Origin: Devosia indica
GTDB lineage: Bacteria; Pseudomonadota; Alphaproteobacteria; Rhizobiales; Devosiaceae
Direction: 5' to 3'
DNA length: 64,000 bases
Assembly: GCF_003056405.1 (NCBI RefSeq)
Contig: NZ_PYVZ01000013.1
Span: 62,001 to 126,000 of the forward strand
Position 1 is the first letter of the stretch. Every line of letters starts with the position of its first letter. A program made the translations under genes and the position numbers. The notes under the pieces are model-generated. The model saw only the letters and a list, made by a program, of their open reading frames with translations, did no database searches and had not been told where the DNA came from. This document shows, in pieces, positions 1 through 64,000 of this stretch.

Positions 1-747
1 GTGGCGGGCAATGGCCAGTCCGAACTGCTCGAATCCATCGCCGGCATGCGCGACCAGAAATCGGGCACCATCCGGGTCAATGGCAATCCGCTCTCGCTCG
101 AGGGCGATGATGGCGCTGCCCGCGCCCGCAAGGCAGGTCTGGCCCATGTGCCCGAAGACCGGTTGCGCATGGGGCTGATCACCAATTTTGCCGCATGGGA
201 AAATGCCATTCTGGGCTATCAGGGCAAATATGGCGACGGTCCGGCTCTCGATATCGCCAAGGCCCGGGCCACTGCCCAGGACTACATGAAGAAATTCGAT
301 GTGCGCCCTGCCGCGCTCGACCTCAAGACCGCCAATTTCTCCGGCGGCAATCAGCAAAAGCTGGTGCTGGCTCGCGAGATGGAACGCGATCCCGATGTGC
401 TGGTCGTCGGTCAGCCCACCCGCGGCGTTGATATCGGCGCCATCGAGTTCATCCACAATCAGATCATCAAGATGCGCGATGCCGGCAAGGCCATTCTGCT
501 CGTCTCCGTGGAACTCGATGAAATCCGTTCCCTGTCCGATCGTATCCTGGTGATTTTCGATGGCCAGATCGTGGGCGAGGCCGATCCGGCCACGGCCGAC
601 GAGACCGAGCTGGGCCTGCGCATGACCGGCTCGCACACCGACAATGTGGTCACTGAACCGGGTACCTTGCCCGAGCATGAGACACCAGTGCAGCAGACGC
701 TGGTGGAAATGAGCCCCAAAGACAATTCCGGCAGGGATACCAACTGA
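1..747 (+). CDS. Nucleoside/simple-sugar ABC transporter ATP-binding protein, C-terminal part (cut by window start)
   Basis: This is the second nucleotide-binding domain of a two-domain ABC ATPase of the sugar/nucleoside uptake type. The window opens inside its Walker A region (AGNGQSE), so the first domain and true start lie outside. The ABC signature SGGNQQK is at about residue 114 and the Walker B region (VLVVGQPTRGVD) follows, with the GQPTRGVD wording typical of this family's second domain. The last 40 residues are a polar tail. The gene overlaps the following permease by one base and heads a nucleoside-salvage operon, which supports nucleosides as substrate. The substrate itself is inferred from context. 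Confidence 0.9.
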   Translation: MAGNGQSELLESIAGMRDQKSGTIRVNGNPLSLEGDDGAARARKAGLAHVPEDRLRMGLITNFAAWENAILGYQGKYGDGPALDIAKARATAQDYMKKFDVRPAALDLKTANFSGGNQQKLVLAREMERDPDVLVVGQPTRGVDIGAIEFIHNQIIKMRDAGKAILLVSVELDEIRSLSDRILVIFDGQIVGEADPATADETELGLRMTGSHTDNVVTEPGTLPEHETPVQQTLVEMSPKDNSGRDTN

Positions 748-1835
748 TGACCCCATTGCCACGCTGGGCCGACGTCGTCCTCCTGCCCTTGCTCAATGTA
801 ACCCTGGCCTTCCTCGTCGGCGGGCTGATCGTGCTGTCCGTGGGGCAGAACCCGCTCCAGGCGGTCGGCATCATGCTCTATGGCGCCTTCGGCTATGGCT
901 CTGGCTTCGGCTACACGCTTTATTACACCACCGACTTCATCTTTGCCGGCCTCGCCGTGTCGCTGGCCTATCACGCCGGGCTGTTCAATATCGGCCCGGA
1001 GGGCCAGGCCTATGTCGGCGGGCTGGGCGTCATCCTGATCGGCCTGGCGCTCAACGGCATGCACTGGGCGCTGGTCTTCCCGCTGATGATCATCTGCGGC
1101 GCCCTGTTTGGCGCGGCCTGGGCCTTCATTCCCGGCTATCTGCAGGCCAAGCGCGGCAGCCACGTGGTGATCACCACCATCATGTTCAATTTCATCGCCG
1201 TCTCGATGATGGGCTTCATCATCAGCCGCATCCTCAAGCCCGAAGGGGTCAATTCCGATGAAAGCGCCCCGCTTGAGGCCATCACCCGCGTACCGCAATT
1301 GCGCGGCTTCATCGAGTTGTTCCGCAACTCGCCGGTCAACCTCACCTTCTTCCTGGCCATTGCTGCGCTGTTCTTCGTCTATTGGCTGATCTGGCGCACC
1401 AAATTCGGCTACTCGGTCCGTGCCCTGGGCAACAACCCGGTGGCCGCCAACTATGCCGGCATTTCCAACCAGAAGATGATCATGATCATCATGGCCCTGG
1501 CCGGCGCGTTCGCCGCCATGGTCGCGGTCAACAATGTCGGCGGCGTGCAGGGCCGCCTGATCCTCAACTTCGTTAACGGCGCCGGCTTTGTGGGCATTGC
1601 CGTCGCCTTCATGGGCAAGGGCCATCCCATCGGCGTTGGCCTGTCGGCGCTGCTGTTCGGCATGCTTTATCAGGGCGGGCAGGAACTGGCTTTCCAGATG
1701 CCCGGCATCACCCGCGAAATGATCGTCACCATCCAGGCGCTGGTCATTCTGTTCACCGGCGCCATGGGCGATATGATGCGCGGCCCGCTCTCGCGCATGT
1801 TCTTCCAACCTGACGCAACGGCGGGAGACAAGTGA
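747..1835 (+). CDS. Nucleoside ABC transporter permease (BPD_transp_2 family)
   Basis: Inner-membrane permease of 362 residues with about nine to ten hydrophobic segments and the family hallmark LFNIGPEGQAYVGG near residue 75. It starts at an ATG overlapping the stop of the ATPase gene (TGATG) and its own stop overlaps the next permease start (GTGATGG), showing tight translational coupling. With its partner it would form the membrane channel for nucleosides delivered by a BMP-family binding protein encoded outside the window. The neighbouring cdd, punA, deoC, deoA and deoB genes degrade what is imported. Family assignment is firm; the exact substrate is inferred. Confidence 0.92.
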   Translation: MTPLPRWADVVLLPLLNVTLAFLVGGLIVLSVGQNPLQAVGIMLYGAFGYGSGFGYTLYYTTDFIFAGLAVSLAYHAGLFNIGPEGQAYVGGLGVILIGLALNGMHWALVFPLMIICGALFGAAWAFIPGYLQAKRGSHVVITTIMFNFIAVSMMGFIISRILKPEGVNSDESAPLEAITRVPQLRGFIELFRNSPVNLTFFLAIAALFFVYWLIWRTKFGYSVRALGNNPVAANYAGISNQKMIMIIMALAGAFAAMVAVNNVGGVQGRLILNFVNGAGFVGIAVAFMGKGHPIGVGLSALLFGMLYQGGQELAFQMPGITREMIVTIQALVILFTGAMGDMMRGPLSRMFFQPDATAGDK

Positions 1836-2809
1836 TGGACCAAATCCTCGTCGACATCACCCTGATCCTGGATTCCACCGTGCGCCTGGCGGTGCCGTTG
1901 ATCCTGGCATCCCTGGCCGGTCTCTATTCGGAGCGCTCGGGCATCATCGATATTGGCTTGGAAGGCAAGCTGCTGGCTGGCGCCTTTGCCGCGGCGGCCA
2001 TGTCCGCCGTCACCGGATCGGCCTGGCTAGGCCTGTTGGCGGGGGTTGGCGCTGCGCTGGTCTTTTCCGGCATTCACGGTCTGGCCTCAATCAACTTCAA
2101 GGGCAACCAGACCATTTCCGGCGTGGCGCTCAATTTCCTCGCTGCCGGTCTCACCACCTTCCTCGGCCAGTCCTGGTTCCGCCGCGGCGGCTACACGCCC
2201 CAGCTTTCGGGCGACCAGCGGTTCAACCCCATCACCCTGCCTTTTGCCGAAGAACTGCGCGATGTCCCGGTTCTCGGCCAGATCTATGGCGAGCTGATAT
2301 CGGGCCATAACATCATCACCTATGTCGCCTTCATCGCCGTGCCGGTGACCGCCTGGGTGCTGTTCCGCAGTCGCTTTGGCCTGCGCCTGCGTGCCGTGGG
2401 CGAAAACCCCAAGGCCATCGATACTGCTGGCATTTCGGTGACACGCCTGCGCTATCAGGCGCTCATCATCACCGCGGTGCTCGTGGGCATTGGCGGGGCC
2501 TATCTCTCGATCGCCCAGTCGGCAGGCTTTAACAACAACATGTCGGCAGGTCGTGGCTATATAGCGCTGGCGGCGCTGATCTTCGCCAAATGGCGCCCGG
2601 GTCCGGCCCTGCTGGTCTGCCTGATGTTCGGCTTCCTCGATGCAATCCAGTTCCGCATCCAGGGCCAGAGCTTCCCCTTCATCGGTGAGGTGCCGGTGCA
2701 GGCCATCCAGGCTTTGCCCTATATCCTGACCGTGGTGCTGCTCGCCGGTTTCATCGGCCGTGCCGTCGCGCCCAAGGCCGCCGGCGTCCCATATACCAAG
2801 GAGCGCTAA
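1832..2809 (+). CDS. Nucleoside ABC transporter permease, second subunit
   Basis: A 325-residue membrane protein of the same permease superfamily as the preceding gene but shorter. The motif SGIIDIGLEGKLLAG near residue 36 matches the GPEGQ-type hallmark of the partner, and several hydrophobic segments follow. It overlaps the upstream permease by four bases, so the two are made together as a heterodimeric channel. It is the last transporter gene; a gap of about 180 bases with palindromes separates it from cdd. Confidence 0.92.
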   Translation: MMDQILVDITLILDSTVRLAVPLILASLAGLYSERSGIIDIGLEGKLLAGAFAAAAMSAVTGSAWLGLLAGVGAALVFSGIHGLASINFKGNQTISGVALNFLAAGLTTFLGQSWFRRGGYTPQLSGDQRFNPITLPFAEELRDVPVLGQIYGELISGHNIITYVAFIAVPVTAWVLFRSRFGLRLRAVGENPKAIDTAGISVTRLRYQALIITAVLVGIGGAYLSIAQSAGFNNNMSAGRGYIALAALIFAKWRPGPALLVCLMFGFLDAIQFRIQGQSFPFIGEVPVQAIQALPYILTVVLLAGFIGRAVAPKAAGVPYTKER

Positions 2810-2843
2810 GGCGCCCCTTGCACTAGATTGTCGGCGCTTTCGC

Positions 2844-2950
2844 CCCCTCGCCCCTTCAGGGGTGAGGGGTGAAGGCCAGACAAATAGAACGCGATGCTGA
2901 ACCCCTCATCCGGCGCATGCGCGCCACCTTCTCCCCTCAGGGGAGACGGG
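2844..2950. repeat. Intergenic palindromes between permease gene and cdd
   Basis: Two palindromic units lie here. The first (2844-2869) pairs CCCCTCGCCCCT with AGGGGTGAGGGG around a two-base loop. The second (2902-2950) is a CCCCTCATCC...TTCTCCCC-type element; a related copy in the opposite orientation lies at 11093-11140. They look like REP-type extragenic palindromes. They may cap the transporter mRNA, but no T-run follows. Confidence 0.6.
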
Positions 2951-2986
2951 AAGGATATCCCAGTCCAAGTGAGCCGAGTTGAACTG

Positions 2987-3397
2987 ATGAATACTCCAGA
3001 AACCGACAAGGCCCTGTTCGACGCCGCGGAGGCCGTGCGCGCCAACGCCTATGCGCCCTATTCGAAGTTTCAGGTCGGCGCCGCCATTCTGGCCGATGAC
3101 GGCAAGATCTATGCTGGCTGCAATGTCGAAAACGCCGCTTATCCGGTGGGCAACTGCGCCGAGCCCAGTGCCATTGCTGCCATGCTGGCCGGCGGCGGCA
3201 AGCGCATCCGCCGCATCTATGTTACTGGTCCGGGCGTCACCCCCGTCACCCCCTGCGGCGGCTGCCGCCAGCGCATCCGCGAATTCGCCGATCTCGACGT
3301 GGAAGTCATCTCCCACGGCGTCGATGGAGACCCGCTGGTGCAGACCCTGGGCCAGCTCCTGCCGCATTCGTTTGGTCCGGAGTTCCTGGGAAAATGA
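2987..3397 (+). CDS. cdd: Cytidine deaminase
   Basis: Deaminates cytidine and deoxycytidine to uridine and deoxyuridine in the cytosol. The protein of 136 residues has the usual length of the small zinc-dependent deaminases. The zinc site is visible: NCAEPSA supplies the first cysteine and catalytic glutamate, and PCGGCRQ supplies the other two cysteines. The frame is open further upstream but that extension runs through the palindromes, and the ATG at 2987 gives MNTPETDKALFDAAE, which fits the family. Its end overlaps punA by four bases. Confidence 0.95.
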   Translation: MNTPETDKALFDAAEAVRANAYAPYSKFQVGAAILADDGKIYAGCNVENAAYPVGNCAEPSAIAAMLAGGGKRIRRIYVTGPGVTPVTPCGGCRQRIREFADLDVEVISHGVDGDPLVQTLGQLLPHSFGPEFLGK

Positions 3398-4188
3398 CCA
3401 AGGCCGCCAAGACCATCCGCAAGATTGCCGGCAAGGAGCCGATCGCTGCCGCCATCGTGCTCGGCTCCGGCCTTTCGGCCATTGGCGATCTGCTCGATGA
3501 AAAGATCACCATTCCCTATTCGGAACTCAAGGGCTTTCCCGGCGGTGGCGTCTCCGGCCATGGCCGAGACCTCTTGATCGGCCAGATGGGCGGCAAGCGC
3601 GTCGCGGTCCTCACCGGCCGCCAGCATTATTACGAACACGGCAATGCCGCCGCCATGCGCCCGGCGCTGGAGGCCCTTTCCGAACTCGGCGCCGAAACGC
3701 TTTTGCTGACCAATTCCGCCGGCTCTGTCGACCAGCGCTTTCAGCCCGGCGACCTGATGCTGATTGCCGATCACATCAACTATGCCGGCATGAACCCGCT
3801 GATCGGCGAACCGACCGACCGCCGTTTTGTCAACATGGTCAATTGCTACGATCTCGCCCTGCGCGCCAAGGCAACGGAGCTGACCCAGCGTTTCGACTAC
3901 GCGCTCGGGGAAGGGGGCTATCTCTGGTATTCCGGCCCCAGCTTCGAGACGGTGGCCGAAATCCAGATGGCCATGCGTTTAGGCGCCAATGCCGTGGGCA
4001 TGTCCACGGCACCCGAAGTCATTCTCGGGCGTTTCCTGGGGATGAAAGTCTGGGCCTGCTCGTCCATCACCAATATGGGCGCGGGCCTGTCGAGCGAAAA
4101 TATCAGCCATGAGCACACCAAGCTTATGGCTGTTCAGGGGGCTGAAAAACTCAAGAAACTGATCCCCGCATTGGTGGAGGAACTATGA
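3394..4188 (+). CDS. punA: Purine nucleoside phosphorylase (trimeric type)
   Basis: Phosphorolysis of purine (deoxy)nucleosides to base plus (deoxy)ribose 1-phosphate. At 264 residues it has the length of the trimeric high-molecular-weight class. The phosphate-binding glycine segment (GSGLSAI near residue 29), the GHGRDL loop, the GRQHYYEHG segment and the late base-binding segment VGMSTAPEVI with SSITNMGAG are all present. It is coupled by four-base overlaps to cdd upstream and deoC downstream, as expected for one salvage operon. Confidence 0.94.
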   Translation: MTKAAKTIRKIAGKEPIAAAIVLGSGLSAIGDLLDEKITIPYSELKGFPGGGVSGHGRDLLIGQMGGKRVAVLTGRQHYYEHGNAAAMRPALEALSELGAETLLLTNSAGSVDQRFQPGDLMLIADHINYAGMNPLIGEPTDRRFVNMVNCYDLALRAKATELTQRFDYALGEGGYLWYSGPSFETVAEIQMAMRLGANAVGMSTAPEVILGRFLGMKVWACSSITNMGAGLSSENISHEHTKLMAVQGAEKLKKLIPALVEEL

Positions 4189-5174
4189 GTCTCAAGGTCG
4201 TCGACAACACCACAACCGAGCCGGTGCACAAGCGCAATCCCGGCTACCCGCTCGATCTCGACTGGGTCGAGCGCGTCCGCATGAACCGCTCGGCGCTCGA
4301 GCGCCGCGCCGGCACCATTGGCGCGCGCCGCACGGTCAAGAAGGACTATCAGCTCGCCTGGCTCTTGAAGGCGATTACCATGATCGACCTGACCACGCTC
4401 AACGCCGACGATACCCCCGGCCGCGTCGAGCGCCTCTGTGCCAAGGCCCGCAATCCCATTCGCCGCGACATCCTTGACCAGCTCGACATGGGCAATCGCC
4501 GGATTCTGCCCGGCGCCGTCTGCGTCTATCATAGCTTCGTCAAGACCGCGGTCGACGCCCTGGACGGCTCCGGCATTCCCGTTGCCGCCGTTTCCACCGG
4601 CTTCCCGCATGGCCTGGCGCCGGTCGAAACCAAGCTCAATGAGATCGAGGCTTCGGTGAAGGATGGCGCCAGGGAAATCGACATCGTCATCGAGCGCGGC
4701 ATGGTGCTGCGGGGCGACTGGCAGGCGCTCTACGATCAGGTCAAGGCCTTCCGCAAGGCCTGCGGCGACGCCCATATCAAGACCATTCTGGGCACCGGTG
4801 AACTGGCCACGCAGACCAATGTCGCCAAGGCATCGCTTGTCTGCATGCTGGCTGGCGCCGATTTCATCAAGACCTCGACCGGCAAGGAAAAGGTCAATGC
4901 CAATCTGGTCACCTCGCTCACCATGATCCGCATGATCCGCTGGTTCGCCGAAGAGACCGGCATCGAGATCGGCTACAAGCCCGCCGGCGGCATCGCCACG
5001 GCTGGCGACGCGCTCAAATATATGGCGCTGATGAAGGAAGAGCTGGGCACGAACTGGCTGCAACCACACCTGTTCCGCTTCGGCGCGTCGAGCCTGCTGA
5101 CCGATATCGAGCGGCAGTTGGAGCACGGGCTGACCGGCCACTATGCGGCAGATTACAGGCAACCAATGGTGTGA
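4185..5174 (+). CDS. deoC: Deoxyribose-phosphate aldolase
   Basis: Cleaves 2-deoxyribose 5-phosphate to acetaldehyde and glyceraldehyde 3-phosphate. The 329-residue protein belongs to the longer DeoC group with an N-terminal extension of about 80 residues. The Schiff-base lysine is in DFIKTSTGK near residue 229, and GYKPAGGI near residue 264 carries the second conserved lysine. The aldehyde product explains the aldehyde dehydrogenase encoded next. It overlaps punA by four bases. Confidence 0.95.
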   Translation: MSLKVVDNTTTEPVHKRNPGYPLDLDWVERVRMNRSALERRAGTIGARRTVKKDYQLAWLLKAITMIDLTTLNADDTPGRVERLCAKARNPIRRDILDQLDMGNRRILPGAVCVYHSFVKTAVDALDGSGIPVAAVSTGFPHGLAPVETKLNEIEASVKDGAREIDIVIERGMVLRGDWQALYDQVKAFRKACGDAHIKTILGTGELATQTNVAKASLVCMLAGADFIKTSTGKEKVNANLVTSLTMIRMIRWFAEETGIEIGYKPAGGIATAGDALKYMALMKEELGTNWLQPHLFRFGASSLLTDIERQLEHGLTGHYAADYRQPMV

Positions 5175-5182
5175 TGAACCCG

Positions 5183-5331
5183 CCCTCGTGGTTCGAGGCG
5201 CGGCGCGCCGCGCACCTCACCATGAGGGCTAAACAGCTTCGTAGAACCTCATCCTGAGGCGAGCGCGAAGCGAACCAATGCTCCGCAGGCCCTCATCCTG
5301 AGGTGCGAGCGAAGCGAGCCTCGAAGGACGG
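5183..5331. repeat. Palindromic REP-type elements between deoC and aldehyde dehydrogenase gene
   Basis: Two related units lie in this gap. The first (5183-5230) runs from GCCCTCGTGGTTCGAGG to CACCTCACCATGAGGGC. The second (5247-5331) contains CCTCATCCTGAGG twice and ends with GAGCCTCGAAGGACG. The same family occurs at 7739-7859, 36335-36423 and 50019-50128. They leave only about 35 bases before the next start codon and could form strong stem-loops inside the operon mRNA. Confidence 0.75.
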
Positions 5332-5365
5332 GGGCCGGCTGAAACCGCGCCTCGGGAGGACCAAA

Positions 5366-7732
5366 ATGAACAAGATCGCGCAAATCTTCGATAGCCTCGA
5401 CTATGGCCCGGCGCCCGAAGCGCCCGACCAGGCCATTGCCTGGCTCGACAGCAAGTCCCGAAAATTCGGCCATTTCATCGATGGCAAATGGACCAAGCCG
5501 GGCAAGACCTTCACCGCCGACAATCCCGCGACCGGCGCCTCGCTGGCCGAAATCACCGATGGCACCGCCGCCGATGTCGACGCGGCGGTCAAGGCCGCCC
5601 GCACCGCCTTCAAAACTTGGGGCACTCTCTCCGGCTATGAGCGCGGTAAGTATCTCTATGCTATTGCCCGCATGATCCAGAAGCATTCCCGGCTCTTTGC
5701 CGTGCTCGAAAGCATGGACAATGGCAAGCCGATCCGCGAAACCCGCGACGCCGACATTCCGCTGGTCGCCCGCCATTTCTATCATCACGCTGGCTGGGCC
5801 ACGCATTTGTCGAGCAAGTTCCCCGACCATGTGCCCTATGGCGTCTGCGGCCAGATCATCCCGTGGAACTTCCCGCTGCTGATGCTGGCCTGGAAAATCG
5901 CGCCTGCCCTGGCCGCCGGGAATACCGTGGTGCTCAAACCCGCCGAGTTCACCTCGCTGACGGCCTTGCTGTTCGCCGAGATCTGCGAGCGCGTCGGCCT
6001 GCCCAAGGGCGTGGTCAATATCGTCACGGGCGAGGGCGACACCGGCGCCGCCATCGTCAACCATCCCGATATCGACAAGATCGCCTTCACCGGCTCGACC
6101 GAAGTGGGCAAGATCATCCGCGCCGCCACCGCCGGCTCCGGCAAGGGCCTCAGCCTCGAGCTGGGTGGCAAATCGCCCTATATCGTCTTTGAAGACGCCG
6201 ATCTCGACAGCGCCGTCGAGGGTCTGGTCGATGCCATCTGGTTCAATCAGGGCCAGGTCTGCTGCGCCGGCTCGCGCCTTCTGGTGCAGGAGAGCATCGA
6301 GGAGCGCTTCATTGCCAAGGTCAAGGCGCGCATGGAAAAGCTGCGGGTTGGCGATCCGCTCGACAAGTCCATCGATATCGGCGCCCTGGTCGCCCCGGTG
6401 CAGGTCGAGCGCATCAAGGATTTGATGAAAAAGGGCATTGCCGAGGGCGCCGAAGTCTATGAGCCCGATGGCCAGCTTCCGGCCAATGGCTGCTTTTTGA
6501 AGCCCGCGCTCGTTACCAATGTCTCGCCGGCCAATACACTGGTCAGCGAGGAGATCTTCGGGCCGGTTCTGGTCGCCATGAGCTTCCGTACGCCTGAAGA
6601 GGCTGTGGCGCTGGCCAACAATTCCAAATATGGCCTGGCCGCCACGCTCTGGAGCGAGAACATCAATCTCGCCCTCGATATTGCGCCCCAGCTCAAGGCC
6701 GGCGTGGTCTGGATCAACGGCACCAACAACTTTGACGCCGCCGTCGGCTTCGGTGGCTACAAGGAAAGCGGCTTTGGCCGCGAAGGTGGGCGCGAAGGCA
6801 TGAGCGCCTATCTCAAGCCCGCCTGGGAAAAGACGCTGAAACCAGCGCCGGCCCAGGTGCCGGCTAAGCCCGCCGCAGCCAACCCCCTCGACACGGGCAG
6901 CCTCGACCAGACCGCCAAGATGTATGTCGGCGGCAAGCAGGCCCGCCCCGACAGCGGCTACAACCGACCGGTCCTCGGCCCCAAGGGTGAGCTGGTCGGC
7001 GAAGTCGGCGAAGGCAACCGCAAGGACATCCGCAATGCTGTCGAAGCGGCCCGCAAGGCGCTGAGCTGGGGCACGACGGCCGCCCATACCCGCGCGCAGA
7101 TCCTCTACTTCCTCGCCGAGAACCTCGATTATCGCCGCGATGAATTTGCCGCCCGCATCAAGGCGCAGACCGGCGAAGATGGCCATGAGGAGGTCGCCCA
7201 ATCGGTCGAGCGGCTCTTTGCCTTTGCCGGCTGGGCCGACAAGTATGATGGTGCCGTGCACAACCCGCCCCAGCGCATGATCGCTACAGCCCTGGTCGAG
7301 CCCCTGGGCGTTCTCGGCATTGTTGCGCCGCCGAGCCGCCCGTTGCTCGGCTCGATTGCCCTGCTCGCCCCGGCTCTCGCCATGGGCAACCCTGTCGTGC
7401 TGGTACCCTCCGAGCGCAGCCCGCTTTCGATCACCGATCTCTATCAGGTGCTCGAAACCTCGGACGTGCCCAATGGCGTGGTCAATATCGTCACCGGCGA
7501 TAGCGTCACGCTGGCCAAGACCCTGGCCGAGCACGACGGTGTCGATGGCCTCTGGTTCGCCGGCAATGCCGAAGCCTCCGCCATGGTCGAGAAAGCCTCG
7601 GTGGGGAACCTGAAACAGACCTGGACCAGCCGCGGCCTCTACTACGACCTCGCCGATCCCCGCTTTGCCGGCGACTATTTCCTGAGCAAGGCAACGCAGG
7701 TCAAAAACGTCTGGATCCCCTACGGGGCCTGA
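5366..7732 (+). CDS. Two-domain aldehyde dehydrogenase (full ALDH plus truncated second ALDH-like domain)
   Basis: A 788-residue protein. Residues 1 to about 490 form a complete NAD(P)-dependent aldehyde dehydrogenase: PWNFPLLMLAWK and LKPAEFT in the nucleotide-binding part, FTGSTEVGK, the glutamate in LELGGKSPY, and the catalytic cysteine in GQVCCAGSR near residue 298. Residues about 515-788 repeat only the nucleotide-binding half (GVLGIVAPPSRP, MGNPVVLVPSE) and stop before a second catalytic cysteine, so this half is probably structural. The ATG at 5366 is preceded by GGGAGGA. Next to deoC it most likely oxidises acetaldehyde from deoxyribose breakdown; that substrate is inferred. Confidence 0.9.
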   Translation: MNKIAQIFDSLDYGPAPEAPDQAIAWLDSKSRKFGHFIDGKWTKPGKTFTADNPATGASLAEITDGTAADVDAAVKAARTAFKTWGTLSGYERGKYLYAIARMIQKHSRLFAVLESMDNGKPIRETRDADIPLVARHFYHHAGWATHLSSKFPDHVPYGVCGQIIPWNFPLLMLAWKIAPALAAGNTVVLKPAEFTSLTALLFAEICERVGLPKGVVNIVTGEGDTGAAIVNHPDIDKIAFTGSTEVGKIIRAATAGSGKGLSLELGGKSPYIVFEDADLDSAVEGLVDAIWFNQGQVCCAGSRLLVQESIEERFIAKVKARMEKLRVGDPLDKSIDIGALVAPVQVERIKDLMKKGIAEGAEVYEPDGQLPANGCFLKPALVTNVSPANTLVSEEIFGPVLVAMSFRTPEEAVALANNSKYGLAATLWSENINLALDIAPQLKAGVVWINGTNNFDAAVGFGGYKESGFGREGGREGMSAYLKPAWEKTLKPAPAQVPAKPAAANPLDTGSLDQTAKMYVGGKQARPDSGYNRPVLGPKGELVGEVGEGNRKDIRNAVEAARKALSWGTTAAHTRAQILYFLAENLDYRRDEFAARIKAQTGEDGHEEVAQSVERLFAFAGWADKYDGAVHNPPQRMIATALVEPLGVLGIVAPPSRPLLGSIALLAPALAMGNPVVLVPSERSPLSITDLYQVLETSDVPNGVVNIVTGDSVTLAKTLAEHDGVDGLWFAGNAEASAMVEKASVGNLKQTWTSRGLYYDLADPRFAGDYFLSKATQVKNVWIPYGA

Positions 7733-7738
7733 ACAACC

Positions 7739-7859
7739 GCCCTCGTGGTTCGAGGCTCGCGAAACCGCTCGCACCTCACCATGAGGGCTCCGAGAACTCG
7801 GCGCTTTCGTAAGCCCTCATGGTGAGGCGGGAGCGCAGCGACCCTCGAACCACGAGGGC
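7739..7859. repeat. Large inverted repeat of REP-type palindromes between aldehyde dehydrogenase gene and deoA
   Basis: The left unit (7739-7788) reads GCCCTCGTGGTTCGAGG then CACCTCACCATGAGGGC. The right unit (7813-7859) is close to its reverse complement, from GCCCTCATGGTGAGG to ACCCTCGAACCACGAGGGC. Together they can fold into one long hairpin of about 120 bases, ending about 20 bases before the deoA start codon. Effects on deoA expression are possible but not shown. Confidence 0.75.
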
Positions 7860-7880
7860 GAGGCACGCGAGCACGTCAAA

Positions 7881-9194
7881 ATGGTCTTCCTCCCCCAAGA
7901 AGTCATCCTAAAAAAGCGCAATGGCGAGGCCCTTGCCCAGGACGACATTGCCCAGTTCATCGCCGGTTTTGCCAGCGGCACGGTCTCCCATGCCCAGGCC
8001 GCCGCCTTTGCCATGGCGGTCTATTTCAACGACATGAGCATGGACGAGCGCGTCGCGCTGACCCTGGCCATGCGTGACAGCGGCACGGTGCTCGACTGGT
8101 CCAATCTCGATGGCCCGGTCGCCGACAAGCATTCGACCGGCGGCGTGGGCGACAATGTGAGCCTGATGCTGGCGCCGATCCTGGCCGCTTGCGGCATCTA
8201 TGTGCCGATGATTTCGGGCCGGGGTCTCGGCCATACCGGCGGCACGCTCGACAAGTTCGATGCCATCCCCGGCTACCAGACCCAGCCCGACAATGCGCTC
8301 TTTCGCAAGGTGGTGCGCGAAGCCGGCTGCGCCATTATCGGCCAGACCGCCGATCTCGCCCCCGCCGACAAGACGCTCTATTCCATCCGCGACGTCACCG
8401 GCACGGTCGAGTCCATTGCGCTGATCACCGCCTCGATCCTCTCGAAAAAGCTCGCCGCCGGCCTCGACGCGCTGATCCTTGACGTGAAGACCGGCTCGGG
8501 CGCCTTCATGCCGACGCTGGAACAGTCCCGCGATCTGGCGCAGAGCCTGGTCAATGTCGCCAATGGCGCAGGCTTGCGGACGCGTGCCTTGATAACCGAT
8601 ATGAACGAGCCGCTCGCCAGCGCCGCCGGCAACGGCCTGGAAGTCCGCAACGCAGTCGACTTCCTCACAGGGAAAGGCGCAGATAACCGTCTGTTTGACG
8701 TCACTTACAGTCTTTGCACGGAGATCGCGGACCTCGTTGGTGAGAATGAGCCCCAACGAAAGGTCGGCGACATTATCGGCAGCGGCGAACCCGCAGAACG
8801 CTTCGGGCGTATGGTGACTGGTCTTGGCGGCCCCAGCGACTTTATCGAACGCATGGACAGCTATTTGCCGAAGGCAAAGATCATTCGCGATGTCTACCCA
8901 GACGAAGAAGGACAGATAGAGTACATCGATACTCGTGCAGTTGGGATGGCAGTTGTCGTTCTGGGCGGAGGACGAAGGCGGCCAGAGGATGCGATTGACC
9001 ACGCAGTGGGCTTCGACAACCTGGCACCGCTCTGGAGGGACGTTGGCGCTAGCAACCGGCCGATTGCTCGGATGCACGCAAACGACGAGGCCGCTGCGGA
9101 CGAAGCTGAGCGGCGCATCAAGGCCGCTTATCGGATCGGATCTGGCGTTCCCGATCCTACCGTCGTTTATGAACGCGTTTTGCCCAGGGAGTAA
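7881..9194 (+). CDS. deoA: Thymidine phosphorylase
   Basis: Converts thymidine and phosphate to thymine and 2-deoxyribose 1-phosphate. The 437-residue length is normal. The glycosyltransferase family 3 signature [10 protein letters not shown] is near residue 84, [14 protein letters not shown] near 113, and [10 protein letters not shown] near 203. The frame is intact. From about base 8640 to the end, codon choice changes: many codons end in A or T (GCA, ACT, CTT, CGT, GTT), unlike the C/G-ending first half and the neighbouring genes. This suggests the 3' half was replaced by recombination with a diverged homologue. Confidence 0.94.
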
Positions 9195-9199
9195 CCGCC

Positions 9200-10417
9200 A
9201 TGCCCCGCGCCATAGTCTGCCTCCTCGACAGCGTCGGTATTGGCGGCGCCCCTGATGCCGCTGCCTATGGCGATCAAGGGTCCAACACGCTCGGTCACAT
9301 TGCCGAATGGGCCGCTGCCGGCAAGGCGGACCGGGACGGCCTGCGTGCCGGACCGCTTCATGTGCCGAACATGGACGCCCTGGGCCTTGGTGCCGCCGTT
9401 AAACTCTCCACCGGCGCCCTGCCGCCCAATCTCTCCGACGCGCCCAAAGGCGGCCGCTTCGGCGTCGGTCGCGAAGTGTCCAAAGGCAAGGATACCCCGT
9501 CGGGCCATTGGGAAATCGCTGGCGTCCCCGTCCCCTTCGAATGGGGCTACTTCCCCCAGACAGAGCCGACTTTTCCGCCCGACCTCATCGCCGAATTCCT
9601 CAAGCGCACCGGCCTGCCGGGCATTCTCGGCGACAAGCACGCCTCGGGCACGACCGTGATTGCCGAGCTGGGCGAGGAGCATATCCGCACCGGCATGCCG
9701 ATCTGCTACACCTCCATCGACAGCGTGTTCCAGATCGCCGCGCACGAAACCCATTTCGGCCTCGACCGGCTCTATGAGATCTGCCGGGTCGCGTTCGAGT
9801 TGACCGAGCCGCTCAAGATCGGTCGCGTCATTGCCCGCCCCTTCATCGGTGAAACGCCTGATACCTTCAAGCGCACCGGCAATCGCCGCGACTTCGCCAT
9901 TGCCCCACCCGAGCCGACCCTGCTCGACCGCAATGCGGCCGCCGGCAACCAAGTCTATGCAATCGGCAAGATTTCCGACATCTATGCCGGCTCCGGCGTC
10001 ACCCACAAATTGAAGGGCACCGGCATTCCCCAGCTCTTCGACAAGACGCTCGACGCCATGGAGATGGCCGCGGATCGCGCTTTCATCATGACCAATTTCG
10101 TCGATTTCGACAGTGAATACGGTCACCGCCGCGATGTGCCCGGTTATGCCGCCGCGCTCGAACTGTTCGACAGCCGCCTGCCTGAGATCATTGCGGCCCT
10201 GCGGCATGACGATCTGCTTGTTCTCACCGCCGATCACGGCAATGACCCGACCTGGCCGGGCACCGATCACACCCGCGAACAGGTGCCGATCCTGGTCTTT
10301 TCCCCAGCCCTGCCCAAGGGAGAGATTGGCATTCGCCCCAGCTTCGCTGATATAGGTGAAAGCATCGCTGCCTGGCTGGGCCTGTCCCCCGGACGCCACG
10401 GCAAGAGTTTTCTCTAA
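9200..10417 (+). CDS. deoB: Phosphopentomutase
   Basis: Moves the phosphate of (deoxy)ribose 1-phosphate to the 5 position, linking the phosphorylases PunA and DeoA to the aldolase DeoC. The 405-residue alkaline-phosphatase-superfamily protein shows the metal-site start [17 protein letters not shown], the SNTLGH segment, and the late metal ligands in [18 protein letters not shown] near residue 345. It begins six bases after deoA. Confidence 0.95.
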
Positions 10418-10443
10418 AAGACCAACAGACAAGAGGTGTTCCG

Positions 10444-11085
10444 ATGAGCAAGGTCCAGGGCAATGTGACGGTCATCGATCACCCCATGATCCAGCACAAG
10501 CTGACCATCATGCGCAACAAGGAGACCTCGATTGCCGGGTTTCGCCGCCTGCTGCGCGAGATCGCGCATCTGATGTGCTACGAGGTCACCCGCGATCTCG
10601 AACTGGAAATGATCGACATCGAGACGCCCATGGCGCCGATGAAGTCGCCCGCCATCAAGGGCAAGAAGCTGGTCTTCGCCTCCATCCTGCGTGCCGGCAA
10701 TGGGCTGCTCGATGGCATGCTCGACCTGGTCCCCGCCGCCCGCGTTGCCCATATCGGCATGTATCGCGACCATGAAACGCTCGAGCCGGTCGAATACTAT
10801 TTCAAGGCGCCATCGAGCCTCGAAGACCGCCTGATCATCGTCGTCGACCCGATGCTGGCCACCGCCAATTCGGCCACGGCGGCCATGGAAAAGCTCAAGG
10901 AGCGCGGCGCCAACAATATCCGCTTCCTCTGCCTGCTCGCCGCGCCTGAAGGCATCAAGCACTTCACCGAAGCCCATCCCGACGTGCCGGTCTATACCGC
11001 CGCCATCGACGATCACCTCAACGAAAAAGGCTATATCGTCCCCGGCCTCGGCGATGCCGGCGACCGCATGTACGGCACCCGATAG
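10444..11085 (+). CDS. upp: Uracil phosphoribosyltransferase
   Basis: Makes UMP from uracil and PRPP, completing pyrimidine salvage after cytidine deamination and phosphorolysis. The 213-residue length fits. The PRPP-binding loop is [12 protein letters not shown] near residue 135 and the C-terminal uracil-binding segment [16 protein letters not shown] is conserved. Start has an AGAGGTG-type ribosome site eight bases upstream. Last gene of the salvage operon. Confidence 0.96.
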
Positions 11086-11092
11086 GTGGGGT

Positions 11093-11140
11093 TTCCCTTC
11101 TCCCCTGGTGGGAGAAGGTGCCCGAAGGGTGGATGAGGGG
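11093..11140. repeat. Extragenic palindrome after upp
   Basis: CTTCTCCCCTGGTGGGAGAAGG forms a stem and is followed by GGTGGATGAGGGG. It is the same repeat family as at 2902-2950 in reverse orientation. It lies between the convergent ends of upp and the HAD gene and may act as a two-way transcript end, though no T-run is seen. Confidence 0.6.
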
Positions 11141-11144
11141 TGAC

Positions 11145-11765
11145 TTACTTCGCCTTGAGCGGCAGGCCCAGCGCAATCAGGTCGGCCCGCAAATGCACCG
11201 GGTCCTTGAAGTGGATCCCCTGCATGCCGAACTTGCGCGCGGCCACGATATTGGGCTCGCTGTCGTCGATGAACACGCAGCTTTCCGGCGCCAGCGCATA
11301 GCGCTCGCAGAACACCCGGTAGAGCCGCGGATCGGGCTTCACCAGTCCTTCAAGACCTGACACCACCACCCCATCGAATTTTTCGAGGAACGGCCATTCG
11401 CCGAGGCAATTGACCCATTTTTCCCAGGAGAAATTGGTAATCGCGAAGGTGGGGATATCCTGCTCGATCAGCTCATTGTGGATGTCGATCGTGCCCTCGA
11501 TGAACCCGCCCACGGTTTCCTTCCAGCGTGTGTCGAAGGTCTGGATTTCCCGCCAATATTTGGGAAAGCGGGTAATCAGCTTGGCCACGCCCTCGGCATA
11601 GATCTCGCCGGCATCGAATTCCAGGTTCCAGTCCCCGGTGCAGATATGGTCGTGAAACCATTGCGCATCTTCTTCGCTGTCGAACAGCTTGCGGAACAGA
11701 TACATCGGGTTCCAGTCGACGAAGACGCCGCCCAGATCGAATACGGGAATGATGTGGTCGTCCAT
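11145..11765 (-). CDS. HAD-superfamily (IA group) hydrolase
   Basis: Probable cytosolic sugar-phosphate phosphatase of 206 residues. The nucleophile motif is VFDLGGVFVDWNP near residue 8; the glycine two positions after the aspartate resembles YihX-like members (DLGNV), where the second aspartate of DxD is absent. TNFSWEKW supplies the motif-2 threonine and VFIDDSEPNI supplies the motif-4 acids. Convergent with upp. The substrate cannot be told from sequence. Confidence 0.85.
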   Translation of the reverse strand: MDDHIIPVFDLGGVFVDWNPMYLFRKLFDSEEDAQWFHDHICTGDWNLEFDAGEIYAEGVAKLITRFPKYWREIQTFDTRWKETVGGFIEGTIDIHNELIEQDIPTFAITNFSWEKWVNCLGEWPFLEKFDGVVVSGLEGLVKPDPRLYRVFCERYALAPESCVFIDDSEPNIVAARKFGMQGIHFKDPVHLRADLIALGLPLKAK

Positions 11766-11860
11766 GTGAGCCGTCCGCTTGGTTCGAGAAAGTCTGAGCG
11801 GCTTGTGGCACGGCAGGAAAGCGCGGACAAGCGGGGTCGGTGCCCGGCCTGGCAGGACAA

Positions 11861-12427
11861 CTAGTTGATCGAGATGGGATCGCCGAAGCGCGGCAGGAAA
11901 TAGGCGGAGCGATACAGATTGACCGGCACGTCCATGATGATTCCCGCGGGGTGGCTATAGCTGGCTTCGGCGGCGATCACCATGTTGCCCTTGGCGATAT
12001 CGATCATCTCGTCAGGCAAGGCGTAAGCGCCTCCCACCGTGTGTGGGGTTTCGCTGCTATAGTCCTCGCCCTGATATTGTCGGGTCCAGACCACCCTGGT
12101 CGCCCCGTCGCCGTCGACCCACACGGCGGTGACCACCTGAAGGACTTCGCTGGAGTCATAAGGGGTCATGATGCCACTTGCCGCCAGGAAGAAATCCTCC
12201 ATCTGAGCATTGGTGATTGTGCCGTCCATGCGCGCCACCAGATCACCAACGGCACCGGCCACCGATTGTACCTTGCGGTCCTTGGTAATCAGTGCGCTCG
12301 CTTCCAGCATACCGATATAGGTGAACAGCATGACCGGCAGAATAAGGGCGAACTCCACCACCGCTGCGCCATGATCGGCACGACGAAACTGCTTCAGCCC
12401 ATCGAGCAATGCGCGCATCCCGCTCAT
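11861..12427 (-). CDS. TadE-family pilus assembly protein (pseudopilin-like)
   Basis: A 188-residue protein with an N-terminal pseudopilin-like segment: GAAVVEFALILPVMLFTYIG, a hydrophobic helix led by the conserved glutamate. The rest is predicted periplasmic. The frame is open upstream, but the ATG at 12427 overlaps the stop of the preceding gene by four bases (ATGA), which gives the family-like start MSGMRALL. TadE/TadF/TadG proteins are minor components of Flp pili; the divergent Flp/Cpa genes support that role. Confidence 0.85.
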   Translation of the reverse strand: MSGMRALLDGLKQFRRADHGAAVVEFALILPVMLFTYIGMLEASALITKDRKVQSVAGAVGDLVARMDGTITNAQMEDFFLAASGIMTPYDSSEVLQVVTAVWVDGDGATRVVWTRQYQGEDYSSETPHTVGGAYALPDEMIDIAKGNMVIAAEASYSHPAGIIMDVPVNLYRSAYFLPRFGDPISIN

Positions 12428-12978
12428 GAGAACGGCTCGTTCTGGAAGACGGTTGCGGAGCCCATCAGCCGCCGGCCATCGCCCATATTCGACATGCCAA
12501 GAATGCCCAGTTTTATCGTCACCGGATAGCGGTAATAGACCTGAACCAGGGTAACCGCCTTGCCATTGCCAGGCGTCCAGCTCTCGCCCACCGTCCAGTC
12601 GCAGGGTTCCTCGCAATCCGTGTCGAGTGGCGGCTCCAGATCGGCGGATTGGAAATTGTCCAGCGTATTGACCCTGATGTGCAACCCGGCACAATCGGGA
12701 AACAGCCCGTAGAGGCGGCCACAGATATCGGCGCGGAACTCCTCGATCGTGGTTCCGGCGTCCTGCACCTGGCCGGTGCGAATGGTGCGCGCAGCATCCT
12801 GTACCGCGCTCTCCAGGATCTGCGAGGACAGGAAGATCACCGAGGTCTGGATGATCGCCCCGATAATGCCGAAAAAGGGCAGGGCGAGCAGTCCGAATTC
12901 AATAGCCGTCACGCCGCGCTGGTCGCGCGTAAAATGGCGGCTCTGCCGCTTCATCCTGTGCCAGCCCTTGCCGAACAA
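12424..12978 (-). CDS. tadE: TadE-family pilus assembly protein
   Basis: A 184-residue protein with the TadE hallmark RGVTAIEFGLLALPFFGIIG near residue 20, a class-IV-pilin-like segment with glutamate at position five after the presumed cleavage glycine. The periplasmic part holds four or five cysteines likely to form disulphides. An internal ATG at residue 9 (MKRQSRHF) is an alternative start. Overlaps the downstream TadE-like gene by four bases; the two form a small minus-strand pilus unit. Confidence 0.85.
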   Translation of the reverse strand: MFGKGWHRMKRQSRHFTRDQRGVTAIEFGLLALPFFGIIGAIIQTSVIFLSSQILESAVQDAARTIRTGQVQDAGTTIEEFRADICGRLYGLFPDCAGLHIRVNTLDNFQSADLEPPLDTDCEEPCDWTVGESWTPGNGKAVTLVQVYYRYPVTIKLGILGMSNMGDGRRLMGSATVFQNEPFS

Positions 12979-13120
12979 TTCGCTTTGGCTCCCGCTTCAA
13001 CGCTTTGGAGCCAGACTAGGGGGATACCCTCACTCAATGGTTAGGAAGATCAACGCACAGCCGGGGGTTGGACCTTAGGGTAAATGCCAGCTTAACGCGG
13101 TACCGGAGATCGGCGCGGCC

Positions 13121-13567
13121 CTAGTTTGCAGCCGATTGCACCAGTTGGGAGGAAGCGAGCACCCGGCCCGAATAGCCGGTGTCATCGCCCATCATCACCA
13201 CCGGCTGGCATGTCGGCGCGCATGACAGGGTCGTCCGGCTCTGTCCCTGATAGACAGTCATGATGCCGGCGCTCATCTGCACCACTTCCACCAGCGTGTC
13301 CGCAACCGGTTCGCCCCGGCTGTCCAGCACGATCAGATTGGTCTGCCCATAGCTCTTGCCGGTCAGGATCAAGGTCTGCGGATCCTGGATGGTCACATCG
13401 GCAATGCCGGGATTGCCTACAATGACGGTTGCAGCCGGTGCGCTGATGCGCAGAATGCGTGCCATGTTCACATTGACATTGATCGGCGCGCCGTCCTGGG
13501 CCAGGGCGGGCATCGGTGCCGCAAGAGTTGCGGCAAGCAACAGGGCAGTGGCGGCAAAACGGAACAT
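13121..13567 (-). CDS. Stand-alone secretin N-terminal-domain (pilus assembly N-domain) periplasmic protein
   Basis: A 148-residue exported protein. The ATG at 13567 gives a clear signal peptide (MFRFAATALLLAATLAAP, cleavage after ALA). Residues about 30-100 match the short N-domain found at the start of CpaC-type secretins (ILRISAPAATVIVGNPGIAD, then QTLILTGKSYGQTNLIVLD). There is no secretin channel domain. The same domain opens the real CpaC at 16200. Probably a periplasmic accessory of the Flp pilus; the role is inferred. Confidence 0.8.
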   Translation of the reverse strand: MFRFAATALLLAATLAAPMPALAQDGAPINVNVNMARILRISAPAATVIVGNPGIADVTIQDPQTLILTGKSYGQTNLIVLDSRGEPVADTLVEVVQMSAGIMTVYQGQSRTTLSCAPTCQPVVMMGDDTGYSGRVLASSQLVQSAAN

Positions 13568-13950
13568 GGTGCAAACCTGGGTACTGATACGCTGTCCCCT
13601 ACGATCCACCCGAATGGTAAATACTTGGCAAACGCCGCGGGAATGATCGCTTGCGCGCTCCGGATTGGTGCGGTGTGAGTATAGATCATAAGGTCGGTTC
13701 AATATGAATGCGCCGAATAAATCTCCGTGCTCTTGATATATGGAGGTAATGGCAGTTATCGGCTATATCTAATTTTATCTACTTGTTGAACGTGGTGTTT
13801 ACCAGAAAAACGGCAACCCGCCACAATCTAGCTGCCAGGCGCCCGATTAACGCTATTTCAACGTGTGGCGGCTAGCGTCAGGCCATGTTCGATGAGTGAC
13901 GTGGTCCGACACTGCGCTCACCCGAGGACGTGTAAAAAAGGAGCCTGGGA
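13568..13950. promoter_or_regulatory. AT-rich divergent intergenic region of the pilus locus
   Basis: About 380 bases between the minus-strand N-domain gene and the first pilin. The middle (about 13700-13800) is clearly richer in A and T than the surroundings. It must carry promoters for both directions, but no box can be assigned with confidence. An AAAAAGGAG ribosome site lies just before the pilin start. Confidence 0.5.
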
Positions 13951-14136
13951 ATGAATATTTTCGCACGTTTCGCGCAGGATGAGTCGGGCGCGACGGCAAT
14001 CGAGTACGGCCTGATCGCCGCGCTCATCTCTGTTGGTATTATCGCTGCTGTCTCCGTTCTGGGTGATGGCCTCCAGGGCGTGTTTGAGACGATCAACACC
14101 GAACTGGGTTTTGAAGCAGCACCGGCTGACCCCTGA
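13951..14136 (+). CDS. flp: Flp/Fap-type major pilin
   Basis: A 61-residue prepilin. A short basic/acidic leader MNIFARFAQDESG precedes the processing site, followed by ATAIEYGLIAALISVGII, the Flp hydrophobic segment with the invariant glutamate-tyrosine pair. CpaA, encoded 400 bases downstream, would cleave after the glycine. A strong AAGGAG ribosome site precedes the ATG, in keeping with a highly made structural subunit. Confidence 0.95.
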   Translation: MNIFARFAQDESGATAIEYGLIAALISVGIIAAVSVLGDGLQGVFETINTELGFEAAPADP

Positions 14137-14250
14137 TAGGTCACCACGCGCATAGCGGGTCACGTCCGTGATGTGATCGGCTGGTAAAGCATCGCGGGCT
14201 CTCGCCTTGGGCTGAGCCCGCGATTTCGATTCTTGAGGTGAGGATTGCAT

Positions 14251-14460
14251 ATGTCTGGACCGCAAAGGATCGATTTTCGTCTTGGAGCCGCCCTGCGCAG
14301 GCTGGCGGACGATGAACAGGGCGCGACGGCCATGGAATATGCCATGATTGCCTCTCTGCTCTCAGTCGCCATTGTGGGGTCCGCGCTCATGTTGGGCGGC
14401 GGCCTGGAAGACCTTTGGGCCTATGTCCGCGACGAAGTCATGGCGGGTCTTGCGCTCTAG
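14251..14460 (+). CDS. Second, divergent Flp-family pilin
   Basis: A 69-residue prepilin with a longer leader (about 26 residues, MSGPQRIDFRLGAALRRLAD) than the first pilin, then EQGATAMEYAMIASLLSVAI, the Flp motif with its glutamate-tyrosine pair. The C-terminal part is quite different from the first pilin. ATG at 14251 is preceded by GAGGTGAGG. It may be a minor pilin or an alternative major subunit. Confidence 0.9.
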   Translation: MSGPQRIDFRLGAALRRLADDEQGATAMEYAMIASLLSVAIVGSALMLGGGLEDLWAYVRDEVMAGLAL

Positions 14461-14552
14461 GCAATATCTGCGTTTCCCCATTCGCCATTTCTTAAGCCTG
14501 TCCGTGCCAACAATGGCTTGGTCCGGCAGCCAAGTCTTGCGTGGAGGATGAT

Positions 14553-15065
14553 GTGTTCCAGTCTATAGCCTTGTTTTTCTTCCCCCTGGCCATGGCCTTT
14601 GCCGCTTCGTCGGATCTCTTGACCATGCGCATCTCCAACAAGCTGGTCTTGCTGCTGGTCGCCGGTTTTGTCGCCATGGCGCTGGTGGTTGAACTGCCTT
14701 TGCAGCAGTTCGCCATGCATGTGCTGTGCGCCTTTGTCGTGCTGGTTGTCGCTTTTGGATTGTTCGCCATGCGCTGGATCGGCGGTGGCGATGCCAAGCT
14801 GGCCGCTGCGACCACGCTCTGGCTCGGCTTCGGGCTTACCTTGCCCTATCTGGTGCATGCCGCCTTGCTCGGCGGTGTGTTGACGCTGTTTATCTTGATA
14901 CTGCGCCGCCTGCCGCTCGATACCCTGCTCGCTGGTCGCCCCTGGCTGGGCTGGCTCAATCGCCTGCACGACCCCAAGCAGGGCGTGCCCTATGGCATCG
15001 CCCTTGCGGCGGCCGGCCTGCTGACCTACTCCAATACCGCTATTTTCGAGCGCCTTACGGCCTGA
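14553..15065 (+). CDS. cpaA: Prepilin peptidase CpaA (A24 family)
   Basis: Inner-membrane aspartic peptidase that processes Flp prepilins. The 170-residue length is typical. The two catalytic aspartates are in SSDLLTMRISN near residue 19 and in GGGDAKL near residue 80. Several transmembrane helices. I prefer the GTG at 14553 (MFQSIALFFF) because GGAGG sits six bases upstream; an in-frame GTG at 14541 is the alternative. Confidence 0.92.
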   Translation: MFQSIALFFFPLAMAFAASSDLLTMRISNKLVLLLVAGFVAMALVVELPLQQFAMHVLCAFVVLVVAFGLFAMRWIGGGDAKLAAATTLWLGFGLTLPYLVHAALLGGVLTLFILILRRLPLDTLLAGRPWLGWLNRLHDPKQGVPYGIALAAAGLLTYSNTAIFERLTA

Positions 15066-15092
15066 ACGTCAGTATTCAGCTTTTTGGTGGGG

Positions 15093-15124
15093 CCACTGGC
15101 GAAATAATCGCCGGTGGTCTTTTT
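15093..15124 (+). terminator. Rho-independent terminator after cpaA
   Basis: Stem CCACTGGCG / CGCCGGTGG (one G-T pair) with a seven-base loop, followed by TCTTTTT. It would separate the pilin-cpaA transcript from the cpaB-tadC assembly operon. Confidence 0.8.
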
Positions 15125-15274
15125 GATGCATGCTTTGCGCACTCGCAAAAAGCAAGCGTTCATAACTTGTTAACGCCTTTTGCAAAGCCCTGATTAACTA
15201 AAACTTGACCCTTTGCTTCCATAGTTCATCCGGTGGAATTGGGCCAGTAGGCTCGCGTACAACCGGAGTAGGGC

Positions 15275-16189
15275 ATGAGACCCGCGCGTATCGTCCTGTT
15301 ATTGGTTGCCCTCGTGGCAGGTTCTCTGGCGGCCTTTCTGGTCATGCGAGGCAGCAGGCCGCCGGCACCGACAACCGAGGTGAGGACCGAGGTCGTCCAG
15401 GAAGCCAAGACCCAGATTCTGGTGGCCAGGGCGCCGATTGGCGTTGGTGAGCGGCTCAATCCCGAGCGCGTCGAGTGGCAGGACTGGCCCGAAGGCGCGC
15501 TGCGCACCGAATACGTGACGGTTTCGGCCATGCCCGATGCGCCCGAGCAACTGACCGGGGCTGTCGCCCGCTTCGAATTCTTCCCTGGCGAACCGATCCG
15601 CGAGGCCAAGCTGGTCCGTGCCGATCAGGGTTATCTCTCCGCTGTACTCTCGCCCGGCAAGCGCGGCGTCTCGGTCACCGTCTCGGCGGCCTCCAGCGCC
15701 GGCGGTTTCGTGGTGCCCAACGACCATGTCGATGTGCTCCTCACCACCTCCACCGAGATGGGCCAGCGTTCTGAGGTCATTCTGTCCAATGTGCGCGTCC
15801 TGGCCCTGGGCAAGCGGCTGGGTGAAATGGGTGTCAGCGGGGGCGACGAAACCGGCGCCGAAGACAGCCCCAACCCGACAACGTTTAATGACTCAACGAT
15901 TGCCACGCTCGAACTCGATCCGGCCCAGGCCGAAACCCTGGTCAACGCCTCGACCCGGGGACGCTTGAGCCTCACCCTGCGTTCGGTGGCCGATTTCAAT
16001 CGCGTCGAAACGGGCGTGCCCACCAATCAGGCCGTCCGGCTGATCCGCTATGGCCGCGAGCAGAGCGTGCTGGCCGGCAGCGCCATGTCTGCTGACGCCA
16101 ATGATTACAGCACCCCCGAAGTCAACAATCTGCCCGGCAACAATCAGGCCCCGGAGGTGTCCCCGACGCCCCAGATCCTGCCGCAATAG
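15275..16189 (+). CDS. cpaB: Flp pilus assembly protein CpaB
   Basis: A 304-residue protein with an N-terminal membrane anchor (IVLLLVALVAGSLAAFLVM) and an SAF/RcpC-like domain (ILVARAPIGVGERLNPERVE near residue 49; FFPGEPIREAKLV). The C-terminal 60 residues are Asn/Pro-rich. CpaB is thought to act in the periplasm near the secretin. About 200 bases separate it from cpaA, with a terminator between, so it probably begins its own transcript; the window before it is AT-richer. Confidence 0.92.
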   Translation: MRPARIVLLLVALVAGSLAAFLVMRGSRPPAPTTEVRTEVVQEAKTQILVARAPIGVGERLNPERVEWQDWPEGALRTEYVTVSAMPDAPEQLTGAVARFEFFPGEPIREAKLVRADQGYLSAVLSPGKRGVSVTVSAASSAGGFVVPNDHVDVLLTTSTEMGQRSEVILSNVRVLALGKRLGEMGVSGGDETGAEDSPNPTTFNDSTIATLELDPAQAETLVNASTRGRLSLTLRSVADFNRVETGVPTNQAVRLIRYGREQSVLAGSAMSADANDYSTPEVNNLPGNNQAPEVSPTPQILPQ

Positions 16190-16199
16190 AGGCGAGACA

Positions 16200-17624
16200 A
16201 TGATGGACAAGCCAATTAATTCGACACTGCGCAGGGTCTCGCGAGGCGCCGCCACGCTCGGCCTGGCCGCCCTGATGGGCGCCACCGCAGCCATCGTCCC
16301 GGCCATGGCGCAGGCCACCCCGGCACAGGTAACCATCGCCGCCTCGGCCTATGGCGCGGTGCGTTCGCTTGATGTCGAGCTGAACAAGTCGGTCATTGTC
16401 GATCTGCCGGCCGGTGTTGCCGAAGTCATCGTCTCCCAGCCCGATGTGGCTGCTGCGATCATGCGCACCCGCACCCGCAGCATCATTCAGGGCATCACCG
16501 GCGGTAACACCAATGTCTTCTTCCTAGACGACCAGGGTCGCACTATCCAGGTGCTGGACCTGCGCGTCATCGAAGAGCCCTCCCAGGTCGGCAATGCCCT
16601 CGAAGACGCCCTGCGTCGCGTCATTCCCGGCTCCCACATCAGCGTGGAATCGGTGACCCTGAACGATGATACCAACCGGGTCGTGCTCACCGGCACGGTC
16701 CAGTCCGCCGAGGACAAGGACCGGGCCCAGGAAGTCGCTATCCAGTTTGCCGGCGATCCCAAGAACGTCGCCAACATTATCGACATCGCGGGTGCCCAGC
16801 AGGTGATGCTGCAGGTGACCGTGTCCGAGGTGAAGCGCGACATCGCCAAGCAGTTCGGCATCAATTTCGGCGCATTGCTCAATGTTGGCACGCTGAACCT
16901 GTTCGAGTTCACCAATCGCCTTTTGACCGATTCCTTCCCCACCGATGGGCTGAACGTCGGCTACAATGACGGCAACGGGAACGCGGTGGCGGCCGCCGTG
17001 CGGGCGCTGGAAGGGCGCGGGGCGCTGCGCGTGCTGGCCCAGCCGACCCTGACGGCGATTTCCGGGCAGGAGGCCAAGTTCCTGGCCGGTGGCGAACTGC
17101 CCTACTACACCTATGATGACGAAGAGAACACGCGCACTGTGATCTTCAAGCCCTACGGCGTAGAGCTGTCATTCGTGCCAACGGTCAAGTCGAACGGGTC
17201 GATCGGCCTTAAGGTCGATACCTCGGTGTCCGAGCCCCAGGCTGACTTCTCCATCACCAAGCGTCAGGCGGCGACATCGGTGGAACTGCCCAGCGGCACG
17301 ACGCTCGCAATCGGTGGCCTGCTGCAGGAATCTGCCAGCCAGGACATCCAGCAGTTTCCGTTGCTCGGGGATATCCCGATCCTGGGCGCCCTGTTCCGCT
17401 CGCGCGACTACCAGACCCAGCAGACCGAACTGGTTATTCTGGTCACCCCCTATCTTGTCTCGCCCAGCCCGGCCAACTCCATCCCCGTGCCGACAGACCG
17501 CACGATGATGGCCAGCGATGCCGAAGGCATTTTCCTCGGGCGGCTCGAGACTATTTACGGCGTCGGCGCCACCGGCGAATTCCGCGGCGGGTTCTCCGGC
17601 AATGTCGGCTTTGTTTTGGACTGA
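16200..17624 (+). CDS. cpaC: Flp pilus secretin CpaC (RcpA)
   Basis: Outer-membrane secretin of 474 residues. A signal peptide ends at AMAQA. The pilus N-domain (SVIVDLPAGVAEVIVSQPDV) is at about residues 45-110, a BON-like segment follows, and the secretin channel domain fills the C-terminal half (QPTLTAISGQEAKFLAGGE; LPLLGDIPILGALFRS-like segment near 395). The start at 16200 follows a GAGGCGAG ribosome site; the upstream extension overlaps cpaB and is unlikely. No cpaD gene sits between it and cpaE. Confidence 0.93.
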   Translation: MMDKPINSTLRRVSRGAATLGLAALMGATAAIVPAMAQATPAQVTIAASAYGAVRSLDVELNKSVIVDLPAGVAEVIVSQPDVAAAIMRTRTRSIIQGITGGNTNVFFLDDQGRTIQVLDLRVIEEPSQVGNALEDALRRVIPGSHISVESVTLNDDTNRVVLTGTVQSAEDKDRAQEVAIQFAGDPKNVANIIDIAGAQQVMLQVTVSEVKRDIAKQFGINFGALLNVGTLNLFEFTNRLLTDSFPTDGLNVGYNDGNGNAVAAAVRALEGRGALRVLAQPTLTAISGQEAKFLAGGELPYYTYDDEENTRTVIFKPYGVELSFVPTVKSNGSIGLKVDTSVSEPQADFSITKRQAATSVELPSGTTLAIGGLLQESASQDIQQFPLLGDIPILGALFRSRDYQTQQTELVILVTPYLVSPSPANSIPVPTDRTMMASDAEGIFLGRLETIYGVGATGEFRGGFSGNVGFVLD

Positions 17625-17648
17625 TTGCGGATCAGGAGCACCAGATCT

Positions 17649-18923
17649 ATGAGTTTCCTCACCCCTGACCAGCCAGCACAGGCAGATGAGCCGGCAGCCG
17701 AGATCGCCTCGGGCGCACGTCTTGTGCCGCGCATCACCATTCAGGCCTTCTGCGAGCATTCCCAGTCGGCCCAGCTGGTCGAAAGCGCCATGCACGACCG
17801 GCGCATGTCCAAGGTGGCGCTGACGACGCACAATGGCGGCATCGACGGCGCGGTCGAGACCTACAAGTCAAACCCCACGCCCAATCTGATCATCGTTGAA
17901 ACCACGCTGCCGCCCGATCAGATTCCATCCGCGCTCGAACGGCTTGCCGAGGTCTGCGATGCCTCGACCCGCGTCATCGTGCTTGGCCATGTCAACGATG
18001 TGCTGCTCTATCGCGAGCTGATCCGTTCCGGCATTTCCGAATATGTCGTGCTCCCGGCCACCTCGTCCGAGATCGTCACCGCCATTACCGAGCTCTATGC
18101 CGCCGAAGGCGCCGCCCCGATCGGGCGTACGGTTGGCTTCATTTCGGCCAAGGGCGGCGCAGGCAGCTCCACCATTGCGCACAATGTGGGCTGGGCCATC
18201 GCCACCGGCCTGCGCCAGGATTGCCTGATCGTGGATATGGACCTGCCCTTCGGCACGGCCGGCCTCAATTTCAATCAGGACCCGCCCCATGGCCTGGCCG
18301 ATGCGGTTCTGGCCAACCAGAAGGTCGATCAGACCATGCTGGATCGGCTAATGAGCAAGGCAGCCAACCACATCAATCTGCTCACCGCGCCCGCCACCCT
18401 GGATCACACCTGGGATTTCGAGGAACGTGAGTTCGAACAGGTCATCGAGACCTGCCAGAAGAGCGTGCCGATCATCATGCTCGACATTCCCCATGGCTGG
18501 AACGGGTGGACCCGCCAGACCCTGGCCTCGATCGACGATGTCGTCATCGTTGCCGAGCCGGACCTGGCCAATCTGCGCAATGCCAAGAACATGGCCGACG
18601 CCATCAAGGCGCTGCGTCCCACCGATGCCGGCCCCAGGTTGGTGATCAACAAGCTCGGCATTCCACGCCGGCCCGAGATTGGAGCCAATGAATTCGCCGC
18701 CTCGGTGGAATGCGAGCTGATCGGCCAGATCGGCTTTGATGCGCAGCTTTTCGGCACGGCGGCCAATAACGGGCAGATGATCGCCGAGGTCGCGGCCAAC
18801 AACAAGATCAACGAGATCTTCTCCAATATCGGCATGCATGTGACCGGCCGGCAGCCGGGTCATGCGCCGGCAAAAACGGGGAGCCTGCTCAAGCTTCCAT
18901 CCCTGTTCAAGAAGCGGGCCTGA
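17649..18923 (+). CDS. cpaE: Pilus assembly ATPase CpaE (TadZ-like)
   Basis: A 424-residue cytosolic protein that helps place the pilus machine. Residues about 25-150 look like an atypical receiver domain; from about 158 there is a MinD/ParA-type ATPase domain with the deviant Walker A segment SAKGGAGSSTIAHN. ATG at 17649 is chosen because AGGAG lies about eleven bases upstream. It follows cpaC by 24 bases. Confidence 0.92.
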   Translation: MSFLTPDQPAQADEPAAEIASGARLVPRITIQAFCEHSQSAQLVESAMHDRRMSKVALTTHNGGIDGAVETYKSNPTPNLIIVETTLPPDQIPSALERLAEVCDASTRVIVLGHVNDVLLYRELIRSGISEYVVLPATSSEIVTAITELYAAEGAAPIGRTVGFISAKGGAGSSTIAHNVGWAIATGLRQDCLIVDMDLPFGTAGLNFNQDPPHGLADAVLANQKVDQTMLDRLMSKAANHINLLTAPATLDHTWDFEEREFEQVIETCQKSVPIIMLDIPHGWNGWTRQTLASIDDVVIVAEPDLANLRNAKNMADAIKALRPTDAGPRLVINKLGIPRRPEIGANEFAASVECELIGQIGFDAQLFGTAANNGQMIAEVAANNKINEIFSNIGMHVTGRQPGHAPAKTGSLLKLPSLFKKRA

Positions 18924-18961
18924 AGCCTGCAAGCGTAGAGACCAGGACGGTAGGGACTTTC

Positions 18962-20452
18962 ATGTTTGGCAAGCGCACCACATTTGGCGGCAATACGCCC
19001 GGACTGAGCGAGGCACCACGGCCAGTGGCCAGTCCGTCGCCCGCCCCGGCACCTGCGCCGCAGCGCCGCGCCAGCGATGGCGATGGCATGAGCGCGCGCA
19101 TGCGCACCACCGATGAGGTGCTCGATGTCCGCGCACCCGCCGATGCCCAGCGCGCCAAGGAATATTTCCAGACCAAGTCCGCAATCTTTAACGCGCTGAT
19201 CGATTCCATCGATCTCAGCCAGCTCGCCACCATGGAGAGCCAGGCCGCGCGCGAGGAAATCCGCGACATCGTCGCCGAGATCATCGCGCTCAAATCGATC
19301 GTGATGTCGATTTCCGAGCAGGAAGATCTGCTCGAGGATATCTGCAACGACGTCCTCGGCTATGGCCCGCTCGAACCATTGCTGGCCCGCGACGACATCG
19401 CCGATATCATGGTGAACGGTTCGCAGAAGTGCTACATCGAAGTCGCCGGCAAGGTGCGCCTGACCAATGTGCGCTTCCGCGACGACGCGCATCTGATGAA
19501 TGTCTGCCAGCGCATCGTGTCCCAGGTCGGCCGCCGCGTCGATGAAGGCTCGCCGATCTGCGACGCCCGCCTGCCCGATGGCTCCCGCGTCAACGTCATT
19601 GCCCCGCCGCTGGCCATCGATGGCGCCGCGCTCACCATTCGTAAGTTCAAGAAGGACAAGCTGACCCTCCAGCAGCTCGTCAAGTACAATTCCATCTCGC
19701 CCGAAGGCGCCGAAGTGCTGCGCATTCTGGGCCGCGTGCGCGCCAATGTGCTGATCTCTGGCGGTACCGGCTCGGGCAAGACCACGCTGCTCAACTGTTT
19801 GACCGCCTTTATCGAGAAGGACGAGCGCGTCATCACCTGCGAGGACTCGGCCGAACTTCAGCTCCAGCAGCCCCATGTGGTGCGGCTCGAAACCCGCCCG
19901 CCCAATCTTGAGGGCGAAGGCGAGATCACCATGCGCGATCTCATCAAGAACTGCCTGCGTATGCGTCCCGAACGCATCATCGTCGGCGAAGTGCGTGGCC
20001 CCGAGGCCTTTGACCTGCTCCAGGCCATGAATACCGGCCATGACGGTTCGATGGGCACGCTGCACGCCAACTCGCCGCGCGAAGCCCTGTCTCGTCTGGA
20101 ATCCATGATCACCATGGGCGGTTATGCCCTTCCCAGCCGCACCATTCGTGAAATGATCGTTTCGTCCATCGACGTCATCGTCCAGGCCGCGCGCCTGCGC
20201 GATGGCTCGCGCCGCATCACCCACATTTCCGAGGTGCTGGGCATGGAAGGCGATGTCATCGTCACCCAGGACGTCTTCCTCTACGATATCATGGGCGAGG
20301 ACGCCAATGGCATGCTGCTGGGCAAGCATCGCTCCACCGGCATCACCAAGCCGCAATTCACCGAGCGCGCCCGCTACTTCAACGAAGAAGCCAATCTGGT
20401 CGAGGCGCTCGAAAAGGCCAATATCGAAGAGCACGAGATTCTGGGGCGCTGA
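18962..20452 (+). CDS. cpaF: Secretion ATPase CpaF (TadA)
   Basis: A 496-residue hexameric ATPase that powers Flp pilus assembly. Walker A is [12 protein letters not shown] near residue 268, followed by the Asp box ITCEDSAEL, the Walker B/His-box region [12 protein letters not shown] and [12 protein letters not shown]. An N-terminal Pro/Ala-rich stretch (about 60 residues) precedes the catalytic part. Two bases separate it from tadB. Confidence 0.96.
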
Positions 20453-20454
20453 TC

Positions 20455-21429
20455 ATGATTACGCTCGCTCTGGTCGCACTTTTCGTCATCACCATCGGGG
20501 CTGCCGGCTTTGCCCTTGTGCCCTCGGCCTTGGGCAATAAGCGCGCTGAACAGCGCATGAAGGCGTTTCAGGGCGACATCCGCGCCAATCGCCGCGAGGC
20601 CGATGCCAGCCGCACGCGCGAAGATCGGCGCCGCTCGGTGCAGCAGGCCCTCAAATCCCAGACCGACGAGCTCAATGCCAGAAAGCGCCTGAGCCTGTCC
20701 GATCTGATCTTTCAGGCCGGCATGACCATCAAGCCCGCGGCTTTCATCCGCAACAGCATCATTTTCGGGGTCGTGCTGTTCGTGGTGCTCGTCGTAGTCC
20801 AGGTGCCATTCTACTTCGCCGCGATCTTTGCGGTGGCGGGCGGCTATCTGCTGCCGCGCTTTTATGTATCGCGCCGCCGCAAGAAATATCAGGACCGCTT
20901 TCTCGACGAGTTGCCCAACGCCGTCGAGGCCATTGTGCGCGGCGTCAAGACCGGCCTGCCGCTCAACGATTCCATGCGCGTGGTAGCCAAGGACACCAAG
21001 GAGCCGGTCAAGTCCGAGTTTGCCCGCGTCCTCGATCAGCAGAATTTTGGCCTGTCCATGACCGAAGCGGTGCAGGTTCTGCTCGACCGCGTGCCACTGC
21101 CCGAAGTCAATTTCTTCGTCGTGGTCATCTCGGTGCAGCAGCAGGCCGGTGGCAATCTGTCCGAAGCGCTGGGCAATCTGGCGCGCGTGCTGCGCAACCG
21201 CAAGAAGATGAAGCAGAAGGTCAAGGCCATGTCCTCCGAGGCCAAGGCCTCGGCCGGCATTATTGGCTCGCTGCCCTTCGTGGTGGCCACTCTGGTGTCG
21301 CTGGTCACGCCCACCTATTTGCAGCCTCTGTTCGTCACACCGGTCGGCAATATCTGTCTGGCTGTCGGCGTGCTGATGCTGGCCACCGGCATATTTGTGA
21401 TGAACCGCATGGTGCAGTTCGAAGTTTGA
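20455..21429 (+). CDS. tadB: Tad inner-membrane platform protein TadB (CpaG)
   Basis: A 324-residue T2SSF-family protein with hydrophobic segments at the N-terminus, at about residues 100-140, and near the C-terminus. The cytosolic F domain (FLDELPNAVEAIVRGVKTGL, near 155) is typical. It partners TadC to form the platform beneath the pilus. Confidence 0.94.
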   Translation: MITLALVALFVITIGAAGFALVPSALGNKRAEQRMKAFQGDIRANRREADASRTREDRRRSVQQALKSQTDELNARKRLSLSDLIFQAGMTIKPAAFIRNSIIFGVVLFVVLVVVQVPFYFAAIFAVAGGYLLPRFYVSRRRKKYQDRFLDELPNAVEAIVRGVKTGLPLNDSMRVVAKDTKEPVKSEFARVLDQQNFGLSMTEAVQVLLDRVPLPEVNFFVVVISVQQQAGGNLSEALGNLARVLRNRKKMKQKVKAMSSEAKASAGIIGSLPFVVATLVSLVTPTYLQPLFVTPVGNICLAVGVLMLATGIFVMNRMVQFEV

Positions 21430-21445
21430 CCCGGGGGCGCCGTCA

Positions 21446-22459
21446 ATGAACATCATCGAGCTTCTGACCCAGCGGGAATTTCTCATCGCCGTTCTGGCCG
21501 CCGTTTCGGCGGCGGCAGTTGTCTTCACCTTCGGATCGTCCATGATTGTCCGCCAGGACATGAAGAAGCGCATCAAGCGCGTCGCGGTCGAACGCGACCG
21601 GATGCGCGCCGAGGAAATGGCGCGCCTGCGCGGCGCATCGGGCAGTGGCGATGGCCGCAGTTCCATCCGGCGCGGCAAGGAACCCAAGTCCTATATGAAG
21701 CGGGCCGTTGAGCGCCTCGACCTGAAGAAGGCCTTCCAGGACGATACCACCGTCGACAAGCTGGCCATGGCAGGGCTGCGCGGGCAGGGGGAGCTGACAA
21801 AATTCCTGTTTCAGCGCCTGGTCTATCCAATCGGCGTTTTTGCCTTTGCCGCCTTCTATCTGCTCTTCGTCACGCCGGGGGATCGCCCGCTGTTCCTCAA
21901 CCTGGTCTATGCCATCGGCGCAGGCCTGGTCGGCGCCTATCTGCCCCTGCTGCTGCTCAGGAACCGGACCCAGAAGCGCCAGGCCTCCATCCGCCGGTCC
22001 TGGCCGGATTGTCTCGACCTGCTCCTGCTCTGCGTGGAAGCCGGCATGTCGATGGAGCACGCCTTCAAGCGCGTCGCCAAGGAAATCGGCGGCCAGTCCG
22101 CCGAACTGGCCGAGGAGCTGACCCTGACCACCGCCGAATTGTCCTTCCTCGAAGACCGCACCCGCGCCTACGAAAACCTGGGCCGCCGCACCGGCCTGGA
22201 TGGCGTGAAATCGGTGATGACCGCGCTGATCCAGGCTGATCGCTACGGTACCTCGGTGGGCCAGGCCCTGCGCGTCATGGCCGAGGAGGGCCGCGAAACG
22301 CGCATGATGGAAGCCGAAAAGAAAGCCGCCGCACTGCCCCCCAAGCTGACCGTGCCGCTGATCCTGTTCTTCCTGCCGGTGCTGTTCATCGTCATCCTGT
22401 CCCCGGCCATGATCGAGGTCTTCTCCGGCTCGGTCGCATCGACAATGAGCGGGAACTAG
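21446..22459 (+). CDS. tadC: Tad inner-membrane platform protein TadC (CpaH)
   Basis: A 337-residue T2SSF-family protein. The hallmark SWPDCLDLLLLCVEAGMSME lies near residue 190 and the ending carries a long hydrophobic helix (LILFFLPVLFIVILSPAMIE). It starts 17 bases after tadB and closes the plus-strand pilus operon. In many alphaproteobacteria tadD follows directly; here an unrelated gene intervenes. Confidence 0.94.
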   Translation: MNIIELLTQREFLIAVLAAVSAAAVVFTFGSSMIVRQDMKKRIKRVAVERDRMRAEEMARLRGASGSGDGRSSIRRGKEPKSYMKRAVERLDLKKAFQDDTTVDKLAMAGLRGQGELTKFLFQRLVYPIGVFAFAAFYLLFVTPGDRPLFLNLVYAIGAGLVGAYLPLLLLRNRTQKRQASIRRSWPDCLDLLLLCVEAGMSMEHAFKRVAKEIGGQSAELAEELTLTTAELSFLEDRTRAYENLGRRTGLDGVKSVMTALIQADRYGTSVGQALRVMAEEGRETRMMEAEKKAAALPPKLTVPLILFFLPVLFIVILSPAMIEVFSGSVASTMSGN

Positions 22460-22462
22460 GGC

Positions 22463-22506
22463 GCCTGCGGCTTCGTCTGCAGAAGCTTTGCCGTGCCGCC
22501 GCAGGC
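22463..22506 (+). terminator. Hairpin after tadC, possible transcript end
   Basis: GCCTGCGG (22463-22470) can pair with CCGCAGGC (22499-22506), with a smaller hairpin CTTC...GAAG inside. No T-run follows, so termination is uncertain. Confidence 0.4.
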
Positions 22507-22620
22507 GGCAGAGAGCGGATGTCCCTCAGCCGGTCTGCCAAGTGTACTGGCAGTACTCAACAATATGGAAGGGGGCCGGAAGGGGTGGTATGCAAACGGC
22601 CATCGCGCCGCTTTTGGCGC

Positions 22621-23577
22621 TCAATTCGCTTTTGCCGCCGCCGCCGCAACTTCCTTGGCCATTTCAAGCAGGATGTCGAAATTCAACGGGCTTTGGACCG
22701 CTGTCGCCTGAGCGACCGGACCTTGACCGATCGTCACAACCCGGCCCTCAGAGACTGCAGGCAAAGTCAGGAAGATGGGATCGGCCAGCAGTTGCTCCGT
22801 CTCTTCGACGGAGAAGCCCAGAACGACTATCACGTCGGCAGAGGCCAACAAGTCGATGCGCTCGAGAGATACACCCGAGGCATAACCACCAATGTTAACG
22901 GGCAAATCGAGAATTTCCGGCGGGGTGGTGTAGCCTGCTTGTTGGAAATAATCATATGCCCCGTGGCCTGAAGCATTGAAGATTGTGATGGTGCCCGCTT
23001 CATCAGTACGGATAAGGGCAAGCGTAGCCGACGCTGGGGTCAAAAGGCGTAATTCGGATTCAATGCGACTGTCCCAGTTTTCAATTACCTCTCTTGCCCT
23101 CTCCTGCATGCCAAAGACGTCCCCGTAGAGTTCGATGGTTGAGCGAACATCAACGATTGGGACGGCCACAGTTGGAGCCAGGACTGTCAGTTGTTCCTCT
23201 GCGCTTTCGACCCACCAATCACCCCCAAGGATCAGGTCAGGTTCACCAAGGGCAACCATTTCAAGGTCGGTTTCATCAGCATTCATTCGAAGTGGATCGG
23301 CACCAAGCTCCACGAGAGCCTGCTCCAACCAAGGCCATTGTAGCAGGGGATCTCCAAGATATTTGGCTACAAAACTGCGTTGCCCGATCTGGGTGGGCAC
23401 GATGCCCATCGACAATGCTGCCTCAAGAGCTGCCAATGGATCAAGAATGGTGATGCGCTCAACCTGAGTCGGTATCACAATTGTACGGTCAAGGGCGTCG
23501 ACGACCGTTCGTGCATCCTGAGCAATTGCCGAAGCGGACAAGGTGAGCGCGACAGCGCTGACAAGAACTCTGATCAT
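22621..23577 (-). CDS. Orphan periplasmic binding protein of the iron-siderophore (FecB/BtuF-like) family
   Basis: A 318-residue exported protein: signal peptide MIRVLVSAVALTLSASAIAQ, then a class III solute-binding fold (DRTIVIPTQVERITILDP near residue 30, GEPDLILGG near 110, the VSLERIDLLASADVIVVLG segment near 238). Such proteins deliver Fe-siderophore, haem or B12 to an ABC importer, but no permease, ATPase or TonB receptor gene is nearby. Codon use is less G/C-ending than in its neighbours, and it sits between tadC and tadD, so it looks like a later insertion. Ligand unknown. Confidence 0.82.
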   Translation of the reverse strand: MIRVLVSAVALTLSASAIAQDARTVVDALDRTIVIPTQVERITILDPLAALEAALSMGIVPTQIGQRSFVAKYLGDPLLQWPWLEQALVELGADPLRMNADETDLEMVALGEPDLILGGDWWVESAEEQLTVLAPTVAVPIVDVRSTIELYGDVFGMQERAREVIENWDSRIESELRLLTPASATLALIRTDEAGTITIFNASGHGAYDYFQQAGYTTPPEILDLPVNIGGYASGVSLERIDLLASADVIVVLGFSVEETEQLLADPIFLTLPAVSEGRVVTIGQGPVAQATAVQSPLNFDILLEMAKEVAAAAAKAN

Positions 23578-23738
23578 CTGTTTCTCCCATGGCGTCGTGC
23601 TTGCCGCTGCGCGTGGCAGACATATTGCTTAGGTGACTGAGAAACTCAAGATATATTTCGGCGAGGGCAGTGATCGACCTTTGGTCTGACTTCGCATGGA
23701 CAATGTTACCGAGCGGAGGCCTCGAAGATGCCAGAACG

Positions 23739-24509
23739 TCAGCTCTTCTCGATCATGTCCCAGCGGTTCTGCTGGGTAAGCAGCGCCCGGACATAGGCCA
23801 TATTGGCCTCCACCTGGTCGGGTGGCAGCTCGGCGGCATAGAGCGCGCGGCACTCGTCGAACCGGCCTTGCAGGCCCACCACCAGCGCCAGGTTCTGCCG
23901 TGTCTGGGTGTTGGCGCCGCGCATCTGCACCGCCCGGCGCAGATGCTTTTCGGCCGCCTCCAGATCATTGGTCATGGCATAGGAAAGGCCCAGATTGGTC
24001 TCGATCGACGCTTCGCCCGGCGCAATCACCCCGGCCTGCACGTAAACCTGCCTTGCATCTTCATGCCGCCCTGTCTGGTCCAGCGTCGCGCCCAGCACCA
24101 GCAGCGCGTTCCAGTCCGGTGCATCGGGCCGGATCACGTTGCGCAGCACTTCGATGGATTGCTCGAACCGCCCGGATGCGGTCAGCGCTTTGGCATAGGC
24201 CACGCTGATCGCCACATCGCCGCTATGGTGCGGCATAGCCTGTTCCAGCGCCGCCGCCGCCTGTTGCGGCTGCCCGGCCGCGCGCAGGGCGGCTGCATAA
24301 TGAATGACCGTGGCGCGGTCCGTCGGATTGGCGCGATAGCGCGCGGTCAATTCGCTCAGATTAGCGTGGCTCTGCGCCGTACTCATGCCGGAATAGTCTG
24401 TGCTGGCCAACTGCCCGCGATTGGATGCACAGGCCGAAAGCACAAGGGCTGCAACACCTGCCAGGAGCAGGGGGCGCAACAATCCGCTGATCCGTCTTGG
24501 GTTGAACAC
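23739..24509 (-). CDS. tadD: TadD-like TPR lipoprotein
   Basis: A 256-residue lipoprotein: signal sequence with lipobox VLSAC (cysteine at about 27), then tetratricopeptide repeats from about residue 50 to 240 (for example AALRAAGQPQQAAAALEQA; LGLSYAMTNDLEAAEKHL). TadD lipoproteins help the CpaC secretin assemble. It lies next to the pilus locus but on the opposite strand and beyond the binding-protein gene. The last residues lack a strong motif. Confidence 0.82.
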   Translation of the reverse strand: MFNPRRISGLLRPLLLAGVAALVLSACASNRGQLASTDYSGMSTAQSHANLSELTARYRANPTDRATVIHYAAALRAAGQPQQAAAALEQAMPHHSGDVAISVAYAKALTASGRFEQSIEVLRNVIRPDAPDWNALLVLGATLDQTGRHEDARQVYVQAGVIAPGEASIETNLGLSYAMTNDLEAAEKHLRRAVQMRGANTQTRQNLALVVGLQGRFDECRALYAAELPPDQVEANMAYVRALLTQQNRWDMIEKS

Positions 24510-24654
24510 ATTGCACTCCGGGCCGCGAACCGGCCATTTGAACTCTCCCAGAGCAATAGATCATTAACCCTAACGCCCGGTTAAGCCGCGACCTTGCGGC
24601 GTTGTGCGGGCGCGTGGTCCCGGCTAGACAGGGGGGACACAACGGAGTTCTGCC

Positions 24655-26004
24655 ATGACTGACCAAGCCGCCATCCCGCTCATTTTCATTCCTGAAAACG
24701 GGGTGGAGGCCGGGCCGCTGGACGATCGGCAGCGGGCCTGGGCCCAGGCCAATGGCTTTACCGGCCAGCAGGGCCGTCTGCTGGCAATGCCCGATGCCAC
24801 GGGCGCCATTGCGGCCTGGCTGTTCGGCACCGGCGCGGCTCAGGGGCGCCCTGTCTTTGTGGCCGGCCTGGCCGCTGCAGGCCTGCCCGAGGGTGACTAT
24901 CAATTGCAGGGCGATTATGGCGATCCGACCCTGGCCGCCATTGCCTTCCGCCTGGGCGCCTATCGCTTCGAGACCTATCGCGCCGCCTCGCCGGCGCCGC
25001 GCCTTGTCCTCCCCGAAGCGGCCGATGCCGATGAGGTCGAGCGCCAGGTGGCGGCCGCCAGCCTGACACGGGATTTGATCAACACCCCCGCCAATGATCT
25101 GGGCCCCGATGCCCTCGAGGCCCGTGCGCGGGATCTGGCCACCCGCCACGGCATGAGCCTCACCGTCATCAAGGGCGACGATCTGCTCGAACAGAATTTC
25201 CCCATGATCCACGCCGTGGGCCGCGCCAGCACCCAGGCGCCACGGCTCATCGATATGCGCTGGGGCAAGGATACAGATCCCAAGGTGACTCTGGTCGGCA
25301 AGGGCGTCACCTTCGATACCGGCGGTCTCGACATCAAATCGGCCACCGGCATGCTGATGATGAAGAAGGATATGGGCGGTGCGGCCAATGTGCTCGGGCT
25401 CGCCCATGCCATCATGGATGCGGGGCTTCCGCTGCGCCTGCGCGTGCTGCTGCCTGTCGTTGAAAATGCCATTGCCGGCAATGCCTTCCGGCCCGGCGAC
25501 GTCCTGCGCTCGCGCGCCGGCATCAGCGTGGAGATCGGCAATACCGATGCCGAAGGCCGCTTGATCCTGGCCGATGCCCTGGCCCTGGCTGACGAGGAAG
25601 CGCCGGACCTGCTGATCGATATGGCCACCCTCACCGGCGCCGCCCGCGTTGCCCTTGGCCCCGAACTGCCCGCGCTTTATTCAACAGACGACAAGGTGGC
25701 TGCCGGTCTGGCCGCTGCGGGCCTTGCGGCCGAAGACCCGCTTTGGCCCATGCCGCTCTGGTCACCCTATGCAAGCCTCTTGTCCTCCCGCATTGCCGAT
25801 CTGAACAATGCGGCCAGCGGTGGACATGCCGGGTCTGTCACCGCGGCGCTGTTCCTCAGGCGCTTCGTGGGCAAGGCGGGGGCCTGGGTGCATCTCGATA
25901 TTTTCGGCTGGGCGCCCGATGCGCGCCCCGGTCGTCCGGCCGGCGGCACCGATCAGGCCATCCGCGCGATCTACGGCCTGCTCCGGCAGCGTTATTCGGA
26001 CTGA
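24655..26004 (+). CDS. Leucyl aminopeptidase (M17 family)
   Basis: A 449-residue cytosolic dimetal exopeptidase. The metal and active-site residues are visible: GKGVTFDTGGLDIK (lysine and aspartate) near residue 215, DMGGAA near 237, and NTDAEGRLILADAL near 297. An N-terminal regulatory domain of about 130 residues is shorter than in E. coli PepA. Its 3' end overlaps the convergent VTT-family gene by 13 bases. Confidence 0.93.
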   Translation: MTDQAAIPLIFIPENGVEAGPLDDRQRAWAQANGFTGQQGRLLAMPDATGAIAAWLFGTGAAQGRPVFVAGLAAAGLPEGDYQLQGDYGDPTLAAIAFRLGAYRFETYRAASPAPRLVLPEAADADEVERQVAAASLTRDLINTPANDLGPDALEARARDLATRHGMSLTVIKGDDLLEQNFPMIHAVGRASTQAPRLIDMRWGKDTDPKVTLVGKGVTFDTGGLDIKSATGMLMMKKDMGGAANVLGLAHAIMDAGLPLRLRVLLPVVENAIAGNAFRPGDVLRSRAGISVEIGNTDAEGRLILADALALADEEAPDLLIDMATLTGAARVALGPELPALYSTDDKVAAGLAAAGLAAEDPLWPMPLWSPYASLLSSRIADLNNAASGGHAGSVTAALFLRRFVGKAGAWVHLDIFGWAPDARPGRPAGGTDQAIRAIYGLLRQRYSD

Positions 26005-26687
26005 ACCGGGGCCATCGAGCCGGGAATGATATCGGTGCCGGTGGTCCGCTCGATCACCTGATCGGTCACTTCGGTACCGTGCTTGGGAAACAGCAGCGGC
26101 GCGGCGGCAAACCCGCCGATGACCGCTGCCAGCATCACCCAGCCGGCCCATTTCTTGTGCTTTTCGATGAAGGTGCTGGCCACCGGCCCGAAAAAGTAGA
26201 ACAGCCCGCAAGGCACGAAGAAGCGCAGGCCGCGCCCGATGAACCCGTAGAGTATGAAGGTCCAGATATCGATCCCCGCCACCCCGCTGGTGATGGTGAT
26301 GATCTTGTATGGGATGGGCGTCACCGCACCGACCATGATCATGAACGGGCCATTGGCGACAAAATTCTCGCGCAACTGCTCGAACCCGACGCCTGCGCCG
26401 TAGAATTCCACGATCGCCTTGCCAATGGTGTCGAACAGGAAATAGCCGATCGCATAGCCGAATACGCCGCCCACCACCGATGAAACGGTGCAGATTGTGG
26501 CCAGCCGCCAGGCGCGCCGGCGGTCGGCCAGGATCATCGGCGCCAGCATCACTTCGGGAAACACCGGGACGATCATCGCTTCGAGAAAGCAGATCAGCGC
26601 CAGGATCGGCTCGGCCAGAGGATGCCCCGTAGCGGCCTTCAACCGTTCATAGAGCCCCGGTTTTTCCTGTTGCGCTGTATCGGTCAT
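25992..26687 (-). CDS. YqaA/DedA-like (VTT-domain) membrane protein
   Basis: A 231-residue inner-membrane protein with the SNARE-associated/VTT pattern: LEAMIVPVFPEVMLAPMILA near residue 33, a gly-rich helix GGVFGYAIGYF, an amphipathic re-entrant stretch, and VGAVTPIPYKIITITSGVAG near 118. The family is linked to lipid scrambling and membrane homeostasis; a specific function here is unknown. ATG at 26687 (MTDTAQQEKPG) is preferred over an upstream frame extension. Confidence 0.82.
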   Translation of the reverse strand: MTDTAQQEKPGLYERLKAATGHPLAEPILALICFLEAMIVPVFPEVMLAPMILADRRRAWRLATICTVSSVVGGVFGYAIGYFLFDTIGKAIVEFYGAGVGFEQLRENFVANGPFMIMVGAVTPIPYKIITITSGVAGIDIWTFILYGFIGRGLRFFVPCGLFYFFGPVASTFIEKHKKWAGWVMLAAVIGGFAAAPLLFPKHGTEVTDQVIERTTGTDIIPGSMAPVQSE

Positions 26688-26770
26688 GCCCCTCGACCGG
26701 CTCCCATTGTTTTCATCCAGCCTGCTTGAACGACACACTGGCCCCTGACCAGTGAATTTTATGTGTCGAT

Positions 26771-27709
26771 CTAGTACCCGCGCGCGCGGTCCACCACATT
26801 TGGCAGCGCCTTGCCCGCCTCGTGTCCGGTGAGCACCTGCGTGAAATAGCGCACGCCGCTCTGCTCACTGGAAATGGCGGCGATATGCGGGGTGATGTAG
26901 CAATTTTCGATTGCCCAGAGCGGGCTGTCCTGCGGCAGGGGCTCGACTTCGAACACATCAAGGCTCGCCGCCCCCAGCGTTCCGTCCTGCAGAGCCGCGG
27001 CGATATCGGCTTCCTTCTGGTGCCCGCCCCTTGCCGCATTGACAATGACCGGGCCACCAGCCAGCCGGTCGCGGCGCAGCTTGGCAAAGGTCGCACGATT
27101 GAGAATTCCCGTGGTTTCCGGCGTCAGCGGCAGCAGATTGACCAGAATATCGGTGCCGGCGAGAAACGCGTCGAACTCGGCCTGACCGGCAAAGCCCTCC
27201 ACCCCGTCCATGACCTTGGGCGTGCGGCTCCAGCTTCGCAAATCAAAGCCGAGTGGTTTCAGGCGCCTGGCCGCGTCCTGCCCCAACACGCCCATGCCCA
27301 TGATGCCCACCGTGGTCTCGCCTGCGGCAGGGGGGTAGTACTGGTCCCAGCGGCGCGCCTTCTGGTCGGCCTGAAAGCGCGTGAACTGGCGGTGATGCAT
27401 GGTGACATGGGCCACCACATAATCGCTCATGCGCTGGCTCAGATCCTCATCCACGAACCGCACGATCGGCGCATCGGGCAGGTTGGGGTGCTTGAGCAAG
27501 GCATCCACCCCGGCGCCGAGCGACAGCACTGCCTTGAGGTTGACGAGCCCGTCAAAAGCGTCGGCCTGGGGCTTCCAGACAAAGATATAGCGAATCTCGG
27601 CCGGGTCGAAACTGTCGCCCCGCCGCACCACGGGGTAGGGGGCCAGTGCTTCGGCAAATGCCCGGGCCCAGCTCGCTTCGTCGACATCGGAAAGGTGCAG
27701 CAGCAACAT
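26771..27709 (-). CDS. ghrA: Glyoxylate/hydroxypyruvate reductase A
   Basis: A 312-residue NAD(P)H-dependent 2-hydroxyacid dehydrogenase, the same length as E. coli GhrA. The nucleotide-binding motif GIMGMGVLGQDAARR is near residue 140, LLPLTPETTGILN near 205, the catalytic arginine region VNAARGGHQ near 227, and ITPHIAAIS with the catalytic histidine near 280. It reduces glyoxylate to glycolate and hydroxypyruvate to glycerate. ATG at 27709 is chosen over a start 33 bases upstream to match that length. Confidence 0.9.
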   Translation of the reverse strand: MLLLHLSDVDEASWARAFAEALAPYPVVRRGDSFDPAEIRYIFVWKPQADAFDGLVNLKAVLSLGAGVDALLKHPNLPDAPIVRFVDEDLSQRMSDYVVAHVTMHHRQFTRFQADQKARRWDQYYPPAAGETTVGIMGMGVLGQDAARRLKPLGFDLRSWSRTPKVMDGVEGFAGQAEFDAFLAGTDILVNLLPLTPETTGILNRATFAKLRRDRLAGGPVIVNAARGGHQKEADIAAALQDGTLGAASLDVFEVEPLPQDSPLWAIENCYITPHIAAISSEQSGVRYFTQVLTGHEAGKALPNVVDRARGY

Positions 27710-27730
27710 CAGAAACGGTCCTTGATATGG

Positions 27731-27758
27731 AAAAAGCCGCACCTTGGGGCGCGGCTTT
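27731..27758 (-). terminator. Rho-independent terminator of the cytochrome c gene
   Basis: On the minus strand AAAGCCGC pairs with GCGGCTTT around a ten-base loop and the stem runs into TTTTT. It lies 30 bases after the stop of the cytochrome c gene and just before the ghrA start codon. Confidence 0.75.
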
Positions 27759-27788
27759 CTTGGAAGTCCTCGTCAGTCAGGCACAGCC

Positions 27789-28565
27789 TTACTGGCTGGC
27801 AGCCGGCGCTTCCGGGCTTGCCGGCGAAGTTTCCTGCACGGGCGTGCCTTCCACAGGGGAGTCCGACTGCGTTTCGGTTGGCGTTTCCACAGCGGCGCCC
27901 GGCTCGGTGGTCACGGTCTCTTCGCTGGCCTCTTCGGGCGCAACCACTTCTTCAGGGATCGTCTCGACCTCAGTGACCTCGCCTTCAGCCGGCGCGGCCT
28001 CTTCCGCGGGCGCTGCTTCCGGTTCCGGGAACGGCACGGGGTCTGCGGACAGGGTCTGCAAATAGGCCAGGATGTCGGCGCGTTCCTCGGGCGAGCGCAC
28101 GCCGGCAAACGCCATCTTGGTCCCGGGCGCATAGTCGCGCGGATTGGTCAGGAAGGCGTCCAGGTTTTCATAGGTCCAGGTCTGCCCTTCAGCCTGCTGT
28201 TGCAGCAGAATGTCCGAATAGGCAAAGCCCTCCATATGGGCCTTGGGGGCGCCGACAATGTGGTAGAGGTTCGGGCCCTGCTTGGCCGCTTCGCCCTCAC
28301 CAAAGGTATGGCAGCTCTGGCACTTGCGCACGGCGGCAGCGCCATTGTCCACGCTGGCACTGGCCAGCAGCACCGGCAACGGCGTCACGGGCACTTCTTC
28401 CACCGGAGCGCCGGCTTCGGCCACTTCCGGTTCGGGCAAGGCGTAGCCGGGGCCGCGGTTCTCGATCGGGTGATAGATGGCTTCCGCCAGGAACCCAACA
28501 CCCATAATGAACAACAGGGTGCCGAGCACGGCGCCGATGATCTTGTTTAGCTCAAACGAATCCAT
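27789..28565 (-). CDS. cycM: Membrane-anchored cytochrome c (CycM-like, class I)
   Basis: A 258-residue protein. An uncleaved N-terminal anchor (IIGAVLGTLLFIMGVGFLAE) precedes a periplasmic domain with one haem site CQSCHTF near residue 89 and the sixth-ligand methionine in GTKMAFAG near 160. The family carries electrons from the bc1 complex to the aa3 oxidase in rhizobia. The last 75 residues form a Pro/Glu/Ala/Thr-rich tail, an unusual extension for CycM, likely flexible. Confidence 0.87.
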   Translation of the reverse strand: MDSFELNKIIGAVLGTLLFIMGVGFLAEAIYHPIENRGPGYALPEPEVAEAGAPVEEVPVTPLPVLLASASVDNGAAAVRKCQSCHTFGEGEAAKQGPNLYHIVGAPKAHMEGFAYSDILLQQQAEGQTWTYENLDAFLTNPRDYAPGTKMAFAGVRSPEERADILAYLQTLSADPVPFPEPEAAPAEEAAPAEGEVTEVETIPEEVVAPEEASEETVTTEPGAAVETPTETQSDSPVEGTPVQETSPASPEAPAASQ

Positions 28566-28848
28566 TTGGTCTCTCTGCCGGTCCATCCCCTGTGGACAAT
28601 TTCCCGAGCCAGCCCAAACTGCGATCCCGTAACGGAATCTGCCTCAACCGGCCGGCTCGACGCGCGCGGAACATAGTATCAAGACCACTTCTGGCGCAAC
28701 AGGTCAAACCGCCGCGGCGATGACCGGGCAGTGGAAAATGGCCAATGCGAGACGATTTTCCGCGCCACCGCAGATGCTGCCTGCAGATTGACTCCATACT
28801 GAGCCCGCGCCACAACCCGCCTGCCTTTCTATTCACGGATGACCATCA
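28566..28848. other. Divergent intergenic gap between cycM and pheA
   Basis: About 280 bases between divergent genes. It should hold both promoters, but I see no clear boxes, repeats or RNA motifs. Confidence 0.4.
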
Positions 28849-29670
28849 ATGACCAAGCAGATCGCTTTCCAGGGTGAACCCGGCGCATTCAGCCATGCGG
28901 CTGCTGCCAATGTCTTTCCCGGCGAAGAGTTTCTTGGCTGCGTTACCTTCGAGGAAACGCTCAATGCGGTGCAGTCCGGCAAGGCCGATTTTGCCGTGGT
29001 GCCCGTGGAGAACTCACTCTATGGCCGCATCACCGACATTCACCACCTGCTGCCCGAAAGCGGCCTGAACATCATCGGCGAGACCTATCTGCGGGTGGAA
29101 ATGACCCTGCTCGGCGTTCCCGGCGCCCGGCTTGAAGATATCAAGGCGGTGCAATCGCTCTCGGTCGCGCTGGGCCAATGCCGCAAGTTCATCTCTGCCA
29201 ACGGCCTGCGCACCATCAATGCCGTCGACACCGCCGGCTCGGCCCGCGAGATCGCCGAGAAGGCCGATCCGGCCGTGGCCGCCATTGCCTCGCGCTTTGC
29301 CGGGGAAATCTACGGGCTCAATGTCCTGGCCGAAAACATCGAGGATGCCGACCACAACACCACCCGGTTCCTGGTGCTCTCGCCGACCGAGCAGCGCGCG
29401 CCCAACCAGGGCAAGGTGAAAACCACCTTTGTCTTCCGGGTCCGCAATGTGCCCGCCGCGCTCTACAAGGCCATGGGCGGCTTTGCCACCAATGGCGTCA
29501 ACATGACCAAGCTCGAAAGCTACATGGTCGGCGGCGCCTTCACCGCCACCCAGTTTTACGCCGATATCGAGGGTCACCCCGACGACATCGGCGTGCAGCA
29601 CGCCTTCGAAGAGCTGGGCTTCTTCACCGACTATTTCCGCATTCTCGGCGTCTATCCGGCGGCCGATTGA
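28849..29670 (+). CDS. pheA: Prephenate dehydratase
   Basis: Converts prephenate to phenylpyruvate for phenylalanine synthesis. The 273-residue monofunctional form begins IAFQGEPGAFSHAAA; the catalytic threonine region NTTRFLVL is near residue 165. The C-terminal ACT domain (about 190-265) carries FATNGVNMTKLESYMV, the phenylalanine-binding ESRP-like site in its ESY form, so feedback inhibition is likely. Confidence 0.95.
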   Translation: MTKQIAFQGEPGAFSHAAAANVFPGEEFLGCVTFEETLNAVQSGKADFAVVPVENSLYGRITDIHHLLPESGLNIIGETYLRVEMTLLGVPGARLEDIKAVQSLSVALGQCRKFISANGLRTINAVDTAGSAREIAEKADPAVAAIASRFAGEIYGLNVLAENIEDADHNTTRFLVLSPTEQRAPNQGKVKTTFVFRVRNVPAALYKAMGGFATNGVNMTKLESYMVGGAFTATQFYADIEGHPDDIGVQHAFEELGFFTDYFRILGVYPAAD

Positions 29671-29722
29671 GGTTGACGCCGAGGCGTTCGGCAGGTGAAT
29701 GGATAGGACCGCTCTGCTTGTC

Positions 29723-30661
29723 TCAGGCGGTTTGTCCATCGCCCTCGGCAAGTTCGATCGTCAGCGATACGCGCTGTGGCTGATCTCCGATCGGGGGCGC
29801 ATCCTTGCTGTCCACCACCAGGTTGCGGCCATTGCCCTTGGCTGCGTAAAGGCCGGCATCGGCCCGCCGCAGCATGTCCTCAAAGCTTTCCGTCCTGGGG
29901 TCGCCTCTATGGACGCCAAAGCTTGCCGTGACCGGCACGGCGATGCCCCCGATGATCGGATTGCAACTCTCGAGAGCCGCGCGGATACGCTCTGCGACAA
30001 TAATCCCGAGCGAGGGCGCATCATCTGTCGCCACAATGCAGAATTCCTCGCCGCCTACACGGGCCAGCAGATCATATGGTCTGACTTGGCGATGGGTGAC
30101 CTCGGCCACGGTCATCAGCACGTCGTCCCCCGCCGCATGGCCATAGGTGTCGTTGATTGTCTTGAAGTGATCCAGGTCAAACACCACGACCCACACCCAT
30201 TGGTCACGGCGCGCGGCCCGGCTCATCTCGACGGAAACCGCGTTGTGCAGCCAGCGGCGATTGCCCAGCCCCGTCAGCGGATCGCTGTTGGCCTGGCGTT
30301 GCAGCGCCCGCATATTGAGCTCCTGCGCGCGCACCAGCGAGAGCAGCTTGTCCGCCAGTCGCCGCAGTCCATCAGACCCGCGCACCTCGACAAACGGCTC
30401 CACGCCTTCCTTCTGGTAGCGGTCCATGGCCTTCACCAGCCGGTCGATGGGGCTGACGAATTGATAGACGGCAAGAAACGCCAGGGCGCTGCCAAGCAGC
30501 GTGGCCACCAGCGCCACGATCAGTATGGGAACAGGGTCGGCAGGACGGCCCAGCCCGAGGTAAAGCAGCAATGATATGAGCGGCAGGTGTATCGCGCCAA
30601 AGCACACGGCAAACACCTTGATGACAAGCGATCCTCTCACCACCTGCACTATTCGCCCCAT
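29723..30661 (-). CDS. Membrane-bound GGDEF diguanylate cyclase
   Basis: A 312-residue protein with two N-terminal transmembrane helices, a HAMP-like linker (VSPIDRLVKAMDRYQKEG near 68-90), and a GGDEF domain at about 130-290. The active site reads GGEEF, and an RPYD inhibitory I-site lies five residues upstream, so the enzyme should be active and product-inhibited. It makes cyclic di-GMP. Convergent with pheA. Confidence 0.92.
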   Translation of the reverse strand: MGRIVQVVRGSLVIKVFAVCFGAIHLPLISLLLYLGLGRPADPVPILIVALVATLLGSALAFLAVYQFVSPIDRLVKAMDRYQKEGVEPFVEVRGSDGLRRLADKLLSLVRAQELNMRALQRQANSDPLTGLGNRRWLHNAVSVEMSRAARRDQWVWVVVFDLDHFKTINDTYGHAAGDDVLMTVAEVTHRQVRPYDLLARVGGEEFCIVATDDAPSLGIIVAERIRAALESCNPIIGGIAVPVTASFGVHRGDPRTESFEDMLRRADAGLYAAKGNGRNLVVDSKDAPPIGDQPQRVSLTIELAEGDGQTA

Positions 30662-30775
30662 GCCATGATCCCGTTCGCACCTGTTGATGGTCTAGAATGG
30701 GCCTTGGCGGGTTAAATATTCTCCAAAGTCACGCAGAGACTTGAAATGTCACCCGGGTGGTCTTGTTCGTGGGAC

Positions 30776-30822
30776 GCGGCTTTCGCCTCTTCTTTGTTTA
30801 AACAGGAGCGAAAGCCGCTTTT
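30776..30822 (+). terminator. Stem-loop with T-run upstream of dapD (possible attenuator)
   Basis: GCGGCTTTCGC (30776-30786) pairs perfectly with GCGAAAGCCGC (30808-30818), followed by TTTT. It is oriented with dapD and lies about 150 bases before its start, with no plus-strand gene just upstream. It may be a leader terminator controlling dapD, or a stop for readthrough antisense to the cyclase gene. Confidence 0.6.
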
Positions 30823-30969
30823 CACCGTGCAACCGCGAGGCAGTGATGCCGGGGCGGCTTCGAACCATGCCCGAATTGCGGGGGCACGCCCGCTTGCCGT
30901 GTCATATCCGTTGACTCCCCGACCGCCCCGGCTATGGTCCGCGCAAATTTCCAACCGCCAGGATACGCC

Positions 30970-31812
30970 ATGTCGCACGAGCAACTCGCCCAGACTATTG
31001 ACGCCGCCTTCGAGAACCGCGCCGAGGTCAATTTCAACACCACGGGCGACGTGCGCGATGCCGTCAATGAAGCGCTGAACCTGCTCGACAGCGGCCAGGC
31101 CCGCGTTGCCGAAAAGGTGGATGGCACCTGGGTGGTTAATCAGTGGCTCAAGCGCGCCGTGCTGCTCTCCTTCCGCCTCAACGACAATGAGCCGATGACC
31201 GGCGCGCCGCAGGGATCCACCTGGTGGGACAAGGTGCCCACCAAGTTCGAGGGCTGGACCGACAATACCTGGCGCGAAGCCGGTTTCCGCGCCGTGCCCG
31301 GCGCCATCGTCCGCCGCTCCGCCCATATCGGTAAGGGCGCCATTCTCATGCCCAGCTTCGTCAATCTGGGCGCTTTTGTCGGTGAAGGCTCCATGGTCGA
31401 CACCTGGGTCACGGTCGGCTCCTGCGCCCAGATCGGCAAGAATGTGCACCTCTCCGGCGGTGTCGGCATTGGCGGCGTGCTCGAGCCGCTCCAGGCGGGC
31501 CCGACCATCATCGAGGACAATTGCTTTATCGGCGCGCGCTCCGAAATCGTCGAGGGCGTCGTCGTGGGCGAAGGCTCGGTGATCTCCATGGGTGTTTTCA
31601 TCGGCGCTTCCACCAAGGTGGTGAACCGCCAGACCGGGGAAATCCATATGGGCTATGTGCCGCCCCATTCGGTGGTTGTCTCCGGCTCGCTTCCGGGCAA
31701 GCCATTCCCCGATGGCACGCCCGGCCCGAACCTTTACTGCGCCGTCATCGTCAAGACCGTCGACGCCCAGACCCGTTCCAAGACCGGCATCAACGACCTG
31801 CTGCGGGACTAA
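30970..31812 (+). CDS. dapD: Tetrahydrodipicolinate N-succinyltransferase
   Basis: Succinylates tetrahydrodipicolinate in the lysine and diaminopimelate pathway. The 280-residue protein has the N-terminal helical region and a left-handed beta-helix of hexapeptide repeats (from about 105: [19 protein letters not shown] through [18 protein letters not shown]). ATG at 30970 gives [11 protein letters not shown], matching the family start. dapE, the desuccinylase of the same route, lies 580 bases on. Confidence 0.95.
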
Positions 31813-31819
31813 ACGGAGG

Positions 31820-31846
31820 GCTGGCGCTGGTTTACACGGCGCCAGC
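31820..31846 (+). terminator. Hairpin after dapD
   Basis: GCTGGCGC pairs with GCGCCAGC over an eleven-base loop, eight bases after the dapD stop. There is no T-run, so it may weaken readthrough or protect the mRNA end. Confidence 0.45.
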
Positions 31847-31901
31847 ATCCTACTCTGATGTTGGCAGGATCTGATTCCTGCATCATGAGAGGGGGACAAA
31901 A

Positions 31902-32378
31902 ATGGACAATATCAAAGCGCTTCTGACCACCACCGACGGCCGCATCGGCCGCCAGCAATGGTGGATCGGCATCGTGGTGCTGATCGTTATTTCGATCCTG
32001 GCCAGCATTGTGCTGAGCATTCTCAGCTTCGGCAATGGCACGGTCATGGCTTGGTTCGGCGTGCTCATCAATCTGGCGCTGATCTGGCCCAGCTACTGCG
32101 TCGGCATCAAGCGCCGCCACGATCGCGACAACAACGGCACCGACCTCAAGATCCTGATCGCCGGCTCCGTGCTGCTCAACCTGCTCACGGCAACGGGCAT
32201 CGGCTCCTCCATGACCGACATGGGCGGCGTCATGGTCCCGGTACCCTCCATCTGGCTGGGCGCCCTCAACCTCATCTTCGCGATTTTCGCAATCTACATG
32301 CTGGTCCAGCTCGGCTTCCTTAAAGGCACCGCCGGACCCAATAACTATGGTCCCGATCCGCTGGACGGTGCCGCCTGA
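31902..32378 (+). CDS. DUF805 inner-membrane protein
   Basis: A 158-residue membrane protein with four predicted helices. The DUF805 signature is present: TDGRIGRQQWWIGI at the N-terminus and the PSYCVGIKRRHDRDNNG stretch near residue 65. The family (E. coli YhaH-like) has no assigned function. A GAGAGGGGGAC ribosome site precedes the ATG. It sits between dapD and dapE. Confidence 0.88.
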   Translation: MDNIKALLTTTDGRIGRQQWWIGIVVLIVISILASIVLSILSFGNGTVMAWFGVLINLALIWPSYCVGIKRRHDRDNNGTDLKILIAGSVLLNLLTATGIGSSMTDMGGVMVPVPSIWLGALNLIFAIFAIYMLVQLGFLKGTAGPNNYGPDPLDGAA

Positions 32379-32395
32379 ACCAAACCGGAGCCGTC

Positions 32396-33550
32396 GTGAC
32401 CATCGACCCTGCTGACCTGCTCGCCCGCCTCATCGCCTGCCCCTCGGTCACCCCCGAGGAGGCGGGTGCGCTCGATCTGCTGGAGGCCGAACTCGAGGCT
32501 ATCGGCTTTGCGGTGACCCGCCTGCGGTTCGAAGGCGACGGCTCCTATCCGGTCGGCAATCTCTTTGCCACCAGAGGGCAGGGCGGTCGCCGCCTGCTCT
32601 TTGCTGGCCACACCGATGTCGTCCCGCCCGGGGACAGCGCGCACTGGACATCCGATCCATTCACGCCCCGCATTGAGGAGGGCAAGATCTTCGGTCGCGG
32701 TGCTGCCGACATGAAATCGGGCATCGCCGCCTTCATTGCCGCCTGCGCCGAGATCCCGCCCGGAGCCGGCACCATTCACCTCGCCATCACCAATGACGAG
32801 GAGGCCGATGCCATCAACGGCACCGAAAAGCTCGTCGCGTGGATGGCGGAACACGGCCATCATTTCGACTTCGCCATTGTCGGCGAACCCAGTTCCACCC
32901 AAACCCTGGGTGACAGCATCAAGATCGGCCGTCGCGGTTCCTTTTCGGGCAAGGTCACCGTCACCGGCACCCAGGGCCATGTCGCCTATCCGCACAAGGC
33001 CAATAACCCGCTTCCCGTGCTGGCCGCTGTGGCAACGGCGCTCTCAAGCGAAAAGCTCGATGCCGGCACCGACCACTTCCCTGCTTCCAATCTCGAGCTG
33101 ACCACCATTGATGTCGGTAATCCGGTCAGCAATGTCATCCCGATGAGCGGAACACTGCGCTTCAATATCCGCTACAATGACATCTGGACCCCCGAGACCC
33201 TGACCGATTGGGTCCGCGCCCGCATTGCCAGCGTCAATCCCTGCGGCACCAACATCGCTTTTGAGATGTCCGGCACGCCCTCGCGTGCTTTCCTCTCCCC
33301 GCTCGGTGCGGATATCGAAACGCTTTCGGCGGTCATTGCCCAGCGAAATGGCAAGCCGCCCGAATATTCCACCGGCGGCGGCACCTCGGATGCGCGCTTC
33401 ATCGCCCAATATGGCCCCGTGGTTGAATGCGGACTTGTCGGCCCGTCCATGCACAAGGCCGATGAGCACATAGCCCTGGCCGACCTCACCGGGCTGACGG
33501 AAGTATATTCAGCCTTCATGCGCCGTTACTTTGCCGGAGATCCGGCATGA
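32396..33550 (+). CDS. dapE: Succinyl-diaminopimelate desuccinylase
   Basis: A 384-residue M20 metallopeptidase-family enzyme releasing LL-diaminopimelate. Metal ligands lie in FAGHTDVVPPGD near residue 65, GRGAADMKSG near 100, TNDEEADAINGTEK near 132, and the late GGTSDARFI and MHKADE segments. It starts with GTG at 32396, preceded by GGAG. Its stop overlaps the next start by four bases. Confidence 0.95.
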   Translation: MTIDPADLLARLIACPSVTPEEAGALDLLEAELEAIGFAVTRLRFEGDGSYPVGNLFATRGQGGRRLLFAGHTDVVPPGDSAHWTSDPFTPRIEEGKIFGRGAADMKSGIAAFIAACAEIPPGAGTIHLAITNDEEADAINGTEKLVAWMAEHGHHFDFAIVGEPSSTQTLGDSIKIGRRGSFSGKVTVTGTQGHVAYPHKANNPLPVLAAVATALSSEKLDAGTDHFPASNLELTTIDVGNPVSNVIPMSGTLRFNIRYNDIWTPETLTDWVRARIASVNPCGTNIAFEMSGTPSRAFLSPLGADIETLSAVIAQRNGKPPEYSTGGGTSDARFIAQYGPVVECGLVGPSMHKADEHIALADLTGLTEVYSAFMRRYFAGDPA

Positions 33551-34086
33551 AGATCATCAACGCCCTGCGCCAGTCGGTCTATGGCTGGATCATGATCCTG
33601 CGCAATGAGGCCGGCTGGCAGGCGCGCTTCCGCTTCACCCGGGCGGGCCTGGTGACGGCTTTGGTGCTGTTCTACCTGTTCGCCTTCCTGGCCGTGGTGC
33701 TGGGGTCGCTCAATTATGGAGTGCCAACCCTGGGCGAACTCACCGCAACGCTCGTCTTCCAGTCCCTGTTCCTCGCAGCGCCCCTGATCGGCATCTACGG
33801 AACCCGCTATGCCTTGCGCCAGCGTGATCCGGTTCTGCCGCTGCTGGTCCCCAGCATTTATGCGCTGACCTTCTATGTTGGCCTGGGCGCTTTGCTCTCG
33901 CTCACCATAGGGTTTCTGTTGCCGCTGCTCTGGCTGGCGATGGCCTATATGCTCTTTCGCCTGGGACGGTTGGCAGGCGGGTGGAGCATCGGTGTTTCCA
34001 TCGCCTTTGCAGTATTGACGGTGCTGCTCCTTGCCGGAACGCCCATCGCACTCTACATCATGCCAGCACCCGTTCCCGCCGCCTGA
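33547..34086 (+). CDS. Conserved hypothetical four-helix membrane protein
   Basis: A 179-residue protein that I do not recognise. It has about five hydrophobic segments after a short cytosolic start (MKIINALRQSVYGWIMILRN). The start overlaps dapE by four bases, so it is co-translated. The next gene is a similar membrane protein, and the pair may act together. No motif points to a function. Confidence 0.7.
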   Translation: MKIINALRQSVYGWIMILRNEAGWQARFRFTRAGLVTALVLFYLFAFLAVVLGSLNYGVPTLGELTATLVFQSLFLAAPLIGIYGTRYALRQRDPVLPLLVPSIYALTFYVGLGALLSLTIGFLLPLLWLAMAYMLFRLGRLAGGWSIGVSIAFAVLTVLLLAGTPIALYIMPAPVPAA

Positions 34087-34100
34087 GCCGAGTCTGTTCC

Positions 34101-34667
34101 TTGCCCCAGTCCTCACCGACCTTTGTTGAAGAAGCGCTCGACGCCGCCCGCGGCGCCTGGGCCCTGGTGTTGGGGCGGCAGGACGCGGCCAACTATTTCG
34201 ATTTTTCCCAGCGCGGCCTGATCGGCAGCTTCATCGCTCTGGTGCTTGCCATTGCCGTCAGCGTCTTTGGCCCGCAATTGCTCGGCGTCGGCCCGGCCTC
34301 CGGCGCCGCCGCCGGCATGACGCTGCTCTCGGGTCTGTTGTTCGCACTACAGATTGGCGCGGCCTATGCCGTCTTGCAGATGATGGGCCGGCTCGATGGC
34401 TTCATGCCCTATCTGGTGGCCGACAACTGGGTCAATTTCTACGTCTCGCTGATCGGCGCAATCAGCATCGTCCTGCTCGGCGGCAGCGACATCATGCTGC
34501 TGGTCGTGGGCCTTCTCAGCATCATCATCGAGATCAACATTGCTCGCCGCATCGTCACTCTGGCGCCGGTGCAGATCGCCATCTTCATTGTTGCTCAGGT
34601 GGTGGCGCAATTTGTGGGTCTGATGGTGCTTGGCGGCATCATCCTGCAGACCATGGGGCCTGTCTAA
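34101..34667 (+). CDS. Conserved hypothetical membrane protein
   Basis: A 188-residue membrane protein with about four to five helices after an amphipathic N-terminus ([20 protein letters not shown]). No ATG fits; the TTG at 34101, fifteen bases after the preceding stop, is the most economical start. The family resembles Yip1-like small membrane proteins of Hyphomicrobiales, but that is a weak impression. It overlaps convergent truA by four bases. Confidence 0.65.
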
Positions 34668-35404
34668 GGGTAGTCGACCCCGGTCAGGAACAGTCCGCTC
34701 GCCGGCGCCATCGCGCCACAGCGTGTCCGGTCCGCCGCATCGAGCGCCGCGCGAAAATCGGCCGGGCTCCACTTGCCCTCGCCCACCAGCTTGAGGGAGC
34801 CCACCATAGACCGCACCTGGTGATGCAGGAAGCTCCGGGCACTCGCAGTAATCGCGATGATCTCGTTATCCCCGCTCACCTCGAACGCATCTAGAGTGCG
34901 CATGGGTGAATTGGCCTGGCATTCCGAGGAACGGAAGGTGGAAAAATCATGGTGGCCCAGAATGGTCTGCGCCGCTTCGTGCATTTTCTCTGCATCCAGT
35001 AGCTTGGGGACGTGCCAGACCTGGTTTCGCTCGATAGCGGCAGGCGCCCGACGGTTGAGAATGCGATATTCATAGTGCCGCGCCGTCGCCGAAAACCGCG
35101 CTTCGAACGTGTCGGGTACCGCCTCGCTCTCCACCACGACCACCGGGTGGGGGCGCAGATGATAGTTCAGCGCCTCGCGAATGCGGAACGGGTCCCATGC
35201 CCTGGACAGGTCGAAATGCGCCACCTGGCCAAGCGCATGCACCCCCGCATCGGTACGTCCGGCCGCCTGGGTCGTCACCGTCTCGCCCGAAAAACCGGCA
35301 ATCGCCTCTTCCAGCGCCTGCTGCACGCTCATCCTGTCCTTCTGCCGCTGCCAGCCGGAGAAGGGGGTGCCGTCATATTCGATAGTCAGCTTGTAGCGTG
35401 GCAT
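34664..35404 (-). CDS. truA: tRNA pseudouridine(38-40) synthase
   Basis: Isomerises uridines 38-40 in the anticodon arm. The 246-residue protein has the catalytic aspartate in [16 protein letters not shown] near residue 52 and the typical start [18 protein letters not shown]. It overlaps fmt by one base, forming a truA-fmt-def translation-maturation cluster. Confidence 0.95.
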
Positions 35405-36327
35405 CAGGTCACTGTGGCAGGCAGCGTCCCGGCGCCGCGCAGGAATGTCGCTGCATCCATGGCGCCCTTGCCCTCGCGCTGCACCTGGATCAGACGCACC
35501 GCGCCAGCGCCGCAGGCGATCACCAGCTCGTCGCCCAAAAGAGCACCCGGCGCCCCGGCGCCTTCGCTCAGGCTCGAGCGCAGCGCCTTGATCCGCACCG
35601 GCTTGCCAGCGAGTTCCATTTCGAACCAGGCACCCGGAAAGGGCGACAGGCCCCGGATCAGATTGTGAACCTCTTCGGCCGATTTGGAGAAATCGATCCG
35701 CGCCTCGGCCTTGTCGATCTTGGCCGCATAGGTCTCGCCACTCTCCGGCTGCGGCGTGAAATCGAGGCTCCCGCGTTCCAGCGCCGCTAGCGCCCGGCCC
35801 ATCAGATCGGCACCCAACCGCATCATCTGGTCGTGCAGTTCGCCCGCGGTCATCTCGGGCGTGATAGCGATGATCTCGGTCGGCCCCATTGCGCCGGTAT
35901 CCAGACCTTCATCCATTTGCATCACCACAATGCCGGTCTGCTTGTCGCCGGCCATGATGGCGCGCTGGATCGGCGCCGCCCCGCGCCAGCGCGGCAGGAG
36001 CGAGCCATGCAGGTTGAGGCATCCATAATCAGGCGCCTCGAGAATGGGCTTGGGCAGCAGCAGCCCGTAGGCAACGACCACCGCGACCTCGGCCCCAAGC
36101 GCGGCGAACTGGGCCTGCTCGGCTTCGGCCTTAAGAGAGCGCGGCGTAAACACCGGAATGCCGAACGCCTCGGCCGCTTCATGCACGGGGCTCTTGCGCT
36201 CCGCCTGACCCCGCCCCGCCGGTTTGGGTGCACGCGTATAGACCGCCACTACCTCATGTCCGGCCGAGACAATCTCGGTTAGCGTTGGAACAGAAAATTC
36301 GGGCGTACCCATGAAGACGACGCGCAT
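35404..36327 (-). CDS. fmt: Methionyl-tRNA formyltransferase
   Basis: Formylates initiator methionyl-tRNA. The 307-residue enzyme starts [14 protein letters not shown] at an ATG (36327). The catalytic region is the [20 protein letters not shown] stretch near residue 108, followed by QMDEGLDTG. The C-terminal tRNA-binding domain begins near 205. Peptide deformylase, which removes the formyl group later, is encoded just upstream. Confidence 0.95.
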
Positions 36328-36334
36328 GGTCAAC

Positions 36335-36423
36335 GACCTCGTGGTTCGACAGGCTCACCATGAGGTCTACGCGAACGCAGCACTCCCATAGACCTCATCC
36401 TGAGCCTGTCGAAGGGCGAGGTC
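36335..36423. repeat. Inverted pair of REP-type palindromes between fmt and def
   Basis: GACCTCGTGGTTCGACAGG (from 36335) through ACCATGAGGTC is mirrored by GACCTCATCCTGAGCCTGTC...GAGGTC ending at 36423. It belongs to the same family as the deo-operon elements and separates the two translation-maturation genes. Confidence 0.7.
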
Positions 36424-36437
36424 GCGGCCACCGGATA

Positions 36438-36953
36438 TCAGCCAGCGGCCCGCTTTGCCTGCTTTTCGAATTTCTTGATCACGCGGTCGCGCTTCAGCCG
36501 GCTGAGATAGTCGATATAGAGCACGCCATCGAGGTGATCGAGCTCGTGCTGAATGCACACTGCCAACTTGCCCTCGGCCTCTTTGACCACTTCCTGCCCA
36601 TCGAGATCGGTATATTTTACCGTCACCTCATTGGGCCGCTCGACCTCATAATAGAGCTCGGGAATGGACAAACAGCCTTCCTCGGTCACCTGCATCTGGT
36701 CGCCGAATGCGGTGATTTCGGGATTGATCATCACCAGCGGGGCCGGGGGTTCACCCTCGCCGGCCAGGTCCATCACCACAATGCGCTTCATCACCCCGAT
36801 CTGCGGGGCGGCCAGGCCTATGCCAGGCGCGTCATACATGGTGTCCAGCATGTCCTTGGCCAGAGATTTGATCTCGTCATCAACCTCGATGATCGGGTCG
36901 GCAACGGCACGCAAGCGCGCATCGGGAATGATCAGAATGGGGCGAACGGCCAT
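36438..36953 (-). CDS. def: Peptide deformylase
   Basis: Removes the N-formyl group from new proteins. At 171 residues it has the standard length and all three signature motifs: GIGLAAPQ near residue 43, EGCLSIPE near 94 with the metal cysteine, and QHELDHLDG near 136 with the HExxH metal site. ATG at 36953 gives MAVRPILIIPD. An upstream extension of the frame is not needed. Confidence 0.96.
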   Translation of the reverse strand: MAVRPILIIPDARLRAVADPIIEVDDEIKSLAKDMLDTMYDAPGIGLAAPQIGVMKRIVVMDLAGEGEPPAPLVMINPEITAFGDQMQVTEEGCLSIPELYYEVERPNEVTVKYTDLDGQEVVKEAEGKLAVCIQHELDHLDGVLYIDYLSRLKRDRVIKKFEKQAKRAAG

Positions 36954-37087
36954 GGCAGAAAAGTCCGGCGATGAATGGATTGCCCTCGATATGGCGATTT
37001 CCGGCTCCCGGGTCAACTGCAGCCCGGTTCAATCCACCGCAGCAGCAGAACATTTTGCGAACAGCAGAATCGGATTAAGCTCACGCC

Positions 37088-38512
37088 ATGCGAGATCTTG
37101 ATATGACATTGTTCACCCTTGGCCAGTTCCCCGTCACCACGGCGATGGCCTTGCTGGCCGGCGTGCTGGCCTTGGTTGTCCTGCTGATCATCTGGCTGGT
37201 GGCTTCGGCGCGCGCCAACGCGGCCCGCGCCGAACAGCAGGCCCGCGAGGCGGCCGAGGGGTTGAAGGCGAGCTTTCTCGAACAGATCGCCTCCCGTGAC
37301 ACGCGTATCCGTGACCTTGAAGCCCAGCTTGAGCGCGACCGGGACCGCGCTACCGATCTCCTCGACAACGAGCGTGAAAAATCCTCTGGGCTGCAATCCG
37401 AGCTCGCCGCCATGCGCACGCGGCTCGACGAGCAGTCGCGCCAGAATGAGGCGAATTTGAAGCGCTTCATGGAAGCGCGCCAGCAGATGACCGACGAGTT
37501 CAAAGCCATCGCCGGCGATGTGCTGCGCACCCATGGCGAGACCTTCACCAAGCAGAACCGCGAGCAGGTCGACACGCTGCTAAAGCCTCTGCAGGACAAG
37601 ATCACCGAGTTCCACAAGAACCTGGTGGAAGACCGCTCCGCCATGGGCGAGCGCATCCGCGCCCTGGCTGAAAGCAATCTGCAGATCACCACCGAGGCGC
37701 AGAACCTTACACGCGCTTTGAAGGGCAATTCGCAGACCCAGGGCGCCTGGGGCGAAATGATTCTGGCCACCATTCTCGAACAGTCGGGCCTGCGAGAGGG
37801 CGAGCAATATTTCACCCAGCAGAGCCATAGCGGCGAGGATGGCCAGCGCCTGCGCACCGATGTTGAAATCCTGATGCCCAATGGCGACCGGCTGGTGATC
37901 GACTCCAAGGTGTCCCTGACTGCATTCGAAGCCTTTGTGAACAGCCCCGATGATGATCGCGACCAGCACTTGCGCGCACATATCGCGTCGGTGCGCGGCC
38001 ACATCACCACCTTGGGCGACAAGGGCTATAACCGGGCCGCCAAGTCCAGCCTGGACTATGTGATGATGTTCGTGCCCATCGAATCCGCGCTGGCCACTGC
38101 TATTCAGCACGATACCAAGCTGGTCGAATTCGGCATGGGCAAGGGGGTTATGCTGACCACCCCGACCACGCTGATGACCGTGTTGCGCACGGTGCGCAAT
38201 GTCTGGGACATCGAAAAGCGCCACCAGAATGCCGAGGAAATCGCCGAGCGCGCCGGCCAGCTTTACGACAAGGTGGCCGGGTTTCTCGGCACCATGGACC
38301 AGGTCGGGGACGCGATTGACAAGTCTCAGCGCGCCTATGCCAAGGCAAAGGATCAGTTGACCAATGGTCGCGGCAATGTCGTGCGGCAGGTCGAAATGCT
38401 GCGCGAACTCGGCGCCAAATCCAGCAAACCCATGCCACCCACATGGGACGGCGGCAGCGATGAAGCGCCAGCCTTGCGGCTGGTCAAGGACGAACCTGGG
38501 GACCTGAACTGA
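37088..38512 (+). CDS. rmuC: DNA recombination protein RmuC
   Basis: A 474-residue protein of the RmuC family, thought to be a nuclease-like factor limiting DNA inversions. It has an N-terminal membrane helix (AMALLAGVLALVVLLIIWLV), a long coiled coil (about residues 40-150), and the RmuC domain (GNSQTQGAWGEMILATILEQ near 215; DVEILMPNGDRLVIDSKVSL near 258). The ATG at 37103 is an alternative start five codons in. Confidence 0.92.
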   Translation: MRDLDMTLFTLGQFPVTTAMALLAGVLALVVLLIIWLVASARANAARAEQQAREAAEGLKASFLEQIASRDTRIRDLEAQLERDRDRATDLLDNEREKSSGLQSELAAMRTRLDEQSRQNEANLKRFMEARQQMTDEFKAIAGDVLRTHGETFTKQNREQVDTLLKPLQDKITEFHKNLVEDRSAMGERIRALAESNLQITTEAQNLTRALKGNSQTQGAWGEMILATILEQSGLREGEQYFTQQSHSGEDGQRLRTDVEILMPNGDRLVIDSKVSLTAFEAFVNSPDDDRDQHLRAHIASVRGHITTLGDKGYNRAAKSSLDYVMMFVPIESALATAIQHDTKLVEFGMGKGVMLTTPTTLMTVLRTVRNVWDIEKRHQNAEEIAERAGQLYDKVAGFLGTMDQVGDAIDKSQRAYAKAKDQLTNGRGNVVRQVEMLRELGAKSSKPMPPTWDGGSDEAPALRLVKDEPGDLN

Positions 38513-38586
38513 ATTCGACCATGTGATCGAACTCAGGTCCCGCCTGTGCGTTTCACCCTCGTGCAACTGCATAAGGGAGATCAGTC

Positions 38587-39063
38587 ATGGTGCAGAACCA
38601 TCATCATCCGGGCAGTCTCGTGCCCCAGGAAACCAGCTTCGAAAATGCCGACACCCCCGGCATTGCCCAGCCCTATAGCCAGAGCGAAATCGAGGATTTG
38701 CTTTATGGCGATGACCGCCCGGTGCGGGACCGGCTGGAGCGACTGTGGGAAATGCGCCACGAGGCCGCCGCGCGCGAGAGCGGTGACTTCGGCGGTCAGG
38801 ACCCGGCCTATATGCTCGAAGAGCTCGACCGCGCCATTGCCGAATTACAGCGGGACCTCGATAACACTGAAGACACCGGCAATATTGATGCCTCCATGTC
38901 ATCCGATCCCGCCGACCACCTTGACGCCCTCTCGCCCGACGATACCGACGCCCGTGACGCCCTGATCGGTGAAGAAGTATTCTACGAGGAGGACGAGGAC
39001 GGCCCGGTCGACGATGACCATGCCTGGCATGGCAGCGAGGAATTCGACCCGCATTTGCACTAG
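38587..39063 (+). CDS. Acidic hypothetical protein
   Basis: A 158-residue soluble, strongly acidic protein that I do not recognise. The centre (DDRPVRDRLERLWEMRHEAA near residue 45) is helical and charged, and the last 60 residues are mainly Asp/Glu. A GGGAGA ribosome site precedes the ATG. Codon use is like its neighbours, so it is probably real. Confidence 0.7.
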   Translation: MVQNHHHPGSLVPQETSFENADTPGIAQPYSQSEIEDLLYGDDRPVRDRLERLWEMRHEAAARESGDFGGQDPAYMLEELDRAIAELQRDLDNTEDTGNIDASMSSDPADHLDALSPDDTDARDALIGEEVFYEEDEDGPVDDDHAWHGSEEFDPHLH

Positions 39064-39107
39064 GCCTGCTTGATGCTTTGAGCGGACAGTTCCCGCCTCG
39101 CGCTGAT

Positions 39108-39128
39108 CCCTCCCCGTCAAGGGGAGGG
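39108..39128. terminator. Perfect short hairpin between convergent genes
   Basis: CCCTCCCC pairs with GGGGAGGG over the loop GTCAA. It lies in the gap between the acidic-protein gene and the end of recR; there is no T-run on either side. It belongs with the REP-like palindromes of the window. Confidence 0.5.
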
Positions 39129-39136
39129 CGATCGCG

Positions 39137-39733
39137 TCAGATCTCGGTCCGCGCCTTGAGCGCCTGGCTCAATGTGCCCTCATCGAGATAATCCAGTTCT
39201 CCGCCCACCGGCACGCCATGGGCAAGGCGCGTCACGCGGATACTTGTCCCCGTGAGCCGGTCGGTGATGTAGTGTGCGGTTGTCTGCCCCTCAACCGTGG
39301 CATTCATGGCCAGGACGATTTCCGCATAATCATGCGCCCGTGCGATCAGCCCTTCGAGGTTGAGATCATCCGGCCCCACGCCATCGAGGGGTGACAATAC
39401 GCCACCCAGCACGTGATAGCGGACCTGTCCCACCCCGGCGCGCTCCAGCGCCCAGAGATCGGCGACGTCTTCCACCACGATCAGGATGCCGCTCTCGCCC
39501 CGCCGCGGATCGGCACAGATCGAACAGGGCGACGTGGTGTCGACATTGCCGCACACCTCGCAGCTCTTGACCACCAGCACGGCGCGGTCCAGCGCAGCCG
39601 AAAGGGGCAGCATGAGCTGCTCCTTCTTCTTGATCAGGTGCAGCACCGCGCGCCGCGCCGAGCGCGGCCCAAGCCCCGGCAGGCGCGCCAGAAGCTGGAT
39701 GAGCTGTTCGATTTCGGGTCCGCCGGAGGCCAC
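39137..39733 (-). CDS. recR: Recombination mediator RecR
   Basis: A 198-residue protein of RecFOR gap repair. In order: helix-hairpin-helix ([19 protein letters not shown]), a zinc finger [16 protein letters not shown] near residue 57, and a Toprim domain ([15 protein letters not shown] near 83). It forms the conserved dnaX-ybaB-recR cluster. Confidence 0.96.
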
Positions 39734-39745
39734 AGCGGCACCAGC

Positions 39746-40069
39746 CTAAAACGGCAGTTTCATGCCCGGTGGAATCGGCAGGCCGGCCGTCACTTCCGCC
39801 ATCTTGCGCTGGGCTTCGGCTTCGCTCTTGCCCTTGGCGTCATTGAAGGCAGCTATGATCAGGTCCTCGACCATTTCAGCGTCTTCCGGCTTGAGCAGTG
39901 AGGGGTCGATCTTGAGACCCCGCATGTCGCCCTTGCCCGTCAGGGCCACGGCCACCATGCCGCCACCGGAATTGCCTTCGACCACCAGATCGGCGAGTTC
40001 GGCCTGCATGGCCTCCATCTTGGCTTTCATCTCGCCGGCGGCCTTCATCATACCCATGATGTCTTTCAT
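39746..40069 (-). CDS. ybaB: Nucleoid-associated protein, YbaB/EbfC family
   Basis: A 107-residue dimeric DNA-binding protein. MKDIMGMMKAAGEMKAKMEA is the helical start and GKGDMRGLKIDPSLL the core. The start overlaps the dnaX stop by four bases and the gene ends a few bases before recR. Confidence 0.95.
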   Translation of the reverse strand: MKDIMGMMKAAGEMKAKMEAMQAELADLVVEGNSGGGMVAVALTGKGDMRGLKIDPSLLKPEDAEMVEDLIIAAFNDAKGKSEAEAQRKMAEVTAGLPIPPGMKLPF

Positions 40070-41820
40070 TCGTCGTCCTCTTCAGGTGGGGGTGGAGCCA
40101 GTTCGGCTGGCGCGGCTTCATCGTCGCGCACCGTCACGTTCACCAGCTTGGCGCCCGGAAATGTTTCCAATATGGCCTTGACCAGCGGATCGTCATGCGC
40201 GGCAGCAGTCGCCGCTTCTTTGCGCTGCTCATTTTCCTGCCGGATGGTCAGCCCCTCGGGGGCCTTGGTCGAGACCATCACCAGCCAGCGCTGCCCGGTC
40301 CAGGTCTGCAGACGCGCCGAGAGTGTGGCGATTATGCCCGGGTCCGCACCATCGCTCAGCGCCACCTCGATCCGGCCCTGCTCGAACGAGACCGGACGCA
40401 TCTGGCTTTCCAGCGCCAGCTTGACCAGCACATCGCGTTTGGCGGCGGCCAATGCAATGAGATCCTTGTACGACGCCACCGTGGCCAGCGCCGGCTGTGC
40501 GACGGATTGTGGCCGAGACGCGGGAAGCGCTGGCGAGGGCGCCGCCACCGAAGCGGGCGATGGGCGGGTCTCCATGGCCTCGACGCGCAGGGCGGACGCG
40601 CCGCCGGAGGGTCCACGGGGCGCAGACGGCGCACTGCCACCGCCGGAGGGCAGGCTGCCCTGCTGGGTGAGCTTGGAAATCACATCGTCGGGGCTGGGCA
40701 GATCGGCAGCATAGGCCAGGCGAATGAGCGTCATTTCGGCGGCTTGCAGCGCATTGCCGGCCCGCCCGGTTTCTTCATTGCCCTTGAACAATATCTGCCA
40801 GGCCCGGGTCAGCGCCCGCATCGGCAGGCGCTGCGCCAGATCGGCGCCACGCGTCCGCTCGTCCGGGGTCAGCGAGGCATCGTCGGCCGCTGCCGGTACC
40901 ACCTTGATGCGGGTCACCAGATGGGTGAATTCGGCCAGGTCCGCCAACAGGGTCTGTGGATCGGCGCCCAGATCATAAAGTTCCTTGAGCGCACCAAGGG
41001 CCTCGGCAATGCGGCCGCCCATCAGATCTTCGAACAGGTCGATGATCCGCGCCCGGTCCCCCAGGCCCAGCATGGCCTTGACCGTCGCTGTGCTCACCGA
41101 GCCATTGCCATGCGCGATAGCCTGGTCAAGCAGCGAGAGGGAGTCGCGCGCCGAGCCTTCACCGGCGCGCACGATCATGGCCAACGCGTCCGGCTCGAAC
41201 CCGATTTCCTCTTGGCCGAGGATTTTTTCGAGATAGGCCGACATCACATCGGCCGGGATGCGCCGCAGATCGAAACGCTGGCAGCGCGACAGGATCGTCA
41301 CCGGAACCTTGCGGATCTCGGTGGTGGCAAAGATGAACTTCACATAAGGCGGCGGCTCTTCGAGCGTCTTGAGCAGCCCGTTGAAGGCTGCCGTCGAGAG
41401 CATGTGCACCTCGTCGATCACATAGACCTTGTAGGGCGCCGAGACCGGCCCGTATTTCACCGAGTCGATGATCTCGCGAATGTCGCCAATACCGGTATTG
41501 GACGCCGCGTCCATTTCCACCACATCGACATGCCGCCCCTCGATAATGGCACGGCAATGGGCGCCTTCGGTTTCCAGCTCCAGCGTGGGGTGGCGGCCGG
41601 TTTCGTCTTCATAGTTGAAGGCGCGGGCCAGGATGCGGGCCGTGGTCGTCTTGCCGACGCCGCGCACGCCGGTCAGGATGAAGGCGTGGTGGATGCGGTT
41701 CTGCGCAAACGCATTGCCCAGCGTCTGTACCATCGCGTCCTGCCCGACCAGGGTCGAGAAGTCGCGCGGGCGGTATTTGCGGGCCAGGACCAGGTAGGGC
41801 GTGGTCTGAATGTCAGCCAT
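40066..41820 (-). CDS. dnaX: DNA polymerase III subunit gamma/tau
   Basis: Clamp-loader ATPase of 584 residues. Walker A GVRGVGKTTTARILA is near residue 44, the DEVHML Walker B near 132, and the sensor region FATTEIRKVPVTILSRCQRF near 158. The zinc-finger cysteines usual between Walker A and B are replaced (ETEGAHCRAI keeps one cysteine), a pattern I recall from Hyphomicrobiales relatives. The tau part is Ala/Pro-rich (about 400-450) before the polymerase-binding C-terminus. ATG at 41820 is chosen (MADIQTTPYLVLARKYRPRD). Confidence 0.95.
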   Translation of the reverse strand: MADIQTTPYLVLARKYRPRDFSTLVGQDAMVQTLGNAFAQNRIHHAFILTGVRGVGKTTTARILARAFNYEDETGRHPTLELETEGAHCRAIIEGRHVDVVEMDAASNTGIGDIREIIDSVKYGPVSAPYKVYVIDEVHMLSTAAFNGLLKTLEEPPPYVKFIFATTEIRKVPVTILSRCQRFDLRRIPADVMSAYLEKILGQEEIGFEPDALAMIVRAGEGSARDSLSLLDQAIAHGNGSVSTATVKAMLGLGDRARIIDLFEDLMGGRIAEALGALKELYDLGADPQTLLADLAEFTHLVTRIKVVPAAADDASLTPDERTRGADLAQRLPMRALTRAWQILFKGNEETGRAGNALQAAEMTLIRLAYAADLPSPDDVISKLTQQGSLPSGGGSAPSAPRGPSGGASALRVEAMETRPSPASVAAPSPALPASRPQSVAQPALATVASYKDLIALAAAKRDVLVKLALESQMRPVSFEQGRIEVALSDGADPGIIATLSARLQTWTGQRWLVMVSTKAPEGLTIRQENEQRKEAATAAAHDDPLVKAILETFPGAKLVNVTVRDDEAAPAELAPPPPEEDDE

Positions 41821-41956
41821 GCGGCCTGTCCTTGTCCTTCTTGCCGGGGAATCTGCCATTGGTCATGCCCGGAACATAGGGCAAGCCGGTCCATGTCGCA
41901 AAAGGCCAATGCCGATATTGCGCTGTTCCATACCCGCTTCTGAACAGGGAATTGAG

Positions 41957-42052
41957 TAGGAGGCTGGCATCGACCCGTGAGGATCTCGTTGGGGCTGCTT
42001 CCTTCCGGACCTGACCCGGTTGGCGAGGAACACGTCCGCGCCAACCTCCCGG
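41957..42052 (-). ncRNA. ffs: Signal recognition particle 4.5S RNA
   Basis: On the minus strand the universally conserved apical domain reads GGTCAGGTCCGGAAGGAAGC. The ends pair: GGAGGTTGGC (from 42049) with GCCAGCCTCC (ending 41959), ten base pairs with one G-U. Length of about 96 bases fits the small bacterial form. Location just upstream of dnaX is a common order. End points are within a few bases. Confidence 0.93.
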
Positions 42053-42144
42053 CGCCTATATGCGGATTTTGGACTGTGGTTGCAAGGGGGGCGGGGCAAA
42101 GTTGCGGCCGGTCACGTTCTCTTGTCGGAGCCCTCGCCCAGCCA

Positions 42145-43176
42145 TCAGGCCGGCAGGATACTGGGGCCAAAGGCCCGCACCAGCGCCTGGTCGAACAATT
42201 GTCCATTGGCGGCCAGATAGTCATAAGCCGCTTCGGGGCTAACCGGTTGCTTGTAGGTGCGATGTTCGACCAGCGCCGAAAAGACATCGCAGATGGTCAC
42301 CATCTTGACCAGGTCCGGCAGGCTGTTGCCCATCAGGCCCGTAGGATAGCCTGAACCATCGAGCAATTCATGATGCGAGCGCACGCAGCCCAACACATCC
42401 GTGTTGCGGACGCCGTGCTCCTTGAGAATGGCGTAGCCAATCATGGGATGGCGCCGGACATTGGCCATTTCGGCTGCGTCCAGCGTCGTTTCCTTGTTCA
42501 GAATTTCAAGCGGAATGAAGGCCTTGCCGACGTCGTGCACGAACCCCGCCGTGGTCAGGAGTACCTTGTCCTGGCGGGAAAAGCCCAGTGACGAGCCGAA
42601 CGCGGCGGCCGTGCCCGCCACCAGCAGGCAATGCTGATAGGTCAGATTGTCATAGGACAGCACCTCATCCATCCAGTGATGGATACCCTCGGCCTCGATG
42701 GCGTCGAGTACCGCCTGCGCGCCTGCGTCAATCCGGCCCTCATAATTGCCGGCGGCGTACCAGGTGTTGGCCTCGAGCAGGTCTTCAATGGCGAGCCGGG
42801 CCTCTGGCGGCACACAGCTTTGATGGGCACCAAGAAACGGATACCTGTTCATCAGGTGCCTCAGCGCGGCGTTGAATCCCTCGTCAACGCTGAGCATGTC
42901 ACTGGCCCCCAAGGCCCGGGCCTGGGATTCGGTGTGGTGGGTGCGGTCCCTTAGCAGGAACACCAGAGGGCTGTCTGGCGCGCGATGCACGGCCAGCGCC
43001 AGGCGCAACATGCGGGCACTGGTGAAATTCTCAAGGTCGACATCGCACAGGATCAGGGCATTTTCGACCTTGATGGTGGGCGCGGCGTGGATGGGGAACA
43101 TGCGGCACACGCCGCGCATGATCAGCCTTTTGAGCTCACCCTCCGGAACCAGGTGTCGATCCGTAAACAGCAGCAA
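42145..43176 (-). CDS. HD-GYP domain protein (cyclic di-GMP phosphodiesterase family)
   Basis: A 343-residue protein. The first 110 residues resemble a divergent receiver domain; the C-terminal part (about 165-340) is an HD-GYP domain with GFVHDVGK near residue 212, RRHPMIG near 240, and HHELLDGSGYPTGL near 268, so all metal ligands appear intact. It probably hydrolyses cyclic di-GMP. It begins with TTG at 43176, right after an in-frame TAA. Confidence 0.87.
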   Translation of the reverse strand: MLLFTDRHLVPEGELKRLIMRGVCRMFPIHAAPTIKVENALILCDVDLENFTSARMLRLALAVHRAPDSPLVFLLRDRTHHTESQARALGASDMLSVDEGFNAALRHLMNRYPFLGAHQSCVPPEARLAIEDLLEANTWYAAGNYEGRIDAGAQAVLDAIEAEGIHHWMDEVLSYDNLTYQHCLLVAGTAAAFGSSLGFSRQDKVLLTTAGFVHDVGKAFIPLEILNKETTLDAAEMANVRRHPMIGYAILKEHGVRNTDVLGCVRSHHELLDGSGYPTGLMGNSLPDLVKMVTICDVFSALVEHRTYKQPVSPEAAYDYLAANGQLFDQALVRAFGPSILPA

Positions 43177-43499
43177 TTAATTGCCCTCCATGCACCAGAA
43201 GGCCATTCGAATATTGAGGAGTCGTGAATAAAGCAGGTATTCGAAGAAAAAATAGCGGGAGAAGTCTTTCTCCTCAAGTATTTCATGCCATGTCTTGCCG
43301 CGGACGATCCTCAGGGACGTGTCGGCGCCGCTGCCACACTCGTGAACCGATTGACTGTCTCCGTGCCCTTGCCCGAACAACCACGGGTGGTTATGCCCTT
43401 CTTAGGTCTTTGTCGCCAAAATGGATGCCTGTTTGACTTTGGAAGGCTGGCAGGCAACAGGCGCTGAAGTGTGGCGCGCCGGCCAATCGGGAGTTTGTC
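43177..43499. promoter_or_regulatory. Divergent intergenic region before HD-GYP and LOG genes
   Basis: About 320 bases. The part next to the HD-GYP gene (about 43190-43280) is AT-rich and likely holds its promoter. A short minus-strand frame (67 codons) ends immediately before the HD-GYP start, but has no recognisable domain. GGGAG before 43500 serves the LOG gene. Confidence 0.45.
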
Positions 43500-44366
43500 T
43501 TGTCTAAACGTCGTCATCCGACATCCCTGCGCACCTCCAGCGAGGATATTGCCGTCTCGCGCAAGGCGCCCGATACGCCACAGACGCGCAGCGCAGCCTA
43601 TCGCCTCGCCTTTGCTGACGACGAGTTCATGACCTCGGAGGACACGCGTGGCGTGCGCTTCCAGCTCGAATATCTCAAACCCGAATTCCGCCTGCGCGAG
43701 CACGGTATCAATTCTACAGTGGTGCTGTTTGGTGGCGCGCGGATTCCCGAGCCGGGCAAACCGGCCTGGGCGGCCAAGAACGAAACCCAGCGCCGCAATC
43801 TCGAAGCCGCCTCACGCTATTATGACGAGGCGCGCAAATTCGCCCAGTTCGCCTCGCAGACCGCCGCCTCGATGGACTTCAAGGAATATGTGGTGACCAC
43901 CGGTGGCGGGCCCGGCGTGATGGAAGCGGGCAATCGCGGCGCCGCCGATATGGGCGCGCCCTCGATCGGGCTCAATATCGTGTTGCCGCACGAGCAGGCG
44001 CCCAATCTCTATGTGACGCCGGATCTGAGCTTTAATTTTCACTACTTTGCCACCCGCAAGATTCACTTCCTGATGCGGGCCAGGGCCGTTGCGGTCTTCC
44101 CGGGCGGCTTCGGCACGCTCGACGAATTCTTCGAGAGCCTGACCCTGATCCAGACTGGCCGCATGGACCGCATCCCCATCCTGCTGTTCGGCAAGGACTT
44201 CTGGACCAAGGTTATCAATCTCGAAGCTTTGGCCGAGGCCGGGACCATCTCTCCCGACGACACGGACCTGTTCACTGTGGTCGATACGGCCAGGGAAGGC
44301 TGGGACGTGGTGCGCCAGTTCTACAACCTGCCCCAGATGAGCGAGCCGACCTGGCGCGGGGGCTGA
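43500..44366 (+). CDS. LOG-family (lysine decarboxylase-like) nucleotide hydrolase
   Basis: A 288-residue Rossmann-fold protein with the family signatures GGGPGVMEAGNRGA near residue 138 and PGGFGTLDEFFE near 200. The group includes cytokinin riboside 5'-monophosphate phosphoribohydrolases and AMP nucleosidase-like enzymes; an N-terminal extension of about 75 residues is typical of the longer alphaproteobacterial type. TTG start at 43500 follows GGGAG. Exact substrate unknown. Confidence 0.88.
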   Translation: MSKRRHPTSLRTSSEDIAVSRKAPDTPQTRSAAYRLAFADDEFMTSEDTRGVRFQLEYLKPEFRLREHGINSTVVLFGGARIPEPGKPAWAAKNETQRRNLEAASRYYDEARKFAQFASQTAASMDFKEYVVTTGGGPGVMEAGNRGAADMGAPSIGLNIVLPHEQAPNLYVTPDLSFNFHYFATRKIHFLMRARAVAVFPGGFGTLDEFFESLTLIQTGRMDRIPILLFGKDFWTKVINLEALAEAGTISPDDTDLFTVVDTAREGWDVVRQFYNLPQMSEPTWRGG

Positions 44367-44464
44367 GCGCGCATTCCTGCCCTGCTGTTCCGTCATTGCC
44401 CAATCAGCAATCAGGGTGTCACACTGCCGGCATAGGCATTGGGGCTGATTTGCAGGGGGCGGCT

Positions 44465-45934
44465 TTGGAGCGCTTTAATCTCGTGGTCATCGGTTCGGGG
44501 CCGGCCGGGCGCCGGGCCGCCATTCAGGCCGCCAAGCTGGGCAAATCCGTTCTTGTGGTGGAAAACCGCCTGCGTCTGGGCGGCGTCTCGGTCCATACCG
44601 GCACCATCCCGTCAAAGACCCTGCGTGAAACCGTGCTCAATCTGTCCGGTTGGCGCGAGCGAGGCTTTTACGGCCTCTCTTATCGGGTCAAGAAGGACAT
44701 TGAGGGCAAGGACCTCGGCGCCCGCCTGCGCAAGACGCTCGACTACGAAATCGAAGTGCTCGAACATCAGTTCGCCCGCAACGGGGTGCGCACTTTTGGC
44801 GGCATGGCCCGCTTTGTCGACGAGCATCATCTGCTGGTGGTCGATCACGCCGGGGACGAGCATCGCTTCGCGTTCGACCATGCGGTCATCGCGGTGGGTA
44901 CCGCGCCCTATCGCCCCGCTCATATTCCGTTTGACGACCATACCGTGCTCGATAGCGACAGCCTGGTGGGTGAACTGCGTGTGCCACGCAGCCTCACCGT
45001 CGTTGGCGCGGGCGTGATCGGCATCGAATACGCCACCATCTTTTCCGCGCTCGATGTGCCCGTGACCATTGTGGAGCCGCGCGAGACCTTCCTCGAGTTT
45101 ATCGACCGGGAAATCATCGAGGAATTCACCCATGACCTGCGCCAGCGCGGCGTCACCATTCGGCTCGGCGCCAAGGTCGACCGGGTGGAGAAGGACGGCC
45201 AGGGCTGGGCTATCGCTCATCTGACTGATGGCCGTCAGATTCGCTCCGACATGCTGCTCTATGCGGCCGGGCGCGTCGGCGCCACCCAGGATCTGGGGCT
45301 CGAACAATGCGGCGTCGTTCCCGATGAACGTGGCCGCCTCAAGGTCGATCCGGCCACGTTCCAGACCCAGATCCCGCACATTTATGCTGCTGGCGATGTC
45401 ATCGGCTTTCCCTCGCTGGCATCCACCTCGATGGAACAGGGTCGCATCGCCGCCCTCCATGCCTTCGAGGCCAAGATGCCGCCGGCGCCGGAGTTTTTCC
45501 CCTATGGCATTTACGCCGTGCCCGAAATTTCTACAGTCGGCCTCACCGAGCAGCAGGTCCGGGCCCAGAACATTCCTTATGAATGCGGCGTGGCCCGGTT
45601 TCGCGAAACCTCGCGTGGTCACATCATGGGCCTGCAGTCGGGGATGATGAAAATGATCGTCTCGCTGGAAAACCGCAAACTGCTCGGTGTGCATATCGTT
45701 GGCGAGGGGGCCACCGAGCTGATCCATATCGGCCAGGCCGTGCTCAATCTTGGCGCCACGCTCGACTATTTCGTCGAGAACACCTTCAACTACCCGACCC
45801 TGGCAGAGGCCTACAAGATTGCCGCGCTCGACGCCTGGAACCGCATGCCGCGGGTGACCCCGGTGGCGCCGGTCGTGGACGAGGTGGAAACGGCCCCGTC
45901 GCGCAAGAAGGCAGCCGCACCCAAGGCAATCTGA
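44465..45934 (+). CDS. sthA: Soluble pyridine nucleotide transhydrogenase
   Basis: An FAD-dependent NAD(P)+ transhydrogenase of 489 residues. The FAD site is FNLVVIGSGPAGRRAAIQA at the start. Where related lipoamide dehydrogenases carry the redox cysteine pair, it reads GGVSVHTGTIPSKTLRE, the cysteine-poor form of SthA. The NAD(P) motif GAGVIGIEYATIF is near 180, AAGDVIGFP near 310, and a dimerisation domain follows. TTG at 44465 is preferred for its AGGGGGCG ribosome site; the frame also opens at 44396. Confidence 0.9.
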   Translation: MERFNLVVIGSGPAGRRAAIQAAKLGKSVLVVENRLRLGGVSVHTGTIPSKTLRETVLNLSGWRERGFYGLSYRVKKDIEGKDLGARLRKTLDYEIEVLEHQFARNGVRTFGGMARFVDEHHLLVVDHAGDEHRFAFDHAVIAVGTAPYRPAHIPFDDHTVLDSDSLVGELRVPRSLTVVGAGVIGIEYATIFSALDVPVTIVEPRETFLEFIDREIIEEFTHDLRQRGVTIRLGAKVDRVEKDGQGWAIAHLTDGRQIRSDMLLYAAGRVGATQDLGLEQCGVVPDERGRLKVDPATFQTQIPHIYAAGDVIGFPSLASTSMEQGRIAALHAFEAKMPPAPEFFPYGIYAVPEISTVGLTEQQVRAQNIPYECGVARFRETSRGHIMGLQSGMMKMIVSLENRKLLGVHIVGEGATELIHIGQAVLNLGATLDYFVENTFNYPTLAEAYKIAALDAWNRMPRVTPVAPVVDEVETAPSRKKAAAPKAI

Positions 45935-45958
45935 CGCGCAACTGACGCCCGGAAGCCG

Positions 45959-47587
45959 CTAACCGGAGCGCTTGCCGCCGCCCTGATTGGCCAGGCCGCT
46001 GATCGTGGCGCGCAGGGCGGCCGGCTTGACCGGCTTGGTGACCACGGCAATGCCGCGATCCTCGGCCAGCGCCCGTACGGCAGGGCTGCGGTCTGCAGTG
46101 ACCAATGCGGCCGGCAAATGCCCGCCAATATTGTGCCGCAGCCACTCGATGGCATCCAGGCCTGAGGTCTGGTCGAGGTGATAATCCATCAGTACCAGAT
46201 CGGGATACCAGCCTTCGAGCAGGCGCTCGCGATCAATCTGCTTGAGCGAGAGCGCCGTGCGCACCTCGCATCCCCAATGGGTGAGCAACCCTTCCATGGC
46301 CTCGAGAATGGCGCGTTCATTGTCCACGCACAGCACTTTCAGGCTCAGCGTGCCGAAACTGGGCTCTGGCGGCGAGGCCTCTGGCTGGCTGGTCGGCCGG
46401 GCATTGCGCACGGCCGGCAGATAGATCGAAAACCGCGACCCGCTGCCCTCGCGGCTGTCCAGCTCAAGCGTCAGTCCAAGCGCTGTCACCAGGCGCTGCA
46501 CGATGGAAAGCCCCAATCCCAATCCCTGCGCCATGCGCGCGCCGCGTTCGAGCCGGGAAAACTCGGCAAAGACCAGCCTGTGCTGATCCTTGTTGAAGCC
46601 AATACCGGTATCGATCACATCGAGCCGCCAGCGATTGCCGCGTTTGCGCAATCCCACCAGCACCTTGCCGCCCACCGGCGTATATTTGATGGCGTTGGAC
46701 ACCAGGTTCTGCACGATGCGCCCCACCAGCGAGCGGTCGGCCATCACGCTGGCCCTGGTGGCCACGATCCGCAGCGAAATCGAGCGCTCCCGCGCCATGG
46801 GCGCAAATTCAACCTCGGTCTTCTTGAGCAGATCCTGCACCTGGATTGGCGCTGGCGCCGGCTTGAGCGCGCCGCTGTCGATGCGCGAGATATCAAGCAG
46901 CGCCGACATGATGTCTTCCACCGCCGTCAGCGACGCCTCGATGGAATTGGCCAGTTCGGCAAAGCCTGTCGATTTGGCGCGTTCGATCAGCGTGGAGGTA
47001 TAGAGCCGCGCCGCATTCAACGGCTGCAGCAAGTCGTGGCTGGCCGCCGCCAGGAACCGCGTCTTGTCGTGATTGGACGCATCGGCCTTGGCGCGGGCCG
47101 CTTCCAGTTCGGTATTGACCTGTTTGAGGGCGGCCGTGCGTTCCTCCACGCGTCGCTCCAGGGTCTGGTTGACCTGGGCCAGTTGCTGCTCGGCACGCAC
47201 CCGGGCGGTGACGTCGGAAAAGCTGACCACCAGCCCGCCATTGGGCAGCCGGCTCGAGTGAAACTCCAGTGTCTGGCCGGCATTGCCCAGGCGCTGGGTC
47301 ACGCTCGTAGGCGCAGCGGTCAGCTCCTTGATGCGCTCAATGGCCAGTTGCGCTGCATCGCCAGGCCCGAGATCGCCGCGCTCGGCCATGAACAGGGCAA
47401 TATCGAACAGCGCCGAGCCTGGGCGGATCAGATCTTCGGGCAGATGCAACAGCGTATTGTAGCGCTGGTTGGAGGTTACCAGGCGCAAGCCGGCGTCGAA
47501 CACGGCGACGCCTTGTGGAATATGGTCGATGGCCAGCGCAATGGCGCGTGTCGGATCGTGGTCGAGCAGGCTCATCTGGGTTCGCAC
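45959..47587 (-). CDS. PAS-containing hybrid histidine kinase with C-terminal receiver
   Basis: A 542-residue cytosolic sensor kinase. In order: PAS_7-type domain (about 15-130, IDHIPQGVAVFDAGLRLVTS), coiled coil, HisKA with the phospho-histidine in AAASHDLLQPLNAAR near 183, HATPase (QNLVSNAIKYT near 285; GLGLGLSIVQR near 345), and a receiver (about 415-535) whose phospho-aspartate is in LVLMDYHLDQTSG. No membrane helices. It resembles NahK/ErcS-type kinases. The LuxR-type regulator at 48483 is a possible partner. MSLLDHDPT, four codons in, is an alternative start. Confidence 0.9.
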   Translation of the reverse strand: MRTQMSLLDHDPTRAIALAIDHIPQGVAVFDAGLRLVTSNQRYNTLLHLPEDLIRPGSALFDIALFMAERGDLGPGDAAQLAIERIKELTAAPTSVTQRLGNAGQTLEFHSSRLPNGGLVVSFSDVTARVRAEQQLAQVNQTLERRVEERTAALKQVNTELEAARAKADASNHDKTRFLAAASHDLLQPLNAARLYTSTLIERAKSTGFAELANSIEASLTAVEDIMSALLDISRIDSGALKPAPAPIQVQDLLKKTEVEFAPMARERSISLRIVATRASVMADRSLVGRIVQNLVSNAIKYTPVGGKVLVGLRKRGNRWRLDVIDTGIGFNKDQHRLVFAEFSRLERGARMAQGLGLGLSIVQRLVTALGLTLELDSREGSGSRFSIYLPAVRNARPTSQPEASPPEPSFGTLSLKVLCVDNERAILEAMEGLLTHWGCEVRTALSLKQIDRERLLEGWYPDLVLMDYHLDQTSGLDAIEWLRHNIGGHLPAALVTADRSPAVRALAEDRGIAVVTKPVKPAALRATISGLANQGGGKRSG

Positions 47588-47751
47588 AAGGGCTGGTTGA
47601 CTTGTATCGACCTTATCAGCCTCGGACCGGCCCGGCGCAAGACCGCCCTTGGGCCCATTGCTTTTTGCCCCAAAAGCCTTTCAATCCGTGTTTGTGGTTA
47701 AACGCGGCGGTCGCCGGAGTGGGGCGGGGCCAATATTTCGAGAGGGTCTAA

Positions 47752-48195
47752 ATGAGCGTGTTCAAGGAATTTCGGGACTTTGCCATCAAGGGCAATATGA
47801 TCGACCTGGCCATCGGCGTGATCATCGGTGCGGCCTTCGGGGCCATCGTCTCTTCGATCGTTGACGACATCTTCATGCCGTTGATAGGCCTTGTGCTGGG
47901 TGGGATCGATTTTTCAAACCTGTTCGTTGTGTTGTCCAACCCCAATGACGTGCCCGTGCCGTCCCTGACCGCAGCTCAGGAAGCGGGCGTGGCAACGCTC
48001 AATATTGGGCTCTTCATCAATGCCGTGGTCAAGTTCACGATCATCGCCTTCGTGCTCTTCATGGTGGTCAAGGGCATCAATTCCATGAAGCGCGAAGCGG
48101 CCAAGGAACCGGTGGAATCAACGCCGGCCCCATCCAAGGAAGAAGTGCTGCTCACCGAGATTCGTGACGCCATCCGGGCTAACAGCAAGGCCTGA
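47752..48195 (+). CDS. mscL: Large-conductance mechanosensitive channel
   Basis: A 147-residue channel that opens under osmotic downshock. N-terminal amphipathic start FKEFRDFAIKGNMIDLAIGV, the gly/ala-rich pore helix VIIGAAFGAIVSSIV, the DDIFMPLIG turn, a second helix (FTIIAFVLFMVVKGIN near 100), and the C-terminal bundle EVLLTEIRDAI. Confidence 0.96.
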   Translation: MSVFKEFRDFAIKGNMIDLAIGVIIGAAFGAIVSSIVDDIFMPLIGLVLGGIDFSNLFVVLSNPNDVPVPSLTAAQEAGVATLNIGLFINAVVKFTIIAFVLFMVVKGINSMKREAAKEPVESTPAPSKEEVLLTEIRDAIRANSKA

Positions 48196-48216
48196 CGCAG
48201 AGCCTGATTGTCCTTG

Positions 48217-48240
48217 GGCCGGCAGCAATGCCGGCCTTTC
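48217..48240 (+). terminator. Terminator after mscL
   Basis: A perfect eight-pair stem GGCCGGCA / TGCCGGCC with a GCAA tetraloop, followed by TTTCC, starts 22 bases after the stop of mscL. Confidence 0.75.
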
Positions 48241-48301
48241 CATTGCGAGGAAACTAGGAATAAAGTCGTTGACAACAAAACAAAAGAATATTTACCTATT
48301 T

Positions 48302-48321
48302 CGTAGGTAGTCCATCCTACG
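48302..48321. promoter_or_regulatory. Dyad in AT-rich leader of the LuxR-type regulator gene
   Basis: CGTAGG and CCTACG flank eight bases, giving a small inverted repeat typical of a binding site. It follows an AT-rich stretch (48265-48300) that contains TTGACA, a candidate -35 box, though no clear -10 is visible. Confidence 0.4.
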
Positions 48322-48482
48322 GATTCATCGTATCGGACGGCGCCACCACTTAGAGCAAACTACACTTGCGGGACACCTGGGCAGAGGTGCAGCGAGGCGA
48401 AGGCCGGCAGGTCCTCGTCATGCGGAATGTTATGCGCCCTGGCGACCGCTACAGAAGCGAACTTGCCGGAAGGGGCTATGGC

Positions 48483-49118
48483 ATGAACACGCATTCCTAC
48501 TACCACGCATTTCTCAATCGGGACCGGCTGGTCCATCTCGTCGATCCGGATCCCGGCACCTGCGAGGCGCTCAGCGTGCTGTTTCGCCTTGAGGGGTTTC
48601 AGACCATCTTCTCGCTCGAGGCCGCGCATTTCCTCGCCGCGCTGGAGCGACGGCGGCCGGATGTGGCGGTCATCAATCTCAACCAGGGGGAGGAAGACGG
48701 GCTGAACCTGCTGCGCCGGGTCAAGGGACTGCGCACCGGCGCCCCGGTTGTCATGCTGGCCAACGAGCCGCAATTGGAGGCAGCCGTCACCGCCATGAAG
48801 CTGGGGGCAACCGATGTGCTCAGCAAGCCTATCGACAGCGAATTGCTGCTGGGTGTGGTGCGGGACGCCTTGCGCAAGGATGTGCATCTGGGCGCCATGC
48901 AGGCCGGTGGCCGTCCGGTTGAGGTGCGCGGTTTTTCTCAGCTCACCCCGCGTGAGCGCGAAGTGCTGCAATTGATTACCAATGGCCAGTCCAACAAGGA
49001 GGCCGGGCGCGAGCTGGGCATTTCCCCAAGGACCATCGAGGTGCACCGGGCCCGGGTCATGGAGAAACTGGGCGCCCGCAACACCGCCGACCTGATGCGC
49101 ATTGTCCTTACGAGCTAG
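48483..49118 (+). CDS. FixJ/LuxR-type response regulator with degenerate receiver
   Basis: A regulator of 211 residues from the ATG at 48483. The C-terminal LuxR helix-turn-helix is canonical (LTPREREVLQLITNGQSNKE near 150; GISPRTIEVHRARVMEKLGA). The N-terminal receiver is unusual: the acidic pocket (LVDPDP) and the lysine (LSKPID) remain, but the phospho-acceptor position reads VAVINLNQGE, with Asn for Asp, and the switch Thr/Ser is Ala (VVMLANE). It may act without phosphorylation. The frame is open back to 48366. Confidence 0.87.
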   Translation: MNTHSYYHAFLNRDRLVHLVDPDPGTCEALSVLFRLEGFQTIFSLEAAHFLAALERRRPDVAVINLNQGEEDGLNLLRRVKGLRTGAPVVMLANEPQLEAAVTAMKLGATDVLSKPIDSELLLGVVRDALRKDVHLGAMQAGGRPVEVRGFSQLTPREREVLQLITNGQSNKEAGRELGISPRTIEVHRARVMEKLGARNTADLMRIVLTS

Positions 49119-49149
49119 CACGCTGGTCGCCGTGACCGGGGTCGGTGGA

Positions 49150-49635
49150 TCAGCCCACTCCGGTTTCGGGCACCGCCTCCACGAGACGTCGCGCCCATTG
49201 TGCGGCGCGTTCGGTCTCGCCGGCCTTGAGCGGGCCTTCCTGGCCGGTAACCACGAAGCCCGCCGGCTCGCCCACTATGGTGCAGCCTTGCTCCGACAGT
49301 TCGCGGGCCAGCCGTTCGGCAGCATAGCCGCCGGCTTGCACCACCCAGCGCAAGGGCGCAGGCTCAATGGTGTCGAGGTCGATCCGGGTATCGAAGGTTG
49401 CCGCGCGCCCCGAAAGGTCGGGCCGGGAAGCGAACTCCTGGATCTCGGGGGTGGGCCGAAATCCGCGCGTCGGCGAACCGACGATCAGCAGGTCGAGCCC
49501 GCCAAGGTCGATATCCCTGGCTTCCTGAACCGAGGCGAGCCGCGTCTGGTGGGTCGTGTTCAGTTCGTCGGCCATCGCACTGGCGATCTGGCCGGTATTG
49601 CCGAAGATACTGTCATAGACGATCAGAATGGGCAT
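49150..49635 (-). CDS. Flavodoxin-family protein
   Basis: A 161-residue protein with the FMN phosphate loop near its start, DSIFGNTGQIA (T/S-rich turn reduced to GNTG), and IVGSPTRGFRPTPEIQEF near residue 50, as in the flavodoxin/WrbA fold. Probably a cytosolic electron carrier. ATG at 49635. An FNR/FixK-type box lies 56 bases upstream, suggesting induction at low oxygen. Confidence 0.82.
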   Translation of the reverse strand: MPILIVYDSIFGNTGQIASAMADELNTTHQTRLASVQEARDIDLGGLDLLIVGSPTRGFRPTPEIQEFASRPDLSGRAATFDTRIDLDTIEPAPLRWVVQAGGYAAERLARELSEQGCTIVGEPAGFVVTGQEGPLKAGETERAAQWARRLVEAVPETGVG

Positions 49636-49691
49636 GGCACATGCTCCCAGCAATGTATCAGGGAGTATAGGCACCAAACTGCGGCCCACTC

Positions 49692-49705
49692 TTGACGTCG
49701 ATCAA
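49692..49705. promoter_or_regulatory. FNR/FixK-type box upstream of the flavodoxin gene
   Basis: TTGACGTCGATCAA matches the TTGAT-N4-ATCAA consensus with one mismatch. It lies 56 bases before the start codon, where an activator site would be expected. Confidence 0.6.
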
Positions 49706-50018
49706 GTCATGGCCGTTGGCGACGCGATCGGCAATCCTTGCCCCGCTATTTGGGAGCCGGCCTTGCCTGATGCGGCAGCATACGCATCAACACGCCATCC
49801 TTGGCGGCGTAATGGTGTCAGAGCGCGGCAAAGGCGTGGCCAGAGGCGAGGAAGCCGCGAGACCTATGGTCGAGTGGCAGTATGAATGGGACTGGCAGGA
49901 ATGGGGTGGACTCCTGCCATGACGTCAGACTTGTTGCATGGCCTGATAAAACCCACCGGCTGTCACCCCGGCACAGGCCGGGGCCCATCCTGAACTGGTG
50001 CAACTTTCGCTGAAGGCG

Positions 50019-50128
50019 CCCGCGTGGTTCGAGGGTCGCTTCGATCCCACCTCACCATGAGGGCTTGCGAAACACAGCTTCCCTCAAAGACCTCGCCCCG
50101 AGGTGCGAAGCCTCGAAGGACGAGGTCG
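50019..50128. repeat. REP-type palindromic elements
   Basis: CGCGTGGTTCGAGG...CACCTCACCATGAGGGC is followed by GACCTCGCCCCGAGGTGCG and GCCTCGAAGGACGAGGTC. Same family as at 5183, 7739 and 36335, in somewhat decayed form. Confidence 0.65.
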
Positions 50129-50332
50129 GCCATCACCACACCCGGCCAAGTTTTTTATCCCCGCCCCCAAAACCTCCCCCATACTCCTCCCATCTCTCCC
50201 GCGATGGGCGGACTGCAGCGAACAGTTGCGGGAGGAGTTGGTGAGACTGGATTCGCTCCAGGGCTCGTCTGCTAGCCGGGCCACCTTGCGACGAGCGATC
50301 AATAGGGGCCACGACAGCAGGAGAAACCCAGC

Positions 50333-50391
50333 GTCCCGAGGCGGCGACGTCTCTATTACTTAGTTTTACTGAGACGCACGCGCCTCGGGAC
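50333..50391. repeat. Long imperfect hairpin downstream of hemA
   Basis: GTCCCGAGGCG (50333-50343) pairs with CGCCTCGGGAC (50381-50391) over 11 bases; after a four-base internal loop, CGTCTC pairs with GAGACG. The loop TATTACTTAGTTTTACT is strikingly AT-rich. It lies about 105 bases after the hemA stop and has no T-run. It is unlike the REP family. Confidence 0.6.
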
Positions 50392-50495
50392 ACGTCCAAT
50401 CGCGAAACCGGAGACTCATGCGTCGTCCGGCACTTCGGCATGCCTTGGGCAAGGCGGAAGGATCTTTGAACGTTTTGGACGGCAACGCCGTAGGC

Positions 50496-51776
50496 TCATC
50501 CGCCCAGGCTGGGCAGGGTCAGATCGCCACTGGTCAGCTTGCTGGCGGTAATGGCCGGGTCGGCCCGCTCGCGCGGCAGTTCCAGGCTCGTCCACACGCT
50601 CACCAGCGCATGACGGAGCTCAAAGATCATCTCGTCGGTGTGAAGCGGCGTCGGCGTGATGCGCAGCCGCTCGGTGCCCTTGGGGACCGTGGGGTAGTTG
50701 ATCGGCTGGATATAGATATTGTGCTTGTCGAGCAGCATGTCGCTGGCCGCCTTGACGGCCCGCGCATCGCCCACGATCAGCGGCACGATATGGGTATCGG
50801 TGGCCATCACCGGCAGGCCGGCATCAGCTAGGATCGCCTTGGTGAGCCGCGCCTGGCGCTGATGCATCAGGCGCTCCTCGCCATTGCCCTTCAAATGTTC
50901 GATGGAGGCGCGGGCGGCCGCGCAGAGGGCCGGGGGCAGGGCGGTGGTAAATATGAATTCGGGTGCATAGGAGCGCACCGCATCGATAATCGATCGATTG
51001 GCGGCGATATAGCCACCCATCACGCCAAACCCTTTGGCCAGCGTGCCCTCAATGACATCAATCCGGTCCATCAATCCGTCGCGTTCGGCAATGCCGCCGC
51101 CGCGCGGGCCATACATGCCCACGGCATGGACTTCATCGATATAGGTCAGCGCCCCGAATTCTTCGGCCAGGTCGCAGATTTCCTTGATGGGGGCGACGTC
51201 GCCATCCATCGAATAGACGCTTTCGAAGGCGATCAGCTTGGGGCGCTTGCGATCGACCTGGCTGAGCAATTCGCGCAAGTGCGCCACGTCATTGTGCCGG
51301 AATATCTTCTTTTCCATGCCCGACTGGCGCACGCCCTGAATCATCGAGGCATGGTTGAGCTGGTCGGAAAAGATGATGCAGTCGGGCAGCAGGCGGGCAA
51401 TGGTCGAAATCGCCGCTTCGTTGGAGACAAAGCCCGAGGTGAAAACCAGCGCTGCTTCCTTGCGGTGCAGATCGGCGAGCGAACGCTCAAGCTCGATCAG
51501 CGGCCGGTTGGTGCCTGAAATGTTGCGCGTGCCACCCGCGCCCACACCCATGCTGGCAGCGGTCTGCTGCATCGCCGTCACGACTTTGTCGTGCTGGCCC
51601 ATGCCCAGATAGTCGTTGGAACACCAGATCGTAATCTCGCGGGCATTGTCCGCGTCGTCTCGATACACGGCCTTGGGAAACTTGCCGGCGATTCGCTCAA
51701 GGTCGGCAAAGACGCGATAGCGCTTCTCCGCGCGCAGTGTATCCACTGCATCCTCGAATATTCCGCGATAGTCCAT
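50496..51776 (-). CDS. hemA: 5-aminolevulinate synthase
   Basis: Condenses glycine and succinyl-CoA to ALA, the alphaproteobacterial route into haem. 426 residues from the ATG at 51776 ([20 protein letters not shown]), chosen because AAGGA sits nine bases upstream; an ATG three codons earlier is possible. The PLP lysine is in [13 protein letters not shown] near residue 245, and [12 protein letters not shown] near 215 and the SNDYLGMG segment near 55 are typical. An FNR/FixK-type box lies 85 bases upstream. Confidence 0.96.
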
Positions 51777-51861
51777 GGGAGCCATTCCTTTGCGAGCACT
51801 GGAACGGCGGGGCGGCCGGACCTGGCTCTTTCATGCTCTACCTAATCCCCGTGACGCCGCA

Positions 51862-51875
51862 TTGATATAGGTCAA
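51862..51875. promoter_or_regulatory. FNR/FixK-type box upstream of hemA
   Basis: TTGATATAGGTCAA matches TTGAT-N4-ATCAA with one mismatch and lies 85 bases before the hemA start. hemA control by FNR/FixK proteins is known in other alphaproteobacteria, so this site is plausible. Confidence 0.65.
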
Positions 51876-52114
51876 TTCGACGCGCTGCCGTGCCTAACCC
51901 CTTGGATGCATTGGGGTGGCCCAGCGAACATAAGAGCTATTCTAAAGTAAGCTCACCACCCTGCCAACACCGCCCGGTGACATTTGGTCTGCCAGTAAAA
52001 ACAGGCAATAATGTTCGAGGCCGCAATTAACCGGACCTTGGAGTACTTGTTGATAGATTGTTTGCGCTGCGCTTAGATCAAGTGGCTCGGGGGAGCAGTG
52101 AGGGGAGATTGGGA

Positions 52115-53440
52115 GTGAAGAGTTTTTCGTCTTCAAGTTTTGCCGGGGACCATGGCGATGCCCTGGCACTTGCTCGGGCCGCCGTGGAGAAGAACCCGCA
52201 GGCCTTGTTCACCGATTTCCAGTGGTTTCTATACAAAGGGAAGGACACCGTTTTTTTCACGGCTTTCTCCACCAGAAGCTACGACAAGGACGCGCTGGGC
52301 AACATGGTTGCCGAGATGATCGCCCTGGCGCCTCAGCTCACCCATGGCTTTGTCGGCGCCCAGCCGGGCCAGCCCTTCCCCAAGCACATGCTCGATGCCA
52401 TCACGTCCGTCGAAATGGTCGACGACCTTGACGGCTATCCCGACAAATGGCTCTCCAAATCTTCAGACATCTTTGAACGCGAGGACCTGCCATTGTTCCG
52501 CGTCATGGCCGCCGTCCGCCGCGACGGTCCCGATGCTGAAGGTCGCGCGGCCATTCTGCAGGTGCGCTCCAGCCACGCCTTGCTCGAAGGCTCGGATTCG
52601 GCCCTGCTGACCCGCTCGGCATCGGCCAGCCATGGCGTGCAGTCGGACAAATCCAACAAGTTGCCTTGGGGGGACCGGCTCAGGAGTGCGCTGCGGGGCG
52701 GCCTGACCACGCTGATCTATCTGGTCATGGCCAATGTGCTGGCGCCCAAGGAAAAGCCCTGGGGCTTTCGCACACTGGCCATCGAGCGTCATCGATTGCG
52801 TAAACTGGCCAATAAGCTCGGCGTCCGCCAGCGCTCGCTGATGTTCGCGCTGGTCACCCACGCCCTGAATGGCGAAGGCGCCGAAAAGCATATGAGCAAG
52901 AAGGTGATTGGCGCCAACTACACCATGCTCGACACCAAGCGGAACAGCACCGATGACGACTTCTTCCGCGTCCGGGCGCTGGAAGCCAAGTTCAAGGTCA
53001 TGGACGACTTCGTCGATTATGTCCGGGCGGTCGACGACACTGTGGCCGGTATCGAGCAGAAGGACATCACCTCCTTCCAGGTCGTCATCATGTCCATGTT
53101 CAAGGCCATGCGGGCAGTCAACCGGGTCTTCCCCTTCCTGCCCAATAAGCGCTTCTGGCGCTTCAATGGCGGCAATGACATCGTGCTGACACTGGTGCCG
53201 CCGCACCGCACCTATGGTCCGCTCACCCATGGCATGATCGAGCCGCTCTACTGCGGCGCCTGGCACACCGAGGTCAATATCTGCACCTTTTGCCCGGGCC
53301 GCCAGTATGTGACGCTCAATTTTTCCATGGAGCAGCGCCACATCGACCATGTCGACAAGATCGTGAGCCTGCTGGCCGAAGTCGAAAACCGCGAAGTTGG
53401 TCCTCACACCATGGCCCCGGCGGTCGAGAAGCTGCGCTGA
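52115..53440 (+). CDS. Condensation/wax-ester-synthase-like acyltransferase (putative)
   Basis: A 441-residue protein. SSHALLEGSDSALLTR near residue 160 resembles the HHxxxDG active site of WS/DGAT and condensation domains, with only the second histidine kept. The C-terminal part (PPHRTYGPLTHGMIEPLYCG near 365, then NICTFCPGRQYVTLNFSME) has the pattern of the C-terminal half of such enzymes. A single hydrophobic stretch near residue 205 (TTLIYLVMANVLA) may touch the membrane. GTG at 52115 follows AGGGGAG; the frame is open from 52058. Function is inferred; lipid substrate unknown. Confidence 0.6.
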   Translation: MKSFSSSSFAGDHGDALALARAAVEKNPQALFTDFQWFLYKGKDTVFFTAFSTRSYDKDALGNMVAEMIALAPQLTHGFVGAQPGQPFPKHMLDAITSVEMVDDLDGYPDKWLSKSSDIFEREDLPLFRVMAAVRRDGPDAEGRAAILQVRSSHALLEGSDSALLTRSASASHGVQSDKSNKLPWGDRLRSALRGGLTTLIYLVMANVLAPKEKPWGFRTLAIERHRLRKLANKLGVRQRSLMFALVTHALNGEGAEKHMSKKVIGANYTMLDTKRNSTDDDFFRVRALEAKFKVMDDFVDYVRAVDDTVAGIEQKDITSFQVVIMSMFKAMRAVNRVFPFLPNKRFWRFNGGNDIVLTLVPPHRTYGPLTHGMIEPLYCGAWHTEVNICTFCPGRQYVTLNFSMEQRHIDHVDKIVSLLAEVENREVGPHTMAPAVEKLR

Positions 53441-53571
53441 GCGTGTCGACCCGAAGCGCAACTTGTCATCGTTAAAAGTTTCTGACGTACGTACATCAGA
53501 ACTGGGTTGCGGGTGCGGCAGTCCGTGGGCTTATATGTCGCGACATCCCAGCGATTAATCCGGACATCACC

Positions 53572-54342
53572 ATGAACCGCTTTGCCACCTATCCCAGCCT
53601 CAAGGACTGCCCCGTCATCATTTCCGGCGGCGCCTCAGGCATTGGCGAGGCCATGGTACGGGCCTTTGCCGAGCAGGGCGCCAAAGTCGGCTTCGTCGAC
53701 ATCGCCATCGAGGCCGGCGAGGCCCTGGCTGCCGAACTGCACGCGGCAGGTCGCACAGTGCATTTCATCCCCTGCGACGTGACCGATATTCCTGCCTATC
53801 AGGCCGCCATAGCCCAATGCGCGAACCGGCACGGCGACACACTCGTTCTCGTCAACAATGCGGCCCATGATCAGCGCCACCACTGGAACGAAGTGACGCC
53901 TGAGGAGTGGGATCAGCGCATGGGGGTCAATCTCAAGCATGCCTTCTTTGCCATCCAGGCGGTGGCACCGGGCATGGCCAAAGCGGGCAGGGGCTCCATC
54001 ATCAATTATGGCTCGATCAGCTGGATGATCATGACACCCGGCATACCAGTCTATGAGACGGCCAAGGCCGCCATACACGGTCTGACCCGCGCCATGGCCC
54101 GCGAACTGGGTCAGTCTGGCATTCGCGTCAATTCCCTGGTCCCGGGTGCCGTGATGACGAAGCGTCAGCTCGAACTCTGGATCTCCGCGGCCGACCTCGC
54201 TGATATCAAGCAGCAACAGGCGATCCCAGAAGCGCTGTCGCCCGAGGATTGCGCCCGCATGGCCCTGTTCCTGGCTGCCGATGACAGCGCCATGATCACC
54301 GGCCAGCATTTTCTGGTGGATGGCGGTTGGGCCAACATCTAA
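53572..54342 (+). CDS. Short-chain dehydrogenase/reductase
   Basis: A 256-residue NAD(P)-dependent SDR. Cofactor motif SGGASGIGEAMV near residue 19, NNAAH near 92, and the catalytic set: serine in NYGSISW near 145 and YETAKAA near 160. The ending FLVDGGWANI is typical. Substrate cannot be told. It stands alone between the acyltransferase-like gene and the OmpA lipoprotein. Confidence 0.9.
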   Translation: MNRFATYPSLKDCPVIISGGASGIGEAMVRAFAEQGAKVGFVDIAIEAGEALAAELHAAGRTVHFIPCDVTDIPAYQAAIAQCANRHGDTLVLVNNAAHDQRHHWNEVTPEEWDQRMGVNLKHAFFAIQAVAPGMAKAGRGSIINYGSISWMIMTPGIPVYETAKAAIHGLTRAMARELGQSGIRVNSLVPGAVMTKRQLELWISAADLADIKQQQAIPEALSPEDCARMALFLAADDSAMITGQHFLVDGGWANI

Positions 54343-54444
54343 CCCCATTCATCCCCGGTTCAGGCTCTTCCCCTCATCACGCTCCTGCCTTATTGAAAGG
54401 GCAACACAAGGCCACACTTACCGAATCCTTACTGGGGGAAGTCT

Positions 54445-55110
54445 ATGAAGTCGAAGGTTCTCGTCGCCCTTGCCGCGACCCTGGCGCTCAGCGCCTGCAC
54501 CACCACCGATCCCTATACCGGCCAGAGCCGGCTCTCCAACACCGCCGGCGGCGGCCTGCTTGGTGCCGGCGGCGGCGCCGTTGCCGGGGCCATTGTCGGC
54601 GCGGCCGTAGGTGGTGATCCGCGCGTTGGCGCCCTGATTGGCGCTGGCGTTGGCGGCCTGACCGGTGCGGCCATAGGCAATTACATGGATCAGCAGGAAG
54701 CCGAGCTGCGCGCCCAGTTGCAGGGCACCGGCGTTTCGGTGACCCGCGTGGGCGACCAGATCATTCTCAACATGCCGTCCAACATTACTTTCGCGACCGA
54801 TCAGTCGACAGTGCAGCCACAGTTCAACCAGACCCTGGTCTCGGTCGCCCTGGTGCTCAAGAAATTCGACAAGACCATCGTCGATGTCTATGGCCACACC
54901 GACAGCCAGGGCGACGACGCCTACAATCTCGCACTGAGCCAGCGCCGCGCCGTATCCGTCGCAACGATCCTGGCCAATCAGGGTATCGATCAGCGCCGCT
55001 TCTACATCGAAGGCAAGGGCGAAACCTCGCCGATCGCCTCCAATGGCACCGAAGCCGGACGGGCACAGAACCGCCGCGTGGAAATTCAGCTCTCGCCGAT
55101 CCGCGGCTGA
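54445..55110 (+). CDS. OmpA-family lipoprotein (YiaD-like)
   Basis: A 221-residue outer-membrane lipoprotein. Lipobox LSAC at about residue 17, a glycine-zipper segment (about 35-85, GAGGGAVAGAIVGAAVGG), then an OmpA-like peptidoglycan-binding domain (about 105-215) with VYGHTDSQGDDAYN and the AGRAQNRRVEIQL ending. It should anchor the outer membrane to the wall. Confidence 0.93.
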   Translation: MKSKVLVALAATLALSACTTTDPYTGQSRLSNTAGGGLLGAGGGAVAGAIVGAAVGGDPRVGALIGAGVGGLTGAAIGNYMDQQEAELRAQLQGTGVSVTRVGDQIILNMPSNITFATDQSTVQPQFNQTLVSVALVLKKFDKTIVDVYGHTDSQGDDAYNLALSQRRAVSVATILANQGIDQRRFYIEGKGETSPIASNGTEAGRAQNRRVEIQLSPIRG

Positions 55111-55130
55111 TCACCAATACGAAATTGAGG

Positions 55131-55162
55131 AAAGGCGCGATCTTTGGGTCGCGCCTTTCTTA
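55131..55162 (+). terminator. Terminator after the OmpA lipoprotein gene
   Basis: AAAGGCGCGA pairs with TCGCGCCTTT around TCTTTGGG, followed by CTTATT. It lies between convergent genes and touches the stop codon of the minus-strand gene. Confidence 0.8.
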
Positions 55163-55453
55163 TTGCGCGGGTGTCTCGACCACCGGCGCCGATGTCGGAG
55201 AGCCCGGCTGCATGTCGGTGCCCGGCGCACCTGAAAAGATCTGCATGACCAGCAAAATGGCCACGATAATCGCCAGAGCGCATAACCCGTAGAGCCACCA
55301 ATTGGTTGGCCCTGTCGAAGCCACGGTTGCGTCGTGCTCGCCGGCCACCTTGAGGCCCGAGCCGTCAGGCACATCCAGCTTGGCCGAATTCTCGTCCACA
55401 AGATGGTCCACTTCCGCCACCGGCGGCGCCTGTTTGTCCTTGGTGTCGGCCAT
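55160..55453 (-). CDS. Small single-pass membrane protein
   Basis: A 97-residue protein that I do not recognise. The first 50 residues are polar, then one transmembrane helix (WWLYGLCALAIIVAILLVMQ), then a Pro/Thr-rich tail. It overlaps the upstream small gene by one base, so the two are co-expressed. Confidence 0.65.
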   Translation of the reverse strand: MADTKDKQAPPVAEVDHLVDENSAKLDVPDGSGLKVAGEHDATVASTGPTNWWLYGLCALAIIVAILLVMQIFSGAPGTDMQPGSPTSAPVVETPAQ

Positions 55454-55710
55454 CAGTAATCTCCCTTGAACACCGTCTCCGTGCCCACGCCGCTCTCCAC
55501 GCCTTCGCGCACTTCGGCGATGGCTTGGTCGATTTCCTCGGGCTCATAAGCCACCTTCGCGCCTTCAGCCTGAGCCCCGGTGGCCTCTGCCTTGAGCTGG
55601 TGCAGCAAGTCGATTTTTTCGCGCGCCGTAAACAGGGTGTGGTGCGCGATCTGCATGGGGTTGAGCTGGTCCTTGCCACCCATGCGTTGTTTCAGGGTGT
55701 CGAAAATCAT
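55453..55710 (-). CDS. Small hypothetical protein
   Basis: An 85-residue soluble, helical and acidic protein with no recognised domain. It precedes the small membrane protein with a one-base overlap. The ATG follows a GGGAGAG ribosome site, which supports a real gene. Confidence 0.65.
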   Translation of the reverse strand: MIFDTLKQRMGGKDQLNPMQIAHHTLFTAREKIDLLHQLKAEATGAQAEGAKVAYEPEEIDQAIAEVREGVESGVGTETVFKGDY

Positions 55711-55867
55711 CGTTCTCTCCCGAAATTGTGCTGGGCCTTGCGACCCTCCAGAAAGATCAATGCAACAGCGCGCCGCCGGTTCCGGCTGTCATCCGCAATG
55801 GAGCGCCTCGGCTTAACCCCCTCTTGAGAGGTTTCCAGCCAGAATGGGGGACGCGGAGGGAGTACGG

Positions 55868-57553
55868 ATGAGCCGGATTGTCGGCCTCTTTATTTCGGGA
55901 ACACACCGGCGCAGTCTTCGACTGATCCTCTGGCTTATCTCGTTTGTGCTCATGCTCTCGGGTGCCGCCTGGTTTGTAGCCGAACAGGTGGCCATCAACA
56001 TGCGATCGGAGATCGCCACCACGCTGAGCAACTATGAACGCTTGCGTCACAATGTACTCTCGACCTTCGATGTCATGGATCAGCGGCTGGTAGCCGAACC
56101 CTGTTCGCCGGCATTTCTTGATGAAATGCGGCGCATCGCTTTCCTGCCCGACGGCATCAACGAACTGCTCTATGTCGAGAATGGCAATGTAATCTGCTCG
56201 GTCAATTCTGGCGTCTTCCCTCACCCTGCCAGCCTGGGGGCCGCGGATGTGGACGCCGCCAATCCATTCAATGTCTCATTCTGGCTGGATCGGGACCTGG
56301 GATTCCTCAGGCTCGAAGGCATGGCCGGAACCATTGCCCGCCGTGGCCAGTATGCGATGGTCATTCCGGGCCAGACCTTGCCCGCGACCGCCCCGCGCTG
56401 GATGGATCAGGAACTGGTCTTCAGAGCCATCGACTCCCGCTGGTGGCATCGCTCTGGCAGTCCCGGCATATATCTTGAGGCGCTGGAGCATTCGGGGCCA
56501 GCGCTCTCCAACCTGATGAAGGGAGCGTTCTATCAGCTATCTTGCGACACGGCAGGGGTCCACTGCATTGCCGGGCGCGCCAGCTTGATCAATCTGTTCA
56601 GCCTGGGCTGGGCTACCGTTGCTGTCATCCTGCTGGTCGCCGGCGTCCTGGCTGCTTGGGTGGCGCAGCAATTGCAGCGCATCATCGAACGCTACTGGTC
56701 ATTCGAGGCGCGTTTTCTGCGCCGGTTCGACAAGGGCTCGGTGGTCTGCGCTTACCAGCCTCTGCTCAATCTGAAAAAAGACCTGGCGACCGGGTGCGAA
56801 GTTCTGGCGCGCTGGCGTGATTTGGACGGCACCATCGTGCCGCCGGATCGTTTCTTGCCCATTGTTGAAAAGCGCGGTCTGACCGAGCGATTCACCGCCA
56901 TGGTGGTTGCCTATGCCTATGCAGACCTGACTGCCCATCTGCCCAGGGGTGTGCGCCTGCAGGTCAACTTCAACATCTTCCCGCAGGACCTCGATGCCGG
57001 CAAGCTGGTGCCGATTTTCGCCCCGTTCCTCACCGAGAATACCCCGTTCGACGTCGTGGTCGAAATCGTCGAAACCGCCGAGATCAGCCCCGAAACGGCA
57101 CAGGTCGAAATCGAGCGGCTGCGGGCCGCCGGGCTCAAGGTCTATATTGACGATTTCGGCGCGGGCTATTCCTCCATGCACAATCTGGCGGCGCTCTCGA
57201 TCGACGGGGTCAAGCTTGATCGGTCTTTCGCCATGGCCCCAGACCATTCGGTCATGTCTACCATGCTGACTCACGCCATCGACCTTGTGCAGGCCTCGGG
57301 CCGGTCGCTGGTGGTCGAAGGGGTGGAGACCACGGATCGCCTCAATGCCCTCAAGGCCACCGGCATGGTCGATTTTGCCCAGGGGTACGGCATCGCCCGG
57401 CCACTCCTGATCGAACCCTTTGTCGCCTATTTGGCCGATCACGGCCCGCCCATTGACGCGGCCGCGCCTCGTCGCCTGATCACATTTCCAAACTCGACGA
57501 AACTTGCACCAGAGCGCCGCGTTCTGCCTTCACACCCCAATCAAGGAGGATGA
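55868..57553 (+). CDS. CSS-motif EAL-domain cyclic di-GMP phosphodiesterase
   Basis: A 561-residue membrane enzyme. An N-terminal helix and one near residue 250 flank a periplasmic CSS-type redox sensor domain (cysteines in AEPCSPAFLDE and NVICSVNSG). The EAL domain (about 290-535) has GCEVLARW in place of EAL, VNFNIFPQDL, EIVETAEI, YIDDFGAGYSS, VKLDRSF, VVEGVET and QGYGIARP, so the catalytic set is complete. It should hydrolyse cyclic di-GMP in answer to periplasmic thiol state. ATG at 55868 follows GGAGGG. Confidence 0.92.
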   Translation: MSRIVGLFISGTHRRSLRLILWLISFVLMLSGAAWFVAEQVAINMRSEIATTLSNYERLRHNVLSTFDVMDQRLVAEPCSPAFLDEMRRIAFLPDGINELLYVENGNVICSVNSGVFPHPASLGAADVDAANPFNVSFWLDRDLGFLRLEGMAGTIARRGQYAMVIPGQTLPATAPRWMDQELVFRAIDSRWWHRSGSPGIYLEALEHSGPALSNLMKGAFYQLSCDTAGVHCIAGRASLINLFSLGWATVAVILLVAGVLAAWVAQQLQRIIERYWSFEARFLRRFDKGSVVCAYQPLLNLKKDLATGCEVLARWRDLDGTIVPPDRFLPIVEKRGLTERFTAMVVAYAYADLTAHLPRGVRLQVNFNIFPQDLDAGKLVPIFAPFLTENTPFDVVVEIVETAEISPETAQVEIERLRAAGLKVYIDDFGAGYSSMHNLAALSIDGVKLDRSFAMAPDHSVMSTMLTHAIDLVQASGRSLVVEGVETTDRLNALKATGMVDFAQGYGIARPLLIEPFVAYLADHGPPIDAAAPRRLITFPNSTKLAPERRVLPSHPNQGG

Positions 57554-57554
57554 A

Positions 57555-57944
57555 ATGGCCTATGATGACAAGCGCATCGACACCGCCGACGTCAAGGAAA
57601 CCCACGATCTGATCGCTTCGGACAAGGTCGAGGGTACCAAGGTCTACGACCCGAACGGTGACCATATCGGCTCCATCGAGCGCATTCTGGTCGAAAAGCG
57701 CGGCGGCAAGGTCTCCTATGCCGTTCTCAGCTTTGGCGGCTTCCTGGGCATCGGCCACGACCATTATCCATTGCCCTGGTCCAAGCTGGACTACGACGAA
57801 AATCTCGGCGGTTACCGCGTCGATATCACCAAGGACCAGCTCGAAGGCGCCCCGCGCTTCGAGGGCGAGGACGACAGTTTCTGGACGGCCGAAAATGGGC
57901 GCCGTGTTCATGACTACTATGGCGTGGCCCCCTACTGGATCTGA
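57555..57944 (+). CDS. PRC-barrel domain protein
   Basis: A 129-residue soluble protein with one PRC-barrel (about 12-85: KVYDPNGDHIGSIERILVEK, SYAVLSFGGFLGIGHDHYPL). The family ranges from photosynthetic H subunits to stress and RNA-processing proteins; the role here is unknown. It starts one base after the phosphodiesterase stop, with AAGGAGGATG as ribosome site inside the upstream gene. Confidence 0.88.
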   Translation: MAYDDKRIDTADVKETHDLIASDKVEGTKVYDPNGDHIGSIERILVEKRGGKVSYAVLSFGGFLGIGHDHYPLPWSKLDYDENLGGYRVDITKDQLEGAPRFEGEDDSFWTAENGRRVHDYYGVAPYWI

Positions 57945-57982
57945 TCCAGACACCGATTTTTCAATGACCAAGTAATTGCAAG

Positions 57983-58014
57983 CCGACGCCGGATTTTCCT
58001 GGCGTCGGTTTTTT
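57983..58014 (+). terminator. Strong rho-independent terminator after the PRC-barrel gene
   Basis: CCGACGCC pairs with GGCGTCGG over a ten-base loop and runs directly into TTTTTT. It isolates the buf operon from the phosphodiesterase/PRC-barrel unit. Confidence 0.92.
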
Positions 58015-58035
58015 CGTTCACGAGCGCGTGATCGT

Positions 58036-58060
58036 GTAACGCCTCTGGCCGGGCAGCGAA
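58036..58060 (+). promoter_or_regulatory. Candidate ECF-sigma promoter of the buf operon
   Basis: GTAACG (58036-58041) and CGAA (58057-58060) are 15 bases apart, lying between the upstream terminator and the bufA start at 58107. The pattern resembles ECF-type promoters (GTAAC / CGA) such as those I recall for sigma-F-controlled bufferin genes in Caulobacter. No sigma-factor gene is in this window. Inference only. Confidence 0.4.
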
Positions 58061-58106
58061 TGTCGCTGTGTTGGAACCAAACGGTTCCCCACCAGAGGAG
58101 AAACCC

Positions 58107-58415
58107 ATGAACCGCCTGACTACCTTTGCCCTTGCCGCCTCGCTGACTGCCGCCCTGGGTGGCACCGCCATTGCCCAGGATGCCATGGGCGGCGACGCCA
58201 TGGCCGCAACCGAAAAGTGCTATGGTGTTGCCCTTGCCGGCGCCAATGACTGCGCCGCCGGTCCCGGCACCACCTGCGCCGGCACCTCCACCATCGACTA
58301 CCAGGGCAATGCCTGGAAAGCCGTGCCTGCCGGCACCTGCGAAACCATGATGATCGAGGGAGATCGCATGGGCTCGCTAGAGCCGCTCGACCGCGATCTC
58401 CCCATGGCTAGCTGA
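58107..58415 (+). CDS. bufA: Bufferin-type precursor peptide (DUF2282, BufA1-like)
   Basis: A 102-residue exported precursor. Signal peptide [20 protein letters not shown] ends near AIA (about residue 23), so the mature peptide is about 79 residues and has exactly four cysteines (38, 49, 57, 78) in EKCYGVA, NDCAAG, TTCAG and GTCETM, matching the DUF2282 family. In this family the MNIO enzyme is reported to modify cysteines, giving a periplasmic copper-binding peptide. GAGGAGAAA ribosome site. First gene of a four-gene operon with all expected partners. Confidence 0.9.
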
Positions 58416-58429
58416 TTGGAGCCAACCCC

Positions 58430-58456
58430 CGGGAGGCTTACGAGCCTCCCGCCTTT
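58430..58456 (+). terminator. Perfect hairpin between bufA and bufB (attenuator candidate)
   Basis: CGGGAGGCT pairs with AGCCTCCCG around a TACG tetraloop, then CCTTTCCC. It starts 15 bases after the bufA stop and ends about 20 bases before the bufB start. It may partly terminate or protect the bufA message, keeping precursor ahead of enzyme. Confidence 0.65.
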
Positions 58457-58472
58457 CCCAAGGGAGGCATCC

Positions 58473-59330
58473 ATGCCCTTTGACACTTTGCCAGCGCGCC
58501 CCGGCCTGGGCCTGAAGCCACAGCACTATGCCCAGATCCTCGCCAACAAGCCCGATCTCGGCTTTTTCGAGGTGCATGCGGAAAACTATATGGGCGAGGG
58601 TGGCCCGCCCCATCGCTATCTGGCCGCCATCTGTGAAAACTATCCGCTCTCGCTGCACGGCGTCGGCCTGTCGATCGGCGGCGAAGCGCCGCTTGATCGC
58701 GATCATCTCAAACGTCTGCGTGCCCTGGTTGAGCGCTACCAGCCCGCTTCTTTTTCCGAGCATCTGGCCTGGTCCAGCCATGACGAAGGCTATCTAAACG
58801 ACCTGCTGCCCGTGCCCTACACGCCCCAGACGCTGGATCGGGTCGTGTCCCATGTGGATGAGGTGCAGCAGGTCCTTGGCCGCCGCATGCTGCTCGAAAA
58901 CCCCTCGACCTATGTCCTGTTCGAAGAAAGCACTATCGAGGAAGTCGATTTCCTCGCCGCCATCGCCGACCGGACCGGTTGCGGCCTGCTTCTCGACGTC
59001 AACAATGTTATGGTCTCAGCCGTCAATCACCGGCTCGATCCGGTGGCCTATATCGACCGCTTTCCGGTGCACCATGTGGGAGAAATTCATCTTGCCGGCT
59101 ATGATGAAACCACCGATGACGCTGGCGAACGCTTGTTGATCGATGCGCATGGCAGCCGGGTGCGCCCCGACGTGTTCGAACGCTACCGCCACACCATCAT
59201 CCGCACGGGTGCCCTGCCGACCCTGATCGAATGGGACAACAACGTACCCGCCTTCGATGTGTTGATGGACGAGGTTCGCCTTGTGGGTGAGGTGCTCGAT
59301 GGCACGCTCAACCGGAGATTGGCATCGTGA
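58473..59330 (+). CDS. bufB: MNIO-family (DUF692) maturation oxidase, BufB-like
   Basis: A 285-residue TIM-barrel enzyme of the multinuclear non-haem iron oxidase family. Conserved segments with likely iron ligands: FFEVHAENY near residue 31, LSLHGVGLS near 61, FSEHLAWSS near 95, LENPSTYV near 140, LLLDVNNV near 170, GEIHLAGY near 200, DAHGSRV and LIEWDNN near 250. It is inferred to modify cysteines of BufA using O2. ATG at 58473 follows GGGAGG. Its stop overlaps the bufC GTG start. Confidence 0.93.
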   Translation: MPFDTLPARPGLGLKPQHYAQILANKPDLGFFEVHAENYMGEGGPPHRYLAAICENYPLSLHGVGLSIGGEAPLDRDHLKRLRALVERYQPASFSEHLAWSSHDEGYLNDLLPVPYTPQTLDRVVSHVDEVQQVLGRRMLLENPSTYVLFEESTIEEVDFLAAIADRTGCGLLLDVNNVMVSAVNHRLDPVAYIDRFPVHHVGEIHLAGYDETTDDAGERLLIDAHGSRVRPDVFERYRHTIIRTGALPTLIEWDNNVPAFDVLMDEVRLVGEVLDGTLNRRLAS

Positions 59331-60091
59331 CCAGTCAGAGCCCGTTCACCCGGGCCTTGACCGATCCCGCCCAGCCGGTGCCGGCCGGACTGGTTTCGCC
59401 GCGTGGCACTGCGGACAGCAAGCGTTTCGCGGTCTATCGCAACAATGTGCATGTCAGCCTGGTTGGTGCCCTCGCCGCCCGCTTCCCGGTGACCCGCCAG
59501 TTGGTCGGGGAAGAGTTCTTCACCGGCATGGCAAGGCTCTATGTTGCGCAGACCAAGCCCAAGGGTCCGGTTCTGATCCACTATGGCGACAGTTTCCCCG
59601 ATTTCGTGGCGCAGTTTCCGCCCGCTTCGGGATTGCCCTACCTGCCCGATCTGGCCCGGCTCGAGGCGGCCTGGACCGAGGCCTATAACGCGGCCGATGC
59701 CATAGCCCTTGCTCCGGCCGATCTGAGTACGATTGCCGGTGATGCGCTGGCCTCGCTCGATCTGACACTGGCGCCGTCCACGCGCCTGGTGCGCTCTGGC
59801 TTTCCGGTCGGCACGCTCTGGTCTGCCCACCAGACGACGCCGGTCAGCATTCCGGCACTATCGGGCAGCGAATGCGTGCTGCTCACGCGGCCACAAGCCC
59901 ATGTCCGCCTGACGATCATTCCACCCGCCGCCTGCGCGTTTCTCGAGGCGATAGGGCAGGGCCGAACTCTGGGCCAGGCAGCCGAAGCCGTCCTGACCGT
60001 TTTTCCAGATTTTGATCCCGGCGCCGCTCTGGTGGGGCTGGCCGGACTGGGCGCCTTTACGACCCTGACCAAGGAGCTTGCTGATGTTTGA
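59327..60091 (+). CDS. bufC: DUF2063 (BufC-like) partner protein
   Basis: A 254-residue protein. The N-terminal DUF2063 domain (about 5-95) has VYRNNVHVSLVGALAARFPV near residue 36. The family is the usual partner of DUF692 enzymes and is thought to bind the precursor or the enzyme. Starts with GTG overlapping the bufB stop by four bases, and overlaps the doxX start by eight bases. Confidence 0.88.
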   Translation: MTSQSPFTRALTDPAQPVPAGLVSPRGTADSKRFAVYRNNVHVSLVGALAARFPVTRQLVGEEFFTGMARLYVAQTKPKGPVLIHYGDSFPDFVAQFPPASGLPYLPDLARLEAAWTEAYNAADAIALAPADLSTIAGDALASLDLTLAPSTRLVRSGFPVGTLWSAHQTTPVSIPALSGSECVLLTRPQAHVRLTIIPPAACAFLEAIGQGRTLGQAAEAVLTVFPDFDPGAALVGLAGLGAFTTLTKELADV

Positions 60092-60584
60092 TCGCGCCAT
60101 TGCCCTCTGGAGCCGGCTCGATATCGGGCTGGCCGCAGTCCCGGCCGCTCTCCCGCTCTTGGCCCTGCGCGTCGCGCTGGCCATTCCGTTCTGGCGTTCG
60201 GGCCTGACCAAGTGGGACGGCTTTCTCAATCTCTCGACCGGCGCCCGCTATCTCTTCGAGCAGGAGTTCAAGCTGCACATTTTCGGGCAGGCCTTCGCCT
60301 ATCCCGCGCCGCTGACCATGGCATTCCTGGCCGGTCTGGGTGAGATCATCCTGCCCATCCTGCTGGTGCTGGGCCTGGGCACGCGCTTCGCCGCGCTCGG
60401 TATTCTGGCCATGACCATTATCATCCAGCTCACTGTGCCCGATGGCCTGATCAATTTCCACCTGCCCTGGTTCGCCATGGCCCTGGCCCTGCTGGTCTAT
60501 GGTGGGGGCATGCTTTCGGCCGATCGCCTGCTGGGCGGCCTTTTCGGCCAGCGGGTCAAGGGGTCTGCACACCCCGCGCGGTGA
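60084..60584 (+). CDS. bufD: DoxX-family membrane protein (BufD-like)
   Basis: A 166-residue inner-membrane protein with four helices and the DoxX signature ALRVALAIPFWRSGLTKWDG near residue 28 and GLGEIILPILLVLGLGTRFA near 88. DoxX-like proteins are usual fourth members of bufferin operons and may pass electrons or handle oxygen or copper at the membrane; role unproven. ATG at 60084 overlaps bufC. The 3' end overlaps the convergent lactonase gene by 29 bases. Confidence 0.85.
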   Translation: MFDRAIALWSRLDIGLAAVPAALPLLALRVALAIPFWRSGLTKWDGFLNLSTGARYLFEQEFKLHIFGQAFAYPAPLTMAFLAGLGEIILPILLVLGLGTRFAALGILAMTIIIQLTVPDGLINFHLPWFAMALALLVYGGGMLSADRLLGGLFGQRVKGSAHPAR

Positions 60585-61476
60585 CATAGAGCGCATAGAG
60601 CGAGGTGGTGGCGGTGATGAAAAGCCGGTTCCGCCTCGGTCCGCCAAAAGTCAGGTTCGAGACCGTCTGCGGCACAAAGATCCTGCCGCATAGCTTGCCC
60701 GCGTTGTCGAACACCTGCACGCCGTCCGCAGCCGAACACCACACCCAGCCGTCGGTGTCCACCCGAAAACCGTCGGGAATGCCATTGTCGATCACTGCAA
60801 ATGGTCCCAGGTCCCGCAGGGCCGGTCCGCTGGCTTCAACCGCAAAAGCGCGGATATGGCGCGGCACATCGGGATCATGGCTGGCACCGGAATCGGCGAC
60901 ATAGAGCACGCTTTCGTCGGGCGAAAAGGCCAGACCATTGGGCTGCACGAAGTCATCCACCATCAGCCTGACCTCGCCACTCTGTGCATCGATCCGGTAG
61001 ACCCCATGCACTGCCTGTTCAGGTTGGCACTGATACCCCTCATAATCGGACAGGATGCCGTAGCTCGGATCGGTGAACCAGATCGAGCCATCCGACTTGA
61101 CCACCACATCATTGGGCGAGTTCAGCCTTTTGCCCTCAAAACTGTCGGCCAGCACCGTGATCGTGCCGTCGATCTCGGTCCGCGTCACCCGCCGCGGCCC
61201 ATGCTCGCAGGAAATCAGCCGGCCCTGGCGGTCGCGGGTATGCCCATTGGCAAAATTTGATGGTTCGGCATAGACGCTGACCGAATTGTCGCTGGGCAGA
61301 TAGCGCAGTACCCGCTGATTGGGGATGTCGGAAAAATAAAGCGCATCATGGTCTGAGAACCACACCGGCCCCTCGGCCCATCGGCACCCGGTGTGCAGCT
61401 CTTCCAATTGCGCACTGCCCACGATCTTGTGCGCGAATCGCGGATCGATAATCTCGTAAAGCCCCTGCTCGGCCAT
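60556..61476 (-). CDS. SMP-30/gluconolactonase-family protein
   Basis: A 306-residue six-bladed beta-propeller. Metal and active-site residues: glutamate in RWAEGPVW near residue 32, LNSPNDVVV near 105, VQPNGLAFSPDE near 165, and the aspartate in LYVADSG near 180. It probably opens a sugar lactone; substrate unknown. ATG at 61476 (MAEQGLYEIIDPR). Overlaps the end of bufD. Two operator-like repeats lie about 100 and 190 bases upstream. Confidence 0.88.
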   Translation of the reverse strand: MAEQGLYEIIDPRFAHKIVGSAQLEELHTGCRWAEGPVWFSDHDALYFSDIPNQRVLRYLPSDNSVSVYAEPSNFANGHTRDRQGRLISCEHGPRRVTRTEIDGTITVLADSFEGKRLNSPNDVVVKSDGSIWFTDPSYGILSDYEGYQCQPEQAVHGVYRIDAQSGEVRLMVDDFVQPNGLAFSPDESVLYVADSGASHDPDVPRHIRAFAVEASGPALRDLGPFAVIDNGIPDGFRVDTDGWVWCSAADGVQVFDNAGKLCGRIFVPQTVSNLTFGGPRRNRLFITATTSLYALYVTARGVQTP

Positions 61477-61578
61477 GCGCCCCTCCCTGATGCCAGCCAG
61501 CCATAGCCTTCCCGGCCAGGGTCGGCAAGGCAACGGCGTGGCACAACAAAGCACTGTCCGGACCGCACTGAAACTCAG

Positions 61579-61685
61579 CAACCGGCGTAAACTGGTTCTG
61601 CCGGACAGGATTGAATTGTGCGAAAGTCAATGAAATCAATGGCTTGATGGGCGATTTGTAACTGCGCAACAGGCGTAAAATTGTT
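61579..61685. promoter_or_regulatory. Pair of 19-base operator-like repeats upstream of the lactonase gene
   Basis: CAACCGGCGTAAACTGGTT (61579-61597) and CAACAGGCGTAAAATTGTT (61667-61685) agree at 16 of 19 positions, in the same orientation, 88 bases apart. Each has dyad ends (AACC/GGTT and AACA/TGTT). They lie upstream of the minus-strand lactonase gene and could be a regulator's binding sites. Confidence 0.5.
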
Positions 61686-62085
61686 ACGAGAACCCGGTGG
61701 TTCGCAGCGATGCAACCTGCGAGCCAAATGCGTCGAAACCGCAGAAGCTTCAAGGCCATAACCGGTCGCAAAACTATTCGACTGTGTCCTGCGCCTCGGC
61801 CTGCGTTCGTCGTATCACTGGCTTCCCGCTGCGTTCGCGCACGATGAGATTTGACCCCGCCCTTTGCTAGACTAGGACCTTCGTCGAGTCTTTCAAGGCT
61901 ATGTGGCCCGAGCGGGCGATTGAGCGGCTGAGGCCAAAATTGTGCCGGCAAAGTCGGCGCAGCCGAGCGGCGTTGCAGTCGGCGGCGTTTTCAGACCTTG
62001 GACGAACAATTTGCCTGGTTGCTTATCGCAAGGTCATCGACTAGTTTGCGGCCGTTCTGTCGGGTCAACGGCCCGATTCCGGCCT
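61686..62085. other. Gene-free stretch before tRNA-Arg
   Basis: About 400 bases with no convincing frame, repeat or RNA structure except the start of the tRNA. No attachment-site duplicate of the tRNA end was found here by eye. Confidence 0.4.
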
Positions 62086-62132
<47 letters not shown>

Positions 62133-62162
<30 letters not shown>

Positions 62163-62800
62163 TTTCTGTACCAAACTGCGAACTCTAGGCGCTGAAAATT
62201 CACCTCGGGTGACTGCGGCATGAAGCGCGTGGGTACTACCCACGATCGTCACCTTTTGCGGCTCGACAATGACCTGGCCGACCACGGAGCGCAGGTAGTT
62301 GCGACGCAGCGCGATATCGCCATGCAACAGTTTTTCTCGGACGGCCTGACTGAAAGAGCGCAGGGCCTCGGGCGTAACCTCGGAGATAGGCGCTGCATTG
62401 GCGAGCGCGCGCTCGATCGTTGCTTCAATTTTGGTCTTCTGGTCTCGCAGTTCGGTGATCCGGGCGGTTAACATGTCATCCGCGCCAAGGGCGCCGGTTT
62501 CGACCAGTTTGTAGATGTTCTTCAGGGCGGATTCGACCTTGGCGCGCTCGACGTTCAGCGTTTCGAGGCGGCCATCTACATTCGCTGCAAACTGCCGCTT
62601 GCGCGCGATGAGAGCTTCGAGGACTTTGAGCAGACGCTCGGGCGGTAACAGATGCTCCTCAATGCCGGAGAGCACGAGATCGTCCAGAGCGGGCATGGAG
62701 ACATTGGTGCCCCGGCAGGCCTTCGAGCCTTTCGTCATCCTGTTCGCGCACGTGTAGTAGGTGTAGATTTTACCGGTCTTCGATGTACCAGTTCTCATGA
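62133..62800 (-). pseudogene. C-terminal fragment of a serine recombinase
   Basis: About 220 residues from the C-terminal part of a large serine recombinase. MRTGTSKTGKIYTYYTC and SKACRGTNVSMPALDDL are the zinc-ribbon region, whose first CxxC is missing, followed by a long coiled coil (about 40 to 110 residues on) and a final basic domain. The catalytic resolvase domain is absent. At the 5' side it is fused in frame to a relaxase fragment near 62800. Its last nine codons and stop read through the 3' end of tRNA-Arg (WRTRQDSNL). It cannot be active as it stands. Confidence 0.82.
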
Positions 62801-63644
62801 CCAGGGCATCCACGACGACATCGGCTTGTCGCACACTGAGGCGCGCAAAGGCCGCCTTCCAGTCGCCGCGCCGCTCTTCTTCGGTCGTTTTGCCTTTCAC
62901 ACTGCGCGTGGTTCGCGCCACCAGGCCCGCAAGCGCGGGCGCTGCATCACTGGTGACACCGGCCGCCGCCAGTTCTTGCTCGATCTCGCGCCGGCGACCA
63001 GAAAAATAGGTGATGAGTTCGGGGGCAATGCCTGAAATCTGGAACTGTCCGTTCTTACCGACCGCTTCCACCTGCACGCCAAGTTGCGAGAGGCGGTGTG
63101 CATGGCTGGCGTGATAGGCCGCGCCCGCCGCCATTTTGGCCCTGCGCAACAGTGTTGAATGCAATGCCCTCAGCTTGCTGTCCTCACAGGCGACGAGGTT
63201 CGCGACAGCGGCGTGCACATGCAGATTCATGTCCGCGAAAATGACACCATCAATGTGCTCACTCGGCCGACTGTCGGTATGGGTAAAGAGCGCAACCGTC
63301 AGCGCTGCGGGCTGCAGCCTGGTGCCGCCTTTTCCGTGTCTTGTCGCCCCCGCCAAGGTCTCGACCACCTGCAATCCGTCGCGGACGGCCGCGAGGTGCT
63401 CCGCTGCTATTCGGGCAGCGAGCGAGGCAGGCGCGCAACTCCAGAAAAGAGACGCAGATTTGTCGGCGGAGAAGGTGAAATCGAACGCTGCGACGCGATC
63501 GAGTAGATGGCCACCAGAGTTGGCGAGCGTGGCGCCATCGAGCGACTGGCCGGCATAGAGATGCTCGAAGTCGGCGGCGGAAACTTCGGTGCCGTCGACG
63601 ACACCCAGCTGCCCGCGCGGGGAAAACCAGACGCCCGCGCTACA
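62801..63644 (-). pseudogene. N-terminal-domain fragment of a MobF/TrwC-type relaxase
   Basis: About 280 residues of a conjugative relaxase. FDFTFSADKSASLFW, GTRLQPAALTVALFTHTDSR, NLHVHAAVANLVACEDS (the metal-binding histidines), and GAAYHASHAHRLSQLGVQVE are all typical. The frame has no start codon between the TAG at 63645-63647 and a late TTG, so the first about 40 residues with the catalytic tyrosine are lost. It runs in frame into the recombinase fragment at about 62800. Helicase domains are absent. Remnant of a plasmid or integrative conjugative element. Confidence 0.82.
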
Positions 63645-63649
63645 CTAGG

Positions 63650-63782
63650 GTGGTCCTGGCGGTGTTGAACGGCAAGGGCGGCGTCGGCAAATCGCTGCTC
63701 GCACAATTGCTGATCGAATACATTCTCATGGGCGGCTTGGTCCCCTGGGTCGTTCAGGTCGACAAGCAGGCGAGGTTGCCTG
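63650..63782 (+). pseudogene. ParA-family ATPase, N-terminal fragment
   Basis: About 44 residues with the deviant Walker A VLAVLNGKGGVGKSLLAQLL, starting with GTG at 63650. The ParA-like frame stops matching near 63782, where transposase sequence begins in another frame. Only about a fifth of a ParA is left. It lies divergent from the relaxase fragment, three to five bases apart. Confidence 0.72.
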
Positions 63783-64000
63783 CCCCGGCGGGGCCGCAAG
63801 GCCGCGGACGACCGGTTGTTTCTGGAAGCGATGCACTTCTTCACGGTGGAGAATGTGCGCTGGCGGGCGCTGCCGGAGCGCTTCGGCCATTGGAACTCAG
63901 TGTGGAAGCGTTTTGACCGGCTGAGCAAGGCCGGCGTGTTCGAAGCCTTCTTCGACACGCTGGCCGAGATGAGCGCATCGGCCCATTTGATCCAGATGTT
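63783..64000 (+). mobile_element. IS5-family transposase fragment, cut by window end
   Basis: The plus frame starting near 63783 (PRRGRKAADDRLFLEAMHFF, then VRWRALPERFGHWNSVWKRF) is an IS5/IS427-type DDE transposase N-terminal helix-turn-helix region. It continues past the window. Its first 20 to 30 residues and any left inverted repeat are missing at the junction with the ParA fragment, so either the IS is truncated or its start is joined by deletion. Confidence 0.82.

Follow-up and report, generated by a model that had tools for sequence, protein, structure and literature searches.

In Caulobacter, the SigF regulon, which includes a bufferin cluster together with MsrPQ, is induced by copper, and a sigF::Tn5 mutant is copper-sensitive (PMC8224329). 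The chemistry of Caulobacter bufferin 1 is described, and copper binding is reported for bufferin-type peptides, in two papers (PMC12452194, PMC13097082). According to the former, bufferin precursors bear Sec signal peptides and bufferins sequester periplasmic copper, while in Buf1 the central cysteines are converted to thiooxazoles and the first and last cysteines form a disulphide (PMC12452194). Thousands of Buf1 and Buf2 precursors were reported in a 2025 survey. The consensus of Caulobacter SigF is GTAACC-N16-CGAA (PMC3511200), the GTAAC type being general to ECF16 sigma factors. In Brucella and Bradyrhizobium, Msr genes are under the control of ECF16 systems that HOCl or H2O2 triggers; since neither H2O2 nor Cd nor chromate induces the S. 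meliloti RpoE7 target (PMC6180224), the inducer can vary among species.

The window analysed here is a stretch of 64,000 nucleotides from Devosia indica. Its segment 58036–60584 is in all probability a Buf1-type bufferin operon, switched on by an unlinked SigF-like ECF16 sigma factor, with a peptide that buffers copper.

Gene content of the Devosia buf operon

The features of the locus are as follows.

57980–58011, + strand: terminator-like hairpin with T-run, 3' of the upstream PRC-barrel gene (consensus scan)
58036–58060, + strand: predicted ECF16/SigF promoter GTAAC-N16-CGAA (-35 at 58036–58040, -10 at 58057–58060)
58107–58415, + strand: bufA, DUF2282 bufferin precursor, 102 aa (PF10048, 1.3e-24, 86.3 vs 22.4 bits)
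58430–58451, + strand: 9-bp hairpin CGGGAGGCT-TACG-AGCCTCCCG in the bufA–bufB gap (z about -2.8 against dinucleotide shuffles)
58473–59330, + strand: bufB, MNIO (DUF692) bufferin maturase, 285 aa (PF05114, 9.3e-105; NF050167, 386.4 vs cut-off 310 bits)
59327–60091, + strand: bufC, DUF2063 partner protein (PME-type 1), 254 aa, GTG start (PF09836, 1.4e-24)
60084–60584, + strand: bufD, DoxX-family membrane protein, 166 aa (PF07681, 5.1e-17)

The first-pass annotation had proposed a complete four-gene bufferin-type operon with overlaps of four and eight bases among its last three genes. All four genes were indeed found on the + strand, and the overlaps lie at 59327–59330 (bufB/bufC) and 60084–60091 (bufC/DoxX gene). 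The DUF2282, DUF692, DUF2063 and DoxX profiles named in that annotation all match above the Pfam gathering scores, with 350 vs 25 bits for the MNIO (MbnB_TglH_ChrH), 87 vs 27 for DUF2063 and 63 vs 24 for DoxX in addition to the DUF2282 score listed above. The order bufA-bufB-bufC followed by the DoxX gene is that of the published Buf1 cluster (PMC12452194), and this order, the NF050167 match and the DUF2282 score support reading the MNIO and DUF2282 genes as a bufferin pathway. The description of a whole RiPP pathway is supported, but NCBI has already given the family a name, so that the phrase "hidden under DUF names" no longer applies. DUF2282 and MNIO genes are both single-copy in the 3.95-Mb genome and confined to the buf locus, as judged from a genome profile search.

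The hairpin at 57980–58011 is a candidate boundary that marks the operon as its own transcription unit. No copper gene was recognised in the flanks, which hold EAL-type, PRC-barrel and SMP-30/gluconolactonase-like genes; an Rfam search of 57400–61200 gave no match, and PHROGs returned nothing for BufA or BufB and thus no phage link.

BufA possesses the characteristics of a secreted four-cysteine DUF2282 precursor that had been ascribed to it, with cysteines at positions 38, 49, 57 and 78 and a hydrophobic, signal-like N-terminus with AxA at residues 21–23, the signal peptide being judged by eye. The four-cysteine pattern recurs across about 100 relatives, and EGKCG repeats are absent from the precursor. 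On the strength of the published Buf1 cysteine pattern, modification is predicted at Cys49 and Cys57 and a disulphide between Cys38 and Cys78. A match of BufA to the MXKDX methionine-rich peptides was weak (19.3 bits vs a cut-off of 41), spanned the signal-peptide region (residues 2–33) and was discarded.

BufB passes the NCBIfam equivalog model for bufferin maturases (NF050167) and falls below those for other MNIO enzymes, namely HvfB (244 vs 360 bits) and MbnB (59 vs 325 bits), with ApyH and ChrH also missed. An alignment with 111 relatives demonstrated that residues His62, His97, Glu142, Asp175, Asn178, His206, Asp224 and His226 are invariant, and these are the putative iron/metal ligands. 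In HvfB, residues Asn175, Asp242 and His244 are essential for thiooxazole formation; judged by motif context, Asn178, Asp224 and His226 of BufB appear to be their counterparts.

The identities of BufC and the DoxX protein rest on Pfam domains and, for BufC, also on its predicted fold, both proteins being below the NCBIfam equivalog cut-offs for HvfC (55 vs 142 bits) and HvfX (54 vs 80 bits), as might be expected of Buf1 rather than Hvf proteins. An AlphaFold2 model of BufC (pLDDT 92.7), for which the input was 46 window and locus sequences, matches the MNIO partner fold of TglI (8hi7, 8hci) and NGO1945 (3dee), and the fit to the two-domain proteins TglI and 3dee spans most of the length of BufC. 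Going by this model, BufC is a DUF2063 partner protein with a predicted C-terminal RRE-type domain. A phmmer search of the PDB with BufC returned no sequence match.

As a system the buf operon is ordinary, and across Devosia it is patchy: of the 37 Devosia genomes searched, 13 have an NF050167 match, and overall 28 of 61 relatives do. A scan of the genome collection yielded at least 589 confirmed relatives, 80 of which, from Rhizobium, Mesorhizobium, Pseudomonas, Paraburkholderia and others, were kept. Among the matches listed, the closest named BufB is that of D. marina (94% identity), and BufB is 94% and 88% identical to its two closest named Devosia relatives, with which the gene order is shared. 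Matches to a literature search for Devosia and bufferin apparently all concerned the word "buffering".

Two observations concern variant loci. D. marina carries a second buf copy (G010:C10) beside nrsF, with an in-frame TGA in bufB and neither a recognisable sigF nor the promoter motif; it looks like a decaying duplicate, an operon of the window type being intact in the same genome. In eight loci from Caballeronia, Paraburkholderia, Ancylobacter and Rhizobium-related bacteria, bufB and bufC are separated by roughly 500–1000 bases, a gap that probably holds an extra gene, e.g. of the published adjamnio-VI type.

The upstream promoter motif and the predicted SigF regulon

The start given for the operon in the first-pass annotation, 58036, is where the -35 element of the predicted promoter begins; the motif ends 46 bases 5' of the bufA start codon, at 58107. 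The exact GTAAC-N16-CGAA sequence occurs four times in the whole genome, the sole intergenic occurrence being the bufA copy, and no sigma-70-type promoter was found by a consensus scan. In 28 DUF2282-bearing genomes the motif, with N16 or N17, precedes bufA in 15 of the 15 that encode NrsF, 13 of them from one genus, and is missing from this position in all 13 without NrsF. The corresponding Fisher p of 2.7e-8 would apply if the genomes were independent, which shared ancestry rules out; outside Devosia the counts are 2/2 vs 0/13 (p 0.0095). With a GTAAC-N16/17-CGAA promoter and an NrsF-type anti-sigma factor in the genome, the operon is predicted to belong to the ECF16 (SigF/NrsF) regulon.

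The single sigF-nrsF pair of the genome is located on another contig (locus G000:C12:252300-258000). Its NrsF has cysteines at positions 129 and 179; in Bradyrhizobium OsrA, cysteines C129 and C179 were shown to matter, and both are kept in Brucella AbcS. Six of the 14 exact N16/N17 sites in the genome precede bufA, sigF, a divergent cytochrome b561/molybdopterin oxidoreductase pair, msrA, msrB and a second msrB, and most sites outside these six grouped promoters are intragenic. The motif is positioned 49 bases 5' of the msrA start and 184 bases 5' of the signal-bearing msrB, while the site of the second msrB was assigned by comparing motif and gene coordinates. A further motif, at G000:C45:166358-166383 on the - strand, lies some 370 bases 5' of a sterol-desaturase-like frame.

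The same association is seen at the repair genes of Devosia, the D. indica genome being counted throughout: the motif is found 5' of msrA in 16/24 genomes with NrsF vs 0/6 without, 5' of msrB in 21/23 vs 0/7, and 5' of the second msrB in 20/30 vs 0/6. Many Devosia genomes without a buf operon retain the motif at their msr genes. The sharing of one motif by bufA, sigF, the three msr genes and the b561/molybdo-oxidoreductase pair, together with the unlinked position of sigF-nrsF, therefore leads to the prediction of a trans-acting SigF regulon, in which the buf operon would be activated alongside methionine-sulfoxide repair.

A hairpin between bufA and bufB

The two genes lie 57 bases apart, and this spacer contains the hairpin listed above, the loop of which is TACG. 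Homologous spacers of about 40–120 bases were compared, 74 of them distinct, and 51 of these 74 have a stem of 9 bp or more with a loop of 3–8 bases, against a mean of 2.9 and a maximum of 8 in 200 trials of dinucleotide shuffling; the spacers come from related sequences and are hence less than independent. The stem sequences vary by lineage, so it is the structure and not the sequence that is kept. Because no T-run follows the stem, the hairpin is likelier to be an mRNA stabiliser or a partial attenuator than a terminator. No hairpin or stem-loop is mentioned in the bufferin papers compared, and the element is apparently new to the literature.

Function of the operon and comparison with known systems

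By analogy with homologous systems, the operon may be expected to work as follows, and it is from these homologues that modification, export and copper binding of the peptide, as well as the SigF dependence of the operon, are inferred for D. indica. NrsF would sense metal or thiol/oxidative stress at the envelope and release the SigF-like ECF16 sigma factor encoded elsewhere, and this factor would drive bufABCD through the 58036 promoter. Synthesised with its signal peptide, BufA would be presented by BufC to the iron enzyme BufB in the cytoplasm, where Cys49 and Cys57 would be oxidised to 5-thiooxazoles; after export of the modified peptide by Sec, the Cys38–Cys78 disulphide would form, and the periplasmic peptide would buffer excess copper. 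More speculatively, the DoxX protein probably has a part in membrane redox handling, and the hairpin 3' of bufA probably protects the bufA message, or partly separates it from the remainder, so that more precursor than enzyme would be made.

What the sequence itself shows is the gene identities and their order, the conservation of the metal ligands, the BufC fold, the promoter motif with its NrsF co-occurrence and the hairpin. BufB does match the HvfB and MbnB models as well, which could indicate a cluster of the Hvf/oxazolin or methanobactin type, but it falls well short of both cut-offs while passing NF050167, and the DUF2282 precursor is without the EGKCG repeats; such an identity is effectively ruled out by the model cut-offs and is regarded as highly improbable. 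Equally improbable is an operon that has decayed and lost its function. The second D. marina copy, seemingly in decay, indicates that loss happens in the genus, but all four frames of D. indica are intact, its catalytic residues and promoter are conserved, and BufB retains its high identity to the relatives listed; decay was thus rejected on the intact frames and ligands.

Bufferin chemistry could be retained with a main role other than copper, as an arm of a regulon for envelope sulphur-oxidation stress (reactive chlorine or oxygen), in which the modified peptide would serve as a sacrificial or redox-active thiol, its binding of copper being secondary. In D. indica the bufA motif also precedes the three msr genes and the b561/molybdo-oxidoreductase pair, occurring in relatives only with nrsF, and the ECF16 systems of Brucella and Bradyrhizobium answer HOCl or H2O2. 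Against this stand the copper binding reported for bufferin-type peptides (PMC12452194, PMC13097082) and the Caulobacter regulon, which joins bufferin and MsrPQ, is copper-induced and on loss confers copper sensitivity (PMC8224329). From that precedent the SigF-type promoter lends indirect support to a copper role in D. indica, and a main role apart from copper is considered unlikely. Reactive chlorine or oxygen species are nevertheless a live alternative as inducer of the buf operon, since the apparent regulon also repairs oxidised methionine. Copper buffering by a Buf1-type bufferin under SigF-like control is the reading preferred.

A bolder combination is put forward tentatively, being judged slightly more doubtful than probable: that the Devosia bufferin has been drawn into the regulon of an unlinked ECF16 sigma factor, the core of which is methionine-sulfoxide repair, and that the undescribed bufA–bufB hairpin is general to bufferin operons and sets the ratio of precursor to enzyme. 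If true, copper buffering and the repair of oxidised proteins would form one envelope response in Devosia, and the conserved hairpin could account for the production of more substrate than enzyme from bufferin operons. The operon itself is of a known kind and represents one more host for a large, recently named family; the additions are modest, comprising the conserved hairpin and a SigF regulon predicted to act in trans and to link copper buffering with methionine-sulfoxide repair.

Among described systems, Hvf (oxazolin) of Haemophilus influenzae shares the MNIO, a DUF2063-type partner and the DoxX-like HvfX, and yields a thiooxazole product (PMC13419390), but its precursor has EGKCG repeats, and BufB, BufC and BufD of D. 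indica are below the Hvf equivalog cut-offs. The gig operon, found in Cupriavidus metallidurans and Legionella and inducible with Au, Ag or Cu, has been identified as the same cluster (PMC8224329), although the hosts differ and in C. metallidurans there is no clear copper phenotype. EcfF-OsrA of Bradyrhizobium japonicum, also ECF16, resembles the D. indica pair in its GTAAC-type promoter and in C129/C179 of the anti-sigma factor, and its regulon controls methionine sulfoxide reductases; in contrast to D. indica, bufferin genes are not named among its targets in the available part of the report (PMC3420878). S. meliloti SMb20530-20527 with RpoE7-EcfR7 (PMC6180224) likewise combines DUF692 and DUF2063 genes with an ECF16 sigma factor, and the buf promoter listed there is of the same kind, GTAAC-N17-CGAA by our own count, but the sigma factor genes are numbered beside the operon. 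The closest counterpart is Buf1 of Caulobacter vibrioides (CCNA_03363-03366 / CC3254-CC3257), in which DUF2282, MNIO, DUF2063 and DoxX genes follow in identical order, the promoter is of the GTAAC-N16-CGAA type and the genome encodes SigF-NrsF. There, sigF and nrsF (CC3252-CC3253) are numbered adjacent to the operon and a second DUF2282 operon (CC2907-2905) is present, whereas in D. indica the pair lies on another contig and the genome has one such operon.
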